NCBI GenBank assembly: GCA_030272155.1
Contig: CP126193.1
Span: forward strand, 7,998,001-8,062,000
DNA: 64,000 nt
Reading direction: 5' to 3'
DNA from: Tetradesmus obliquus
Taxonomy: Eukaryota > Chlorophyta > Chlorophyceae > Sphaeropleales > Scenedesmaceae
The position numbers and the translations under genes are program-made. How positions within the stretch are numbered: the first letter of the stretch is position 1; every line of letters starts with the position of its first letter. The notes under the pieces were generated by a model. The model was not told the origin of the DNA and did no database searches. It worked only from the letters and a program-made list of their open reading frames with translations. Positions 1 to 64,000 of the stretch are shown piece after piece.

Positions 1-491
1 GCTGTTCAAGCAATTCACATCTGGTTCAATGGCTATAGCTCAGGCGTCGTGTTTGAACCTCGCCGCTGCTGTAGCTCGCTGCTGGTTGCTTTCAGTGTGC
101 TGGCGCTGGTGACCACCTCCACCTGGCCATGGCCTGAGGTGGCCGGTGAGGCATCAGCTGGGCAGTACGCGCGGATGCACCCCTCCTGTGTGCCTGCCTG
201 GCTGCCCAGCAGCAGGTGCTCCTTGCTGTTCCTGCCCTGGCTCTTGGGTCTGCAGCATATCACCATTGCAGGGACAGCAAGTATAACAGTAAGTGGTGTT
301 CTCACGCCATGGTTGCAGACAATGTCAACACAGCTGGCTTGACCGTGCCTGCTAGGCGTCACTGGCAGAGACCGCCACCGCATTTGATACACAGCGGCAG
401 GTTGTGCTGGCCGGGCAGGTTGCTGCCGCCTAAACAATCTGCCTGGCATCTGCCTGGCATACTACGTTGTGGGGAAGTGAATGGCGTGCAC
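1..491. other. Window edge, downstream of the SWEET gene
   Basis: This stretch lies 3' of the minus-strand SWEET gene and presumably holds its 3' UTR. Short open frames exist on both strands, but none shows a recognisable domain or an exon-intron pattern. I see no RNA gene here. Confidence 0.4.
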
Positions 492-2155
492 TTACAGCAG
501 CCCTTGCTGTCCGGTTGCCGCTGTTGCTGCTTTGCGTGGGAAGATGACGCACAGCAGGATGAGCAGCACAGCAAACACGCCGCCCACGCCATTGGGCACC
601 CAGATGAACGGGTCTTTCACAGCCTGCAAGGCCGCGGCCGGCGATGCAGACAGCAGTCTTGAATGGCGGCAGGAGCTAAGACATGGCGCTGTAAGCCATG
701 TAACACTGGCACGCACAGTACAGCAGGTACCTGACAGATGCCGCCTTTTGGTAGCAGCGAGGTCTCATACATGGCATTATCGCAATGTGTGCACAGTGCT
801 GTGGCCACCAGCTGCCTTGCAAGGGATGCATGCACGTCTAAGCTGCCTGCATGTCAGCACGCCACGCACAATGCCGTATGCCACCCAGAGCGAGGCGTTG
901 ACCAGGTTGGCGATGCACGTGGGCAGGTAGATGCAGCTGCTGTCCTTGCTGCGCACCACCACCAGCGCGCTGCTGAGGGGCGCGCCGTAGTAGGCGATGG
1001 TGATGGCATTGCATGTGAAGCCCCTGCGCGGAACAGCCAGCAACGCAGTGTGTACATAGCTATGCCTGGCATGCTGCTGGCGGGTAAGCACGGCTCTGCA
1101 GGCGCTCGGCCTTGCATGCACTGCAGATCACCACCACGGCAACTGCGCTGCTGCTGGCACTGAACTTGAAGGACAACTGCTGCCAGTGATGCTGCCATTG
1201 CATTACATCTCTGGGCACAGAAACCTGCCGCCGGCAGTGCTGGTTGCTGTGGCGCTCACCACAGCAGCTTGCCCTGTGCTGCAGAGCACACGAAGCGCGT
1301 CATGACTGCCAGCACCAGCACCACCAGTGACCCCGAGCACATGATGAGCATCAGAAGGTCCTGCACCTGCGCATGCAGCGTGCAACATACACAGTCGCAC
1401 CTGTATGACAAATGTTATGATACCCACTGTTGCTGCACTGTGATTAATCACAATATTGCTGGTGTTTGTGCATGGGCCAATGCCACTTTCTGCTGGCATA
1501 GCAGCGTGATGACACAACTGCTGCTGCCTGCCCAGACTGCAGGCGTGCCACTTTGACTGTCACGCATTTTGCTGTCCTGCACAACCAAGTAACGGTCGTA
1601 ATCAGGTAGACGGCAGATGGGCCGCTCAATAAAGGCGTGTGTGCTGAGCAGGCAGCATCTACACCTCAGCTGCTTGCCTTGCTGCTTGCCAGGCCGTAGC
1701 ATGTGACGCTGGTGTACAGCGCTGCCACAAAGCCTGGAATGTTAGGCAGGAACATGTTGTAGTCGGGTGCGGCCAAGCCGTACGCATTCCAGCAGGCCGT
1801 GCTCATGAAGGTGACTGCAAATGGGACAGGGTTGAGTTCCTGCAAGGCACACAGGCCATGCCTTGAGCGATGCATGCAGCCTGACGGTCAGGGAACGGCA
1901 GAAGCAACAAGACAGCAAGCTGGCAGTGACGACTGCATGTACTCAGGTGCTGTTCAATTGCGATCATGCCTATTATGGCAGCTGCCGGTTTCACCACAAC
2001 AGGCACGACCAGCATCTGCTGACCGCCGCACTCACTCCAAGGGACTGCGCCTGTCTGGCCGCTCTGGCTGCACTCAAGGGCGAGCAGTACATTATCAGCC
2101 CAATGATGCCACCCAGAATTGGCACCACTGTGCCTAGCAAAACCTGGCTGCCCAT
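492..2155 (-). CDS. SWEET (MtN3/saliva) sugar transporter, 5 exons
   Basis: This is a bidirectional sugar uniporter of the SWEET family, acting in the plasma or an internal membrane. CDS is complement(join(492..623,870..1023,1260..1360,1678..1839,2036..2155)), 222 residues, normal for a 7-helix SWEET. All exon phases close. Exon 1 carries helix 1 and the PLSA motif, and exon 2 carries ELNPVPF and the PNIPGF helix-3 motif. Exon 3 is a hydrophobic helix, exon 4 has YYGAPLSSALVVVRSK and LWVAYG, and exon 5 has KDPFIWVPNGVG. These are the two MtN3 repeats in order. The exon 2 donor is GC (AAG|GCAAGC); the GT alternative would run through an in-frame stop. The start is the only ATG before helix 1. 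The gene is divergent from the ARP8-like gene. The transported sugar cannot be told from sequence. Confidence 0.9.
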
Positions 2156-2683
2156 GTCGATGTTGGCCTGATGTCTCTTGTCAGCAGTACAGTACTGGAT
2201 GTAGTGTCAGATGCAATGACTGTCCAGCAGTCCACATGAGCTCTAAGCAAGATAGAAACCAATGAATATGTACAAGAATATGAGGACGACATCAAGGAAG
2301 CCTAGCTCGTCTAGCTTGTTCTTTGACTGGGGTTGAACAGTGTTCACTGCGAATGACAACACTTTCAAAAGCCCGGGCGGGTGGCGTGCACCACTGATCA
2401 CTGGTCGAACTTGAATGAGGATGTAAATCGTAAACGCAACAAACTTGGCCCTTATCCCGCGGGTAACACCACGGGGCACCTGTGCTCAGTGACAGTGACC
2501 CCCCATACGTATCGGCCGTGTGCGTGCTGATGTTCCCTGTGTCGCTATCAAAACGATGAGTTTGAAGCACAGTGACCGATAGTGATGATGTTGCGCAGCA
2601 GCTGGCTTCGCAAGAAGAGATCCTTCACCTCCTTGCTGTGTCTGCAGTAGCAGCAGCAGCAGCAGTGGTAGCAGCGGCACATA
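2156..2683. promoter_or_regulatory. Shared divergent promoter region, SWEET / ARP8-like
   Basis: These 528 bp separate the two start codons of the head-to-head genes, so both promoters and 5' UTRs must lie here or in unseen upstream exons. I see no convincing TATA box or conserved element. Open frames in it have no family features. Confidence 0.4.
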
Positions 2684-5600
2684 ATGGACCAGCAGGTGGT
2701 GTCTGCACACGAGTACCTGCGGCAGCAGGGCAAATCGTTTGTAGTGTTGTATCCAACAGAGCACCTGCTGTACCTGGGCTTTGGCTGTGAGGACACCCCC
2801 AGGGTGGTGCCACACTGCATTGCTGAGAACACCACAACAGCAGGAGCAGCAGAGGGTGCATCAGCCGCGGGCAGCAGCAGCAGCTGCAACTGGGAGCCTG
2901 ATGAGCAGGCATATGAGGCCCTGGCTGAGGTAAGGAGTGCAGGGCTTCGCAGCAGGTGCTGGTCAGCAGGACCACAACAGTAGTATCTGCTGCTCAGCAT
3001 CATGCTGTTGCTTGTTCAGCACTGCAAGATGCACGCACCTGTAACAGTTATAACACTGTTACAGTTCAAAAATAGCCAGCAGCTGCAGCACCACCTCCTC
3101 ATGTGTTGCAGTGGCTGTGTGTGCCTGTTCTTGCAATGCACAGGTGCACAGGACGTTGCACCTGCAAGTGCCCCCGCGGCCGCCAAGCCTCGACAAACAG
3201 CAGCAGCAACAGCAGCGGCGGCAGTCCCTAGAGTCAGCCGGCAATGGCAGCCAGCCGCTGAGCCCCACTGCTGCTGCTAGCGCTGACCAGCAGCAGCAGC
3301 AGGATGACTTATTCCCTGCAGCCAAAGCTGGCCTGGTCAGCAGCAGGCAGGTGCCTGAGGGCGCTGATGGCTTTGCATGGGCCAAGACGCGCAAGGGGCC
3401 ACGCGCCTCACATGCAGGCCAGCAGCAGCAGCAGCAAGCTGCGCCTGCATACGTGCCACACCTTGCAGGAACCCAGGTGGGGAGAGCAATGCTGCTGTCT
3501 TGCCTTGGCTCTGCTTGCTGCTGCCCTCTGCAGACCGTAGGGGCCAGCGCGTGCCAGCTGTGAGCCAGTGCGTGGATAGTGCATGGAGGAGTATTTAAGA
3601 TTGCCCCAGCATTCAGCGGTTTGACGCGTGCTGAGGCAGCATGTGTTGCCACGCTCAACCTGTGGCACCTTTGCTGGTGCAGGTGGCTGCGCTGTGGCCC
3701 GGGGACCCCTACAGGGCGCACTGGCTGCTGACGGCAGACGGCCACATCGCGGGCCTGGCCACCACCCCTGAACGCCTGCTGCTGGAGAGGTGCGGCAGGC
3801 AGGCAGGCTTGCACGCAGGCATGCAGGCAGGCAGGCATGCGCAGCGCAGCAATGCAGCCGCATGCCTGATGTGTACTGGCCTCAACTGCAGCGGGGGGCA
3901 CTAGGCTGGCTGCTGTGTGATGGTTGCAAAATCTGCAGTGGCCACAACAGACATGCTTGCTCGCATAAGGACATTGGCCGCCCTATGTCCTCATACATAC
4001 TGCTGCTGCTGCTGCTGCTGCAGGTTTGAGGCTGTGTGGCGCTGGGCGCTGTGTGTGGAGCTGGGCTTGTCGCAGCAGCAGCTGTCGCGCTTGGCAGCAG
4101 TGCTGCTGGTGCACCAGGAAATGACTGCAGCAGAGGTGCGCGGCAGGGCAAGAGGCTGGGGCACAGCAGGGGTCTGTGCTGCACGTGTGCCTGGTGTTCA
4201 TACACATTGCTTCTTTGACACTGCTACTGCCGGTTGCTGGCCACAGAAAGTGGCTCAGTAGGTCGCTGTGAGCACCACAGGCTTGCTTTATGCTGCATTT
4301 GAGCTGGTTGGCCAGGCTTCACACTCAACAGCACACAGCTGATGAATTCACTGCAAGCCCCCCTCAGTTGCCCCCCTTTCCCCTCCGCTCTGCATGTTTG
4401 CCCGGCGCAGGTGCGGCTGCTGGCTGACGTGCTGCTGGAGCGGCTGGGCTTTGCCAGCCTGGTGGTGCACCTGGCGCCAGTGGCAGCAGCGCTGGGCAAC
4501 GGCTCCACCAGCGCTGTAGTAGTAGACATGGGCAGCAGCGGCAGCAGCATCTGCTGCGTCGATGACGCCGTGGTGCTGCCGCCTGTCAGCAGCAGGGTGA
4601 GCTTGCAGCTGGGGCTTACGCGCATTGCTGCTGCGCTGGTGGGCTGGATGGGCTGCTACGGGCACTGGCCGGAGCAGCTGCAGCAGGCGGCTGGCGGGCC
4701 CAGCCTGCACTGCGTGGTGGCGCAGCAGCAGCAGCAGCAAGCTGCTGATGGGGACGAAGCTGGCGGCAGCAGCAGCAGCAGCAGCAGTGTTGGCGCTGCT
4801 GACGTGTACTGCTGCCTGATGCTGGAGGAGCTGGTGATGCAGCAGTGCTACTTCCCCAAGGTAAGCCCGTGCTGCCCATTGCTGGTGTGGTCTTCGGCAA
4901 CCATCACAAGGCCACCATTGCTGGCCTGCCTGCCATGAACAGCTACTGTTAGCTTCTGTTTTTTTGCACGCCGGTCTTTCCTGCAAGCGTGTGTGCCTGT
5001 CCTCTCCTGACCTGAAGCGGCCCACACAGTTGCGCGCACACTCATCATGCTTCCTTCTGTCCGCTGCAGGAGACGCTCACGCTGGGCCTGGTGGGGCGGG
5101 CCATGCTGGAGGACAGCGCACCCGCGCTGCTGCCGCTGCGCGCGCCAGGCCAGCCCACGCGCAACTTCAGCGTGGCGCTGGGCAGCTGGGCGGCAGTGGC
5201 CTCCATGCTGTGCTTCTACCCGGCACTGGCACCACGGCCCGAGCAGCTGAGCTGGCAGGAGCCTGCTGGCAGCAGCAGCGCAGGCGGTGCCCAGCCAAGC
5301 AAGCAGCAGGGCGAGCGTGCTGCTGAGGTGCAGCGGGGGCTGGCGCACAAGCACTACCACGCGTGTGTGCATGACGCGCCTGCTGCTGAGTCGATGTACC
5401 TGCAGGGCCAGCTCAAGGCGCGGCTGGAGGCAGGGGAGGTGGGGCCGCCCCCTGTGGGCATGTACCTGCCGCCGCTGGACATGCCGCCAGCAGCAGGGGA
5501 GGATGCAGCAGCAGCGGGCACGCCAGGCCTGGGGCAGGCGCCGCAGCAGTGGCCTGGCGCATCTGGCAGCGCGGCAGCAGACAGCAGCAGGACCACAGAC

Positions 5601-6755
5601 GGCGGCAGCAGCATGTCACTCGATGAGGTGAGCAGCGTGTATGCGCGTGGGCGTGAGCGTGAGCGTGTGTGCTTCTGGTTTCTGGGGGGTTCTCTGCTCT
5701 GATGGGGCACACACCCAGCTGTCGGCCAGGCTGCTTTTGCGTTCCTGTCACTTCTGGCTCAGCAGGTGCTTGTATTGGCCCTCATCTCATGCCACCGCGT
5801 GCCGCGCACACTGGCAATGCCTGAACATGTCAACAGGATGCAGGTCATGGTGCCTGGTTCTTCAGGATGTAGGTGCTGTGACATGCTGCAACTCAACCCA
5901 TGCCTGCATTGCCTGCATGCTTTCGTCTATCGGCATCCTCCGATTGTCCAACTTGCTTGTACCGTCATCTGCTGCTGTGCACCCGCGGCCCCTCTCCAGG
6001 CTGTGTACCGCAGCATCATGGCGGCTGCAGCGGGCCGGCCCGACCTGTGCGACCGACTGGCCAATGGGCTGCTGCTGACGGGGCCTGCCGCGGGGCTGCG
6101 CGGGCTGGGGCAGATGCTGGAGCGGCGCCTCATGACGCGCTTCGCGGCTGGCGGGCGGCAGCAGGTGCGGCGGCAGGCCCTGCAAGGCTGCGCAGCTAAG
6201 CCCAGCCTAATTATGCGTATAACCAGATGCACATGCAGCAGTAGCATGCACAGCATGCGCTTGCAACAATTGTTGCCGTGCTGCAGTAGAAGCCAGCCTG
6301 CAGCGTGCTTGCCTGCGCACCCTGCGTTGATGAGTCGCCCGTCAGTAACACCATCGGCTCTTGGCAGAGCCGGTTGCATGTTTGGGCATCATTATGTTGC
6401 CAGCGTCGGTGCGCGCCTTCAGGCATAGACTCCTGCTGCACTGCATACTTCGATTTCCTGGCAGGTGGTCAACGTGCTGGAGCACCGCGCGCACCCCTCA
6501 CACATCGCCTGGAAGGGCGGCGCGCTGCTGGCGGCGCTGGACGCCACGCGTGACAACTGGATGCCGCGCCACCAGTGGGTGGGTGGCGGCATGGTGCTGC
6601 CCCCGCCAGCGACACAAGCAGCAGCAGGGCAGCCGGGCGGGCCTGCAGGGCTGCAGCAGCAGCTGGGGCCTGGCGCGGGCACGACGCTCTCTACTGCTGC
6701 TGCCGGGCGCCATGCCAAGCTGTTTTACTATATCAAGGCAGAGAGTGGTTACTAG
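2684..6755 (+). CDS. ARP8: Actin-related protein, ARP8 type (INO80 remodeller subunit)
   Basis: Nuclear actin-fold protein; ARP8 relatives bind nucleosomes as part of the INO80 chromatin remodeller. CDS is join(2684..2929,3144..3476,3683..3789,4024..4135,4411..4860,5070..5627,6000..6164,6465..6755), 753 residues, and every phase closes. An in-frame stop (2669-2671) just upstream fixes the start. Visible features are the N-terminal strand FVVLYPTEHLLYLGFG, the phosphate-loop region VVVDMGSSGSSICCVDD, LPPVSSRVSLQLGLTRIAAAL, and near the C-terminus VNVLEHRAHPSHIAWKGGA. The WKGGA block aligns with the Arp8 WKGGA segment. Poly-Q and poly-S insertions in exons 2, 5 and 6 lengthen the protein. In land plants the name ARP8 is used for an unrelated F-box actin-like protein; the comparison intended is with yeast and animal Arp8. 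Another divergent ARP class (ARP9) is possible. Confidence 0.75.
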
Positions 6756-7399
6756 GTTGCAAACTTGGCAGCGGTAACAGCACCAGCAGCACCGGCGGCG
6801 GCGATGTGTTAGCTTTGGGCACCACGCACACCTCCTGCTGGGACACGGGGGTGATGTGTGAACAATCGGCAGTTGTGGTCGGAGTTTTGCGTGCGTGACT
6901 GCTGTTCAGAAATTAAAATGCATTTGCAAAGCCCATTTCATGCTTTTGCCCGGCATATGCAGCCCCTCACAGCAGATATGTGGCGGTGAGTTGAGGGCCA
7001 CAGGTGCTTGTTATGCTGATGCTGACTCACACCAGGTGTAACACCTCCCGGCAGCAGGTGCTCTTAATCAGTTTCTTATTCCAGCGCAGCAAATACTTTT
7101 GCGTTGTTTTCGGCAGGCACAGATCTCGGTAGGCAGTTTGCAAACGACCCTCTTGCATGCAAACTGTGAGCTAAGCTTCCACCACCTACACGACAGCTGA
7201 GAGTTGTATCTTCTTTGATTCATACAATATTACTGTTGATCAGCGGCCTACTGCGTCCTGTGCCAAACGCATAAGTTCACCAGTGTTCTCGCTTCTTCTG
7301 GCTCGTCCTGGCTCTTTTGTCGTGATCAGCAGCCCAGCAGGCCGCTAGTGTGAGGTCTAATTCAAACCAAGAGGCCCGGTTCTGCGCAGCAGCTGCAAG
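6756..7399 (+). other. Intergenic: ARP8-like 3' UTR and FHA gene promoter
   Basis: The region lies between two tandem plus-strand genes. TGTAA, the usual polyadenylation signal of volvocalean and sphaeroplealean algae, occurs at 7037-7041, about 280 bases after the ARP8-like stop. It is a candidate 3' end for that transcript. Nothing else is recognisable. Confidence 0.4.
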
Positions 7400-8325
7400 A
7401 TGCTCCCTCGCTTCAATGTGTCTTCTTCAGTGCAGCACCGCCTGTCTACCAACTTTGCTCGCCAGGCCCGCATCTCTGGTGAGCAAGAGCTGTGTTTGCG
7501 GTGCTGTCTCTGCAACCTGATTAAGCTGCGACCCCTGTGAGTGTGTTCCACAGCTCACATGCAGCCATGCAGCAGTGCTTGAACATGCTGCATGCCAGCT
7601 GGCACTTGTGCTGTGGCTGACGCCCTGTGCTGTGCCCTGCAGGACACAACCACAGCAGCAAGCGTGGAGTAGCTACTGTCGCCGTCTCCAGGGCCCCAGC
7701 AGTTGTCGCGTCATGCAGGCTGGTGCTGCGCCCCACAGGTGAGCAGCGTGCAGCAGCAAGCGCTGCAGGCGACTGGTGCGGCCTGGACAGCACAGCATCG
7801 TGGACACCTGTAACACTGTAGCTGTAGTGTTGTTAAATGCCAACATTGGCAATCATTTGGTGCATATGGTGGGAACGTTGCGCTGCGCCCTTGCCTGTCG
7901 CTGCCTGGGCAGCAGGCGCAGCCGTGGTGTCGACCCTGCTTCGCCAAGTAGTAGGCCTTGTTAGCTGACGTGCGACTCACCCGCTGCGCCCTGCATGCCT
8001 GGTGGCTGCGCTCCTGCAGGCAACGGCAGCTTTGAGCACATCGGGGATGAGGTGCCGCAGCCGCAGCCCATCATCCTGAAGGAGGGCGTGTTTGAGGTGG
8101 GGCGCGCCAGCCCCGCAGACATCCAAATCCCCATCCCCACGGTCTCCAGCAGGCACGCGCTGCTGCGAGTGGGTGAGTGGCTGCGGCGCGTGGGCACATC
8201 CATGTGGCACGCTAGATGCGTGCATGTTGAAGGTGTTGCTTTACAGCGCTGTGCAAGCAGCATACCACAGCAGGTGCATGTGTTGGTGTGGCATCGTGGT
8301 AGCGGCTGCTCTTGCTCACATGCTG

Positions 8326-8360
<35 letters not shown>

Positions 8361-8864
8361 AAACCTGCCCCACATGCAGAGGACAACAAGGTGTGCATCA
8401 CCGACCTCAACTCCACCAACGGCACTGTGGTCAACGGCCAGGAGCTGGGGCCGCTGGACAACATCGAGGTGGAAGTGGGCGCGGAGGTCATCTTCGGTGA
8501 GGGGGCCAGGACGCGAGGGCGAGATCACCTACTGCTGCTGATTGGCTGTGGTGGCGTAGGGCAGCCGCGGCTCACCCGTGTTGTACCGACAGCATGAAAG
8601 TGACGCTAGCAGTTAAAGAAGACTGCAGGCATAAGCACTTTGTGCTATATGTGCACCACTTCCAGCTTGCGTGCCCTGACTGTGGCGCTGCTGCTGCTGC
8701 TGCTGCTGGCTGCAGGCGACCACTTCCTGGCCAAGTACCAGCTGGATGAGGTGCACGACGGCATTGCAGAGCAGCAGGCGCAGCAGCAGCAGCAGCCGGA
8801 GCTGTCTGACCAGGCCTCTGTGCACAAGCCGGCACACATCAACAACACCGTGGACTGCAGCTAA
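7400..8864 (+). CDS. Plastid-type FHA-domain protein, 5 exons
   Basis: FHA domains bind phosphothreonine peptides. CDS is join(7400..7478,7643..7738,8020..8172,8380..8496,8716..8864), 197 residues, all phases closing. Residues 1 to about 58 are rich in R, S, A and V with few acidic residues, like a chloroplast transit peptide. The FHA core follows: VFEVGRASPADIQIPIPTVS, then SSRHALLRV, then TDLNSTNGTVVNG. These contain the Gly-Arg, Ser-x-x-His and Asn-Gly positions needed for phosphopeptide binding. The C-terminal tail after FGDHFLAKYQLDEV is poly-Q rich and non-conserved. Layout and the HIGDEV lead-in resemble the plant chloroplast SMAD/FHA proteins; that placement and the plastid location are inference. 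The binding partner is unknown. Confidence 0.85.
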
Positions 8865-11050
8865 CGCTGGAGGCAGCGTGCTTGGTGTGCGTTGTGCTGG
8901 GGCGCAGGTGCGCCTTGCAGGCCTTCCGCATGCATGCTTGTTGGTGCTCCCGGCTGCTTCTGGCTTGACAATCTGCGTGATGAGGTGACGCCAGTCATGT
9001 TGTGCATGGTTGCACCCTTTCTTTGCTGCTGAGCCGCTTAAATGCTGCAGCAGCAGGCAGATGAGCCCCTCACTTGATGAGCCTGTACTTTTCTTTTCAT
9101 GTTGTCATGGTGCGTGGGTGAGGCAGTTGTTATGTTGTGCCCTGAGAGTGCGCGCGTGCGGCAGTTGATGGCAGGCTTAGGCAGCGAGGTGTCTTTGTGT
9201 GTTGGGACAAAGAGAAGAATGTTAATATGTACTGACAAGTGTTACGGCCCTAAGTAACACTGTCGTCACGTCAAGTGCATGATGGTATGCCATCAGTTGC
9301 AAAGCCACACACAAATGAACACAAAACAGCATGTCGCTCATCATTCCCAGTTCTGGTGTATAGGCTTGTGGGTTAGGTGTGGCTGTTGCGTGTGTGTGTG
9401 TGCAGCTGCCATGCTGTCTTGTGTTCTACCTAGACCTTTGTACATGTCAGCTGTGCTGCGCTGTATACAACCCTTGTAGCTCCCTGGTTCAAGAGCTCGA
9501 TTGCTGCTGCTGAAGAAGTGCAGTGTGCCAGTGCACAGGAGCGAAGAAGAAGAAGAGGGGTTACACGGTGTGCACAGGCAACTACGTTGCAACGAACACC
9601 CGAAAACACAGGAAAACTGCAGGAAGCTCAGCACAGGCCGTCACTCATGTGAGGCCCAACCCCAGAGAAATGGCCCCCGTGTGTAAGTTTCGGCATATGG
9701 CCATGCTAGCACAGCCGCCTTCCACACACACACAGGAGCGCATGGCAATATTGTCGTGTGTTGTGTCCTGTTTATGACAAAATACTTTTGCCGTTGGATC
9801 GTTTGCTTGTCAGCGGTTAAGCACAACCCTTTTTAGGTGCCGTGAGCTGGGTTCAATCCCTTGTGCCCATCTGCTTAGGCAGGTGGGTTGTGCACACGTC
9901 AAAGTGGTGATGCAGTGGGATACTCATGTCAGTGACAACTGCATACTCTTTTTCATGCCAAGTTGCAACCTCAGTGACGTTGAGTGTTGGTCAGACAGCC
10001 AGTACGTGGTGCTGTTCCGGGCTTGCTGCAGGAAGCAGAGGCAGCTGGTTCTGTTGGCAGGCACTGTGGCCTGCAAGCCAGTACCACCGTCTTTGACCTT
10101 TGTCTGTACATTCAAACAACCGCTGTACAAAAATCAGAGCTGTGCAACAAGCAGTGTGTTGTCTGCTGCGTGCATGGGCTGATGGTTGGCTTATTTCCTG
10201 GTTTGTAAGCGTGCTCGCCACCAGTCATGAGTGGCTTGCAAGTCTGCACCTTTGTCAAATGACGATTTCGACAAGCCAGGATCCCAAAGGACGCTGGTCA
10301 TGCACAGCTACGCACCTTCAAGCAACTTGCTTTGATAGAATGCTGAGCCAGAAGACCCCTGCCAAAGCTGCCTATGTGCATGCCCCCCTCCTGTGCAGGT
10401 GTCTGTGTTGGAGCTCTGCATGGCTTTAACTACTATGGATCATCTGTAATGCATGAACACCATGGATGTACAACTTTTGCTGCACCAGATAGCTATCCTT
10501 CTCCTCACGAGCGGTGGCAACCATGATTGCAGCACTGCTGGCCATGGAGATGAGAGCCTGTGACAGCTGCTCCACTTGCCTTGTGCAGGGACTGCTGCCA
10601 CTGCGAAGAGAGAGTATGATGACTGCCCGTAGCTTGCCTTGAGCCGTGGTGCGTAGCTTGGTTAGCAGCTTGGCATGCTAGGCAGTTCTCAGCAGGAACT
10701 TCGCATGGCACGTGCGATTTGGCAACAGATCTTTGTGCCCCGGCAGCTGCATTGTCGGGGTCACACTGACGTTGGTGTGTGGTTTCTTTTTGTTGACTTA
10801 TTGGCCAGGAGCAGGCCGAGCACGACTGACAAAGTGTCGATGACGCAACAAGGAAGTTGCTGACGAAGGCTAGCAATCCGGCATCAGAGCACCAACAGGC
10901 GCTCCCATACAACGAAAACTGGAGAATCAAGCGAATCTGCTGGGTTTTGACGTTCTCGGTGACTTCACCCTATAAAGAAACGACGGTTGTCCACCACAAT
11001 CCGCCTCACAGCAGGAGAACAGCCCACTTGCACGCCCCACCGAGAGCAAC
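8865..11050. other. Gene-poor stretch between the FHA gene and the small Gly-rich gene
   Basis: About 2.2 kb in which I can support no coding exon, RNA gene or transposon. The many short open frames on both strands lack domains, conserved motifs and paired splice sites. The first few hundred bases should hold the FHA gene 3' UTR. The last 100 bases hold the promoter of the next gene. Confidence 0.5.
10971..10977 (+). promoter_or_regulatory. TATA box of the small Gly-rich protein gene
   Basis: TATAAAG lies 80 bases upstream of the ATG at 11051, leaving room for a start site roughly 30 bases downstream and a short 5' UTR. It is the clearest core promoter element in the window, which fits a strongly or inducibly expressed small gene. 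Confidence 0.55.
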
Positions 11051-11752
11051 ATGGCCAGGCAAGTGCAGGCAGTGGAATTATGTTTAGCTGCTGCGAGCCA
11101 ATGTCTAGCAAGCTGCTCTGGTTGTCCGGGGCCTGGCCAATGATGCAGAGTCAGTTGTGCATTGCTTCACGCTGCTGCTCTCGTGGCAGCACCGTTGCCG
11201 GGAGCCAACGCGCAAAGGCATACATAACGTTGTAGTACTACTGCTCAGGAACAGCTGTGTATATGCACCAGCAGATGGAGCTGCTAACAGGTGCAACCGC
11301 CATGTCGCTGCACGCCACACCCCTGTGCTGCCCTTGTCTCTGCTGCCATGTTTCCGCGCAGCTCCCAGCAGTACAGGACCACCGGTGGCGCCGGCGTGGG
11401 CGGCAGCTACGGCCCAACCAGCAGCAGCGATGCAGACACGCGCTGCAAGACTGCCCTCAGCATCGACAGCAGCCTGAAGCCGCAGGCAGGGGCCCAGGCT
11501 GCGCCCTCAGGCCCTCAGGACCAGCCTGGCGCTGCCTCAGGCCAGGCTCAGGACCTCAGGCCTGACAGCCAGGCTGGGGATGCTTCAGGCATCAGCAGGG
11601 CCAGTGGCGGGGCTGGCATTGGTGGCAGCTACGGGCCTGCAGTGATGGCTGAGGTAGCGAAGCGGTCTGGCCAGCAGCAGAGTAGCGAGGCGCAGGGCAC
11701 CGCAGCGAACGAGGCTGGTGCGGAGCAGGGGCAGCAGCGCAGCAAGCTGTAG
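11051..11752 (+). CDS. Small hydrophilic Gly/Ala/Gln-rich protein (LEA-like), 2 exons
   Basis: I do not recognise a named family. CDS is join(11051..11058,11362..11752), 132 residues, total length divisible by three. Exon 1 is only eight coding bases (ATGGCCAG) with a GC donor (CAG|GCAAGT). Exon 2 opens so that the protein begins MASSQQYRTTGG. The protein has no hydrophobic segment and almost no aromatics, and is built of A, G, Q, S and P. A motif is duplicated: GGAGVGGSYGP near residue 11 and GGAGIGGSYGP near residue 95. Such composition is typical of disordered, LEA-like stress proteins, but that is inference. A TATA box stands 80 bases upstream. The exon 1 assignment rests on splice consensus and phase only; an alternative start inside exon 2's reading frame at 11348 is possible. 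Confidence 0.6.
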
Positions 11753-13049
11753 GTATGGAGCTGGAGTGTGAATGGCAGAGCACACTGTCTGCCGCAATGC
11801 CACAGAAAGGCCGTTCTGTCATGGCAGCCTTGTCAGGCTAGGCGGCATCAGCTTGCTGCTGCATACTGTGGAATCAGCCTTGTTTGGTGTGGCAGGATGT
11901 GCGGTTGCCAGGCCTGCGTGATGGTGTATTTGCACGATGCGCGCAGATTCTTGCCAGCCGCCAGCTTGGGGCCGCATCCATGATGCCCTTGGCTCCATGC
12001 CAAGATGCCTGCTCGTGGTTGCTTGGTTTACGCACAGCGCAGGCGTAGGTTGCAGTGTTTTGAGCCACCTTGCTACTACTGGCTGGTTGTTTTGCCTTGC
12101 GGTCGCTGCAAATGGTGTTGCCGTCAAGTTTGTAGCTTTGGCAAGAGCAGCATGCAAACGTATGCTGGCGCTCTACAAAGTTGCTCAGTACAGTGCTGGT
12201 GTTGAGCAGCACCTGTACAGCAGTCATGCCGGACTTGTCTGGTGTTTGAACTGTTGACACAACAGTTGCTGTGCATTTGTACAGCGCGACATGTTGGTGT
12301 GCCACCACGGCAGTCACTGAATGTGTTGGGGTGTTGGGTTGTTAACAGGGTTGAGTCGTGTAACACAGGGAAGCTGAACTTGCGCTGCGTGCTGCACAGT
12401 GGTGGCATGTGGAGTACAATACTCGTAGTAGAGGGCACAATTGGGACGATGGACATTGTTGTCTAGTGGTGTCACTGGTGATGATCGTGCAGGTTGCGGC
12501 TTGGCCGAACAGCACCCTGCTGCTCAGCAAACATGCTGTCACATTGATATTGCTGTGGATGCCTGCTGAACAGCGACAGGCTGGCCGCTGCTACCATTGT
12601 ACACAGTGCGCAAAGAAAGAGGGAAAGGTGCTTACACAGAAAGGCAACTACGGCAGCAGCGCCAGTGCTGGCGTACTTGCAACGGTCGCTGCACGTCTGG
12701 CACAAACACGACCCTGCTCAGAACATCTTATAACACACCACGAACCCTGCTGCACGAGCGGTCGCAGCTGGACTAAGTACTAGGCACACCCGCAACGAAC
12801 CAATGGCACTGCCGGCACACAGAGCCAGGCTGCTGAGAATGCCATGCCAAAACCATCTGCTCCTGGGCTAGTACACACCAGCACAGCGCATAGGGTCTGA
12901 TGAGGCTGTCAAAAGCCAAAACTAGTCATCCTTGTTAACGACTTCACGTTCGTCTAAACGTCCTTACACACCGCTGCCTGGGTCGCTGACAACCACTTCC
13001 TTGTTTACAATTCACATACTATGCCCTCGAGCTGCCACTGCCGCCAGCA
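11753..13049. other. Intergenic between convergent genes
   Basis: This stretch holds the 3' UTRs of the small Gly-rich gene (+) and the zinc-knuckle gene (-). TTACA, which is TGTAA on the minus strand, occurs at 13005-13009 and 12964-12968 just beyond the zinc-knuckle stop. Both are candidate polyadenylation signals for that gene. I see no gene in the rest. Confidence 0.4.
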
Positions 13050-14809
13050 TCACACGCCCAGCAGGCTCAGCATCTCCTGCAGGTCATCCTCATCATCACA
13101 CCCCGGCATGCACGCAGCCACGACAGACGCAACAGTGGCGAAGCTGCTGCTCTCCTGCTGTGCGTCCAGCAGCAGCTGCCGCACCTGCTGGTCTGCGCAC
13201 TGCAGCGAAGCAGAAGGACCAACATCCACCACCCCTGCGGCAGCTGCAGGCAGCTGCACCTCATCCTCATCCTCAGCATCAAGCTGATTAGCTGCGACTG
13301 CTGCTGCTGCTGCCGCTGCTTTGCCTTTCCTGGTTTTGTTGCGCGGAGCTGTGTTGCTGCTCTCCGTGGCCCTGTGCGCTGCACCGCCGTGCTGCTCACC
13401 CAGCTGCGCCTGCTCACCCTCGCCACCGCGCTCATCATCATCATCATCGCCACCGCGCTGCGCCCACACTGCCTCCAGCATCTGCTTTGCCGCCTGCTGG
13501 CTGCCTGCCAGGATGCCTGCCAGGTCACCAGGGGCCAGCCGTGACAGCAGCGCCAGTTTGGGCTGCTGCGCAATCAGGCCCACAGCGTACTCACCCAGCT
13601 CAGCAGCAAACAGCGCATGCACCAGCACCGCAGCCATCGCACGCTGCTGCTCCTCGCTGCCAGCAGCAGGCAGCAGCACATAGCCAACCGGTGCCGCGGC
13701 AGCAGGCTGCACGTTGCTGCTGCTGATCCTAGCACTCCCGCCACCATCGCTGCTGCGCCGCTGCTGCTCGTGCTGCCACTCTTGCTTCATCTGCTGGTTG
13801 TGGTGGTGGTGATGCTGCTGCTGGCGGTTGTGGCGATGTTTTCGCTGCTTCACCTGCTGCTCCTCCTGCTGTTGCTGCACCTGCTGCTGTGACGTCAGTG
13901 AAGGCTGCTGCTCCTTCAGTTGCAGTCGACGTCCCTGCTGCAAGGTCTGAGCTGCAACTTTGCCGCCGCACTCAGCAGTGCTGTGGTCGTACGCACCACA
14001 GCCTGCGCACGCCCTGCAGTCAAGAGCCATGTGGCCGAAGCACTTGCAGCGCCAGCACTGCGCATTGGGGCAGTGCTTGGCCTCATGCCCAAACAGCGAG
14101 CAGTGCTTGCACAGCAGCTGCCTGCAGCTGCCACCGTGCTGTTTGCCGCACGTTTTGCAGGCGCTGCTGCAGCCGTCGTCACTGTGGCCATGCAGCCGGC
14201 ACCTGCTGCACAGAGGCACCCTGCATGTTGATGGCAGGTGGCCCGCTGCGCCGCAGTCTGCGCACACCGGGTGCCCAAAGTTGAACACGTACAGCCTGTT
14301 GCCGTCCTTGACTGGCGCGCTGGCACCGCCAACTGCAGCAACTGTGGCACGCGGCGGTGCTCCGCGAGCAGCAGCAGCATCACTGCTGCTGCCTTTGACT
14401 GCGTTGCTTTTGGTTGTGCTGCTGCTGCTGCCGCTGGTGACCTTCTCAATGTGTTGCCGCTCTTGTGTGCTGTTTTGGCCACCTGGAGTGGCTGCAGTTG
14501 AAGTAATGCCATTGCACGTGGAAGCAGCCTGCTGCTGCTGCTGCTTTGTGCTGTTCTTCTTCACACTGTTGCTGTGTGCAGGCTTGCAGGCAGCTATGCT
14601 GCTGCTGCTGCTGCTGCTGCTTGCACTCTTCCACATTGCAGCAAATTCTGCAACGCTCTGCTGCTGCTGCTGCTGCTGCTCAGCTGCTGCAGCCAGTTGC
14701 ACAGCAGGCGCGCCCCTCTGCTGTGCGCTGCCTGCAGGAGGCGGCAGCACGGCAGCCACAGCAGCATCAGCAGATCCTGGACCTGTGATGCTGCCGCTGC
14801 CTCCGCCAG

Positions 14810-14842
<33 letters not shown>

Positions 14843-16351
14843 CCCTGCCTGCTTGCCGCTGCTGCTGCTGCTGCGGCGGCGGCGGCGGCGGCTGAGGCAC
14901 CACTGCTGGCCTGTGCGTGCAGCCTTCTGTTGCTGTGTGGTATCCTGCGCAGTCCTTGCAGGCCCTGCACTCGTTGGCCATGTGCCCATGGCACTTGCAG
15001 TGCCAGCACTGTGCATTGGGGCAGTGCATGAAGTTGTGGCCAAACAGGCCGCAGTGCATGCACAGCACCTGCCGGCACTGCCCAGTGTGCTGCTTGCCGC
15101 ACTTCTGGCAGGCGCTGCTGCAGGTGCCATTCGTGTGGCCTCGCCGGAAGCATGCGCTGCAGTAGTGTACCCTGCATGTTGCTGCAAAGTGGCCTGCTGC
15201 ACCGCACTGTGCACAGATGGGCTGGCTGCAGTTGAACATGTAGGCGCGGTCGCCCACCTGCACTGGCTTGCTGCTGCCATGTGCTGGAAGGTGCTTGGGC
15301 ACTGCTGCAGCCGCCGCCGCTGCTGCTGCCGGAACAGCTACAATTGTTGCAGCTTTGCCTGCTGCTGCTCCTGCTGCTCCTGCTGCTGCCGCTGCTGCTG
15401 GTGCTGACAGAGCTTGCTGAGACGCATAGCAGCCGCCAGCTGCTTTGCCCTGACTAGCACGGGCACTGCCTGTGCTGCTGCTGCTACTGCTGCTGCTTGT
15501 GCTCTTGCCACGCATCACAGCAGACGCGGCATCGCCCTGCTGCCCAGCCGGTGCAGTCGGCTGCCCAGCAGGCGCGCCCCTCTGCTGTGCACTGCCTGCA
15601 GGAGGCTGCAGCATGCCAGCTACAGCAGCATCGGCAGGTTCTGGACCTGTGCTGCTGCTGCTGCTGCCTTCAACGACACTGCTGCTTTCCGAGCCTGCTT
15701 GCTGCTGCTGCTGTGGCTGCTGCTGCCGCTGTGGCTGCTGCTGCTGCTTTGGCTGCTGCTTCAGCAGTGGCTGAGGCGCCACTGCTGGCCTGTGTGCGCA
15801 GCCTTCTGCTGCGCTGTGGTACTTTGCGCAGTCCTTGCACGCCCTGCACTGGCCGACCATGTGCCCATAGCACTGGCAGCGCCGGCACTGTGCTTTGGGG
15901 CAGTACGTGGACAGGTGACCAAACAGGCTGCAGTGCATGCACAGCACCTGTCGGCACTGCCCAGGGTGCTGCTTGCCGCACTGCTGGCAGGCGCTGCTGC
16001 AGGTGCCATCCCTGTGGCCGTGGCGGCAGCATGCACTGCAATACTGCACCCTGCATGTTGCTGCAAAGTGGCCTGCTGCACCGCACTGTGCACAGATGGG
16101 CTGGCTGCAGTTGAACATGTAGGCCCGATCGCCCACCTGCACTGGCTTGCTGCTGCCTGGTGCTGGTGGTTGCTTCGGCACTGCTGCAGCTGGCACAGCT
16201 ATTGTTGATGTAGCTTTTCCTGCTGCTGCTGCTGCTGTTGCTGAACCTGGTGCTGATGATGCTGGTGCTCCTGGTGCAGCAGCAACTGCTGCCACGAGAG
16301 CCTGCTGAAGCGCACAGCAGCCACCAGCTGTTGTGTGCTGACTAGCACTGG

Positions 16352-16384
<33 letters not shown>

Positions 16385-17576
16385 GTTTGTTCGATAAGTG
16401 CAGCTGCACTTCAGTGCTCTTTCCTGCCTTGGAAGCGGCTGCTGCTGGCTTGACACCATCTTCCTGAGGCATGCTGCTGCTGCTGCTGTCACCTTGGTGG
16501 CAGATGCTATGGCCAGTGCTGCTGGGCTGCTGCTGCTGCTGCTGCTGCTGAGTCAGCGCCTGCTTGCCCTTGCACTGGCCTGCGCTGTGGTGCTGCCTGC
16601 AAGTCATGCATGCCATGCACTGCCTGCACATGCAGCAGAAGGCAGAAGCAGCAGCAGGAGCACACGGTCGCGTCATGGTGTGTGCAGCTATTGATACTGC
16701 AGCAGGGAGCCGGCAGGAACCAGCAGCAACCAAGACAGGGACGCCTTACAACATTGTATGTTGACATGTGAAGCAACCGCAAGTGTGTCAAAGATCAAGA
16801 AAGTATTGTTGTATCACAGCAGCTGCTAGCCGCCAGCTGCAGTTAGCGAGGCCTCACCTGTGCATGTGCCCATACAGCCCACAGCGCACGCACTGCATGC
16901 GCGAGCACTCTGGGAGCTTGTGGCCAAACAGCTTGCACATGTTGCACTGGACCTCTGCGCAAGGGCTCAGCTGCGCGTGCAGCCTGCCGCACCTGCTGCA
17001 GGCAAGCCTGCAGGTGCCTGTCCTGTGCCCATGCAGGTTGCAGCTGGTGCAGAGGTGCGTCCTGCAAGCAGCCTCAAGGTGGCCCTTGCTGCCACACCTG
17101 GCACACACGGGGCCTTGGCTGAACTTGTACTGCACAGCACTTGCTGCTGCTGGTGGCGGGTCTGCTCTGTCTGCCTGCTGACTCATTCTGGCGCTGCCTG
17201 CAACTTCCTGCTGCTCTGCTGCTGCTGTCGTTCCTGACACAACCTTGGATGCTTTTGCACATCCAGCATGTACTGAAGCCTTGGCATCAGCTGGCTGTCC
17301 TGCAGTTGCCTTGCCTGGTGTGGCCGCTTCTGTGCCTGCCGTTGCAGCAGTGCCCAGGTTGCATGGCACCTGCTGCTGCATGGCTACAAGCTCCTCCTGC
17401 AGCCCTTCTGCTGTTTTTGGAGCGCCAGCATCAGCGCTACTGTTGCAGCTGCTTGTTGAAGCTGCTAAACTTGAGTCACAGCAGTCCTGGGTTGTTGCTG
17501 ATGCCTGAGGAAGTGTTGCCATGGTGTGCTGCTGCTGATTGGGCTGAGGACTTAGCTGGCCTGTCCTGCAAAGCAC
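13050..17576 (-). CDS. Giant CCHC zinc-knuckle protein: 24 knuckles in four six-knuckle modules
   Basis: CDS is complement(join(13050..16623,16858..17576)), 1430 residues. The protein carries four copies of a module of about 100 residues with six zinc knuckles each, at roughly residues 158-257, 417-515, 709-807 and 1025-1123. Knuckles 1, 2, 4 and 5 are C-x2-C-x4-H-x4-C. The third is shortened (for example CQQCGKQHPGQC) and the sixth is C-x2-C-x3/4-H-x4/5-C. Splicing the single intron rebuilds knuckle 5 of module 1 exactly (CVRCGLYGHM then HRQC), strong support for the model. Linkers are poly-S, Q, A and P. The C-terminal ~200 residues contain a predicted helical part and acidic runs. Knuckles of this kind bind single-stranded nucleic acid, so an RNA-binding role is likely but unproven. 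No protease, integrase or reverse transcriptase is nearby, so it is not an obvious retroelement gag. The start could also be the second Met (17522). Confidence 0.85.
16624..16857 (-). other. Intron inside a zinc knuckle of the CCHC protein
   Basis: The donor is CACAG|GTGAGG and the acceptor TGTGCAG|GCAGTG on the minus strand, phase 2. The intron splits the histidine-to-last-cysteine spacer of knuckle 5 in module 1. The other three modules are uninterrupted in one exon of 3574 bp. Confidence 0.8.
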
Positions 17577-18429
17577 TCTGCTTGCTGAAGCGCTGAGGAT
17601 GCTGAATCGTTCATGACTGCCATGCTATACAACCTTGGTTGTCTGCCGGCCAATGAATACCTGGTTGTAGCCTATGTGTGTTGCCACCTGCACATGGCGG
17701 AGCGCAACAAGCAGTCCATGACCACTGCACCACAAATCAGCTGATTTGTCTTGCAGGACGCTCAGCAGGGCACCAACATACTGCTCATAGGCACCAACGT
17801 ATTGAACGGTGTTTGCCTTTGATCAATGGAAGGCCCAGCCTATCCCTGGTTCATGTTTCAGCTGCTTGGCTGTGGCAGCAAACTTACCTGCTGCAGGTTG
17901 CAGCATCTGCACGAGCGCGTGGGCGCCGCTGCTCGAACCTCACGCCACTGCTGAAGCAACGGTACTAACAATCAGATAAGTCCATGATCTTGCGATGCAC
18001 AGCGGAGAGATCGTGACTACATTCAAGTTGGCGGGCACGCTTGAAAGGGGCTTCTGGACAGCCGTGGTCTGCCGACCTCGCTAACGGTTAGCTAAAAGAT
18101 ATTGAAGCAGTCTGATGGTGAAGCTGGACCTTTATGTGTACGAGTAGCTTCACTGTGCAGGGCACTGTCATGAAGGGTTTCGACAGCGATGGCATCCTGC
18201 AGTAGGCGAACCGTAATCAGCAGAAATAAGTATCATTTAATTATCAGTTCATCTATGCACATTGAAACGCTTTGCGCTGTTCCCTACCACCGTCTCTCCG
18301 CAGCCCCTATGCCCTTGAGTCAGCAGTAGCTTGACTGGAGCAGTGCAGTGTCAGCAGGAGTGTCCTGCCGACGCAACCGAGTCCAGAAACACCTGTTACC
18401 GACTTGATACCTACTGACAGCCACCAGCC
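17577..18429. promoter_or_regulatory. Divergent promoter region, zinc-knuckle gene / DRC3
   Basis: The 853 bp between the two head-to-head start codons should carry both promoters and 5' UTRs. No clear TATA box or repeated element is visible. Short open frames in it have no family features. Confidence 0.4.
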
Positions 18430-20228
18430 ATGCCTGTCAGCCTGGAACGGCTGATAGCAGAGGTTGAACCAGCAGTAGTGACAGATGAGTTGATCAGAGA
18501 CTGCATAGTGGTGAGCGCAGCCGTTACCTGCATAACAGCGCCTTATTAAGCACACTATGCAAAGGTTGAAGTTTTCGAATCCCACTACAGGTCACAGGGG
18601 ACCCAGATTCCGCAGAAGATAAAAAGCAGAGCCTGGCCTTTGGGCAGGTTGAGTGCGCGGCATTCAGCTTTCGCAGCCTTGCCCGCATAGACAACCTCTG
18701 GGGACTTACAAAGCTTGTCAAGCTGCAGTTAGATAACAATCAAATACAGCGCATAGAGAACCTTGAGCACCTGGTAAGTGCAGGCTGCATGGAATTGGCT
18801 GTGCATGGCGCAGCAGCAGCAACCTGCAGGTTTCAGCAGCTGTGTAACAGTGTACAAGGGTGCCCTCTTACAGCCTGCTGAACGTCTCACTAACTTCACA
18901 GGCAGTGGTCATACACGACAACAGGCGGAGCTTTTAAAAGCAGCGGATGGAGCATTTGCAGTGCTGAGCTCTTCTGCTGCTATGTGGTTCCTGCAAGCCT
19001 GCTGCGCTGCCTGCTGCCCATGCAGACCAACCTGACCTGGCTAGACCTGTCCTTCAACAAGATCCAAGCCATAGAGGGGCTGAGCACCCTCACTCGCTTG
19101 CAGGATTTGTCGCTGTTCAGCAATGCCATCACTAACATAGAGGGCCTGGACAACCTGCCCAACCTCAACGTGCTGTCACTGGGTGAGCTGCTGCACACAG
19201 CAAGCATTCACAGCAGGACAGCCCCAAAACACACGTGCTGCACCTCTCCATTTGTGCTCATGCACCTTGTAACAGACCTTGTGCCTGCAACGTGCCCTAG
19301 GGTGCAAGCGGACAGGCAGAGGGCGTGGAGCCCAGGGGCGCTGCCACACACACCCTCTTCAGCCTCAACTCAACCAGGAGTTGCAGAGATGCCTGGGAAG
19401 TCACTCACTCACTCACTCGCCTGCCATTGCTGCCTCTGGCCGCTGCTGGCCCCAGGCTCCAACCAGCTGTCGCGGCTGGAGTGCGTGTCATGCCTAGTGG
19501 CCTTCAGCCGGCTGCAGCTGCTCAACCTGGCGGGCAACCCGCTGGCCAAGGAGCCCGACTACCGCGGCTACGTGCTCAGCCACCTGCAGCAGCTGCGGTA
19601 CCTGGACTACAGGTGCGGGGGCGGGGGGTCAAAGACAACACAAAGCGAAGCTGCATGGGGAGTCAGTGGTGTGCATAGCAGGTCGCTTGGGCTGGATACA
19701 TGGTGGTATGACGGAGGCCATGGTTGTTCACGTTGAGGTCGGAGGGTTTGATGGAGTTGGTGTTTCATGCATGCTCAAATTATATGTAGATAGCATATGC
19801 CGCGTGCAAAATCATCTTGTCACCAGCGCCCTGGCCGTGCATCCTGCAGGCGCGTGCTGTCTGCGGACCGCGCCACCGCCATGGAGCAGCACCAGGACGA
19901 GATGCTGGAGCTGCGGGAGCGTGAGGACGCGGCAGCGGCAGAGAAGGCGGCGGCAGCGGAGAAGGCGGCGCATGCAGCAACCATGGCAGAGGCCAACCTC
20001 ACAGGTGGGGCGGGCGGTTGGACAGACAGGCACGCTCACACCATGGGGCCGGAGGAGGGCTGATCTTGCTCGACGCATAGACAGCTGCTCATAGGGGCTG
20101 AGTTGCCCACTGCTGTCTGGGGGCTGCATATTATGTTGTGCTTACAGAGCATGTTTGGGCAAGCAGCTTCAGAGGACAGCTGCCTCTTGCTCTGCGCCTG
20201 GTGTTGCTGACGGACTAGCTTGTTGTCC

Positions 20229-20280
<52 letters not shown>

Positions 20281-22225
20281 AGGCATCGACACGCTGCTGG
20301 ACGACATGGCTGCAGCCGACCCTGAGTGGCCCAAGCTGAGCACCGTGCCTGGCCTGCTGGAGCCGTGGAGCGACGTGCGCGACAAGTGGCAGGTGGCCAC
20401 GGACGAGTTCAAGGTGCGGCTGCAGCCGGCTGGCTGCAACATGTTGTGACACCACACGCCGTGCTAACAGTGTCGAGCAGCTGCAGTAGAACTCATGATC
20501 CTAGGCGAGCTCTGCAGGGTGTGCAAGTTCTGCTGTGCACCGTGACAACGCAGCCGGGGATAACTGTGCCGCCTGCGCTGCGCCTGCTACTGCCCCCCCC
20601 CCCCCCTCCCCCTATGCAGCTGGTCATCCTGGATGCGCACTCGCGCAAGAAGGCGGAGCAGGCGGCCTTCAAAGCTGCGCTCAGCGAGGCGCTGGCTGAG
20701 CGTGACGCGGAGGCCAAGGCGCTGCTGCTGGGCTATGAGAAGGGCAAGAAGGCGCTGCTGCGCAGCATGGCGGCGCGCAGCGCTGACCCAGAGGAGCAGG
20801 TGCGGCAAAGGGGGGGCAGCAGTTTGCTGGTGTTGCTAGGCAGAGTCGCGCTGCCATGCTCATCACCACGTAGCCCGGTGGGCCAAATGCTGCCTAGCAG
20901 CTGCCCAAAAAGTGTGCCGCAATGCATGCTGCGCTGGAAAGTGCACTATGCTGCCGATTAAGGGCTGCGCAACCTAAAATCAAGCCATACAAAGCTGACC
21001 CTGCCTGCTTGTCAAATGCTGCTGCGCTGCTGCTGCTGCCCCCTGCCCCCAGGTGCTGGGTGCCAAGGTGAAGCTGATGGCGCTGCAGGAGGCGCTGCTG
21101 GGGCTGGAGGTGGACGCGGTGGAGGTGGTGGCGGGGCTGGTCACCGAGTTTGACCGCTGCTACAGCGAGATGGCGGAGGCCAACAAGCTGCAGTACAACG
21201 CGTACTTCACGCAGGTGCGCGAGGGGGGGGGGGGCAGTGTGTGCCCTGGCCTGTGGACTGAAGCAAGTGAAGGTGGATTATTGCCTTGAGCGAGTGCTGT
21301 CTTGTCACCAGCGCCGCAAGCTCCACGCAACACAGCACACTCCTGCAACCACCTCATGAAGGGGTATGGGCCAACTGGCCTTGTTTCTGAGGAAGGTTCC
21401 TTGTGCTACAAGGTTGGTTTGGTTGTTGCAGTTAGCTGCTGGAAAAGTGACAGGTAGATCAGCATAAGGACCTCACCCTGCTGTTCCTGCTGGCGGGCCG
21501 CCCCCCCCCCCCCCTTTGCAGGTGCGCGATCTGCAGAACAACTTCTTTGCGGCGCTGGTGGCGTCCTCGCCGTCCTACCTGGAGCGCTACGGCAGCGCCG
21601 CGGACAACCCCGAGCTGGAGGCGCTGCCCGAGGAGGTGGCGGCGCTGCTGGGGGACAAGGACGCGCTGGGCAACGCGCTGCAGGTGGGTGCGGCGGGGTG
21701 GGGTTGCAGCAGTGATGCAGCCAGGCATGGACCCAGGGTATTGGACTGAGGAAGCAGCAGGTTCAGCAGCGGATATCTTTGTGATGCACCACGTCAGGGC
21801 TTGCCCTGGCAATGAGGTATTGGTCTTTCTATCATGCTATTGCTGTTTCTATCATGCTATTGCTGTGAGAGCTGGGCTACACAGCTGACAGCTAGAACTG
21901 CAACACGTCCACTCCTAATTGATGTGTGCATGTAGCCCCACCAACCCGCGAGTGAAGCGATACGCTTGGCTTGGCTGTGTCCCCGCAGACCTCACATGAG
22001 GCGCACATCTCAGTGCTGGACGGCCTGGAGGACAGGCTGGTGGGCAGGGAGATCGCCACCGCCAACAGCCTGGCGGAGTCCAACAACACCTGGCAGGAGC
22101 AGCGGCACAGGTGGGCAGCTGCCGCAGCTCACACACGTGTTTACGTAGCCAGTGTTGCCATGATTGTTGTTGGGCAACAAGCATTTAGCTCCTTCGGCAT
22201 GTGCTCCCAGGCGCACACGTGATCA

Positions 22226-22268
<43 letters not shown>

Positions 22269-22379
22269 AGGGAGCGCATGGGTGAGCTGCTGTCCTACCT
22301 GGAGCGCAACATGCAGGACCTGGAGGCCCTGGCAGCAGACGCAGCCGACGCAGCAGCAGAGGCGGGAGAGGCGCAGTGA
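18430..22379 (+). CDS. DRC3: Dynein regulatory complex subunit 3 (DRC3/FAP134), 11 exons
   Basis: Subunit of the nexin-dynein regulatory complex that links outer doublets in motile cilia. CDS is join(18430..18510,18591..18773,19026..19182,19456..19612,19850..20004,20283..20413,20620..20799,21053..21214,21522..21683,21989..22110,22271..22379), 532 residues, close to animal DRC3 (about 520). All phases close. Residues about 60-195 are SDS22-type leucine-rich repeats: [51 protein letters not shown]. An LRR cap with LRYLDYRR follows. The rest is a charged coiled coil ([15 protein letters not shown], then the [18 protein letters not shown] block known in DRC3). It shows that the organism builds, or recently built, motile flagella. 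Introns 5 and 10 end in long CTG runs, and introns 6 and 8 contain poly-C. Confidence 0.92.
20232..20282 (+). repeat. (CTG)16 tract at the DRC3 exon 6 acceptor
   Basis: About sixteen CTG units run straight into the CAG splice acceptor of exon 6, replacing a normal polypyrimidine tract. It lies in the intron, not in coding sequence. Confidence 0.85.
22229..22270 (+). repeat. (CTG)13 tract at the DRC3 exon 11 acceptor
   Basis: Thirteen CTG units end in the CAG acceptor of the last DRC3 exon, the same arrangement as at exon 6. Confidence 0.85.
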
Positions 22380-23085
22380 TGGATGGTTGCTGTTGTTTGT
22401 CGACAGCAAAAACAGTTCATTCGAATATCATACTCTGAACCAAGCCTGACATTGTGGTGGCTGGGTCTTATGACAGCAAGACCACATCTGGAAGGGCTGC
22501 TGGTCAAACCCTGCCCGATAGCCCTGTGGGGCTGTGAGCCAGGGCGGTGACCGAGCAGGGTGCAGATGAGTGCGTTTAGGAGTTCACCTGGCAGACAGCA
22601 TAACGTGGGCCACCAGTTTATGCTGCGTTGGCCTGCGGTCACCGCCGGGTAGGTCTGTTTCCATTTGGAGTAAAAATGATGACGCATTACCATCACGACT
22701 TACCAGCAGCTGCTGAAACTCGTGGTGAATCTAGCCTAAGTAAATTGCCGAATTCTTATTGCATCACGTACGCGTCTCAGCGTTGTCCTCAATTAGCCTT
22801 GTACCGCATCCTGCAGGGTTAGCTAATCCCACTGTGGGCGACCAGGTCTATTGATGACAACCCCCTGCAAGGAACCACAAGCAAGCTCACCGAGCTGAAC
22901 ATTTCAAACCCGACGAAGTCGGAGGTGTAAGGGAAGGCGTGAAGCAACTGTAAAACCACAGTGACAGGATTGGGCGTGGGGTTCGAGGCGCTCGACAAGC
23001 CTTGAGCCAGCAGCTGCCGTACATGCGCGTATCGACCTTTGATGCACCAGTAAGCCCCACGAAAAAAATATTATGAGTCAACATA
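22380..23085. other. Intergenic, DRC3 3' UTR to LPAA-repeat gene
   Basis: The region between two tandem plus-strand genes. The sequence just before 23086 is AT-richer than the surroundings (an A7 run followed by ATATTATG). No gene or RNA is recognisable. Confidence 0.35.
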
Positions 23086-25277
23086 ATGGAGCTCGACGAC
23101 GTCACTGAGCGCCTGCAGGACGCGTTGCACAGCTGTCCCGCGCTGAGGGCGCAGCTGGGCCTGCAGGGCCTGGCCTGCCTGGCTGCATGCAGCAGGAGGC
23201 TCAAGGAAACTTGTAACAATAGAGTGACGCTAGAGGCCCCTATTCTGCTCAACCAGTTGCTGGAGCCGGAGCAAGGCCCCCAGCTACTGGCGCAGCAGCA
23301 CAGGCCTGCAGTGTTGTGGCTGGTGACGCTGCTGCGTGGAACCCAAAACAAAGCTGCTGCGGCAGGCGTCGCGCAGCGCCTGGTGATGGTGCCAGACATC
23401 AAGTTGGACTGGGCGCTGCACCTGGTGGAAGCTGGGTTGCGTATCACACATGTGCAGCTGCCGGCTGCAGCTGACAGCATGGTGGCTGGCGTGGAGGTGT
23501 GGGTGCAGGCGCAGAAGCAAATGAAGGCCAAAAGCGACATACTACCAGCTGCTTATACAATCTGCTGCAGCAATGGGTGAGTGGTGTAAGGCGTCTGGAG
23601 ACTGACCGGTTCAATCCAAACAACTTGCACAACCTTTTAGTCCTGTGGTGCGTGGTGCTGCCAGCCAAGTACGGGTTCAAGTGCCCGCTGTGCTCTGCCA
23701 GTCAGCCACGTTTGTGCCCTTCAACAGATGTATTGTGTCATTGTGCTTCTGCATCCTGATTGCAATAGCTGCACTGCTGCTGCTGCTGCTTCTGCTGCTG
23801 TGCTCAGGGTCCCCTCAAGCTGCCCCCAGAGCACACCGCCTCCCTGCTGCAGCTGGCCATGAACTGCAGCAGGCCAGAGACAGCAGCAGCAGCAGCACGC
23901 CGTTTGCCAGGGGCCCTCGAGCCAGAGTTTGCAAGGAAGCTGTTGGTGACTGCAGCCACCAGGCAGCATGCAGAGGTGGTGCAGGGCATGATGCAGCGGG
24001 CAGCAGTGCTGCAGCACGTCGACGCACCCACGCTTGCGCCAGTGCTGTGTGGGATGATTAAGGATGGCGGCCATGCAGGCTTTGTGAGCACCCTGTGTGA
24101 TTTGCCTGCAGCAGCGCAGTTTAAAGGTGATTCAGTCTGCAAGCTGCTACTGGCCGCTGCACAGCACAAAGAATATGCGTATGCAGCGCGGCTGTGCAGG
24201 CTTGCAGGGGCACAGCAGATGACAGGCGAGCACGTGGTAGCGCTGCTGGCAGTATTCCTGGTGACATACGGAAGCAGCTCATACTGGGAGAGTCACCTCT
24301 CCCAAGAGCTTGTGGCTTGCATGGCAAGCATCTTTGCACTGCCGGCAGCGCAGCAGCTGAGCTGCAGCAGCATCTTGCGGCTGCTGCGGGCATGCCGTGA
24401 CGCGCAGAGCAGCTGCACCTTCCAGGACCATGTGATGAGGCTGCTGAGCAGGCTGCCAGCCGCAGTGCAGCTCCAGCCCCGGGACCCCGTGCAGAGAATG
24501 CTGCTAGACATACGGAAAGGCGACAGCGGACTGGTCAGCAACCTGGCCCGCTTGCCAGCAGCGCAGGACATCAGCGGCGAGCAGCTGCTGCAGCTGTTGA
24601 CAGCAGCCGCCAAGGAGCCTGCCTGGGCCAGCTGTGTAGGTACAGAAGAGCTCTGCGAGCTGCCGGCAGCGGCGCAGATAAGTGACGCTGAGGCAGCAGG
24701 GCTGCTGGTGGCGGCGCTGCAGCAAGGCAAGGCTGAATGCATGGAGGCGCTGCGTCAGCTGCCAGCAGCCCATCCCCTCAGCAGTGGGAGCGTGTCACAG
24801 CTTCTGGGAGCGGCTGCCAGCGCCGCCAACGAGATAATTCAAGAGGCGCTGTCGACCCTCCCAGAGGGAGTGGAGCTCAGCAGCAGCATACAGGCGCAGC
24901 ACCTGAAAGAGTTCAAGCATTGGCGTTGTATCGAGGTGCTCTTTGACTGGTTGGATGACGAGCAGCAGCTGAGTGCTGAGCTCACAGGGGAGGCGCTGCG
25001 GGTGGCTGCGCTGTGGTGCCTGTCAAATACGATGGAGGAGCTGTGCGAGCTGCCACCAGCCGAGCTGCTCAGCAGCAAGCAAGTGGCAGCAGCGCTTGAG
25101 GCGGCTGTGATGCGAGGCAGCGAGGAGTGCACACAGTTGCTGTGCAAGCTGCCGGCAGCGCAGCACCTGAGCAAGAAAGATGTGCGATGGCTGCTGGCCA
25201 CTGCTGAGCGGTCTGGCAGCCTCTTATGCACGGCAGTGCTTCGCCAGCTGCCCGCAGCAGGTTGGGCGCTGCAGTGA
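23086..25277 (+). CDS. Uncharacterised LPAA helical-repeat protein
   Basis: I do not recognise a named family. Two certain coding blocks are 23086..23576 and 23808..25277. The first has an F-box-like start (LQDALHSCPALRAQLGLQGL) and the conserved-looking SMVAGVEVWVQAQ. The second holds roughly ten helical repeats of 33-45 residues, each with a core such as ELPAAAQIS or KLPAAQHLS, then a V-x-x-LL-x-AA helix and a second helix. This suggests an alpha-solenoid for protein or RNA binding. The junction is unresolved: block 1 ends in phase 2 (GG|GTGAGT) and block 2 opens in phase 0 (CAG|GGT). A 28-base exon at 23641..23668 (TTTTAG acceptor, AA|GTACGG donor) would reconcile them, giving 662 residues. 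A frameshift is the alternative. There is no signal peptide or membrane segment. Confidence 0.6.
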
Positions 25278-26004
25278 GCTGGCTGCCTTAATGGAGCAAC
25301 GGCAGCAGCAGCAGGCCAGCTGTGTTGTTGACTGTCATGTTCACATGATGTTACAGGTGTTTTGTGGGTGTGCTAGCAAGAACAGTGCGATCATCAGCAG
25401 TGCTGTTTCGGTTGATGAATACACATACGTGGCTTGCAGAGCTGAAAGAGCGGTAGATCGGCTCGCTGGGCTTGTGCCTGAGGTGGGTCCGTCCCATACT
25501 TTGGTATTGGTAATGGTTGAAAGAATGCCAGCGCCTAGAAGTGCTTTGAAAGCAGCTAAATCCACGCACACATGCCCGTTCAGACTCTGTACAGAGTATG
25601 TTAACATACATGTATGTTCCTGGCCCAGGCACGTAGACGGTGCTAATGTGACCGCCCTGGCAGGTCATGACAACCATCATGCTTCAGGCGGCCCTCAATG
25701 CACAAGCACCCAAGTTGGTGCCTGTAGCACTGCGCTGAGACGTCAATGGCGCGCGCTGTGCACAGCTGTACATATGCACACATAGCTGCCCCAGGTATCA
25801 ACGCCTGTGAACCTGGATTCTGCAAAGCATGTTAAACAAGGCAAGTGAACGTGATAGATGGACGGGCCGCAATCAACATGTCACTGTTCGCACTGCATCC
25901 GTCATCGCACACCTACAGACACACACAGCTAGCCAGCGCGCCTGTCATCATCATGCTAACCATCAGCCAGCGTGCCGCTGAGGCTGCTTGATTAGCCGAC
26001 TCAT
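25278..26004. other. Intergenic between convergent genes
   Basis: This stretch carries the 3' UTRs of the LPAA-repeat gene (+) and RIC1 (-). The open frames here show no family features. I see nothing else. Confidence 0.35.
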
Positions 26005-29000
26005 TCAAATAACAGCCTCCCTGCCTGTGCGCACGGTGAGCCCTCCCGCATCCAGCAGCAGCACCTGAGGATCGCCCCCGGGCCCGCCTGCTGCTGCTGC
26101 TTGCTGCGCTTGCTCCTCCAGCAGCAGCTGCTGCTGCTGCTGCTCCTCCTCTGCCGCGCTCAGCTGCTGCCCTGCTGCAGCCAGCGCCCCCACCACCTCA
26201 TGCAGGAAGTACAGCTCGGGCTGCTGCCGCAGCTGCTGGCAGAACTCGGCCCACAGCGCTGGATGCGCAGCAGCAAAGGGCGCCAGCTGCGTGCTGTCCA
26301 CCAGCAGCACTGCCAGTGCGATGGCCCAGCGCTGCAGGCCCAGCGCTGACACCAGCTCCAGCAGCACGCCCGCATCCTGATGGCACAGCAGCAGCAGCGG
26401 CAGCAGCAGCAGCAGCAGCAGCACACATGAGTGACATGAGCTCAGAGTAACCAATGGTGATCGTAGTTCCAGCAGCACGTGCAGCCCCCACACCAGGCAC
26501 AGGTGAACACCAAAGCGGCAGCGAGCGCATCGAGCCTGCAGTGAACTGCATCCTGCCAGCCACGTCAAGTATGCTATTGCTGCTGTGCAAGCTGCTGTAC
26601 ATGTCCCTGCAGCAGTGCGCCTGCCCCTGCCCCGCCCCACCTGCTCCACCTCTGGGCTCTCCCACACAGGCAGCTCGTCAACAGCCACAGCCACAGCCCC
26701 CATCAGCGAACTGACACTCAGCTCAGACGGCCGAGCAGCAGCGGCAGCAGCAGCGGCTGCGTGTGGTGTGGCTGCTGCCTCCAGCATGGCAGACTTGCTG
26801 GCGCCAGGTGGGGCCTGGCTGGCTGCAGCTGCTGCTGCTGCTGGCCTGTATGCCGCCATGATGCCTGCCAGACCCCCTGTGAGGAAGCTCATGCTGTGAG
26901 CCAGCTGCACCAGCGCACACAGCTTGCCCTGCAGGCACACATGATGCAGAGGGGCGGGGTGGGGCGGGGCGCAGCACAGCAGAGTGAGTGAGTGGCTGTC
27001 TGTGCAGACCAGATGCTGCAAAGCAGCCATGGCATCTCTCCCATCTCAACAGGGCCAGCACCTATGCAAGTTGGCAGGCGCCACGCTCAACAAGCACTGG
27101 TGGCAGCTACTGTGCACATCATGGCAGCTGCACCGCACATCCCACCCTGTCTAGCCGGGGCGTGCAGCCTGCTGCACACCTCCCCTACACAAGCCTGCAC
27201 AGCACACACCACCAGCAACATACACCCCACCCCTGCCCCCCCCTGCTGGCAGCCGTGCCCCGCAGTCAGCCCAGCCGCACCTGCCCCAGCAGAGCCCAGC
27301 CCTTCTCAGCCACCACGCGGCACGCGTCAGCGCCAGGCGCAAACCCGCCGCCAACGCCGCCATCAACACCAGCAGCAGCAGCAGCAGCAGCCGTGCTCGC
27401 GCTGCTGTACAGTCCTGGCCAGTCTCCATTGGCGGCGCCGCCAGCCAAGCTCTGCCTGTAGTGGCCGGCTGCTGACAGGCTGGCCCCAGAGGGCTTGGGA
27501 GAGCTACCTGCTGCTGTGTTGTGCTGCTGCTGTTGCTGTTGCTGTTGCTGCCCGGCACTGCTGCTGCTGCCGCCCCACAGCCAGCCGAACCAGCCGCTGT
27601 TGCTGCTGCCAGCTGCGGCAGCATTTGACTTTTCAGGCTGCTGCTGCTGAACACTGCCATTGCCTGCTGTATCTGCTGCTGCTACTGCTGCTGCCGACTG
27701 TGTTGCTGGCGGTGGCCCCGCAGGGCCCCACTGCACCGCGCCTGAGCTGGACTCCCGTGGAGGGATGAGGAAGCGCAGGATCTCCGCCACCAGGAAGAAC
27801 TGCCCACGCCGCAGCGCAGTGCCCACCAGGCTCAGTGCATAGCGCTGCGCCAGGTCAGCACCCTCCAGCCTGGCCGACAGATGAAGGCGGTGATGGTGGT
27901 GCAGCAGCAGACAGGGTCAGCGCAGGGCGAGCAACGTGCAGTGCGTGTGCTACAGTACAGCTACCTAGCTGTATCACGGGCAGCAGGGTGAGGCTGCAGG
28001 AAGTAGCATGGCGTGAGGGCGGCACCCTCCAGCGTGCAGCAGCAGCGGCGTCGACAGGATGGCAGCACGGAGCTGCGCACACAGAGTGTATGGCAGCACA
28101 GCCACTGCTCAGGCTGTTGGCAGTGGCAAGTGCAGCAGTGCCGAAGATGCCACGCTCAAGTCTTGAGGCACACCCACACACTGCGGCTGCTGACGGCCAA
28201 GCATCTGTATGACAGACAACAGCTGGGTTTTGCATAGTGCCGCGCACGCGCTAGCCGATCCCCCCGAGACCCACACACGCCCACCTGTCCACCACGATGA
28301 GGAAGCATGCCGCGCTGGGCAGCGCTCCCGCCTCCAGCAGCAGCGCCAGCAGCGCCGCGGGGCTGCCCACAGCGGAGAACAGCGCGGGCCACAGGCTGGC
28401 ATCCGTCTTGCGCGCCACGCTGACCACCACGTCCCAGCAGGCGGGGCTGAAGCTCAGCACCAGCTCAACAGCAGATGACAGCAGCGGCGTCACGGGGACA
28501 GGCAGCAGGTGGCGCTCCGGGTGGCCCTGCCAGCCCTGCAGGGGGTGGGGGCAGCAGCAGCACGCAGGGGTGGAGCAAAGCACAAGTGAGATGGCCAAGG
28601 TGCACATAGTGTAGGCAGTACCACAGATGCAAATAGCATGTGCTGTTGTGCAAGCCAAGCAGCACATTGTGGCAGACGCAAAAAGCTGTTGCTGCGCACA
28701 CCGCGGCACTCTGCTCTCCTCTGTTGACCGCGCCGCACCTTGCCCTGCCTGCCCAGCACTCCACAAAACGCAGCCGGGTGCAGCCCAGCCACCGCAGCGC
28801 CGCCAGGCACCGCCTGCTGTCCCCAGCCGCTGCTGCTGCTGCTGCCGTGCTGCTGCCCCGCTGGCAGCGCCTTGCACTTGCCGGCCTCCATGTCCAGAGC
28901 AGTGAACAGCAGCCACTCCAGGGAGCGCCTGAAGTGGGGGCCGCCTTCGTGGCGCTGCGCCAGGGCAAGCGCCTCAGGTAGCGCACCCTGCTGCAGCAGC

Positions 29001-32000
29001 CGCCGCAGCAGCGCCGGCAGCACCGGCTGAGACTCAGGCACCGGCAGGAAGCACGGCAGCGGTAGCGCACGCGCCGCCAGCTGCTGCTGCTGCTGCTTGG
29101 TGGCTGCTGCTGCGCCTGTGCTGCTGCGCCGCTTTGGAGAGGAAGGCTGCAGCAGCGGCAGTGGCACGCACAGAAGAAGCAGTGATGTGGATCAGTGTCA
29201 GCAATGAAAGTGCCGCCGTTCAAGGGAGGGAATGAGCACAATCAATGGCAACGGCATGCACAGATAGAGCAGTGATGTGCAGTTAAAGCAGTGAAAGCAC
29301 TGACATTGTATAAGAAGGCCTGGGCACAGCCTGTAACAAGCTGCTGCTGCAGCAACAGCAGCAGCACCCGAGGTGCACCATTGCAGCTGAGCTGGCACAT
29401 GCACACACTGTGACAACGGCAGCATACTCCAACAGCACAGCAGCAGCAGCAGCAGCAGCAGAGCTTCAAGTCGGCCTGCAGCCTCACCTGCAGCAGCCCT
29501 GCCCCCGCTGCGGGCCGCAGCACGCGCTGCGTGACGCCCACGATGCTCGCGTCAGCCAGCGACACGCCTATGGGGTACACCTCACGGTCAAACTCCAGCT
29601 CCATCTCAGTGCTGCTGGGGGGGCCGCCGCCGCTGCTGCTGAGTGCGTTATTCGCGTCATCCAGCAGCAGCGCAGCAGCAGGGCCTGCGGCATGCGCCAG
29701 CAGCTGCTGCTGCTGCAGCTGCAGGAGCTGCTGCTGCTGGTGCTCGTCTGAGAGCACGGGCGCGGACTGCGCGTGCTTGATGCCGGCAGCAGCAGACAGT
29801 GGCGACAGCGGCGGCATGGCGGCCCGGCGGCTGCTGCTGCTGCCAGGCGTGCCAGCTGCCCCACTCGCTGCTGCTGCTGCCGCGCCTCCTGCAGCATTCA
29901 GCACCAGGCTCGACACGCGCGGCGTTAGCCCTGCCAGGCTGCCGCTGCCGGTGCTGCTGAGCCGGCCGCCCTGCTGACTGTGCGGGGACAGCGCTGCGGG
30001 CAGTGAGCCCTGGCCTCGCAGCAGCTGGCCCGTGCTGCTGCTGGCTGCGGGCGCTGCCAGTGCTGCCGTGACCAGTGAGGGGAACCAGAGCTGCATGCCG
30101 ATGGGCCCGTAGGCCCACCAGGGCATCTCCACCACCTCGGGGGGGCTGGCCGCCAGCAGGCCTGCATTTTGTTTTCAGTGGGGTGGGGCGGGAGGAGTGT
30201 GTGTGGCGAGGGCGTTGTGTGTGTGTGCAGGTCATGGATGGGTGCACGCGCTTGTGTGTGCTTGTGTGAGCGAGCGTATGACCGTGTATGACTGCTACGT
30301 GTTGATGTGCACGTGTGCCTGCGCATGGCCAACCATGCTGAAGTACAGGTGCGCCTAGTACAGGGCTGTGTGCTGCGCAGCCCCGCCGCACCTTCAGAGC
30401 CGCCCGTGGGCCCAGCCTCCACGCTGCTGCTGGCAGCAGTGGCAGCCTCCCACGCGGCAACCAGCCCAGACGCACCAGCCTCTGCTGCTGCTGTACCTGC
30501 TGCTGCTGCTGCTGTGCCTGCCTCGCTGCTGCTGGCCAGCCCTGCCAGGTTGTGTATGCTGCTGCTCCTGCTGTGGGGTGCGCTGGCGCTGGCGCTGCCC
30601 GCCCTGCTGCTGCTGGGCCCTGCTGCTGCTGGCGCCACAGCCAGCGTGTCTGACAGCCAGAAGCTCTCCACCTGGCAGCAGCACGCAGCAGGCGGCAGCA
30701 GCGATGCAGGAATTGTGAACTCATTGTGCAGCCGGGCTGATCGCTGAGCGCTGATATCACAGCGACATAGGTGCTTCACACCGCGCAAGCACACATGCTA
30801 GTCAGGGCACATGCACGCCATAATGCAGCTGCTGCTGTGGGCCAGCCTGATCCTGCAGCCTGCTCCTAGCCCACCTAGGCCCTAGGTCCCTGGGCCTGCC
30901 ACGCTGTATATCTTATGGTGTACCAAAGTCACAATTGCTGCAAAGTATCAAAGCTTGGTGCTGCAGCTGGCCACCGCGCCGCACCTCGTCAGCCAGCACC
31001 AGCTCTGCGCCCCTGGCCAGGTCCAGCACACTCATCAGCCCACCCCAGCGCAGCAGCACAGCGTGGCACGGGCTGGCGCTAGCACTGCTGCTGCTGCTGG
31101 CGCGTGCGCTGGCGCTGCTTGGGCGCATGTTGTCATAGCCTGCAGGCAGGGCAGGCAGGAGGACGCAAGCTGTAGTGAGCAGCAGCCTTGGCAGCAGTGC
31201 ATGATGCAGCACAGGCCGCGAGCTTGGCTGACTCAGCCCCACTGCAAGCACAAACAGCAGCAGCCGCGCAGGCAGCCCTTCAACTGACCACATGAGGCGA
31301 CTTGCTGCAGCACCCGCGCACCTCTCATCACGCGCTTGGCCATGTCTGCTGCTGCAGGTGACACCAGCGCCACCTCAGCCACGGGCCGGCCCACATTGAA
31401 CATGCACAGCTCACGCACAGCAACCAGCCGCCGCTGACCCAAGGAGCCACCAGCCAGGCCCCGCCCAGCCGGCAGCAGCGCGGTACTTCCTGCTGCTGCT
31501 GCTGCTGCGGGTGGCCCCTCCAGCTGCAGCACCAGCAGCTGCAGCGGCGCTGAGGCGATGAGGATGTGCTGCTCGGTGCAGTCCATGGCCAGCGGCACCT
31601 GCAAGGGGGGGCAAGGCATGGCGCAGCGCAGTGCATTGCCTGAGCCTCAGAAAGGCAAGAGCAAGGCAGCAGGGCACAGCTGCTGGGCAGGAGGTGCGCA
31701 CGACCACCTGAACCAGGCGCACAACACGGCATCTGCCAATGCTGCCAGCTCTGCTGCGCTGGACCATTGGCTCAGCACGGCATGCCAAGACACCGGCACC
31801 GTGTGCCTGCGTGCTGTACACGCGCACCTTGCTGAGTGTGTATGACGCAGCCACTGCTGACAAGTCCAGGTGGCCGCGCGGGAACAGCAGCAGCTGGCAC
31901 TTGAAGCCAGCACCCAGGCCGCGGCTCAGGTCCACGCCAGAGCCCGCAGCTGCCGCAACAGCGGCTGCTGCAGCCGCCGCGGACGCTGCTGCTGCTGCCG

Positions 32001-32118
32001 CCGCGCTGCTGGCTGCGTCGCTGCTGCCAGTGAGTGGTGAGCAGGAGCACGCCACCACAAAGCCTGACAGCCAGCCCAGCCCCACACACGACACGCGCCG
32101 CTCCTGCAAGGTACACGC

Positions 32119-32156
<38 letters not shown>

Positions 32157-35100
32157 CAGCGCGTGGTGACGCAGGAGCACCAGGACATGCAGACCTCACA
32201 AGGGAAGCTGCACAAACATGCAGCGCTTGACTAGGCAGGGCACCACAATCAACACGGGTGCCAGTGCTGCTGCTGCTGGCCCCTGCAGGGTGAGCCACTG
32301 CCCGCCTCAGCCAGCTGCTGTTGATCGCCATGTCGCGAACACAGCATCCGCGCACGCAACGCCCACCTGGGACACGTCGCCGAACAGGCGCCACTTCTCC
32401 TGCCGCCTGTTGAACAGCGCCAGGCCCTGCCGCCCCGCAGCAGCAATGTCCGCGCCACACGCGCTCACCGCCACATGCTGCAGCGGCCAGGCTGCCGCCA
32501 GGTAGGCCGCAGGCAGCGGCACGTGGTGCACGTGCAGGTCGCTGCCGCTGCCTGCTGCTGCGTCAGCGGGGTCGTGACCTGCCATGCTGCCTGCTGCGGC
32601 GAAGCTGCTGCCTGGCCCGCTGCCAGTGAGCGCCTCCGTCACCAGCAGCAGCCGGTCTGCTGCCTGTGCACACACAGACGGCAGCAGCAGCAGCAGCACA
32701 CAGCAGGACAGGTGGTTCAAGTCCCTGAAATACGCAACAGGCAGAGATAATTGTCGTCAAGGGCGCTGGCACAAGGCCAGGCAGTAGACAAGCCACGTGG
32801 GTTGATGCTGCCACCCCTGCGCCCTTCACAGCAGAAACTCATCCTCCCTTGCTGCACACTGCTGAGCACCCCAAGAACATAACCTGCTGTGTTGCATGGG
32901 CCCCGGCGCCCCCAGCCCCCCCTGTTCACCTGCAGCAAATGCAGTTCCTCGCCCAGCTGCTCAGTGCTGACCCGACAAAAGCATGACCTGCTGTGGCCCC
33001 TTCCCTGTTGTCCCCTCGTCCCCCGCCCCCCCCATTACCTGCAGCACGTGCAGCTCCTCGCCCAGCTGCGCCACGCCCAGCCCGGCAGACCCGCCGCCAG
33101 CAGCCACGGCGTGAGACACGCGGTGGTGGTGACGCAGGCTTTTGGCAAGGCTCAGCTCGTACAAGCTGCTGCTGCCGCTGCTGCTGCTGCCGGGCAGGCG
33201 GCTGGCCAGCATGAGCTGGTAGCCTGCCACGCCCCACGCCACACAGTCCACGGCGCCGTCCACACATACCTGCGGCAGCTGCTGCGGCTGCTGCTCACTA
33301 GATACACCTCTGCTGCTGTGCATGTCTGCTGGCGCTGCTTCATGTGCACCACCCGCCTCAGCAGCAGCCGGGCTGCTGCTGCTGTTGCCAGCAGCCTCGC
33401 TGGGCCGCCTGCCGCTGGCGGCGCTGCCGCGCGGCGTCTCAGGCGCGGGCTGCCGCAGCGTGCACAGCAGCCGGCAGCCGGAGGGCGTCCACAGCGCCAG
33501 CCCCTGCCTGCCAAACCCTACAGCCAGCGCGCGGCAGTCAGGGGCCCAGGCGAGTGAGGCCACGCCGCCAGTCTGCTGTGGCGTATGGCCCCAGTCGCCT
33601 AGCTCCAAGCTGCGCGCCAGTTGCTCAGCCGGCACACCCGCCAGCTGGCCGCACCCCAGCCCTTGGCCAGGCAGGCCGGTGGAGGACTGCCGCCGGATCT
33701 GCGCGACTGCTGCTGCTGCCGCAGCCGCCGACAAGCTGCTGCTGCTGCTCCTAACGACGGCTGCTGCGGTGGGGTCTGGTGATGCAGCTGGCGGGGCCGG
33801 GTGCAGGCGCAGCAGGTGCACTGCGCCGCTGGCTGTGCCCAGCGCAATGAGCTGCGCCTGTGCGCCCACCTGCACGCGCGTGGCCCTGCGGCAGCACAGC
33901 ATCCGCAGCAGACACAGCAACACAGCAGATGGATTGCACAAGATTCAGGCAACAGTCAGCGACAGCTGGCAGCAGCTCTGCAGCAGTTGCACATCTTGCA
34001 ACTGCAGTTGGCTGGGGGTGCAGATTGCAGGACTACGCAGCACTGCCACTGTTGCTGCTGCAGCACACGCAGCCTCAGTCAGGCCGTTGCTGGCCAGCCC
34101 CCGACCCCCTGCTGCGCTGCGCACCGCACGCACCTTGCTGCCGGCCCCGCCAGCCAGCGCCTGAAGTCCAGGCTGGCCCCCAGCAAGCTGCCCACATGCC
34201 CCGGGCTGAACAGCGCCGCTGAGCCGTCACCAAACACGGCCCCCAGCAGCCTGCTGGCCTCGCAGTAGTGCATGTGGCACACAGCACAGTCCGGCAGCTG
34301 CTGCTGCTGTTGCTGTTGTGGTTGCTGAGGTACGCCTTCTTGGCTATGTACAGCTGCTTGCTGCTGCTGCTGCTGCTGCTGCAGCTCCGGCCCTGGCTGC
34401 TGCTGCTGCTCAAGTGCTTCTGACAGCAGGTCGTACAGCTCCGAGCGCATCTGCAGTGGCAGCACACAGCGGGCACACAGCAGCAGCACAGACACCAAGC
34501 TGCTCACATGCTGTTGTGGTGAACAGCAGTTGCACGTCAAGCCTTGCGGAAGACAGCCGCTGCACGTGGTTGCACATTTGCTGCATCGCTGTCGGCCAGC
34601 TGCAGCACGCAGCATCTGCTGCTGGCCGCGCACACCGCCTGGCGCCTGGCTGCACGCCCCGCTGCATCGCCCTGGCAGCCCGCCCAGCAACCCGCCAGCC
34701 TGGCTCTGCTGCTGCTTCATCATCTTCGTACACTTACAAACTAAGGCACAGCGATGGCCCTACTGCTGCCTGTGTGCTGCTGCCGCAGCCCCGCCGCACC
34801 TTGCCCAGCCAACTGGCACTGCCCAGGCAGCCGTCGCTGTAGCCGATGAGGATGCTGGCGCTGTCACAGGCCAGGCAGGTGGGGGCTGCGCCGTGGCTGC
34901 AGGCCAGCGCGTGCTTGATGTACACGTCTGTCACGCGCAGCGCCGCCAGCTGCTCTGCGCCGCTGCTGTGGCTGCCGCTGGCTGGCAGCACGGGCTGCTT
35001 GCTGCTGTGCAGGCCGTACAGCAGCAGCCAGCCCCCGCTGGTCTGCAGGGGGCGTCGGCAGGGGGAGTGTCATGTGCAGGGAGGCGTGCATGCTGACAGA

Positions 35101-35585
35101 TGCTGGTCAAACAGCAGCAATGCAAGCTTGGCATGCTGCTGCACCTGCTGCTGGTGCAGCTGATGCTGAGGATCAGTCACAAGTGGCATGTCGGGCAGTA
35201 TGCTTGCTGCTGCTGGCGTGCAACCGGGTGGAGGTGAATAAGCAGTTGTTGGTTTGTGAAATGGGTCCCGCTGGATCGCTGCATGAGCAGCTGCAGGGCT
35301 TGCCAGCACTTGCAGAGCTACAACTGACGCACAGCAGCTCACCAGCACAGCCAGGCTGCTGCGCTCTGGGCACCAGCAGGCTGCCACATGCTGTCCGTAC
35401 TGCTGCACCTCCTGCTGAGACAGCATGTGCTGACCCAGGCGCAGCCGAATCTGGCCTCCGCTCCATACTTGAACAGACCATTCCGAAACAGCTATGAAGT
35501 ATGTGTGATCAAGGTGCAAACTAAGGAACTGGCCAGTACCACCCGAGGTGCTGAGCACGCGCGGCCAGCTGTAAGCAAAGTACAT
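26005..35585 (-). CDS. RIC1: RIC1 homologue (Rab6-GEF complex subunit), 15 exons
   Basis: Ric1 with Rgp1 activates Rab6/Ypt6 for retrograde transport at the Golgi. CDS is complement(join(26005..26376,26641..26928,27281..27869,28285..28535,28739..29146,29488..30161,30392..30671,30985..31139,31322..31598,31828..32103,32367..32663,33039..33869,34130..34450,34800..35042,35343..35585)), 1834 residues; all fifteen phases close. The N-terminus MYFAYSWPRVL and the WD40-like blocks (SLAWAPDCRALAVGF, ALFNRRQEKWRLFGDVSQ, VESFWLSDT, WWAYGPIGMQLWFPSL, REVYPIGVSL) match RIC1 in order. The C-terminal helical domain (VSVARKTDASLWPALFSAVG, GKLCALVQLAHSMSF, VSALGLQRWAIALAVLLVD) matches the RIC1 family domain. 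Human RIC1 is about 1420 residues; the excess is low-complexity A, S, Q and G insertions inside otherwise conserved exons. The stop follows a short tail (GGLTVRTGREAVI). Confidence 0.9.
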
Positions 35586-36147
35586 GCTGTGATTCGAAAA
35601 TCAGTTCATGGCTATAACAAACCATCATCGTGGCTTAAGCAACCACATGTTCGATCCAAGCTTTCAGTTGTGAGCTGTGCTACTCGCGTTCCCTTCCCGG
35701 AGCCCTGCCACACCAAGATCAATTGTCGAACAGTAGCTTCACAGACTCCTTGTCGTCAGTTCTCGAAGAAACTGTGTTGTTAGTGCCATGTCACCTGACT
35801 AGTCATTCCAGAAGGGCGAAATTTGAAGTGCATGGGCCCCACGGAACTCATGTCGCGTGCTTAAGGTTGATGTTGCTCATAGATTTTGCGAGAGTTGTGT
35901 TGTAGCTGCGATTTTCGGAGGGCCATTTACTTTTTGGTTTATCCCACAGCGTATTTTGTTCATTTCTGCAGAGCTACAGCGACTGAAAGCTTTTGAACCA
36001 TTATAGTGGTGATTAGCGGCCGAAGCGGCCCCGTACGCTCTGATGTTGTTGTCGCAGTGCTAAATGCGGCTTCTGTGCGCCCGTTCAAGCTGTGTTCAAG
36101 CGTTCCACACCACTAGGGGACGCACATCAAGCCGTATCATCAAACAC
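35586..36147. promoter_or_regulatory. Divergent promoter region, RIC1 / Sel1-like gene
   Basis: The 562 bp between the two head-to-head start codons. It is AT-richer than neighbouring coding DNA around 35870-35990. No specific promoter element can be named. Confidence 0.4.
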
Positions 36148-36362
36148 ATGGAGTTCGGCGGCGTCCAGGCTGCCCCAGGTGAGCTGCAGTGGCGGGCTGC
36201 TGCAGCCTGCTAGTGATGCAACACCCCCGGCCTCTTTCTGCATGCACTCAAGCAGCCTCGCATCTTATTGCTGTCCTGCGTTGGCAACGTTCAAATAAGG
36301 TTCTGAAGCCATCAATGCTACTCCTTACCTGTGCTGTTGACACTGGGCTGCGCACGCTGCTG

Positions 36363-36395
<33 letters not shown>

Positions 36396-36848
36396 GCAGC
36401 CCCCTGGCACCTGCGCAGTCAGCCCCACGCAGCGCTGCAGGCCGACCAGCAGTTCTCCAGCGCGCTAGCAGCCTTCAAGCAGCAGCCTCTCGCCGCAACC
36501 CAGCAGCAGCAGCAGCAGCAGCAGCTGGCGGGCTTCCACTCGGCGCAGGCCGCGCAGTCGCAGCTGGCGGTGGGCGCGTCCGAGCTGTCTGCGTCAGACA
36601 GTGACAGCAGCGACAGCGCGGGCCCCGTGCGCGTGCCGCTGAAGCTGGTGGTTGCTGACGCGGTCAAGCGCTGGTTTAACGAGACGCTCAGCGAGGCGCG
36701 GCGCGGAGACGTGAAGCAGCAGGCGCTGCTGGCGCAGATGTATGCGGAGGGCTACGGCTGCAAGGCCGACCCAGAGCAGGCGCAGGTGTGGGGCGAGCGC
36801 GCGCGGCTGCGCGGCTACAGCATGAGCGGCGTGTACGACGCCTACTGA
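36148..36848 (+). CDS. Small Sel1-like (TPR-like) repeat protein, 2 exons
   Basis: CDS is join(36148..36178,36400..36848), 159 residues, phase 1 at the junction. Exon 1 encodes MEFGGVQAAP. The middle is poly-Q and then an acidic-serine stretch (SASDSDSSDSAG). The C-terminal third is conserved-looking: LVVADAVKRWFNETLSEARRGD, then ALLAQMYAEGYGCKADPEQAQVWGERA. The part ALLAQMYAEGYG...A..W is a Sel1-type repeat signature. Single-repeat proteins of this layout occur in plants with unknown role. The acceptor lies directly after a CTG/GCT run. Function is not assigned. Confidence 0.7.
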
Positions 36849-38708
36849 GGGGGGCAGGGGCATGTGGCAGGCAGGCGAGCAGGCAGCATGGTGCTCCTCT
36901 ATGCGGCTCAGCAGCAGGCAGAGCAGGCACGCGTAGTGATGCTTACTAGCTGGGGCCATGCGGTGTGTGGTGTGGTGCCACGCGGCCCAGCAGCAAGCAG
37001 AGCAATCATGCGCATAGGCGTGAGTGGCGTGTTGCAGCAGCAGCTGGGGAATGGCTTACTCATTTGTTTGCGTTTTACATTGTTGAGTGTGCAGCTGTGT
37101 GCCTTGCCACAACCAGACACACACCATCAGGGGCATGTCATTTCTGCTGAGTTGTTGATGCGTATGTGGCTGCCACACTGGCTAGTGGCCAATTTTCTGC
37201 TATTTCAGTGGGGCCGCAGCATGTGCAGCGCCATAGGTTGTATTGCAGTGCCCGCGCCTTGTGATACCTACATTGCTGCCTGGGGGCTCCTGGTGCGGCA
37301 CTGGCCCCAGACGCACCGCAGCGGCAGCTCTCCCTGCTTATTGAGCAGCAGCCTACCCTGTTTTTGACATCCTAGATGCAAGCCCCAGACTAGCGGTCAG
37401 CTGCTGCTAGCGTAGGATGTGCAGCCATGCACGGAGTATGTGTTGTTTGTGGCTCCTGGCGATTGATTAGCAGCTAGCAGCAAGCGTATGAGGGGGCGTA
37501 GCTTTACAGTCTGTTCCTGCTGGGCGGCAGTGTTGCCGGGCACGGCGGCTGGCTGTGGCGGCAGTGAGTCTGCCGTGCTGCCCCCTGGGGGCATGCACTA
37601 GTGTTAAGCTGTCCTGCTACGGTTTGTCCAAATCGTGGCCAGGGGGTGCTGCTGTTGTGGCTGGCAGGCGTGCATGCAGAGCAGCGGTCTCTGCACGAGA
37701 GAAACTCCCTGCCTCTACTCTAGAATTGGCTGCCACTGTCGCCCAGAGGTGGCAGTCGCTGCTGTGCTCCTTGCTGGCTTGTTGCCTGGGGTGCGTGCAG
37801 CAAGGTGTGGGCGGCGGCTGCCAGTGGTTGAGTTTATGTCATCTGTACACTAGCAAAAGGTGGCACCATGGTGTTGCGTGGTTCTTGTTGGCTGGCCGGC
37901 GCTGATGCAGCTGAGCGTCAGGCCACAGCACCGTACAGCAGTGCATCTGTTGGGCCTTGACTGTACAGGGCCCATATGTGCTCTGCATGCAGAGCAATGT
38001 GACAAGCGCGTGGGTGTGTCTGCTGGGCAGCTGCCTGCGAGGTTGCGTGGCATGCGTGTGTGTTTTGAGTTGCAGTCCTTCACGCCGTGATGGTGTGTTT
38101 TGTTAAAACACCTTGATTACAGAATCTATATTCACTAGGAGTTGCTGTTGGCCTGCCTGTTTTGGTGGGCTGGGCAGGGCCAGACACCTGCGTGAACGGC
38201 TGCCGTTGAACACATCTCGTTCTGATGTGATGTCTTACATCATGCACGTAAATGTCGTACGTATGACAGTGTAACAAAGTGACAAGTCCTGGCTTTGAGC
38301 TTCACTGCTGAGCACATTCCGCAACCCTTCTGCCACTGCTGACAGCAGTCCACAAACCTTTTGCAAGCAGACCCACCTGAATCCGTCAGCTGTACGCTGG
38401 GATGCGTGCCAATTGCATGAGTTCACAACACGGCAACGCAGAACAGTAGCTTGGGACGAGGCTCAACATCTCCACGCCCAACAACCATTTTTAGACACGC
38501 CACCCTTTCTGTCACGCAACCTACTAGGTACACAGCAACCTTTCAGCTCCTGAACTTTAGATCCTCAGGCTTGGATGCTGGCCACAAATGGTGCAGCTGC
38601 AGAAGGCCGTGGCCCATGCCGCTGATCATGCATGCCCCATATAACACCAAGAACCCGACTTTCTCCTAAACCTACCCTGCCGGCCTACACGCCACTGCTA
38701 TAGCTAGC
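36849..38708. other. Long intergenic stretch between convergent genes
   Basis: About 1.9 kb with no supportable exon, RNA gene or mobile element. It must include the 3' UTRs of the Sel1-like gene (+) and the propeller-like gene (-). Minus-strand TGTAA (TTACA) occurs near 38233 and 38116 as possible signals. Confidence 0.4.
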
Positions 38709-40092
38709 CTAAGCACATGCAACCGCAGGGTCCACGCCGATGACCTCGTACGGCTGGCTGCTGCAGTCCATCAGCAGCGGCACGCAGCGCAGGTAGTGGC
38801 TGTTGGCCACCCACACCCTGCCGCCAGCCAGCGCGGTGCGCGTGGGCACGCTGTACTGCGCAGGCTGGATGAGGCAGCCCACAGTTGCGCTGCTGTAATC
38901 CGGGGCAAAGTCCAGGCGCAGCACCGCGCTGCCAAAGTTGCTGCCCAGCCAAGCGATGGTGCTGGCCCCGCCCGCCATGCTGAAGCCGTCCGCCCACACC
39001 TTGGCGCCGTTGACCTTGGGCAGCTGGATCTCAGTGACGCTCTTGACCCTCAGGCCGTCCAGCGCCACCTTGAACATGTTGCCGCGGCCCCTGCAGGCAG
39101 CAGGCCGCAGCAAGGCAAGGGGGTCAGGCAGGCGCTGTTGCTGCTGCTGTGGAGCTTTGACAGTGTCACGAGAGCACAAAGATCCCTGCAGCACACTGCT
39201 GTTGCATATTGTTTGTAATTGACAAGAGCATGGCTGATCCTGTCGATTGATTGATCCAACAACATGCTAGCTCCTGCGCTGCCCGCACCCCCCTTCCTCA
39301 CCAGTGTGACAGCAGCAGCGTGCTGTTGTCCACCACAGCCACGCCGTTGGCCTTCTCACTCCAGGGAGCCATGCAGGGCCCGGGGCAGTGGAAGGAGGGG
39401 CCAAGCGGCAACGACACCACAGGCACTGACGTCACCGGCTGCTGCTGCTGGCCGCGGAAGGCAGCCAGGTCACGTGGCAGTGCGTACAGCTGCGGCCTGA
39501 AGCTGTCTGTGATGAACACGTGGGCCTCACCCACAGCAATTTCGTTGAGCAGGTAGCTGCAGGGCTGCATGGGGCGGCACGGCTCGCCCTTGACCACCTG
39601 CACATCAAGCACGCCCTTGACGGTGTAGGCGCTGCCGAACCCGCTGCCGCTACCGCTGCCGCTGCCGCTGCTGCTGCTGCCGGTTGCTGGCTGCAGGTAG
39701 ATGACGCGTGCGATGCCGCTGATGGAGCCTGACGCCCACAGCGCGAGGTGCTTCTTGTCAAAAGCACAACCGTTGATGGGCAGCGGGTCGCTGCTGGTGT
39801 CCTGGTAGATCAGCTGTGTGCTGTTGGTGGCCAGGTTGACGTGGTACACTGCTGACTTGACCAGCGTGCACACAAACAGGTCGCTGCTGGTGGGGCCATC
39901 AGTGATGCTGGCTGCATGTGAGCCCTTGGGCAGCTGCACAATCCATTCGCCTCCACGCCGGATCGGCAAATGAACTTGCTGCTTGACAAAGGAGCTGCCT
40001 ATATCAGCTGCATCGAAGGCTGGCTGCCCGCCCAACGCAGCAGCAACGACTATGCAGCAGAGCACCATACGCAGCGCAGAGGCGGACATCAT
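38709..40092 (-). CDS. Secreted or luminal beta-propeller-like protein, 2 exons
   Basis: CDS is complement(join(38709..39090,39302..40092)), 390 residues; the junction (CAC TG|GTGAGG to CAG|GGGCCG) closes in phase 2. Residues 1-25 form a signal peptide (ALRMVLCCIVVAAALGG). The mature part consists of repeated strand-turn units: DLFVCTLVKSAVYHVNL, INGCAFDKKHLALWASG, GVAVVDNSTLLLSHW, TALAGGRVWVANSHYLRC. They resemble the blades of SMP-30/strictosidine-synthase-like propellers. A Gly-Ser run interrupts the middle. No catalytic or metal-binding set can be identified with certainty, so an enzymatic role is not claimed. It starts the block of minus-strand genes extending to 54.1 kb. Confidence 0.7.
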
Positions 40093-41037
40093 GATGCCTG
40101 TTGATTCAGCAGTGTATATTATTCATCATTTCTTCTTATGAGGCTGGCTAGCACAGCCGCGTCAATGCTGTCGTAGTTGGCACACGGCGCGAGGGATCGA
40201 CGTGTGGAAACGAAGTGAAGCAGCTGGCTAGCCTTAACCGCAGCAGAAAAAAACAATTGATGTTGCGTGCACACCACATCAGCAATGCCCACCACTACTG
40301 CTCCCGGCAGTTGTCCTTAGGTGTTGGGCGGGAAAGTGTGCAGAGTGTCATCTGGCTTACACCTTCGGTGAACCACCACTGGGTCGCCACACGCAACGCA
40401 AACATGCTGTCAACCAAGTCGGAACATGCCTCTGACGCGATCAGCGCCAAACAGGATGCTTGACGGGTTTGTAGCCTGCACAACTTGAATCAGCTTGCAG
40501 ACCAGGTGCCAGACTGTGGCTGCCATCGTGCAGACAGCTTGATGCACATGCCTTGCAATGCAGACCCCAGCAAACAGGTTGCTCCAAGTGAGCAGAATCT
40601 CGTAAAAAGGAACAGCTGCTGGTGGATGCCAGCTAATAGCAAGCGAGCCAGCTGCCACAGCTGGAATGACATTGGGCCCTTGCAGCTCCGACAACCAACA
40701 GGCATCAGATATGCTTGCTAGCACAGGGTCTGCGTCAGTGAGGTCGATGCTCTTGACATTCAACATCATAAGACAGGCTAAAACCCTTTTTGAACACAAG
40801 TCAGTGGGTTATGCACCCGGCTGCATGCCACTGCCCCCACGCCCAGGCAGTATGACAACACAGCAGCTCCTGCAGCTGCTGCCCACTGCCGCTAGCACCC
40901 AGCCCTGGCCCAGCCACTATGTGCAGTGCCCCATGCACACGATGCTGCCACTATGTGCAGTGCCCCATGCCCACGATGCTGCCACTATGTGCAGTGCCCC
41001 ATGCACACGATGCTGCCACCACGCCAGCAGGCCACAA
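40093..41037. other. Intergenic, MED21 3' side to propeller gene promoter
   Basis: Two minus-strand genes flank this 945-bp stretch. A 34-bp tandem repeat lies at its MED21 end (40913-41014). The rest shows short open frames without features. Confidence 0.35.
40913..41014. repeat. 34-bp tandem repeat, three copies
   Basis: Three head-to-tail copies start at 40913, 40947 and 40981, each beginning GCCACTATGTGCAGTGCCCC. Only one base differs (the middle copy reads CCCACGATG instead of CACACGATG). The array lies 24 bp beyond the MED21 stop, probably in its 3' UTR. Confidence 0.9.
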
Positions 41038-41514
41038 TCACCCCTGGCTGGCCTGCGCCTGTGCCTGCAGTTTTGCCTTGGCCAGCGCCGCGTACAGCGC
41101 CTGCAGCTGCAGCAGCTCACCCTCCGCCTGCCCAACAGCTGCCGCCAGCTGCTGCGACACCTCCGCGTGCTGCTGCTGCAGCTGCCGCACCTCAGCAGTG
41201 AAGCCGCCCTGCCCCTCCTGGCCGCTGCTGCTGCTGCTACAGCCCAGGCCATAGGGCAGCAGCTGCAGCAGGGCCTCCGTGGCCTGCACCTGCTGCGTGA
41301 TCTCGCCCGCCATGCGCGCCGCATGCGCCGCCACGTCAAAGCCGGGCACGGGCTCAGCAGCAGCCAGCGGCGGCCCGCCAGGCGCTGCCACTGGCGGCGC
41401 GTCGCGCTGCATGACGCCCAGCGAGTGCATGAGCGTTGCTGAGACGCCGTCCAGCTGGTCCTGCAGCTGCGTCAGCAGCTCTGCACCGCTGGCACCTGCT
41501 GCTGGCGCTGCCAT
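41038..41514 (-). CDS. MED21: Mediator complex subunit 21 (MED21), intronless
   Basis: MED21 is a short coiled-coil subunit of the Mediator middle module, pairing with MED7, and is needed for RNA polymerase II transcription. The 158-residue single-exon frame has the family's layout. First comes LLTQLQDQLDGVSATLMHSLGVMQRDAPP, matching the N-terminal helix ending in L-G-V-x-Q. After a Pro/Ala linker comes MAGEITQQVQATEALLQLLP, matching the conserved I-x-x-L-I-x-x-LP helix. Then follows a long heptad coiled coil (VRQLQQQHAEVSQQLAAAVG to QLQALYAALAKAKLQ). A serine-glycine insertion follows the LP motif. Identification rests on motif order and coiled-coil pattern, not on strong identity; another short coiled-coil protein is possible. 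Confidence 0.75.
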   Translation of the reverse strand: MAAPAAGASGAELLTQLQDQLDGVSATLMHSLGVMQRDAPPVAAPGGPPLAAAEPVPGFDVAAHAARMAGEITQQVQATEALLQLLPYGLGCSSSSSGQEGQGGFTAEVRQLQQQHAEVSQQLAAAVGQAEGELLQLQALYAALAKAKLQAQAQASQG

Positions 41515-41771
41515 GGCAACTGCTGCTGCTGGTGGTGGTGGTGGTGGTGGTGATGCTGCTGGTACCTGGCTGGCTTGTTGCGCAGCTGCAGGTGTGTGCT
41601 GTGGCGTGCCTGGCGCCCTTTGCAGGAGTGACTAGAACGCCCCGCAGCTGCTGCAATGTACGGCTGTGTGCCGCAAGCTTGCACCGTGCGGTAGTGTACC
41701 AGGGAATGTAATCAAGCAAGCAGGAAAAGACTGGCTGTTGTTGCTAATGCCCTGTTGCTGGTGACCTGCTG

Positions 41772-41804
<33 letters not shown>

Positions 41805-41842
41805 ATGGTGGTGGTGTTGTACTGCTGCTGTTCCTGCACTGC
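41515..41842. other. Short spacer between ATG12 and MED21
   Basis: These 328 bp carry the ATG12 3' UTR and the MED21 promoter. A CTG run followed by GGTGGTGGTG is present around 41770-41820. Nothing else is seen. Confidence 0.35.
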
Positions 41843-42118
41843 TCAGCCCCAGGCCGGCGTCAGAGCGTAGCTGACGTGCAGCTTGCCGTCTGTGCCATAG
41901 GCCTTGGTCAGCACGCCCAGCTGCTCGTCCAGTGCGGGGCAGAAGGCGTTCCGCAGGTACACAAACACGCTGTCGCTGTGCAGCTGCTTCCGCAGAAAGG
42001 CCACCACCTTCGAGAAATGGCTGTCTACTGATATCTTAACTTTGTCTTGCTTGAGCAGGGGCGCACCACCAGCTGCCTGGAAGACGACCACCACCTTGGC
42101 CACCTGCTCACTGCTCAT
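41843..42118 (-). CDS. ATG12: Autophagy ubiquitin-like protein ATG12, intronless
   Basis: ATG12 is conjugated through its C-terminal glycine to ATG5 by ATG7 and ATG10; the conjugate drives ATG8 lipidation on growing autophagosomes. The frame is 91 residues with no intron. It is almost exactly the minimal ubiquitin fold of plant ATG12: KVVVVFQAAGGAPLLKQDK (strand 1 and loop), FLRKQLHSDSVFVYLRNAF (helix and strand), then YGTDGKLHVSYALTPAWG. The terminal Trp-Gly is the conjugation end, with no extra residues to remove. There is no N-terminal extension like that of fungal or animal ATG12. It lies between MED21 and the ABCF3 gene on the same strand. Confidence 0.95.
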   Translation of the reverse strand: MSSEQVAKVVVVFQAAGGAPLLKQDKVKISVDSHFSKVVAFLRKQLHSDSVFVYLRNAFCPALDEQLGVLTKAYGTDGKLHVSYALTPAWG

Positions 42119-42698
42119 AGCCTGCTGGGGCCAGCTGCTGACGTGATAATCAGCTGGTCATAGCCGAAAAGATCACTTCAAATGGTATTCGCTCAGATTT
42201 GAAACAGCTTGTATATGCAGAAGTGAACTCTCGGCTTTACAGTTGTGGGCCTTGGCCCTCCACACAAATATGCACAGCTGTACAATGAGGCACACAGCAC
42301 TGCACATAACACGGGCGCTGTGATACGTGCAAGCAGGCATGCATCACATTAAGCTTAGACCCCACCCAGCGCACATGCCGAGGCACTAGGGTTTTGCAAC
42401 CCACTGCTGCACTCTTGCGCATGCTGCCGCCAGAACATACAGCAGCCCTGTCTGCTGCCACCTGCAACGACCATGCCAGCTCCTCTGCCGTCCCGGGCAA
42501 CCACTGCTGCTGCTGCTGCTGCTGCTCTCAGCCTGGCAAAGCAGACAGCTGGCCAGATCTGGTCTTGGCTCAGGCGCTGGCAGCAACTGCATACCAGCAC
42601 TGCTGCACAACTCCGGTCACCAACAGTGCCTCCAGCAGTGACACCACGCCTGCACTCACAAGCTGCTAGCCTGTAGCCACTGCTGCTGCTGCTGCTGC
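42119..42698. other. Spacer between the ABCF3 gene and ATG12
   Basis: This 580-bp stretch carries the 3' UTR of the ABCF3-type gene and the ATG12 promoter. TTACA (minus-strand TGTAA) at about 42237-42241 is a candidate polyadenylation signal. A short CTG run lies at 42508-42526. Confidence 0.4.
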
Positions 42699-45600
42699 TC
42701 AGTGCTTGGCCAGGCCCCTTAGCCGCTTCTTGTAGTCATCAAAGGTGCCGTGGAAGGGCACCACCTGGCGCGGCAGCGCAGAGCGGACAGCAGGCACGGC
42801 AGTGAGCAGGGCATTGTCAGCATTTGTAAAGGTGAAAATCATGACAGCTACATGCATTACATGGCAGCTAGAGCTGCGTGCACATCATTGGCAATGTGCA
42901 GCATGCGCAACTTCACCAGCTGTGACTGCGCCTGCAGCAGCAGGAACTGCATGCCATCGCCGCCCGCTGTGCTGATCTTGTCTGGCACCAACCCAGGCAC
43001 ACACCACCCTGTGCAGCTGCACAGCTTGCGCGCAGCACCCCCCAACTGCCCGCCCCCCCCTCACCTGGCCTCCCTCGCAGCACCACAGCTCGTCCACGGT
43101 GGACTCGATCAGGTACTGGTCGTGGCTCACCTGGCCAGCAGCAGCAGCAGCAGCAGAATGCAGATAAACAGCAAGGAGGGCAGATGGCCATGCACTGGGG
43201 TGAAGGCAGCAACAGCAAGCTCTGCGTGCAAGGGCACGTTACAGCGATGGCTGCAGAAAGATAGCGAAGGACAGAAAGGCGGATGGTCATGGCTGTTGAC
43301 CTGCCCCGCACCCAGCTGCAGCAGTGCAGCACACACCCGGCCAGCCGTGCCGCACCATGAGCACGCCCCCCCTGAACAGCGCACCATGAGCACCCCTCCC
43401 CTGAACAGCGCACCATGAGCACGCCCCCCCTGAACAGCGCACCATGAGCACGCCCCCCCTGAACAGCGCCAGGCCCTCAATGAGTGCGTCCACTGCGTCT
43501 ATGTCCAGGTGGTTGGAGGGCTCGTCCAGCAGCAGGATGTGCGGCTTGGTGAAGGTCAGCTGGGGGGGACGGGAGGGAGGAAGGCAGCAACAGCAGCAGG
43601 TGTGGCAGGTGCAGGTGTGGCATGTCAGCACATGGCGATGACGCGCTGCTGTTGCCTTGTGTACAGGTTGCAACAGCACGCTGCAGGCAGCAGGGTTGTG
43701 ATGTGGGAGCTGCGTGAGCAGGCACAGCGGCTGTGCAGGAGTGATGCTGCCAGCCAGCACCACCTGGTGGTTGCTGCGCATGTGCTAGAGCGGCGTAGCG
43801 ACAGAGCAGCAGCTCTGGTACTCGGCTCAGCTGTCTGTCACGTCAGTGCAGGCGCGGCTGCTGCTGCCTCACCCGCGCCACCGCCGCTGCTGCTGCCCTG
43901 CCTGCCTGCCACATGCACAACAAGCAGAACTTCCACTTTGCGACACAGCAACGCCCTCCGCTCTTTCACCTCCACAGAACAACAGGCCAGCATGCCGCCC
44001 ACCTTGGCGAAGGCCACCCTGCTCTTCTGCCCCCCCGACAGCGTGTACAGCGGCTGCAGCGCCAGCGGGCCGCTCAACCCGAAGCTGCCCAGGTGCTGCC
44101 GCGCCTCCTGCTCCTTGAGGTCGGGGTAGCTCCGCAGCATCACCTGGGTGTGTGTGTGTGTGTGGGGGGGGGGGGGGGGATCAAACACAGAGGGGGGTTT
44201 GAGGGCTGTCAGCTTAAAGATAGAGCAGAGGACTAGGGTGTGAGCGCATGATCAAGATAGAGCAGAGGACTAGGGTGTGAGCGCATGATCAACCGGCAAG
44301 CAGGCAATTGGAGTTTGCTTGCGCAAAGACATGTGGGTGCTGCTGGTGCACATGCACACCAACCATACACGGGTCTGCTTCACGCCTGTGCAGCTCTAGC
44401 TGGGCCGCTACGCTGGAAGCGGCGTGTGGCTGCGCTGCCTTGCGTGCTGCCTGCGTGCTCCCTGCCCCCCTCACCTGCAGTGCGTTGAGGGCCAGGTCCA
44501 TGCCGTCCACGTGGTGCTGGCTGAAGGTGGCCATGCGCACCTGGTGATTGGGGGCGGAGGGGGGGTGGGGGTGGGGGGGACAGCACCGGCAGTCAGCATC
44601 TGTCGCGGATCAGCAACGGCATCCTGTGCTCCACGTGCCTGCAGGGTTGCTGCCGATCACGCTGCAGATGCTGCCGCATGTGCAACATGTTGCACCATTG
44701 ATGTACACAAACGCAGGCAGACATGCAGCAACGCAGCTATGTAGCCGCTGCAGGGGCTGGCGCTGCCCCCCCCCCACCTTGGGGTTGCGTGTGATGTGTC
44801 CCTTCACCGGCTCCAGTGCGCCACTAATCAGCCCCAGCAGCGTGGACTTGCCTATGCCGTTGGGGCCCACGATGGCGGCACGGCTCTCAAGGTCCTGTTG
44901 CAGGAGGGGGGTTTGGGGCAGCAGGCGTTGAGTGTGGCCACAGCAAGGGATGAAGAGGCACAGGCAGAGGATTTGAGGCTGTGCATCGGCTGGTCTGATG
45001 TTTAACAAGCTGTGGTAGTAAAACGCTTGCAGTGGCTGCAATGCAGGGAGCAGCCAGAAGCGAGTGTGCCTGTGCTGCATGCACATGCGCTTCATGCACA
45101 TGCGCTCCCCCCCCCCCCCCCCTTCATGCACATGCGCTCCCCCCCCCCCCCCTTCATGCACATGCGCTCCCCCCCCCCCCCTTCATGCACATGCGCTCCC
45201 CCCCCCCCCCCCCCCTTCATGCACATGCGCTCCCCCCCCCCCCCCTTCATGCACATGCGCTCCCCCCCCCCCCTTCATGCACATGCGCTCCCCCCCCCCC
45301 CCCCCTTCATGCACATGCGCTCCCCCCCCCCCCCCCCTTCATGCACATGCGCTCCCCCCCCCCCCCCTTCATGCACATGCGCTCCCCCCCCCCCCCCTTC
45401 ATGCACATGCGCTCCCCCCCCCCCCCCTTCATGCACATGCGCTCCCCCCCCCCCCTTCATGCACATGCGCTCCCCCCCCCCCCCCTTCATGCACATGCGC
45501 TCCCCCCCCCCCCCCTTCATGCACATGCGCTCCCCCCCCCCCCCCCCCCCTTCATGCACATGCGCTCCCCCCCCCCCCCCTTCATGCACATGCGCTCCCC

Positions 45601-48600
45601 CCCCCCCCTTCATGCACATGCGCTCCCCCCCCCCCCCCTTCATGCACATGCGCTCCCCCCCCCCCCTTCATGCACATGCGCTCCCCCCCCCCCCCCTTCA
45701 TGCACATGCGCTCCCCCCCCCCCCCCTTCATGCACATGCGCTCCCCCCCCCCCTTCATGCACATGCGCTCCCCCCCCCCCCCCCCCCTTCATGCACATGC
45801 GCTCCCCCCCCCCCCCTTCATGCACATGCGCTCCCCCCCCCCCCTTCATGCACATGCGCTCCCCCCCCCCCCCCCTTCATGCACATGCGCTCCCCCCCCC
45901 CCCTTCATGCACATGCGCTCCCCCCCCCCCCCCCTTCATGCACATGCGCTCCCCCCCCCCCCCCCTTCATGCACATGCGCTCCCCCCCCCCCTTCATGCA
46001 CATGCGCTCCCCCCCCCCCCCCCCCTTCATGCACATGCGCTCCCCCCCCCCCCCCCCCCTTCATGCACATGCGCTCCCCCCCCCCCCCTTCATGCACATG
46101 CGCTCCCCCCCCCCCTTCATGCACATGCGCTCCCCGCCCCCCCTTCATGCACATGCGCTCCCCCCCCCCCCCCCCCTTCATGCACATGCGCTCCCCCCCC
46201 CCCCTTCATGCACATGCGCTCCCCCCCCCCCCCTTCATGCACATGCGCTCCCCCCCCCCCCCCTTCATGCACATGCGCTCCCCCCCCCCCCCCCCTTCAT
46301 GCACATGCGCTCCCCCCCCCCCCCTTCATGCACATGCGCTCCCCCCCCCCCTTCATGCACATGCGCTCCCCGCCCCCCCTTCATGCACATGCGCTCCCCC
46401 CCCCCTCACCAGCCCGAAGTTGAGCCCCCTGAACAGCGTGGGCCCCCCCGCGTAGTTGAAGTCCACGTCGTGGAAGCCCAGGATGGGCGGGGACAGCCCC
46501 GCCAGCTGCGGCTCAGGGAAGTTGAACACGTACTCGGGGTCCTTCTCAGTGACCTGGGGGGGGGGGGGGGGTTGAAGGGGGTGAGGGTGGGGCCGTCATT
46601 CGATACACGCGTGTGTATGTGTGTTGCTTGCAGGCAAAGCTGCTGAGCAGCCAGCAGCCAAGCAAGAGCGTGCAGCTGCGAGTCCTAACCCCAGGCTTCA
46701 TGCCATTCGCGCCACGCTGCCTGCCTGCCTGCCCGCGCTGGCTGCTGTAGGGTATGCCAGCGGTCCCCTCACCTGCACCTCTGCCATGCGCTCCAGCGCC
46801 TTGATGCGTGACTGCACCAGGCTGGCGCGCTTGGCGTTGTAGCGGAACTTGTCAATGAACGCCTGGGGGGGGGGGGGGGGGAGAGGCATGGGCAATAGGA
46901 ACGTGTTGATGTGTGATGTTGGCACCGCACCGGCTTGTGACGTTCAGGAGCCCACTTTGAGATGGGGGCACACTGCTCTGGCAACCACCATCGATGGTGG
47001 TACGTCTGATATCAGACGTACGCTGCAGTATCAACGGTACCAGCAGCACGGCAAGCTAACCTGACCTGACCTTCAGCAGCGCAGCACACTGCGAGCCACA
47101 TGCCCCTCAGCCAGCAACCCACTGCACAGCCTCACGCTTGCAAACACGCCCCCACCTGCACGTGTGCGCGCTTGGCTGCCTGCGCCTCTGCCGCCTTGGT
47201 GGCGTTGCGCAGGCGCTCCTCCGCGGTCTTGACAAACACGTCGTAGTTGCCGCGGTAGGTGGCGATGGATCTAAGGGGAGTGGAGAGGGGTGGTGGTAGA
47301 GAGCGGTGGTGGTGGTGGTGAGGGTGCTGGCAGCAGGGCTGCTGGCTGGCATAGAGACCGGCTGGCACACTGCAGGGCACGCACAGGTGTTGCTGCACTG
47401 GCATGTGATATGTAAAAGGCGAGCTCAGGTATATGCAGACATCTGCATGTTGATGTCACCCAACAACCTGCCAGTAATGATGGCCACTGAGCTGGCAGCC
47501 GCTGCCCGCTGCTGGCAGCCACCTGGCGCGCCCACCTGCTGTGCAGGTGCAGCACGTCTGTGCAGACCGCGTTGAGGAACTCGCGTGCGTGGCTGACCAC
47601 CAGCAGCGTCTTGGGCCAGCGGCACAGGTACTGCTCCAGCCACAGCACTGAGGGGCGGCAAAGGGGGGGGGGGGGGGAGGCACGTTGCAAGCAGGCCCAG
47701 GCGTAAGTGAGCAGGAGAAGGGATCCCAGCTAGCGTAAGAGAGGGATGCTGCGCACAAGACACCTTCTGCAACGTCAAGCAAAGGAGCAGTGCAACACAC
47801 ACAGAACATGCAAGCCAGCTGGCCTGCTGCGACACCCCCGCGCCCCCCCCCACCCCACCTGCGTGCAGGTCCAGGTGGTTGGTGGGCTCATCCAGCAGCA
47901 GCAGGTCGGGCTCCACAAACAGTGCGCGCGCCAGGCTCACGCGCATGCGCCAGCCCCCGCTGAAGGTGCGCGTGGGGCGGGCCATGTCGCCCGGCTCAAA
48001 GGACAGCCCAGCCAGGATGGCCGCGGCACGCGACTCGGCGCCATCAGCGTCAATCTCAACCAGCCGCTTCCACACCTGGAGGGGGGGGGGGAGAGGCAGT
48101 AGGGGGGTGAGGCAGTGCGCCAGGCGTGCAGGGGACCGGTGACGCTGCACTTACCCTGCAGCGCCTACCACAGGTGTTGAGGCCGACCACTACAGAGGGT
48201 TGAAATGCAAAAAGCAAACAGTGGCGCAAGCATGAAGTGCACACACAACATGTGGCGCACAGGGGAGCTGCACGTCAGCCACCACCACGCAGCGCGCGTC
48301 CCGCTGCTCACCTGCTGCAGGCGTGCTGACAGTGCTGCCTCCTTGGCGGAGACGGCAGCACCTGCTGCTGGTGCTGCTGTTGCTGCTTGCTGCTTGTCTG
48401 CTGCTGCTGTCTGCTGCTGCTGCTTGTTGTCTGCTACGGGCTGCTGCTGCTGCTCTAAGCTAAGTGCTGCTACACCGTCTGCTGCCTCGCCCGCTGCTGG
48501 TGTGCTGCGCTTGTCCTGCAAGGCCACAGCAGCATGGCAGCAGCAGCGTTGAATTGGTTTAGCCGCAGCACAGCTGTGCCAACCGCACCGCAAAGCTTGC

Positions 48601-51600
48601 ATGCCCACGTACAGCTAGCCGTGAAGCAGCACATCAACCAAGCATGCACATCAACCAAGCATGCACACATCCCAACATGCCAGCATGCCACAACAGCAGG
48701 GTCGCGCGCGGGGTAGCAATGTGTACACTCCCCCTCCCCCCGCCTAAGGGGGTCCAGGGTTTCAGGGTTTAGCCCCGCCAGACTCACCAGGCCCAGTGCC
48801 GCCATGAGCTGCGCCTCCTCAGCCAGCAGCTCGGAGCGCTCAGTGTCACACTCAAGCACCACCTGATGCCAGGGGGGGGGGGGGCGGGGGAGGGGGAGCA
48901 GCGCAGGCAAGGGCAGGGTGCAGGGGCCGGCAGGACAGCTGAGTGTCTGTGGGTGGTGAGTGCAAGGAGGTGCTACAGCACAGTGCATATGGAAGAATAT
49001 GTGCAGCAGCGCCGTTGCATGCACCAGCCACTGCTCAGCCAGCTGCCGCACCATCCTTGGGCTGACAAGCAGGCCAATGGCAATGTCTGCAGCGGTCAGA
49101 GTATGAATGGCAGCTGGTCATGCTGCAGGTGCCAGCGGCTGGCAGGCCCGTACTCCTGGCCGTCTTGCAGCTGCAGGGCCATGCACCTGGCCTGCACTGC
49201 CGCCTGCCATGCAGCTGGCTGCAATTGCCCCCGCCCCTCAACCCCCTACCCACCCTCAATCCCCCCAGCCGCACCTGCAGCACTGGCGTGTCGTCCCCCA
49301 CCACCTCCTGCTCCACGTGCAGCACCTGGCAGGAGGGGGGGAGCCCGGGGATCTCGCGGCTGGACAGCGCACGCAGAAAGGTGGTCTTGCCTGGGGGGGG
49401 GGGGGGGGGGGGGGAGGCAGCAGGAACAATATGGTCACATCATGCTGTGTCAGCTGGCATCCGCCGCACATGGCACGGCCATGCACCCGGGTGCAGCCGC
49501 AGCAGCACACCTCAGCACCAGGCACAGCCCCACCACAGGCACGGCAGCACAGGCTCAGCGGCCCTGCAACCCCCACTAACCATGCACCAGCTGCAGCCCA
49601 GCCAGCGCCTGCCCCGTGCCCCAGGCCCCACCAAGGCTGGCACCAACACCGTGGCAACCAGCCACCTTCACATACGTCCAAATTCATATATCGCCCACAC
49701 ACCCCTTCCCCCACCTGTGCCGTTGCGGCCTATGAGCCCGTAGCGGCGCCCCACTGCCAGGCTGACGCTGGCGTCCACCACCAGCTCACGGCCCCCGTTG
49801 CTCACACAGAAGTTCTCCAGGTGGATGTCACGAGGGCCCCCGCCACCACTGATGATTGATGGTGCAGGCAGGTGCGCAGGCAGGTGGCGTGCAGCGAGTG
49901 CAGCAGGCAGCAGCAGCAGGCACTGGTCAGGAGTTGACGCGGCGACAGCAACATGCGGTACAGGGCAGGGCAGACAGACTGGGCTACTGCTGCATGCTGT
50001 GCCACAGATGCACATGTTGCTGTGCTGGCAGCTGCTGCTGCTGCTGTTTGGCGTGGTATGGCGTACGCTGCTGCTAGCCAGGCGCTGCGGCCTGGGAGAC
50101 CAACTACTGCTCAGCAGTGGCATGCATAGCGAGAGCCGCTGCTCACGCGTTGCGCTGTATGGTGGGCTTCTTGCCCTTGGTTGCTGCTGCCGCCTGCTTC
50201 TGGTGCGCCTCAAAGGCAGCGCGTGCTGCCGCCTCCTCCTTCACGCGAGCCTTCTCCAGCTTTTGACGGTCCTGCCAGTAGCAGCAGCAGCAGCAGCAGC
50301 AGGCGATACACGAGGTCCGTGTGAGCGCATGACAGCAGCTGCCATGCTGTGACAGTGCGGCTCTCCGTCCTTGCCCAGTGCCACTCTTCCAACAAGCAGC
50401 AGCCATGCACCACTCAGGCCTGCTGCCAGGCTACCTCTCAGGCCAGCCAGCCCGGCCAGTGTGTCAGCAGGCCTCAGCAGGCCTCAGCCATGCACTGCAC
50501 ACAACCCGCAGCTGCAGCACGCGTCAGCTGCTGCCTGGCCTGCAGCCAGGCCACCCCCCCCCCCCCAGCCGCACCTTCTCGCTGATCTGTGGCAGGTTGC
50601 CGAAGGGCGTCTGGATGAGGTCGCGCCCGCTCTTGAGCTGCTGCGTCAGCAGCTGGCGCGTGTCCGCGTCAGCCAGCAGCACCGGGCCGCTGGCCAGCGC
50701 CTTGCCAAACGCGCCAGCAGGCGGGGCCGCCTCAGCCTCACCAGCCTCTGGCAGGCAGCAGAGACAGGCAGCAGTAGCAGCAGCAGTGGGTGGACTAGGG
50801 GAGACAAGGCTGCAGCTGCGATCGCTGGCATATTTCACCACCACGCACAGGTGCACAGCAAGATGCAGGACGCTGGGGCGCACTCCTTCCTGCTGCCGCT
50901 ACCGCCGCTGCTGCGCTGATGGAGGCATTGCGTGATGCATGCGTTGCAGCCCCTGTGGCTGCTTGAGCGCCTCTGCAAGCAGCAACAGCGCGCTGCAGCT
51001 GCCGCTGTCATACCAGTACCAGTACCAGTACCAGTACCGACATTTGCTGCTGGCTGCACGCCTGCCCCTGCTGCTGCTGCTGCTCACCCAGCCGTGCTGC
51101 CAGCTGCCTGCATGCCTCCCTTGCCTCCTCATCATTGGCGCAGCAGCCAGAGTCAACCTGACAGGCAGCAGCAGCAGCAGCAGCAGCAGCGGCGGCAGCC
51201 GGCAGGAGGGTGGGTGAGGGTGCAGGGCCTGAGGGTCTGGTGCCACAGCACCTGCACGCTGCGAAGTTGAGCAATACGACTTGCTGCTGGTGCATTATGT
51301 TGCAAGCTGCTTGGCACAATTCAGCCCGTGCTTCGCCAGCAGTGGCGCACAGCCGCCAAGCACGTCTGCATAAGTACCACAATCCGTGCCTCTCTCGAAA
51401 ACACTGCTGCTGCTGCCGCTGCTGCTGCTGCCGCCGCCTCACCAGGATGGGCCCCAGGTGCTCGTAGGTGTCCTGCCCGCCATCGCCATGCTCGTAGTGC
51501 TCGTCCTCCAGCACGCCTGGCAGCATCAGCAGCAGCAGGACAGCACACAGCGTGCAGGAGAAGGGTCGACAAACAGTCAACAGAGCCTGCGCAGTGAAAT

Positions 51601-51941
51601 CTGTGGCACTGGTCACACTCGCTGGTGCCTCTGTTGTTGTGTCGCAGGCCAGCAAGCTGTCAGCTGGCAGCCAGCACAATTCATGCACATTACACAATCT
51701 GTCGCGGCAGAGTGCATGCTTGGGTGAGCAGCACCCCTGTGACGCCGCATGCGCCAGCAGAAGCGTGTTGAGGTGTTCTCCAGCGTCCAGGCTGTTGCCG
51801 CCGCTGCTGCTGCTGCTGCTGCTGCTCTTGTTGCTGCTGCTGCTGGTTCCAACATCCCTCACCCACGATGTAGTCCAGTATGGTCTCGTCACCATGGCTG
51901 CCCAGGACGCCGTGCACGATGGCACGCACATCAGGCGCCAT
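42699..51941 (-). CDS. ABCF3: ABCF3/GCN20-type ABC ATPase, 20 exons
   Basis: Soluble twin-ATPase of the ABCF family; GCN20/ABCF3 members act at the ribosome with GCN1. CDS is complement(join(42699..42764,43065..43130,43443..43559,44003..44143,44475..44540,44778..44894,46410..46553,46773..46862,47156..47270,47536..47647,47859..48075,48312..48515,48788..48862,49275..49390,49715..49848,50147..50271,50575..50747,51088..51157,51443..51516,51863..51941)), 766 residues; all phases close. The GCN20-type N-terminus ([21 protein letters not shown]) precedes ATPase 1. That domain has Walker A GRNGTGKTT, signature FSGGWRMR, Walker [13 protein letters not shown] and a [10 protein letters not shown] switch where Asp is usual. 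ATPase 2 has Walker [10 protein letters not shown], signature LSGGQKSR, Walker [13 protein letters not shown] and VSHD. The linker [19 protein letters not shown] is typical. The protein has no membrane segment. Introns carry a minisatellite, palindromes and poly-C acceptors. Confidence 0.93.
43354..43470 (-). repeat. 29-bp tandem repeat duplicating the exon 18 splice donor
   Basis: Four copies at a 29-bp period (donor GT complements at 43441, 43412, 43383 and 43354) each contain the end of exon 18 (GCGTGCTCATG) and the donor GTGCG. The copy nearest the exon gives the conserved junction GVLM|VSHD. The third copy away adds 87 bp in frame; the two between shift the frame. Confidence 0.88.
44217..44290. 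repeat. 37-bp direct duplication in an ABCF3 intron
   Basis: Two identical adjacent copies (44217-44253 and 44254-44290), each beginning AAGATAGAGCAGAGGACTAG. They lie in the intron between exons 16 and 17 of the ABCF3-type gene, beside a poly-G run. Confidence 0.92.
45078..46405. repeat. C-rich minisatellite, about 45 units, in ABCF3 intron 14
   Basis: The unit is TTCATGCACATGCGCT followed by a run of roughly 8-18 C (plus strand). I count 45 copies of CATGCACATGCGCT; the first lacks the C run and two units carry one G inside it. The array makes up almost all of the 1515-bp intron 44895-46409. It abuts the exon 14 donor, whose GTGAGGGGG starts the first unit on the transcribed sense. Spacing varies only in C-run length. 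Because the unit contains no stop in any plus-strand frame, three long but meaningless open frames cross it. Confidence 0.97.
46984..47021. repeat. Two overlapping perfect palindromes
   Basis: ACCACCATCGATGGTGGT (46984-47001) and a 22-bp palindrome centred on GATATC (47000-47021, arms GTACGTCTGAT) are each perfectly self-complementary and share two bases. They lie in the intron between exons 12 and 13 of the ABCF3-type gene. Confidence 0.92.
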
Positions 51942-53546
51942 GGCGGCAACCGCAGCTACTGCTGCTGCACCAGCAAGCTTGTACCAGTAGCAGCCGCTGT
52001 AGATTCTGCAGGATGAACGTATTGTTCAGGTTCAAGCCCAAAGTGAGCATACACAGCGACCTGGGTTTGCTTGCTGGCAGCAGCAGCAGAACAGCAGCAC
52101 TACTGCTGCTTTACATGCAGGACAGGCGATGCTGCTGTCCGATCAGACCAACTGCGTGATAAAATCCTATATACGAATGCAATACTGCTCGAGGGCTTCT
52201 ACAGCAGCATGCATGGCTCCGCCCGCCTGCGTACCAGCCTGCACCCGCCTGTGCTTCTCGCTAGCGTTCGATGAAGCGTCCTTCTATGCGCGAGGAGTCT
52301 ACTAGTTAGCCGAAAACTAATTCAAGTACTCCAAGTACGGTGCTGCTATCTGTCGCAACAGCTGCTTCCAGTACTACTGCTGCATTGCAGGTACAACTGG
52401 GTTGCAGGAAACTACGCACTCGTCGGCTATGGCAAGCGTGCGTCTTCAAGCTAGTCAGCCATACCAACGCCAGATCCTCCTGCACTGGCCAGCAACAACA
52501 CCGGCAATGTGTTACAAGCTTGAAACCTTGGCAGGGTTCCGAACAACACACTCCCATTTTCAACCTGCTTGCCTGCACCATTCTCCAGGGCAGCAAACAA
52601 CTCCGCAGAACAAGCCCCTTCTTGCAACATAGACACACACATACACGCTGTATGTTTTTCAATACTGGTGCCCGCTAGACGTATGACACTGTCTGCCACT
52701 GCTCTGCGCTCAGGCTGGCTGGCACCACCCTGCTGCTGGCAGCAGTGCTGCCCTGTTGCTTTGCCACAGCACCCGCAACAGGCCCCCAACTGCCCCCAAC
52801 TGCGCCAACTGCCCATGCACGACACACACCGAGCACCGTGGCAAGGTGCTGAGTGCTGCAGGGGCCAGCTGTTGTTGCAGGCTGAGCACCGCTCCATGTG
52901 AGGCATACTGGCCCAGCATGCAGCTGCCGCTCAGCCTGCATGGCAGCCAGCCAGCGGCCGCCTGTTGCTGCGTTGCTGCGGATAAGGCTGCAAAACAGCA
53001 GCAGGGCAGGGCAGGGCAGCGCCATGGCACGCAGCCTGTGAGCAAGGCAGGCAGCCAGCCTCATGCTCACACCAGCCATGCACTTGACGCATCAGCCCTC
53101 ATGGACGTGCGGCAGCCTGTGCGGCTGCTGTGGCCGGGGCCATCACGTGTTACAGTTGATGAGGCTGCCCTGCCAAGCTGCACTGCTGCTACTTCAGCAA
53201 GCTCACGCGGCGCACTGCGCCCGCCATGTGCTCTCACCTGCCATCAAGGCGCGCATCATGCATGGGCCAGCGCCGCGGGTGGTGCCCGGCGCAGCGGCCT
53301 GAGGCGAGCATGAGTACTGTTGCTGCTCCTGCAGCTGATTGATAAGGAGCCGACTGGATTGTCCAGCTGTTGCGGTGGTGCATGTTGACCGGCTGTGCTG
53401 CATTGTATGAAGGGTGGCAGGGCTGGGGCCTGAGCAGGCCTGCGAGGGTCCTTGCCTCTGCAATGGTTCTACACAAGCTGCTCGCCAGAGCCCCCTGCAT
53501 GCAAGCACGCGTGCTGCTGCGCCCTGCCCGCTGGCTGGTGAGCTAA

Positions 53547-53577
<31 letters not shown>

Positions 53578-53597
53578 CTGCTGCAAGCAGCCACGCC
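51942..53597. other. Intergenic, SDHAF1 3' side to ABCF3 promoter
   Basis: About 1.7 kb without a supportable gene. It holds the ABCF3 promoter at the left and the SDHAF1 3' UTR at the right, with a minus-strand TGTAA near 53152. A (GGCT)-type tetranucleotide run of about eight units lies at 53547-53578. Confidence 0.4.
53547..53578. repeat. (CTGG)n tetranucleotide microsatellite
   Basis: About eight perfect tetranucleotide units (CTGG/GGCT) immediately downstream of the SDHAF1 stop codon, likely within its 3' UTR. Confidence 0.85.
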
Positions 53598-54109
53598 TCA
53601 ACGCTGCTGCTGCCACGTGAAGCCCGCAAAGTCAGCGCTGCGCAGCGCCTCCAGCTGCTTGGCCCCCTTGCGCAGCAGGTGCTCAATGCGCAGCACCTCG
53701 CGCGTCCTGCTCAGCTGCCGGTGCTGTTCAATGCTGTGCCGCGCATAGGCTGTCACGTCAAGTCGGCTGGCGGGGTGCTGCCGCGCAGCACGCAGCACGC
53801 TGCGGTACAGGGACAGCACCTGCGGCAGCAGCATCGACGGCAATGAGCTTGTTTGTTGTTTCAGGGCTGAGCAGGGATAGTCGGGCGGCTGCTGCACACT
53901 GGCGCCATAAAATGCACAAGTGCGTTTAGACAGCAGCAGCAGAGCAGCACATGCATGAAGCCAGTAGCTGCTGCTGCTGCTGCTCCTGTGCTTCTTGAAC
54001 CCTGATCTTGTCGTTGACTAACAGCATGTCCTGATGCTGAAACAATATCAATCGTTTTTACGCCGTCGTCATGCGATCTCACCTGCTTCTGCAGCCCAGA
54101 GAGCGTCAT
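53598..54109 (-). CDS. SDHAF1: Succinate dehydrogenase assembly factor SDHAF1 (LYR family), 2 exons
   Basis: Small mitochondrial LYR protein that delivers iron-sulfur clusters to the SDHB subunit of complex II. CDS is complement(join(53598..53819,54083..54109)), 82 residues. Exon 1 encodes only MTLSGLQKQ; exon 2 begins VLSLYRSVLRAAR with the Leu-Tyr-Arg motif. Then come DVTAYARHSIEQHRQLSRT and VLRIEHLLRKGAKQLEALRS, which match the SDHAF1 block with I-E-x-L-x-R-x-G-x-x-Q-L. Length agrees with plant SDHAF1 (about 80-90). The assignment over other LYRM proteins rests on that IEHLLRKGAKQL segment. The gene is divergent from the DUF819 gene. Confidence 0.82.
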
Positions 54110-54580
54110 GATGCCGTGAGTCACTCGACTTGCAGTTGGCGTTGTTTGATTGTCGCAGCCGTGTCGCAGTGATGAGAAACTTTGGAGCAGGTCGAGTTGA
54201 AGCGTCAAGGTTGGTTGGTGGCGTATGACCGTGCTTCTGGCGTGCGTCAGCCTCGAACCCTAGTGCCAGAACACCACAACACTTTGACAGCCCATAAAGG
54301 GTTGCTCGCCAGATTGTGCTGCTCACTCAATCCCTACAACAACAGCAAAGTGTGTTTCACGTTAGGTTTCTGCAACTACTGTGCGCACAACAGACAGCAG
54401 CAGCAACAGCAACAGCAACAGTAACAGCAGCAAAAGGAACACAAGCACCAGCAACACAGCCGCCATAAGCATACAAGCAGCGTTAGCTGGCGATTGCAAT
54501 CAAAGGACGTTTGCTGGAGCAATCCCTGCAATTGCAAAATGTTCCAACAGTGACCAGCCTGTTGCTGTTCAAACACCACA
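54110..54580. promoter_or_regulatory. Divergent promoter region, SDHAF1 / DUF819 gene
   Basis: The 471 bp between the head-to-head start codons. A CAG/CAA-rich stretch at 54395-54440 would lie in the 5' UTR or promoter of the DUF819 gene. No defined promoter element is visible. Confidence 0.4.
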
Positions 54581-55027
54581 ATGAACTGCTGCTACAGCGC
54601 TCGCCAGTTACGCCACCTCCCACAGCAGCACAGGCCGACACCACATGCCAGCAGCAGGCCTCCAGCAATCTTCAGCATAGCCCATCGCAGCACAGCCAGC
54701 ACCAGGCGGCCATGGCGCAGGCGGCACTGCCAGCAGCTGCAGGCAGCAGCTGAGACAGCAGTCATCGCTGCAGCTGCTGCGGCCGCCCCTGCAGCCTGGT
54801 GCCTGCCGCTGCCGGGCGGGTCGTCACTGCTGCTGCCATGCCTGTGGCCCGCTGTTGGCCCCTGGGGTGTGTGGGTGGGGCTGGTTGCAGCTGGCGCGTT
54901 TGGCATGTGGAGTGAGCGCACACGGCTGGGCAGGGAGCTGTCAGGCGCACTGGTGGCGACACTGGCGGGTGAAGGGGGGGGGGGGGGGGGGGGGGGGGGA
55001 GGAAGCAGCAGCAGCAGGCAGACATGT

Positions 55028-55072
<45 letters not shown>

Positions 55073-55994
55073 CTTGCTAGCAGGTGCTGTGTATGGTATG
55101 CGCTTCGTCACCCCTGCAGCATCACCAGTACAGAATTTCTTTGAATGTGTCAGAAGCAGATGCGTAAGCTGTGCCCAGCAGCAGCGCCTCCTTGGGCAAG
55201 ACAACCTCTGCTGACACCCCGGCTGCCCCCAACCATCATTTCCCGCCTCTCAGCCTCTCTTTTGCTTCACGCAATGTGGCCTGCACCGTCCTTCCCTTCC
55301 CGCCCCCCCCCCCCCCAGGCATGTTCCTGGCCAACGCGGGCTACATGCCGCCCCACCCCGCTGAGGCAGACACAGTCTTCAAGTTCCTGCTGCCGCTGGC
55401 GGTGCCGCTGCTGCTGCTGGGAGCCAACATGCGCCGCATCCTGGCGGAGACGGGCCCCCTGCTGGCTGCCTTCCTGCTGGGCAGTGCGGCCACAGCAGCG
55501 GGCAGCATGGCGGCCATGGCGCTGTGCCCGCTGACTGCCCTGGGGGAGGAGGGCTGGAAGATCGCGGCCGCGCTCACGGCACGGCACATCGGCGGCGCCG
55601 TGAACTACATGGTGCGGGGGGAGGGGCTGGAGTGGTGACAGTTCGCCTCACTGTTCGTCTTGAGGCAGCAGTTGGTAGCAGTGCTGCATGCATCAGAAGG
55701 ACCGTGGCTGGCTGCGTGTGACTAGGCACGGTAGGCCCAGCCGTATGGTGGTGCATATGAGCAGCAGCTGCTCGGGACGCTCGCCTTGCGCGTCACTGGC
55801 CTGGCTGCTGCCTTGCCGCACTCACCCCACTTTCCCTCCCCCCCCCCCCCCCCCCCCCTCCTTTTGCAGGCTGTGGCTGAGTCGCTGGGTGTGTCCCCGT
55901 CCACCTTTGGCGCTGGCCTGGCTGCTGACGACCTCATCCTCACTCTCTACTTCGTGGGCATCTACAGCCTGGCGAGGAACATACCGCCAGAGGC

Positions 55995-56028
<34 letters not shown>

Positions 56029-57540
56029 GCAGAGCAGCAGCAAGCAGGGGAGCAGCAGCCGGACCAGCAGCCAGCAGCAGCAGCAGGGTCACCGCAGCCA
56101 GCGGCAGCAGGCAGCAGCAGCAGCAGCAGCAGTGGGGGCCATGGTGGTGTGGGTGGCCGCAACATCAACGTGAGTGGGGCCACGCAGCAAGTGGTGACAC
56201 TTGATGGCGGTGATGCGTCCTGGCTGGCTGGCGCTGTGCGCAGCTGCATCATGCATGGCATGATGGCAGCAGGCTGCGCCTGCATCACACGGCTGCCAGC
56301 TCACTGCCTGCAGCAGCCATGCAGACTGCTGCTCACCGCCACCACCTCCATAGGTGCTGCGCTCACCCTCACCGCCCTCCCTGCCCTGCTGCTGCTGCTG
56401 CTGTTTCCTGCCCCCCCACCCCACCCCCACCCACCACCACCACCACACCACCAGGTGTATGCGGGCATGATGGCGCTGGCCCTGGCCGCCACCATCGCCC
56501 ACCTGGGCAGCAGCATAGCGCAGCTGGCGGGCGCACCCAGCCAGGCGCTGAGCGCCATCACGGCGCTGTCGCTGGCGGCTGCTAGTGCGGCGCCGCGGCT
56601 GCTGGCGCCCCTGGCCGCCTCGGGCGAGGGCCTGGCGCTGATGCTGATGCAGGTGGGAGGCCTGAGGGGGGAGGGGGGTGGGAGGGCAGCACACAGCACC
56701 GCAGGCGGGCAAGGAGCTGGCACCACAATAGCCAAGCACCTGCATGCAGCAGCATGTTTCCTTTGCTGCAACTCCTGTGCCATGTGCCATGTGCCATGCT
56801 TCATGCGCTCCTGCTGCAGGTGTTCTTTGCCGCTGTTGGCAGCAGCGCGGACATCCGGCTGGTGCTGGCCACGGCCCCTGTGCTGTTTGCGTGGAGCGCG
56901 CTGGCGCTGGGCGCGCACCTGGGCCTGCTGCTGGGGCTGGGCCGGCTGGCTGGCTTCAGCCGCAAGGAGCTGCTGCTGGCCAGCAACGCCAACATAGGAG
57001 GTGAGGGCGGGCCGGGGGGGCAGGGGGAGGCAGGCAGCACTGGCAGCACTGGCATGGTGGCTGTGGCAGGCACACGTTATATACATAGAGATCACAATTG
57101 CGTTATCATAATGCTGTGTGCATGATGCTGTGTGCTGCGGCTGGCCAGGCCTGGTCATGCAGCAGCAGCTCACGGCTGGCAGGGTGCCTGGGGCTGCTGG
57201 TGCAGTGTGTGCAGGTCACGCTGCAGCACGCAGCAGCTGTCCTTGCTGCAGCATCGTGCTCCACTTGCTCCCCTCAGCAGCAGCGCAGGACAGGGCCGTA
57301 GTGCAGGCAAGCCCTCACCCTGCTCCACCCAAGTCACCTTGCTGCTGCCTGCCGCTGCTGCTGCCACACATCCCCCCCCCCTGCCCCCCAGGCCCCTCCA
57401 CTGTGGCAGGCATGGCCGCGGCCAAGGGCTGGCCGGGTCTGCTGGTGCCTGCGGTGCTGGTGAGCAGCCTGGGCTACGGCCTGGGCAGCGCGGTGGGGCT
57501 GGGGCTGGGCGGCAGCGTGCTGCGCGCGCTGTGCGTGTGA
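54581..57540 (+). CDS. DUF819 (YjcL-like) multi-pass membrane protein, 6 exons
   Basis: CDS is join(54581..54968,55319..55611,55870..56169,56455..56652,56820..57000,57392..57540), 502 residues, all phases closing. Residues 1 to about 60 are rich in R, H, S and Q without acidic residues, like a plastid transit peptide. DUF819 blocks follow in order. These are ANAGYMPPHPAEADTVFKFL with PLLLLGANMR, then LTARHIGGAVNYM, then FGAGLAADDLILTLYF. After them come VFFAAVGSSADIRLVLATAP, LLLASNANIGG|GPSTVAGMAAAKGW, and VLVSSLGYGLGSAVGLGLG. The SNANIGGPSTVAGMA motif is the family hallmark, and the exon 5/6 splice rebuilds it exactly. A poly-Q/poly-S insertion lies in exon 3. The family is thought to be transporter-like, with unknown substrate. 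Plants have chloroplast homologues; the plastid location here is inference. Intron 1 holds poly-G and CAG runs. Confidence 0.88.
54973..55071 (+). repeat. Poly-G run plus (CAG)n in DUF819 intron 1
   Basis: An almost pure G run of about 25 bases directly follows the exon 1 donor (GGGTGAAGGGG). After a short spacer comes a (CAG)14-15 tract. Both are intronic. Confidence 0.85.
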
Positions 57541-58816
57541 TGCGCGGGCGGGGTGACGCCCCAGGGGCAGCCCAGCGGTGCAGTATGGTGAGGTGTGCGG
57601 CCGCTGGCGATGCATTTGCCTCATCAGATGAGTCATCAGGTGGTGTGTGGCAGGTGCAGTCCCACAGCAGCCGGCAGCAGGCTGGCTTGGCCTGGCAGGC
57701 GGCTGGGGAGGCGGGCTGCAGGCGGCAGCTGCGGGTGGCCGTGGCGCCCTGGGGGGGCTTGCAGCTGCCGAGGGCTCTGCAACCCTGTGGCACAACCCCA
57801 AGCCAATGTGTGCGTGACAAACCTCAGTCAATTTGCATTGCTTGCGTGACGTGGTGCAGCGGCAGCAGCAGCGGCAGCCTGGTGATTTGAAAGTGTTTCA
57901 GTTTCTTTGCGCAGTGTCAGCATCTGGCGCGCCACATACAGTGCTGCTCAGGGCAGCCAATCTGCCAGGTGCTCCAGTGAGATTCAGGGCGGTCCATCAT
58001 GAGTCAGCAGCAGCAGCGCATGGCATGTGGTGGGCAGCCGCATGGGTGGCCTCGGGCGGCTCTGCCTGGCCGTGGATGGAACATTTTGTGTGTGATGTTT
58101 TCGGTGTACTGCACTCTGCCCTGAGGGCTGTGCATGGTAGTGGATGGCATATGTTCTGTGATGGGCCCTTTGGGAAGTCCTCCCTAGTATGGCTGCGGTG
58201 CCGTGCATGCAATTGCTTGCTGGCTGTAAAGCGTTCATGCAGGCATGCGACAATTAGCGGAGGTACGTGCGCTCACGGGCTGGTCAGCAGCAACAAACGT
58301 GCGTACACAAGGGGAACCGGTGCAAGCACGCGTGCCAGGGCCGGAAGTGAACCAAGATATCATGCATCATTCTGCAAAAGAAGCTAACATACTTCAAGCC
58401 CTCGCATGCAGCTCGGGACAACGCGTCACCGGGGCACTTTGGCGTGGTCTCACTCATCTTCAGGCAGAACATCACCTGTTATTCACATAGCAGAAGTAGC
58501 CCAGAAGCCAGACGCGCCATGACAGCAAGCAAAGGACATTGTTGGTGGCTAATCACACAGACATTGTTGTTGAGCATTGATCCGTTTCTTTTACCAGCAC
58601 GCAGCACACTGAAATTCCGCTGCATCGACCGCAACGTGGCCTTGAATGTGCTTATATAAGTTACTATACTGTGTATACGAGGTCCTTTGCTGCTGTACAG
58701 CCTTGTCCGCTTCAACACCCGTTCCCGGCCTGCAGCAGCAGCAGCCCTCAGGCAGCCGCATCTACATGTCGGCAGTTAACTAGATACATTGATTAAATTT
58801 GCGCGCTTTCCGGAGG
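57541..58816. other. Intergenic, DUF819 3' UTR to proline-rich protein promoter
   Basis: About 1.3 kb between two plus-strand genes. A TGTAA at about 58225 could end the DUF819 transcript. No exon, RNA gene or transposon is supportable. Confidence 0.4.
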
Positions 58817-61255
58817 ATGAGGGGTCGCAGATCAGCAGCAGGGCTGCTGCTGTGCCACCTGCTGCTGCTCTCGCAGCTCAGCATCGGCCTGGCGCAGGAG
58901 CTTGTAACGGAAACCATGCAGGAGGCTGTAGCAAGATCACAACAAACAGTAGAAGGCGGCAACAGCAACAGTGCACAGCAGCAGCAGCAGCAGCAAGTAC
59001 AGCAGCAGCTACAGCAGCAGGGGCAGCAACAGCAGCAAGAAGCCTCAGTACAACCTAGCGGCCAGTACACAGCAGACCCCGACTGCAGGGGGCCCCTAGC
59101 CCGCACCAACCCCAACTGCGGCTTCTGGCCCTGGCCCAAGCCACGCCGCTCACCACGCCCCGGTGGCGGTGGGGGCGGCACGCCCGGGCCGCTGCCCCCA
59201 GGCACCCCGCCCGCGCCGCCGCCCCCGCCTGATGGCAACGGTGGCGGTGATGGCGTGTTTAGCGTGCTGGCCAACAACCTGGTGGGCGACACTGACGCGT
59301 GTGAGCCCGCGGGCATCCGCAGCCTGGGCATCAACGTGAAGAGCAACGTGATGACGCTGCCGGGGGTGCGCGCGGCCAGCCTGGTGGTGGACGTGACCTG
59401 CACGCCAGGCCAGGGAGGCTCGGTGAGCGGCTCGATGAGGGGAGGGGGGAGGGGGTGCTGTGCAGGCCTGCGCAGCAGGGTGGCAGGTCATGGTTGTATA
59501 CAGCTGCATGTACGCGGGTGGCGCTGGGGAGGCAGTCAAGGTACACACAGAGCAGCATGTGCTGCTGCGCCTGAGCTTGCCATTGCTGCTGCGCCATCCG
59601 ACAACAGCGCTATATCCGCATGCCCTCTGCAGTGAGCGCTGTGCCTTGCGCCCAGCTGCCGAGCCGCATCCTTTTGCGCTGCATGTGCATGTGGCCACTG
59701 CGTGCCTGCTGCGCGTGTGGCATACTGCAGCGCGGCAGCATATGGCCACACTTGGAAGCCAGCAGCTGCAGCAGCAGCAACAGCACTGGCAGCAGCTGGC
59801 GATGAGTGAGATCGCGAGATCGTATACTGCAGCGAAGGGCAGAGGCAGCAGCAACAGCGCACCTGCTTGCAGCGCATGCGGTGTGCAGATGTGCCTCGCA
59901 TTCCATATGTGTGCACTCACGCAGATCAGTCCCTCACGCCACCTGCTGCTGTCGCCGCTGCTGTCTCCGCCGCTGCTGCAGGGTGCGCGCTACCTGGCTC
60001 GCATCAGCTACAGCGGCACCCCTGATGCCAAGGCCTGGCTGGACACAGCCATCCCGCGCCTCTCACCTTGCTGCCTCTGGGAGCTGCTCTGCGCCAGCTT
60101 CCGCAGCGCCACCAGCAGGAGGCAGCGCATCAGCGACGCCAAGTTCTGCAAAACCTCAACAGACACGGGCTGCAGCAGCGGAGGCGGAGGCACCTGCCCG
60201 CCGCCCAGCCCCTGCCCCGCAGGCCCGCCAGGCAGCAGCCCCTGCCCGCGCCCCCCGCCGCCGCCACCCTGCCCACGCTGCCCACCCAGCGGGCCCACCA
60301 CCCGCAGCCCACCGCCGCCGCCGCCCCGCGCCTGCCCCTCGCCCAGCCCCTGCCCGGCCTGCTCCTGCGCGCCGCCGCCGCCCCCGCCGCCGCCCCCACC
60401 GCCGCGCACGCCTCCTCCTCCCATCAGCCAGCAGTGCACGGACTACCTGAGCACCACGGCCAACAACCTGGTGGTGTGGGGCGACGGGCGCGACCCTGCC
60501 AACGCGGTGTGGACGGTCAACCCTGCCGGGCAGGGCAGCTGCCAGAGCAGCCCCGTGCGCGTGCGCGTGTACCCCACGCAGGCGGCGTGCACGCAGGCCA
60601 CCAGCCTGGCGATTGAGGTGACTGGGCTGGTGTTCATGCAGTGCTTCACGTACGACGTGCTGAGCAGCGTGCCCATCGTGGGCCCCGAGGTGCTGCTGGA
60701 GCCCACAGGGTTCAGGGGGGAGCTGCGCCTGACGCAGCTGCAGTTTGACATCGTGGCGCCAGTGGAGGACTGCACGCAGGTGCGCTGATAAGGATGGGGG
60801 GGCGGGCTGCTGTTGTTGCGAGAGGAGTGCTGGCTTGCCTGCGGCGCAAGTGGGCGCAGATGCTGAATATTGTGAGCGGCAGGGCAGTGGTGCTTGTCTG
60901 CAGTGCTGCAGCAGCTGCGGCATCATCATGCATTGTGTGGCCTGATTACTGTCTCCAGTGTATTAGCCTGGCCTGCTGCTGCAGCTGCACCTTCCACCAC
61001 GCGCTGCTCATGCGCTGCCCCGCTGCATCTGCCGTTCTGCATCCGCAGCTGCTGACGCTCAACGTGCAGAACAGCCGCGGCGTCACGCGCAGCATCACGC
61101 TGCCGTGCATCCCCGACAACACGCAGCCCTACGACTTCCCGCCCGGCACCATCCTGTACCCCGACGCGCGGCAGCGCGTGTTCTTCACGGGCATGTCCAA
61201 CCAGCACGTGATCAGCGTGCGCCGCATCTACTACGAGGTCACGCTCTTCGGCTGA
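58817..61255 (+). CDS. Secreted proline-rich (pherophorin-like) extracellular protein, 3 exons
   Basis: CDS is join(58817..59422,59982..60779,61049..61255), 536 residues, phase 0 junctions. Residues 1-27 are a signal peptide ending SIGLAQ. A poly-Q stretch, then a basic/Gly-Pro linker, precede a globular domain (VLANNLVGDTDACEP to KFCKTSTDTGC). A hydroxyproline-type spacer follows, dominated by PPPPP, PSPCP and CPRCPP. A second Cys-containing domain starts YLSTTANNLVVWGDG and runs to the end (RRIYYEVTLFG). Two globular domains separated by a poly-proline rod is the layout of volvocalean pherophorins and other wall HRGPs. I do not see the standard pherophorin cysteine pattern clearly, so the family call is by architecture. 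The shared NNLV opening hints that the two domains are related. The start is the ATG nearest the signal peptide. Confidence 0.7.
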
Positions 61256-61815
61256 GCACGCGCGGCGCGCTGCGGCGCGCTGCGGCGGTTGAGGCACGCT
61301 GGCGCCAGGTGCAGCCAGCAGACGCCAGCACCAGCAGAAGCAGCAGTGGGAGCAGCAGCGGCAGCAGCAGCAGCCGCAGCTGCCGCCGCAGGAGGCGCGT
61401 GTTACGTTTTCCTGCAAGCAGCTGCGGGCTGCCTGGCTTTCTGCCTGGCTTGCTGCCTGGCTTGCTCGGTGGCGGCGCACAGCAGGTTGCTGCAGATGCT
61501 GTGCAGCCCTGCCTGTGACCCAGACACTAGTTTAAATTTCAAACATCTCTCTAAGTGTATTCAAGCGCTTGCTGTGAATGCGGCGCCCATTCAGCCGCTG
61601 GCGCATCGATCACGCCAGCGTGCGTTCATTGTTTGGCCGCCGGTTCGCGCAGCTCTCAGGCGTGTGGCGTGAAGTGCTGCAGCGCAGCAGGCGCCGCGTC
61701 TCTGTCTGTCTTGCCTGGCAATAGGCATTTTGCGGTTTGCAACGGCAGTAAAATATGTCGGCTCTGTTGCAGGGTGCCCTGCAGCGCCGTGTGTTCTGAC
61801 AAGGTGTTCCGACGA

Positions 61816-61820
61816 TGTAA
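61816..61820 (+). promoter_or_regulatory. Candidate TGTAA polyadenylation signal
   Basis: TGTAA is the usual polyadenylation signal of this algal group. This one lies 561 bases after the stop of the proline-rich protein gene in AT-richer sequence (GATGTAAATATTC). Short motifs of this kind also occur by chance. Confidence 0.35.
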
Positions 61821-63483
61821 ATATTCGTGATCTGGCAAGAATGTTGAAATTTGTGGCGCTTCTGGTACAGCCCTGTGTGTTGAGTAGTGGTGGGCCGTCG
61901 CTGCATGCTGCCGCCTGATGCCCTGCCCAAGCTGAGCACGTGCAGCGGCTGCAGCCGTGTGGGGCGGGTCCTGGGCGTAGGCCGTTCTGTCTGATTTGTT
62001 TGAACGCTCGTGCATTCGGTCCGCATTGTGTGATTGTTGTGCCACCACAGCAGGCACAGCGCGCTCAAATGCGATGGCACACGAGCACAGCACGCACACG
62101 CCTGCTGTACCTTGATGTTGTGTTCCATTGTGTTCGTTCCTTGCCGTGGCTGTGCACTACGCCCTGCAGCTGCACACAGCCTCCAGTTGACTGGTGCTGC
62201 AGCGCCAACCAGCAACTGCAGTAGCATCTGGGCCTTGCTCACCAAGTCCCAAACGACACGCCATTCCATCATGATTTGCATTCTGTGGCTGCACCAGCGC
62301 ATGGCACAACGAGGCTGCGGCCAGCAAGCATGTTGTGCATCAGGCCAACCCAGCTCCCCAGAACAAGACTCGCAAATTTTTGCGAATAGTAGCTTGCACT
62401 TTCGTCGTGGGAAGCACCTTTGCGGCTGCTGCTGACTGCGTTGAGCAGCCTCCATGCTGCGCGCCTGTTGTGCGCAAACACTAGCTAGTTTGTACTATGC
62501 ATAGTATTCATATGACTCTATTAACGTTGCCCGTGACCTTGAATTGCCAGACCACCGGCACTGCTTTCAACCTTTTTCCTGTGGCGCTGCACTCCAGTTG
62601 GGCACCATGCACGTTATCATTTGATGCGCAGATGTCCACACCTGCCGTGGCATTGCATGCTGAGAGGCACCATGCTGGCTTTGAGCGCACCACGTGCTTG
62701 GCGCACACCCATTGCATGGCGTATGGTGTTGGCGCTGATGGCGGCAGCTGCAGCTGCAGCGGTCAGCAAGGACGTCTCACCACGGCAGCCGATGCGCATG
62801 CGGCAGCTCTGCAGGGCTGCACAGGCGGGCCTGCCCTCAGGGCTAGTAGCTTGCTGCTCATTCACCATGGTTGTGTAATTCCGCGATTCCTACACTACTA
62901 AACCCATGTGACAGTCACCTTCCCAACTTAGGAATTGAATTGGGTGTCCCAGTCCTTGGTTGAGTGGAGTACTTACATAGTATGTAACGCAACGTAGCAG
63001 TCAAGTAATTTATTACTGAATGATGTATGTGCCTGCACAGGCTGGACAGGGCACCTGTCCCACTGGGACTCCCAGTCGGACCAGTGACTGGCAGCCCACA
63101 CAGCTGGCGGCAGCGCTACAGGTGTGGCATCTGCAGGCCGCTGACAGCGAGACACACATGCTTGGCTGGCAATGTACTACACATACACGTGCACATCATT
63201 GGTGCACGCCAGAAGTGAAACAACAGCCTCTTCTTACACAATCCAGCATCAGCACACACAGGCCGCTCACAAAACGGCACACTGCGCATGCTTGCCTTTG
63301 CACAAAGCAGCTGTTGGCTCGAAGCAGTTGGCTCCAGACAACAAACAGCGCTACCCAGCGACTCTGCAAAGCAATGTCCGAGAGGCACTGCTTCTGCTGG
63401 CATCTGAGCATCAGCATCACACCAGCAACATTGCCACCCCCAAGCCCCCTCCTGAAGCAAAGGCACATGCCTTGTACGGTCCC

Positions 63484-63527
63484 GTGAGGGGCACTGCTGT
63501 ATCGGGTGAGGGGCACTGCTGTATCGG
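63484..63527. repeat. 22-bp direct duplication
   Basis: Two adjacent copies starting GTGAGGGGCACTGCTGTATC at 63484 and 63506. The copies are identical. No gene context is recognisable. Confidence 0.9.
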
Positions 63528-64000
63528 GTGCTTTCATGCATTGCCGAGCAAGCCAGTGGTTGCCCAGCAGCTAACCCGCAAACCCCTGCTCCACCCAGAC
63601 ATCGCAACTGGCACAACAAAGCATTCCTCAACCACTGCGCTGAACAATTGCAATCTCTCTGTCAACAGCACCATGGCAGTCATGTCAAAGTCAGCAGACT
63701 GCGCACCCTCCAGTGCAACATGTTAGGCGTCTCAAGTCCTCAAACAGCTGCCATGTACTGACCAGCGGTGCTGGCCCAACGGTTGTCATACGCTGGGGTC
63801 ATGAAATGTCACACGTTGGCGCAACCTTGCTACGCAAGATGTGCAGCAAAATGGCGTCACGTGCATGTTGGACACCAAATGATACCCCAACAGAATGAAA
63901 TCTTGCTTGCAACTATGCCAGCTGTAGCTGATAGCCGCTGCAGTACTCGGCTCACACGGCATCGCACTCAAGCATGCACAGGAGCCCGGCTGCGCCACCT

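Follow-up and report, generated by a model that had tools for sequence, protein, structure and literature searches.

The gene at 13050..17522 on the minus strand of the window (the whole stretch of DNA analysed, 64,000 nucleotides) encodes a protein of 1,412 amino acids with 24 zinc knuckles, arranged in four modules of six. With somewhat better than even confidence, the gene is assigned to a fast-evolving, probably lineage-specific modular family, in which its product would act as a multivalent scaffold for single-stranded RNA. The broader function of a multivalent binder of single-stranded nucleic acids is plausible.

The spliced frame (4,239 nt, minus strand, 17522-16858 joined to 16623-13050) is open and was translated without interruption from an ATG at 17522 to a stop codon at 13052-13050. 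Exon 1 (16858..17522) encodes a low-complexity N-terminus together with knuckles 1-4 and most of knuckle 5 of module 1; exon 2 (13050..16623) encodes the remainder of module 1, modules 2-4, a C-terminal domain, and an acidic tail. The frame had initially been annotated from 17576; this start was replaced, as the first in-frame ATG lies at 17522 (context CACCATGGCA). The splice proposed in the same annotation is supported at the sequence level: the putative intron (16624..16857, 234 nt, minus strand) has the ends GTGAGG...TGCAG, and joining of the exons restores the canonical spacing CX2CX4HX4C at the intron-split knuckle 5 of module 1 (16892-16617) and adds knuckle 6. A TGTAA motif at 13005..13009 (minus strand), located 40 nt downstream of the stop codon, is taken by us to be a polyadenylation signal of the chlorophyte type; a second TGTAA is found at 12964-12968 (minus strand), and the minus strand of the window contains 28 in total. 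Because the two-exon frame, the splice, the start context and TGTAA are all present, the locus appears to be an intact nuclear host gene of a Scenedesmus-like green alga. The gene is heavy in simple repeats, and long Gln/Ser/Ala linkers separate the cassettes.

The 24 knuckles were counted as non-overlapping CX2CX3-4HX3-5C motifs in the single spliced frame and form four sets of six. Shuffling of the same residues (n=1,000) gave a mean of 0.10 motifs and a maximum of 3. The four six-knuckle modules of the initial annotation were confirmed. All modules lie on the minus strand: module 1, which contains the intron, at 16572..17105; module 2 at 15798..16094; module 3 at 14919..15215 (79% identity with module 2); and module 4 at 13968..14264 (63% identity with module 2). 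Most of the motifs have the canonical CX2CX4HX4C spacing, and those of knuckles 3 and 6 are mostly off-length. The shortened third knuckle noted earlier was found as CX2CX3HX3C in modules 2-4, but module 1 carries CX2CX3HX5C. The sixth knuckle, previously described as a variant, has no single fixed form: modules 2 and 3 carry CX2CX3HX5C, module 1 has CX2CX3HX4C, and module 4 shows the canonical CX2CX4HX4C.

Duplication of the module within the gene, with modules 2 and 3 as the most recent pair, is borne out by DNA repeats, residue comparison and a tree. Modules 2 and 3 share an identical lead-in (GDRAYMFNCSQPICAQCGAA; 16133-16074 and 15254-15195) and an identical trailing flank (PPAGSAQQRGAPA; 15605-15567 and 14741-14703), and they are the closest pair in DNA (84% over 300 nt, spacing 879). 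Their zinc ligands are conserved at 24/24 positions and other residues at 64/88. Module 1 is the most diverged, as had been stated: its non-ligand residues match those of module 2 at 25/88 positions, versus 41/88 for module 4, and all 23 aligned zinc ligands are kept. In the tree (knuckles 1-4, 12 modules), modules 2 and 3 group at 72% and modules 2-4 at 76%, with module 1 joining them at only 48%. The dN/dS values among the four modules (0.39-0.85) are not low; silent codon changes occur at only 5 of the 24 ligand positions, so that the ligand comparison has no clean silent-site control.

The six-knuckle unit is conserved beyond this gene. A search of the alga's own genome with the module gave 17 matches, from which 13 modules were counted, four in the window gene and nine elsewhere. 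The module recurs in a gene cluster at C2:2347-2376 kb, at C2:3444 kb and in a C14 gene; the best matches beyond the window gene reach at most 46% identity. Left out of this count were a C12 match (E 7e-4, 33% over 59 residues, internal stop), a C16 match with three stops (E 0.18) and, on C2, the two weak matches at 2347316 and 2352800. The match at C2:2357312 was retained despite a TGA within it, because its knuckles 1-4 sit in an open frame of 122 amino acids. The family alignment comprises 12 rows from the 13 modules, several of them partial, and has 15 invariant columns; C2:2353068 is not part of the module alignments (A2/A4). Ligands again outlast other residues: between module 2 and the protein at C2:3444 kb, 23/24 ligands and 23/86 other positions agree, and for two modules of the C2 cluster the counts are 22/24 ligands each, with 13/85 and 13/84 other positions. 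The window gene shares with the family the ordered cassette, its ligands, the irregular third knuckle, and the C-terminal domain, the last being weakly conserved.

Four relatives were found outside this genome. P0005 shows 96% identity over 82% of the searched C2:3444 kb stretch; P0006, a protein of Scenedesmus sp. NREL 46B-D3, is 99% identical with a C2 module; P0007 is 73% identical with P0006; and P0008 is a further relative. A protein database search with a query that contained low-complexity sequence returned no match. The plant label DUF627/DUF629, considered for P0005, is not claimed, Pfam giving 0 families for this protein at E<=0.1. Among the literature matches listed (titles and abstract openings), no paper on the six-knuckle family was found; in the excerpts of PMC7955037, none of the four places with "zinc" concerns a zinc knuckle, and "zinc", "CCHC" and "knuckle" are all absent from those of PMC12571836.

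The window protein carries the CX2CX4HX4C motif of zf-CCHC, and Pfam zf-CCHC was matched in exon 1 (E 0.089) and by 8 of the 12 family module rows at E<=0.1; for the frame of exon 2, Pfam made no knuckle call even when the threshold was relaxed to E<=1. Among solved structures, the top profile matches are AIR2 and the knuckles of retroviral nucleocapsids. An AlphaFold prediction of module 2 (six rows) was of moderate quality (pLDDT 68, pTM 0.43), and none of the 22 Foldseek matches listed for this model reached E<=0.001 (best E 0.2). The weak matches include T. brucei RNase D and retroviral nucleocapsids.

The C-terminal domain (residues 1202-1277; 13458..13685, minus strand) had been called unrecognised; it is indeed free of Pfam matches, but it is not unique to this gene. 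A search of the genome gave, with the self-match included, 11 matches at E<=10, seven of them at E<=1e-3, and the domain occurs both with and without knuckles. Conservation is weak (2 of 94 columns invariant in the 11 rows of alignment A3); two of these rows, from frames at C2:2346-2349 kb, were chosen by eye, the C8 row is a weak match (E 0.27-0.33), and C5:1432882 (E 8e-7) was left out. The C14 copy was recognised by eye, and when it served as query no other copy scored better than E 0.017. A single-sequence AlphaFold model predicts an all-helical fold (pLDDT 55), for which none of the 13 Foldseek matches listed reached E<=0.001. An MLLE (PABC) domain was considered and rejected: like MLLE, the domain is small, probably all-helical and C-terminal, with one short stretch similar by eye, but Pfam PF00658 matched none of the 11 members tried at E<=10, the hhalign score was equalled or beaten in 42 of 100 column shuffles, and the KITGMLLE signature is absent. 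The MLLE family itself was found at a single place in the genome, a PABP-like frame (108.7 bits). The protein ends in an acidic, leucine-containing tail (DDEDDLQEMLSLLGV; 13053..13097, minus strand), which resembles by eye the tails of the C14 and C2 family proteins; in this comparison of five short ends, the likeness covers the window gene, the C14 gene and one C2 gene and is weaker in two others. When the genome was searched for the C14 tail, the self-match alone was returned.

The family design would consist of three parts: the zinc cassette with its six knuckles in fixed order, the short C-terminal domain, and a tail that is acidic and rich in leucine. Duplication of the cassette within the present gene raised the number of copies to four and that of knuckles to 24. 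If the gene is expressed, each cassette may grip single-stranded RNA across several nucleotides, and the long Gln/Ser/Ala linkers could allow the four cassettes to bind one RNA with high avidity or to bridge several, while the C-terminal domain and tail might dock a partner. By analogy with CNBP/Gis2, the protein could thus be an RNP scaffold or regulator. A wider account is offered tentatively, at less than even confidence: Scenedesmus-type green algae may have evolved a modular RNA-binding family of their own, in which the ordered cassette is joined to a new helical docking domain and to an acidic LL tail. The family would have expanded through gene duplication, through fusion into a ubiquitin-hydrolase-like protein and, in the window gene, through an internal quadruplication that produced a 24-knuckle multivalent RNA scaffold, the fast change of non-ligand residues suggesting changing targets.

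It is rather unlikely that the cassettes are mainly protein-binding, the family consisting of adaptors (around ubiquitin or enzymes of RNA decay, for instance) for which RNA binding is minor. One relative combines cassette, C-terminal domain and a UCH-like stretch (PF00443) in a single open frame, and zinc knuckles, which bind single-stranded RNA, can also serve as protein-interaction modules according to excerpts of PMC3528734. The UCH match is, however, borderline (24.2 bits, cut-off 23.9), P0005 stops before the UCH-like stretch and is matched by no Pfam family at E<=0.1, and the canonical CX2CX4HX4C spacing predominates, as in RNA-binding knuckles. Knuckle arrays of other proteins bind single-stranded DNA alongside RNA, which speaks for single-stranded DNA (such as telomeric or G-rich repeats) as the ligand instead; this is judged improbable.

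A domesticated or decaying retroelement gag with multiplied nucleocapsid knuckles, the domestication having been raised in the initial annotation, is held to be quite improbable. CCHC knuckles are typical of gag, retroviral nucleocapsids are among the PDB profile matches, and reverse transcriptases abound in the genome (at least 150 RVT_1 matches, 150 of 267 candidates having been scored). Against this, the repeated gag-like frames (among L041-L058, our label based on their repetition and nearness to RT matches; 30 of 59 zf-CCHC matches examined) carry a single knuckle, and among the matches listed, with the same 150 of 267 RVT_1 candidates, no RVT_1 or RVT_2 lies in the window, in the C2:2347-2376 kb cluster, or close to the C14 gene or the one at C2:3444 kb. 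Between 11000 and 20000, the modules account for every direct repeat of >=60 nt, with no LTRs in that interval; the module is low-copy, lacks near-identical copies, and is interrupted by an intron in module 1. The gag of an active, multi-copy LTR element was likewise looked for and not seen. A degenerating, functionless duplicate, suggested by the high dN/dS between modules and the simple repeats, deserves very little credence in view of the long open spliced frame, the 24 intact knuckles, the splice-site consensus, and the resemblance of the tail to those of paralogues.

Should the RNA-scaffold reading be correct, one genome would provide a natural series (6, 8 and 24 knuckles) for the scaling of avidity and specificity with knuckle number, and both the C-terminal domain and the DDxxLxxMLSLLGV-like tail, neither of which has a Pfam match here, would be defined. 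For algal genomics, it is a gene family at risk of being masked as low-complexity sequence or mistaken for a transposon.

Among known systems, retroelement gag has the same zinc motif; the window gene differs from it in knuckle number and order, its intron, its low copy number, and the absence of a listed RT nearby. AIR2, like AIR1 a subunit of TRAMP, is the best match among solved structures (2lli, E 6.6e-10, best over knuckles 2-5) and, like the window protein, has an odd knuckle. The match is generic: scored with the family profile, the native order of four AIR2 knuckles ranks 12th among the 24 possible orders, and P0009, a knuckle protein unrelated to the family, outscores AIR2 (41.6 vs 32.9 bits); a knuckle-by-knuckle correspondence in order with AIR1/2 was not found. 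A three-knuckle frame on C11 with a CNBP-like look (25 bits with the family profile) is a separate gene. CNBP, Gis2 and Byr3 resemble the window protein in carrying CX2CX4HX4C arrays in a cellular protein that is likely to bind single-stranded RNA. CNBP itself is a protein of 18.7 kDa consisting largely of seven knuckles (excerpts of PMC3528734). Where that family has about seven canonical knuckles in one unbroken array within a small protein, the window protein has four separated cassettes of six knuckles in 1,412 amino acids; its third knuckle is irregular, its linkers are long, and it carries the C-terminal domain and the tail in addition.

The window gene was read on the minus strand as two exons. 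An open frame runs from an ATG at 17522 to 16858, is followed by an intron of 234 nt with GT-AG ends (between 16858 and 16623), and is continued by a second open frame from 16623 to a stop codon ending at 13050. Translation of the spliced sequence gave a product of 1,412 residues. Upon splicing, knuckle 5 of module 1 regained the pattern CX2CX4HX4C, and the sixth knuckle was gained too. This predicted gene model is supported by the splice-rebuilt knuckle, by the start context (CACCATGGCA) and by a TGTAA 40 nt 3' of the stop, which we take to be the green-algal polyadenylation signal (28 TGTAA on that strand in the 64 kb). CTG/CAG-type triplet runs at 13050-17522 hold several frames open on both strands and are a source of spurious long ORFs. 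Pfam matches were obtained for 4 of the 10 neighbouring frames scanned, all of ordinary cellular types: an actin-like frame and an FHA-domain frame lie to the left of the gene, and two leucine-rich-repeat frames (18570-19736, matched to LRR only), presumably resembling the flagellar protein DRC3, lie to the right. An open frame of 502 aa (23769-25277) carries, by eye, repeats of an 'LPAA...' unit roughly 33 residues long and gave no Pfam match at E<=0.001.

The 24 CCHC knuckles in four six-knuckle modules described in the initial annotation were recovered: 24 motifs were counted, grouped as four sixes, and residue shuffles of the protein (1,000) yielded at most 3. The duplication of modules 2 and 3 proposed there was supported by direct-repeat analysis, the spacings of 879 and 864 nt making the two modules look like the product of a duplication of about 870 nt. 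The zinc ligands are kept far more than the remaining residues, with identities at ligand versus other positions of 23 of 23 aligned versus 25 of 88 (modules 1 and 2), 24/24 versus 64/88 (modules 2 and 3) and 23/24 versus 41/88 (modules 2 and 4; the sole ligand mismatch is, by eye, a shifted histidine in knuckle 6). Silent differences among the four modules were found at only 5 of the 24 ligand positions, so that, given codon bias, silent sites offer no clean baseline for this comparison; dN/dS among modules 1-4 ranged from 0.39 to 0.85. Constraint on the modules is concentrated at the zinc sites and loose elsewhere.

The genome (104.66 Mb, 17 contigs; window at C3:7998001-8062000) was searched with a single module, giving 17 matches at E<=10, of which 13 were counted as modules: four in the window gene, seven clustered at C2:2347-2376 kb, and one each at C2:3444 kb and on C14. 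An alignment of 12 rows contained 15 invariant columns, every one a knuckle ligand or glycine; the third knuckle is irregular in length. By eye, two relatives possess a seventh or eighth knuckle, so six is a core number and not a rule. A first protein-database search gave no match. Further searches returned P0005 (10 candidates), which matches the C2:3444 kb stretch at 96% identity, and P0006, P0007, P0008 and the generic knuckle protein P0009 (664 candidates); P0006 (Scenedesmus sp. NREL 46B-D3) shares 99% identity with a C2-encoded module. These searches depend on shared exact words and are length-limited, and the relatives found are no measure of absence elsewhere. Some knuckle frames of the cluster (C2:2346-2376 kb, loci L018-L021) bear a recurring domain some 65 residues long; two tryptophans are invariant in its alignment of 9 rows, which includes one row from the C2:3444 kb frame. 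Two cluster frames scanned at E<=1 matched only zf-CCHC in Pfam. The C2:3444 kb frame (L023:5906-9286) joins in a single open frame a cassette, the C-terminal domain, a tryptophan-domain-like stretch, an acidic LL motif and a UCH-like stretch (24.2 bits, just over the Pfam cut-off of 23.9), and may represent a ubiquitin-hydrolase fusion.

The C-terminal domain (76 residues, 13685-13458, minus strand) recurs in the genome, with 11 matches at E<=10, 7 at E<=1e-3 (itself included), on C2, C3, C5 and C6. A relative's copy gave 8 matches, 4 at E<=1e-3 (itself included), and with the C14 copy as query the other copies scored E 0.017 at best. No knuckles were visible by eye in the domain-bearing frames on C5 (L069, 1467 kb), C6 (L070, 1736 kb) and C8 (L071, 4657 kb; a weak match). 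Only 2 columns are invariant in an 11-row alignment. An MLLE reading was dropped: Pfam MLLE matched 0 of 11 members, and when the domain profile was compared with five PABP/UBR5-type MLLE sequences, 42 of 100 column shuffles scored at least as well. The tail (DDEDDLQEMLSLLGV) is similar to those of the C14 gene (DDDDDELADMLSLLGVAA) and of a C2 gene (DDDDLDEMLGLLNVAK), with weaker forms in two others. Since the C14 tail recovered nothing but itself when searched against the genome, the tail counts as a short motif recognised by visual comparison.

The properties of CCHC knuckles given in an excerpt of PMC3528734 are the basis for a putative single-stranded RNA role. We lean slightly towards a mechanism in which each cassette would bind single-stranded RNA, the four cassettes on flexible linkers would provide avidity, and a partner would be recruited through the C-terminal domain and tail. 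Simple Gln/Ser/Ala tracts also abound in frames elsewhere in the window, so the linkers do not by themselves point to condensate formation. That the knuckles serve mainly to bind proteins appears less likely. The domesticated gag suggested initially is not supported, and the gene does not look like the gag of a retroelement: repeated gag-like frames (among loci L041-L058; frames read for 30 of the 59 genome zf-CCHC matches) have one knuckle each, none of the RVT_1 (150) or RVT_2 (8) matches listed lies in the window or near other family genes (150 of 267 RVT_1 candidates scored), direct repeats of at least 60 nt at 11000-20000 are the modules only, and module copies outside the gene are at most 46% identical in the genome search.

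For the candidate RNA-binding cassette, AlphaFold gave a moderate model of module 2, whose first half was the better modelled (block means of 77-86 over residues 11-50), and for the C-terminal domain a helical model of low confidence; Foldseek returned no significant match with either. By sequence, the structural relative closest to the module is AIR2, whose native knuckle order scored no better than rearranged ones (12th of 24); a knuckle-by-knuckle correspondence with it was dropped.
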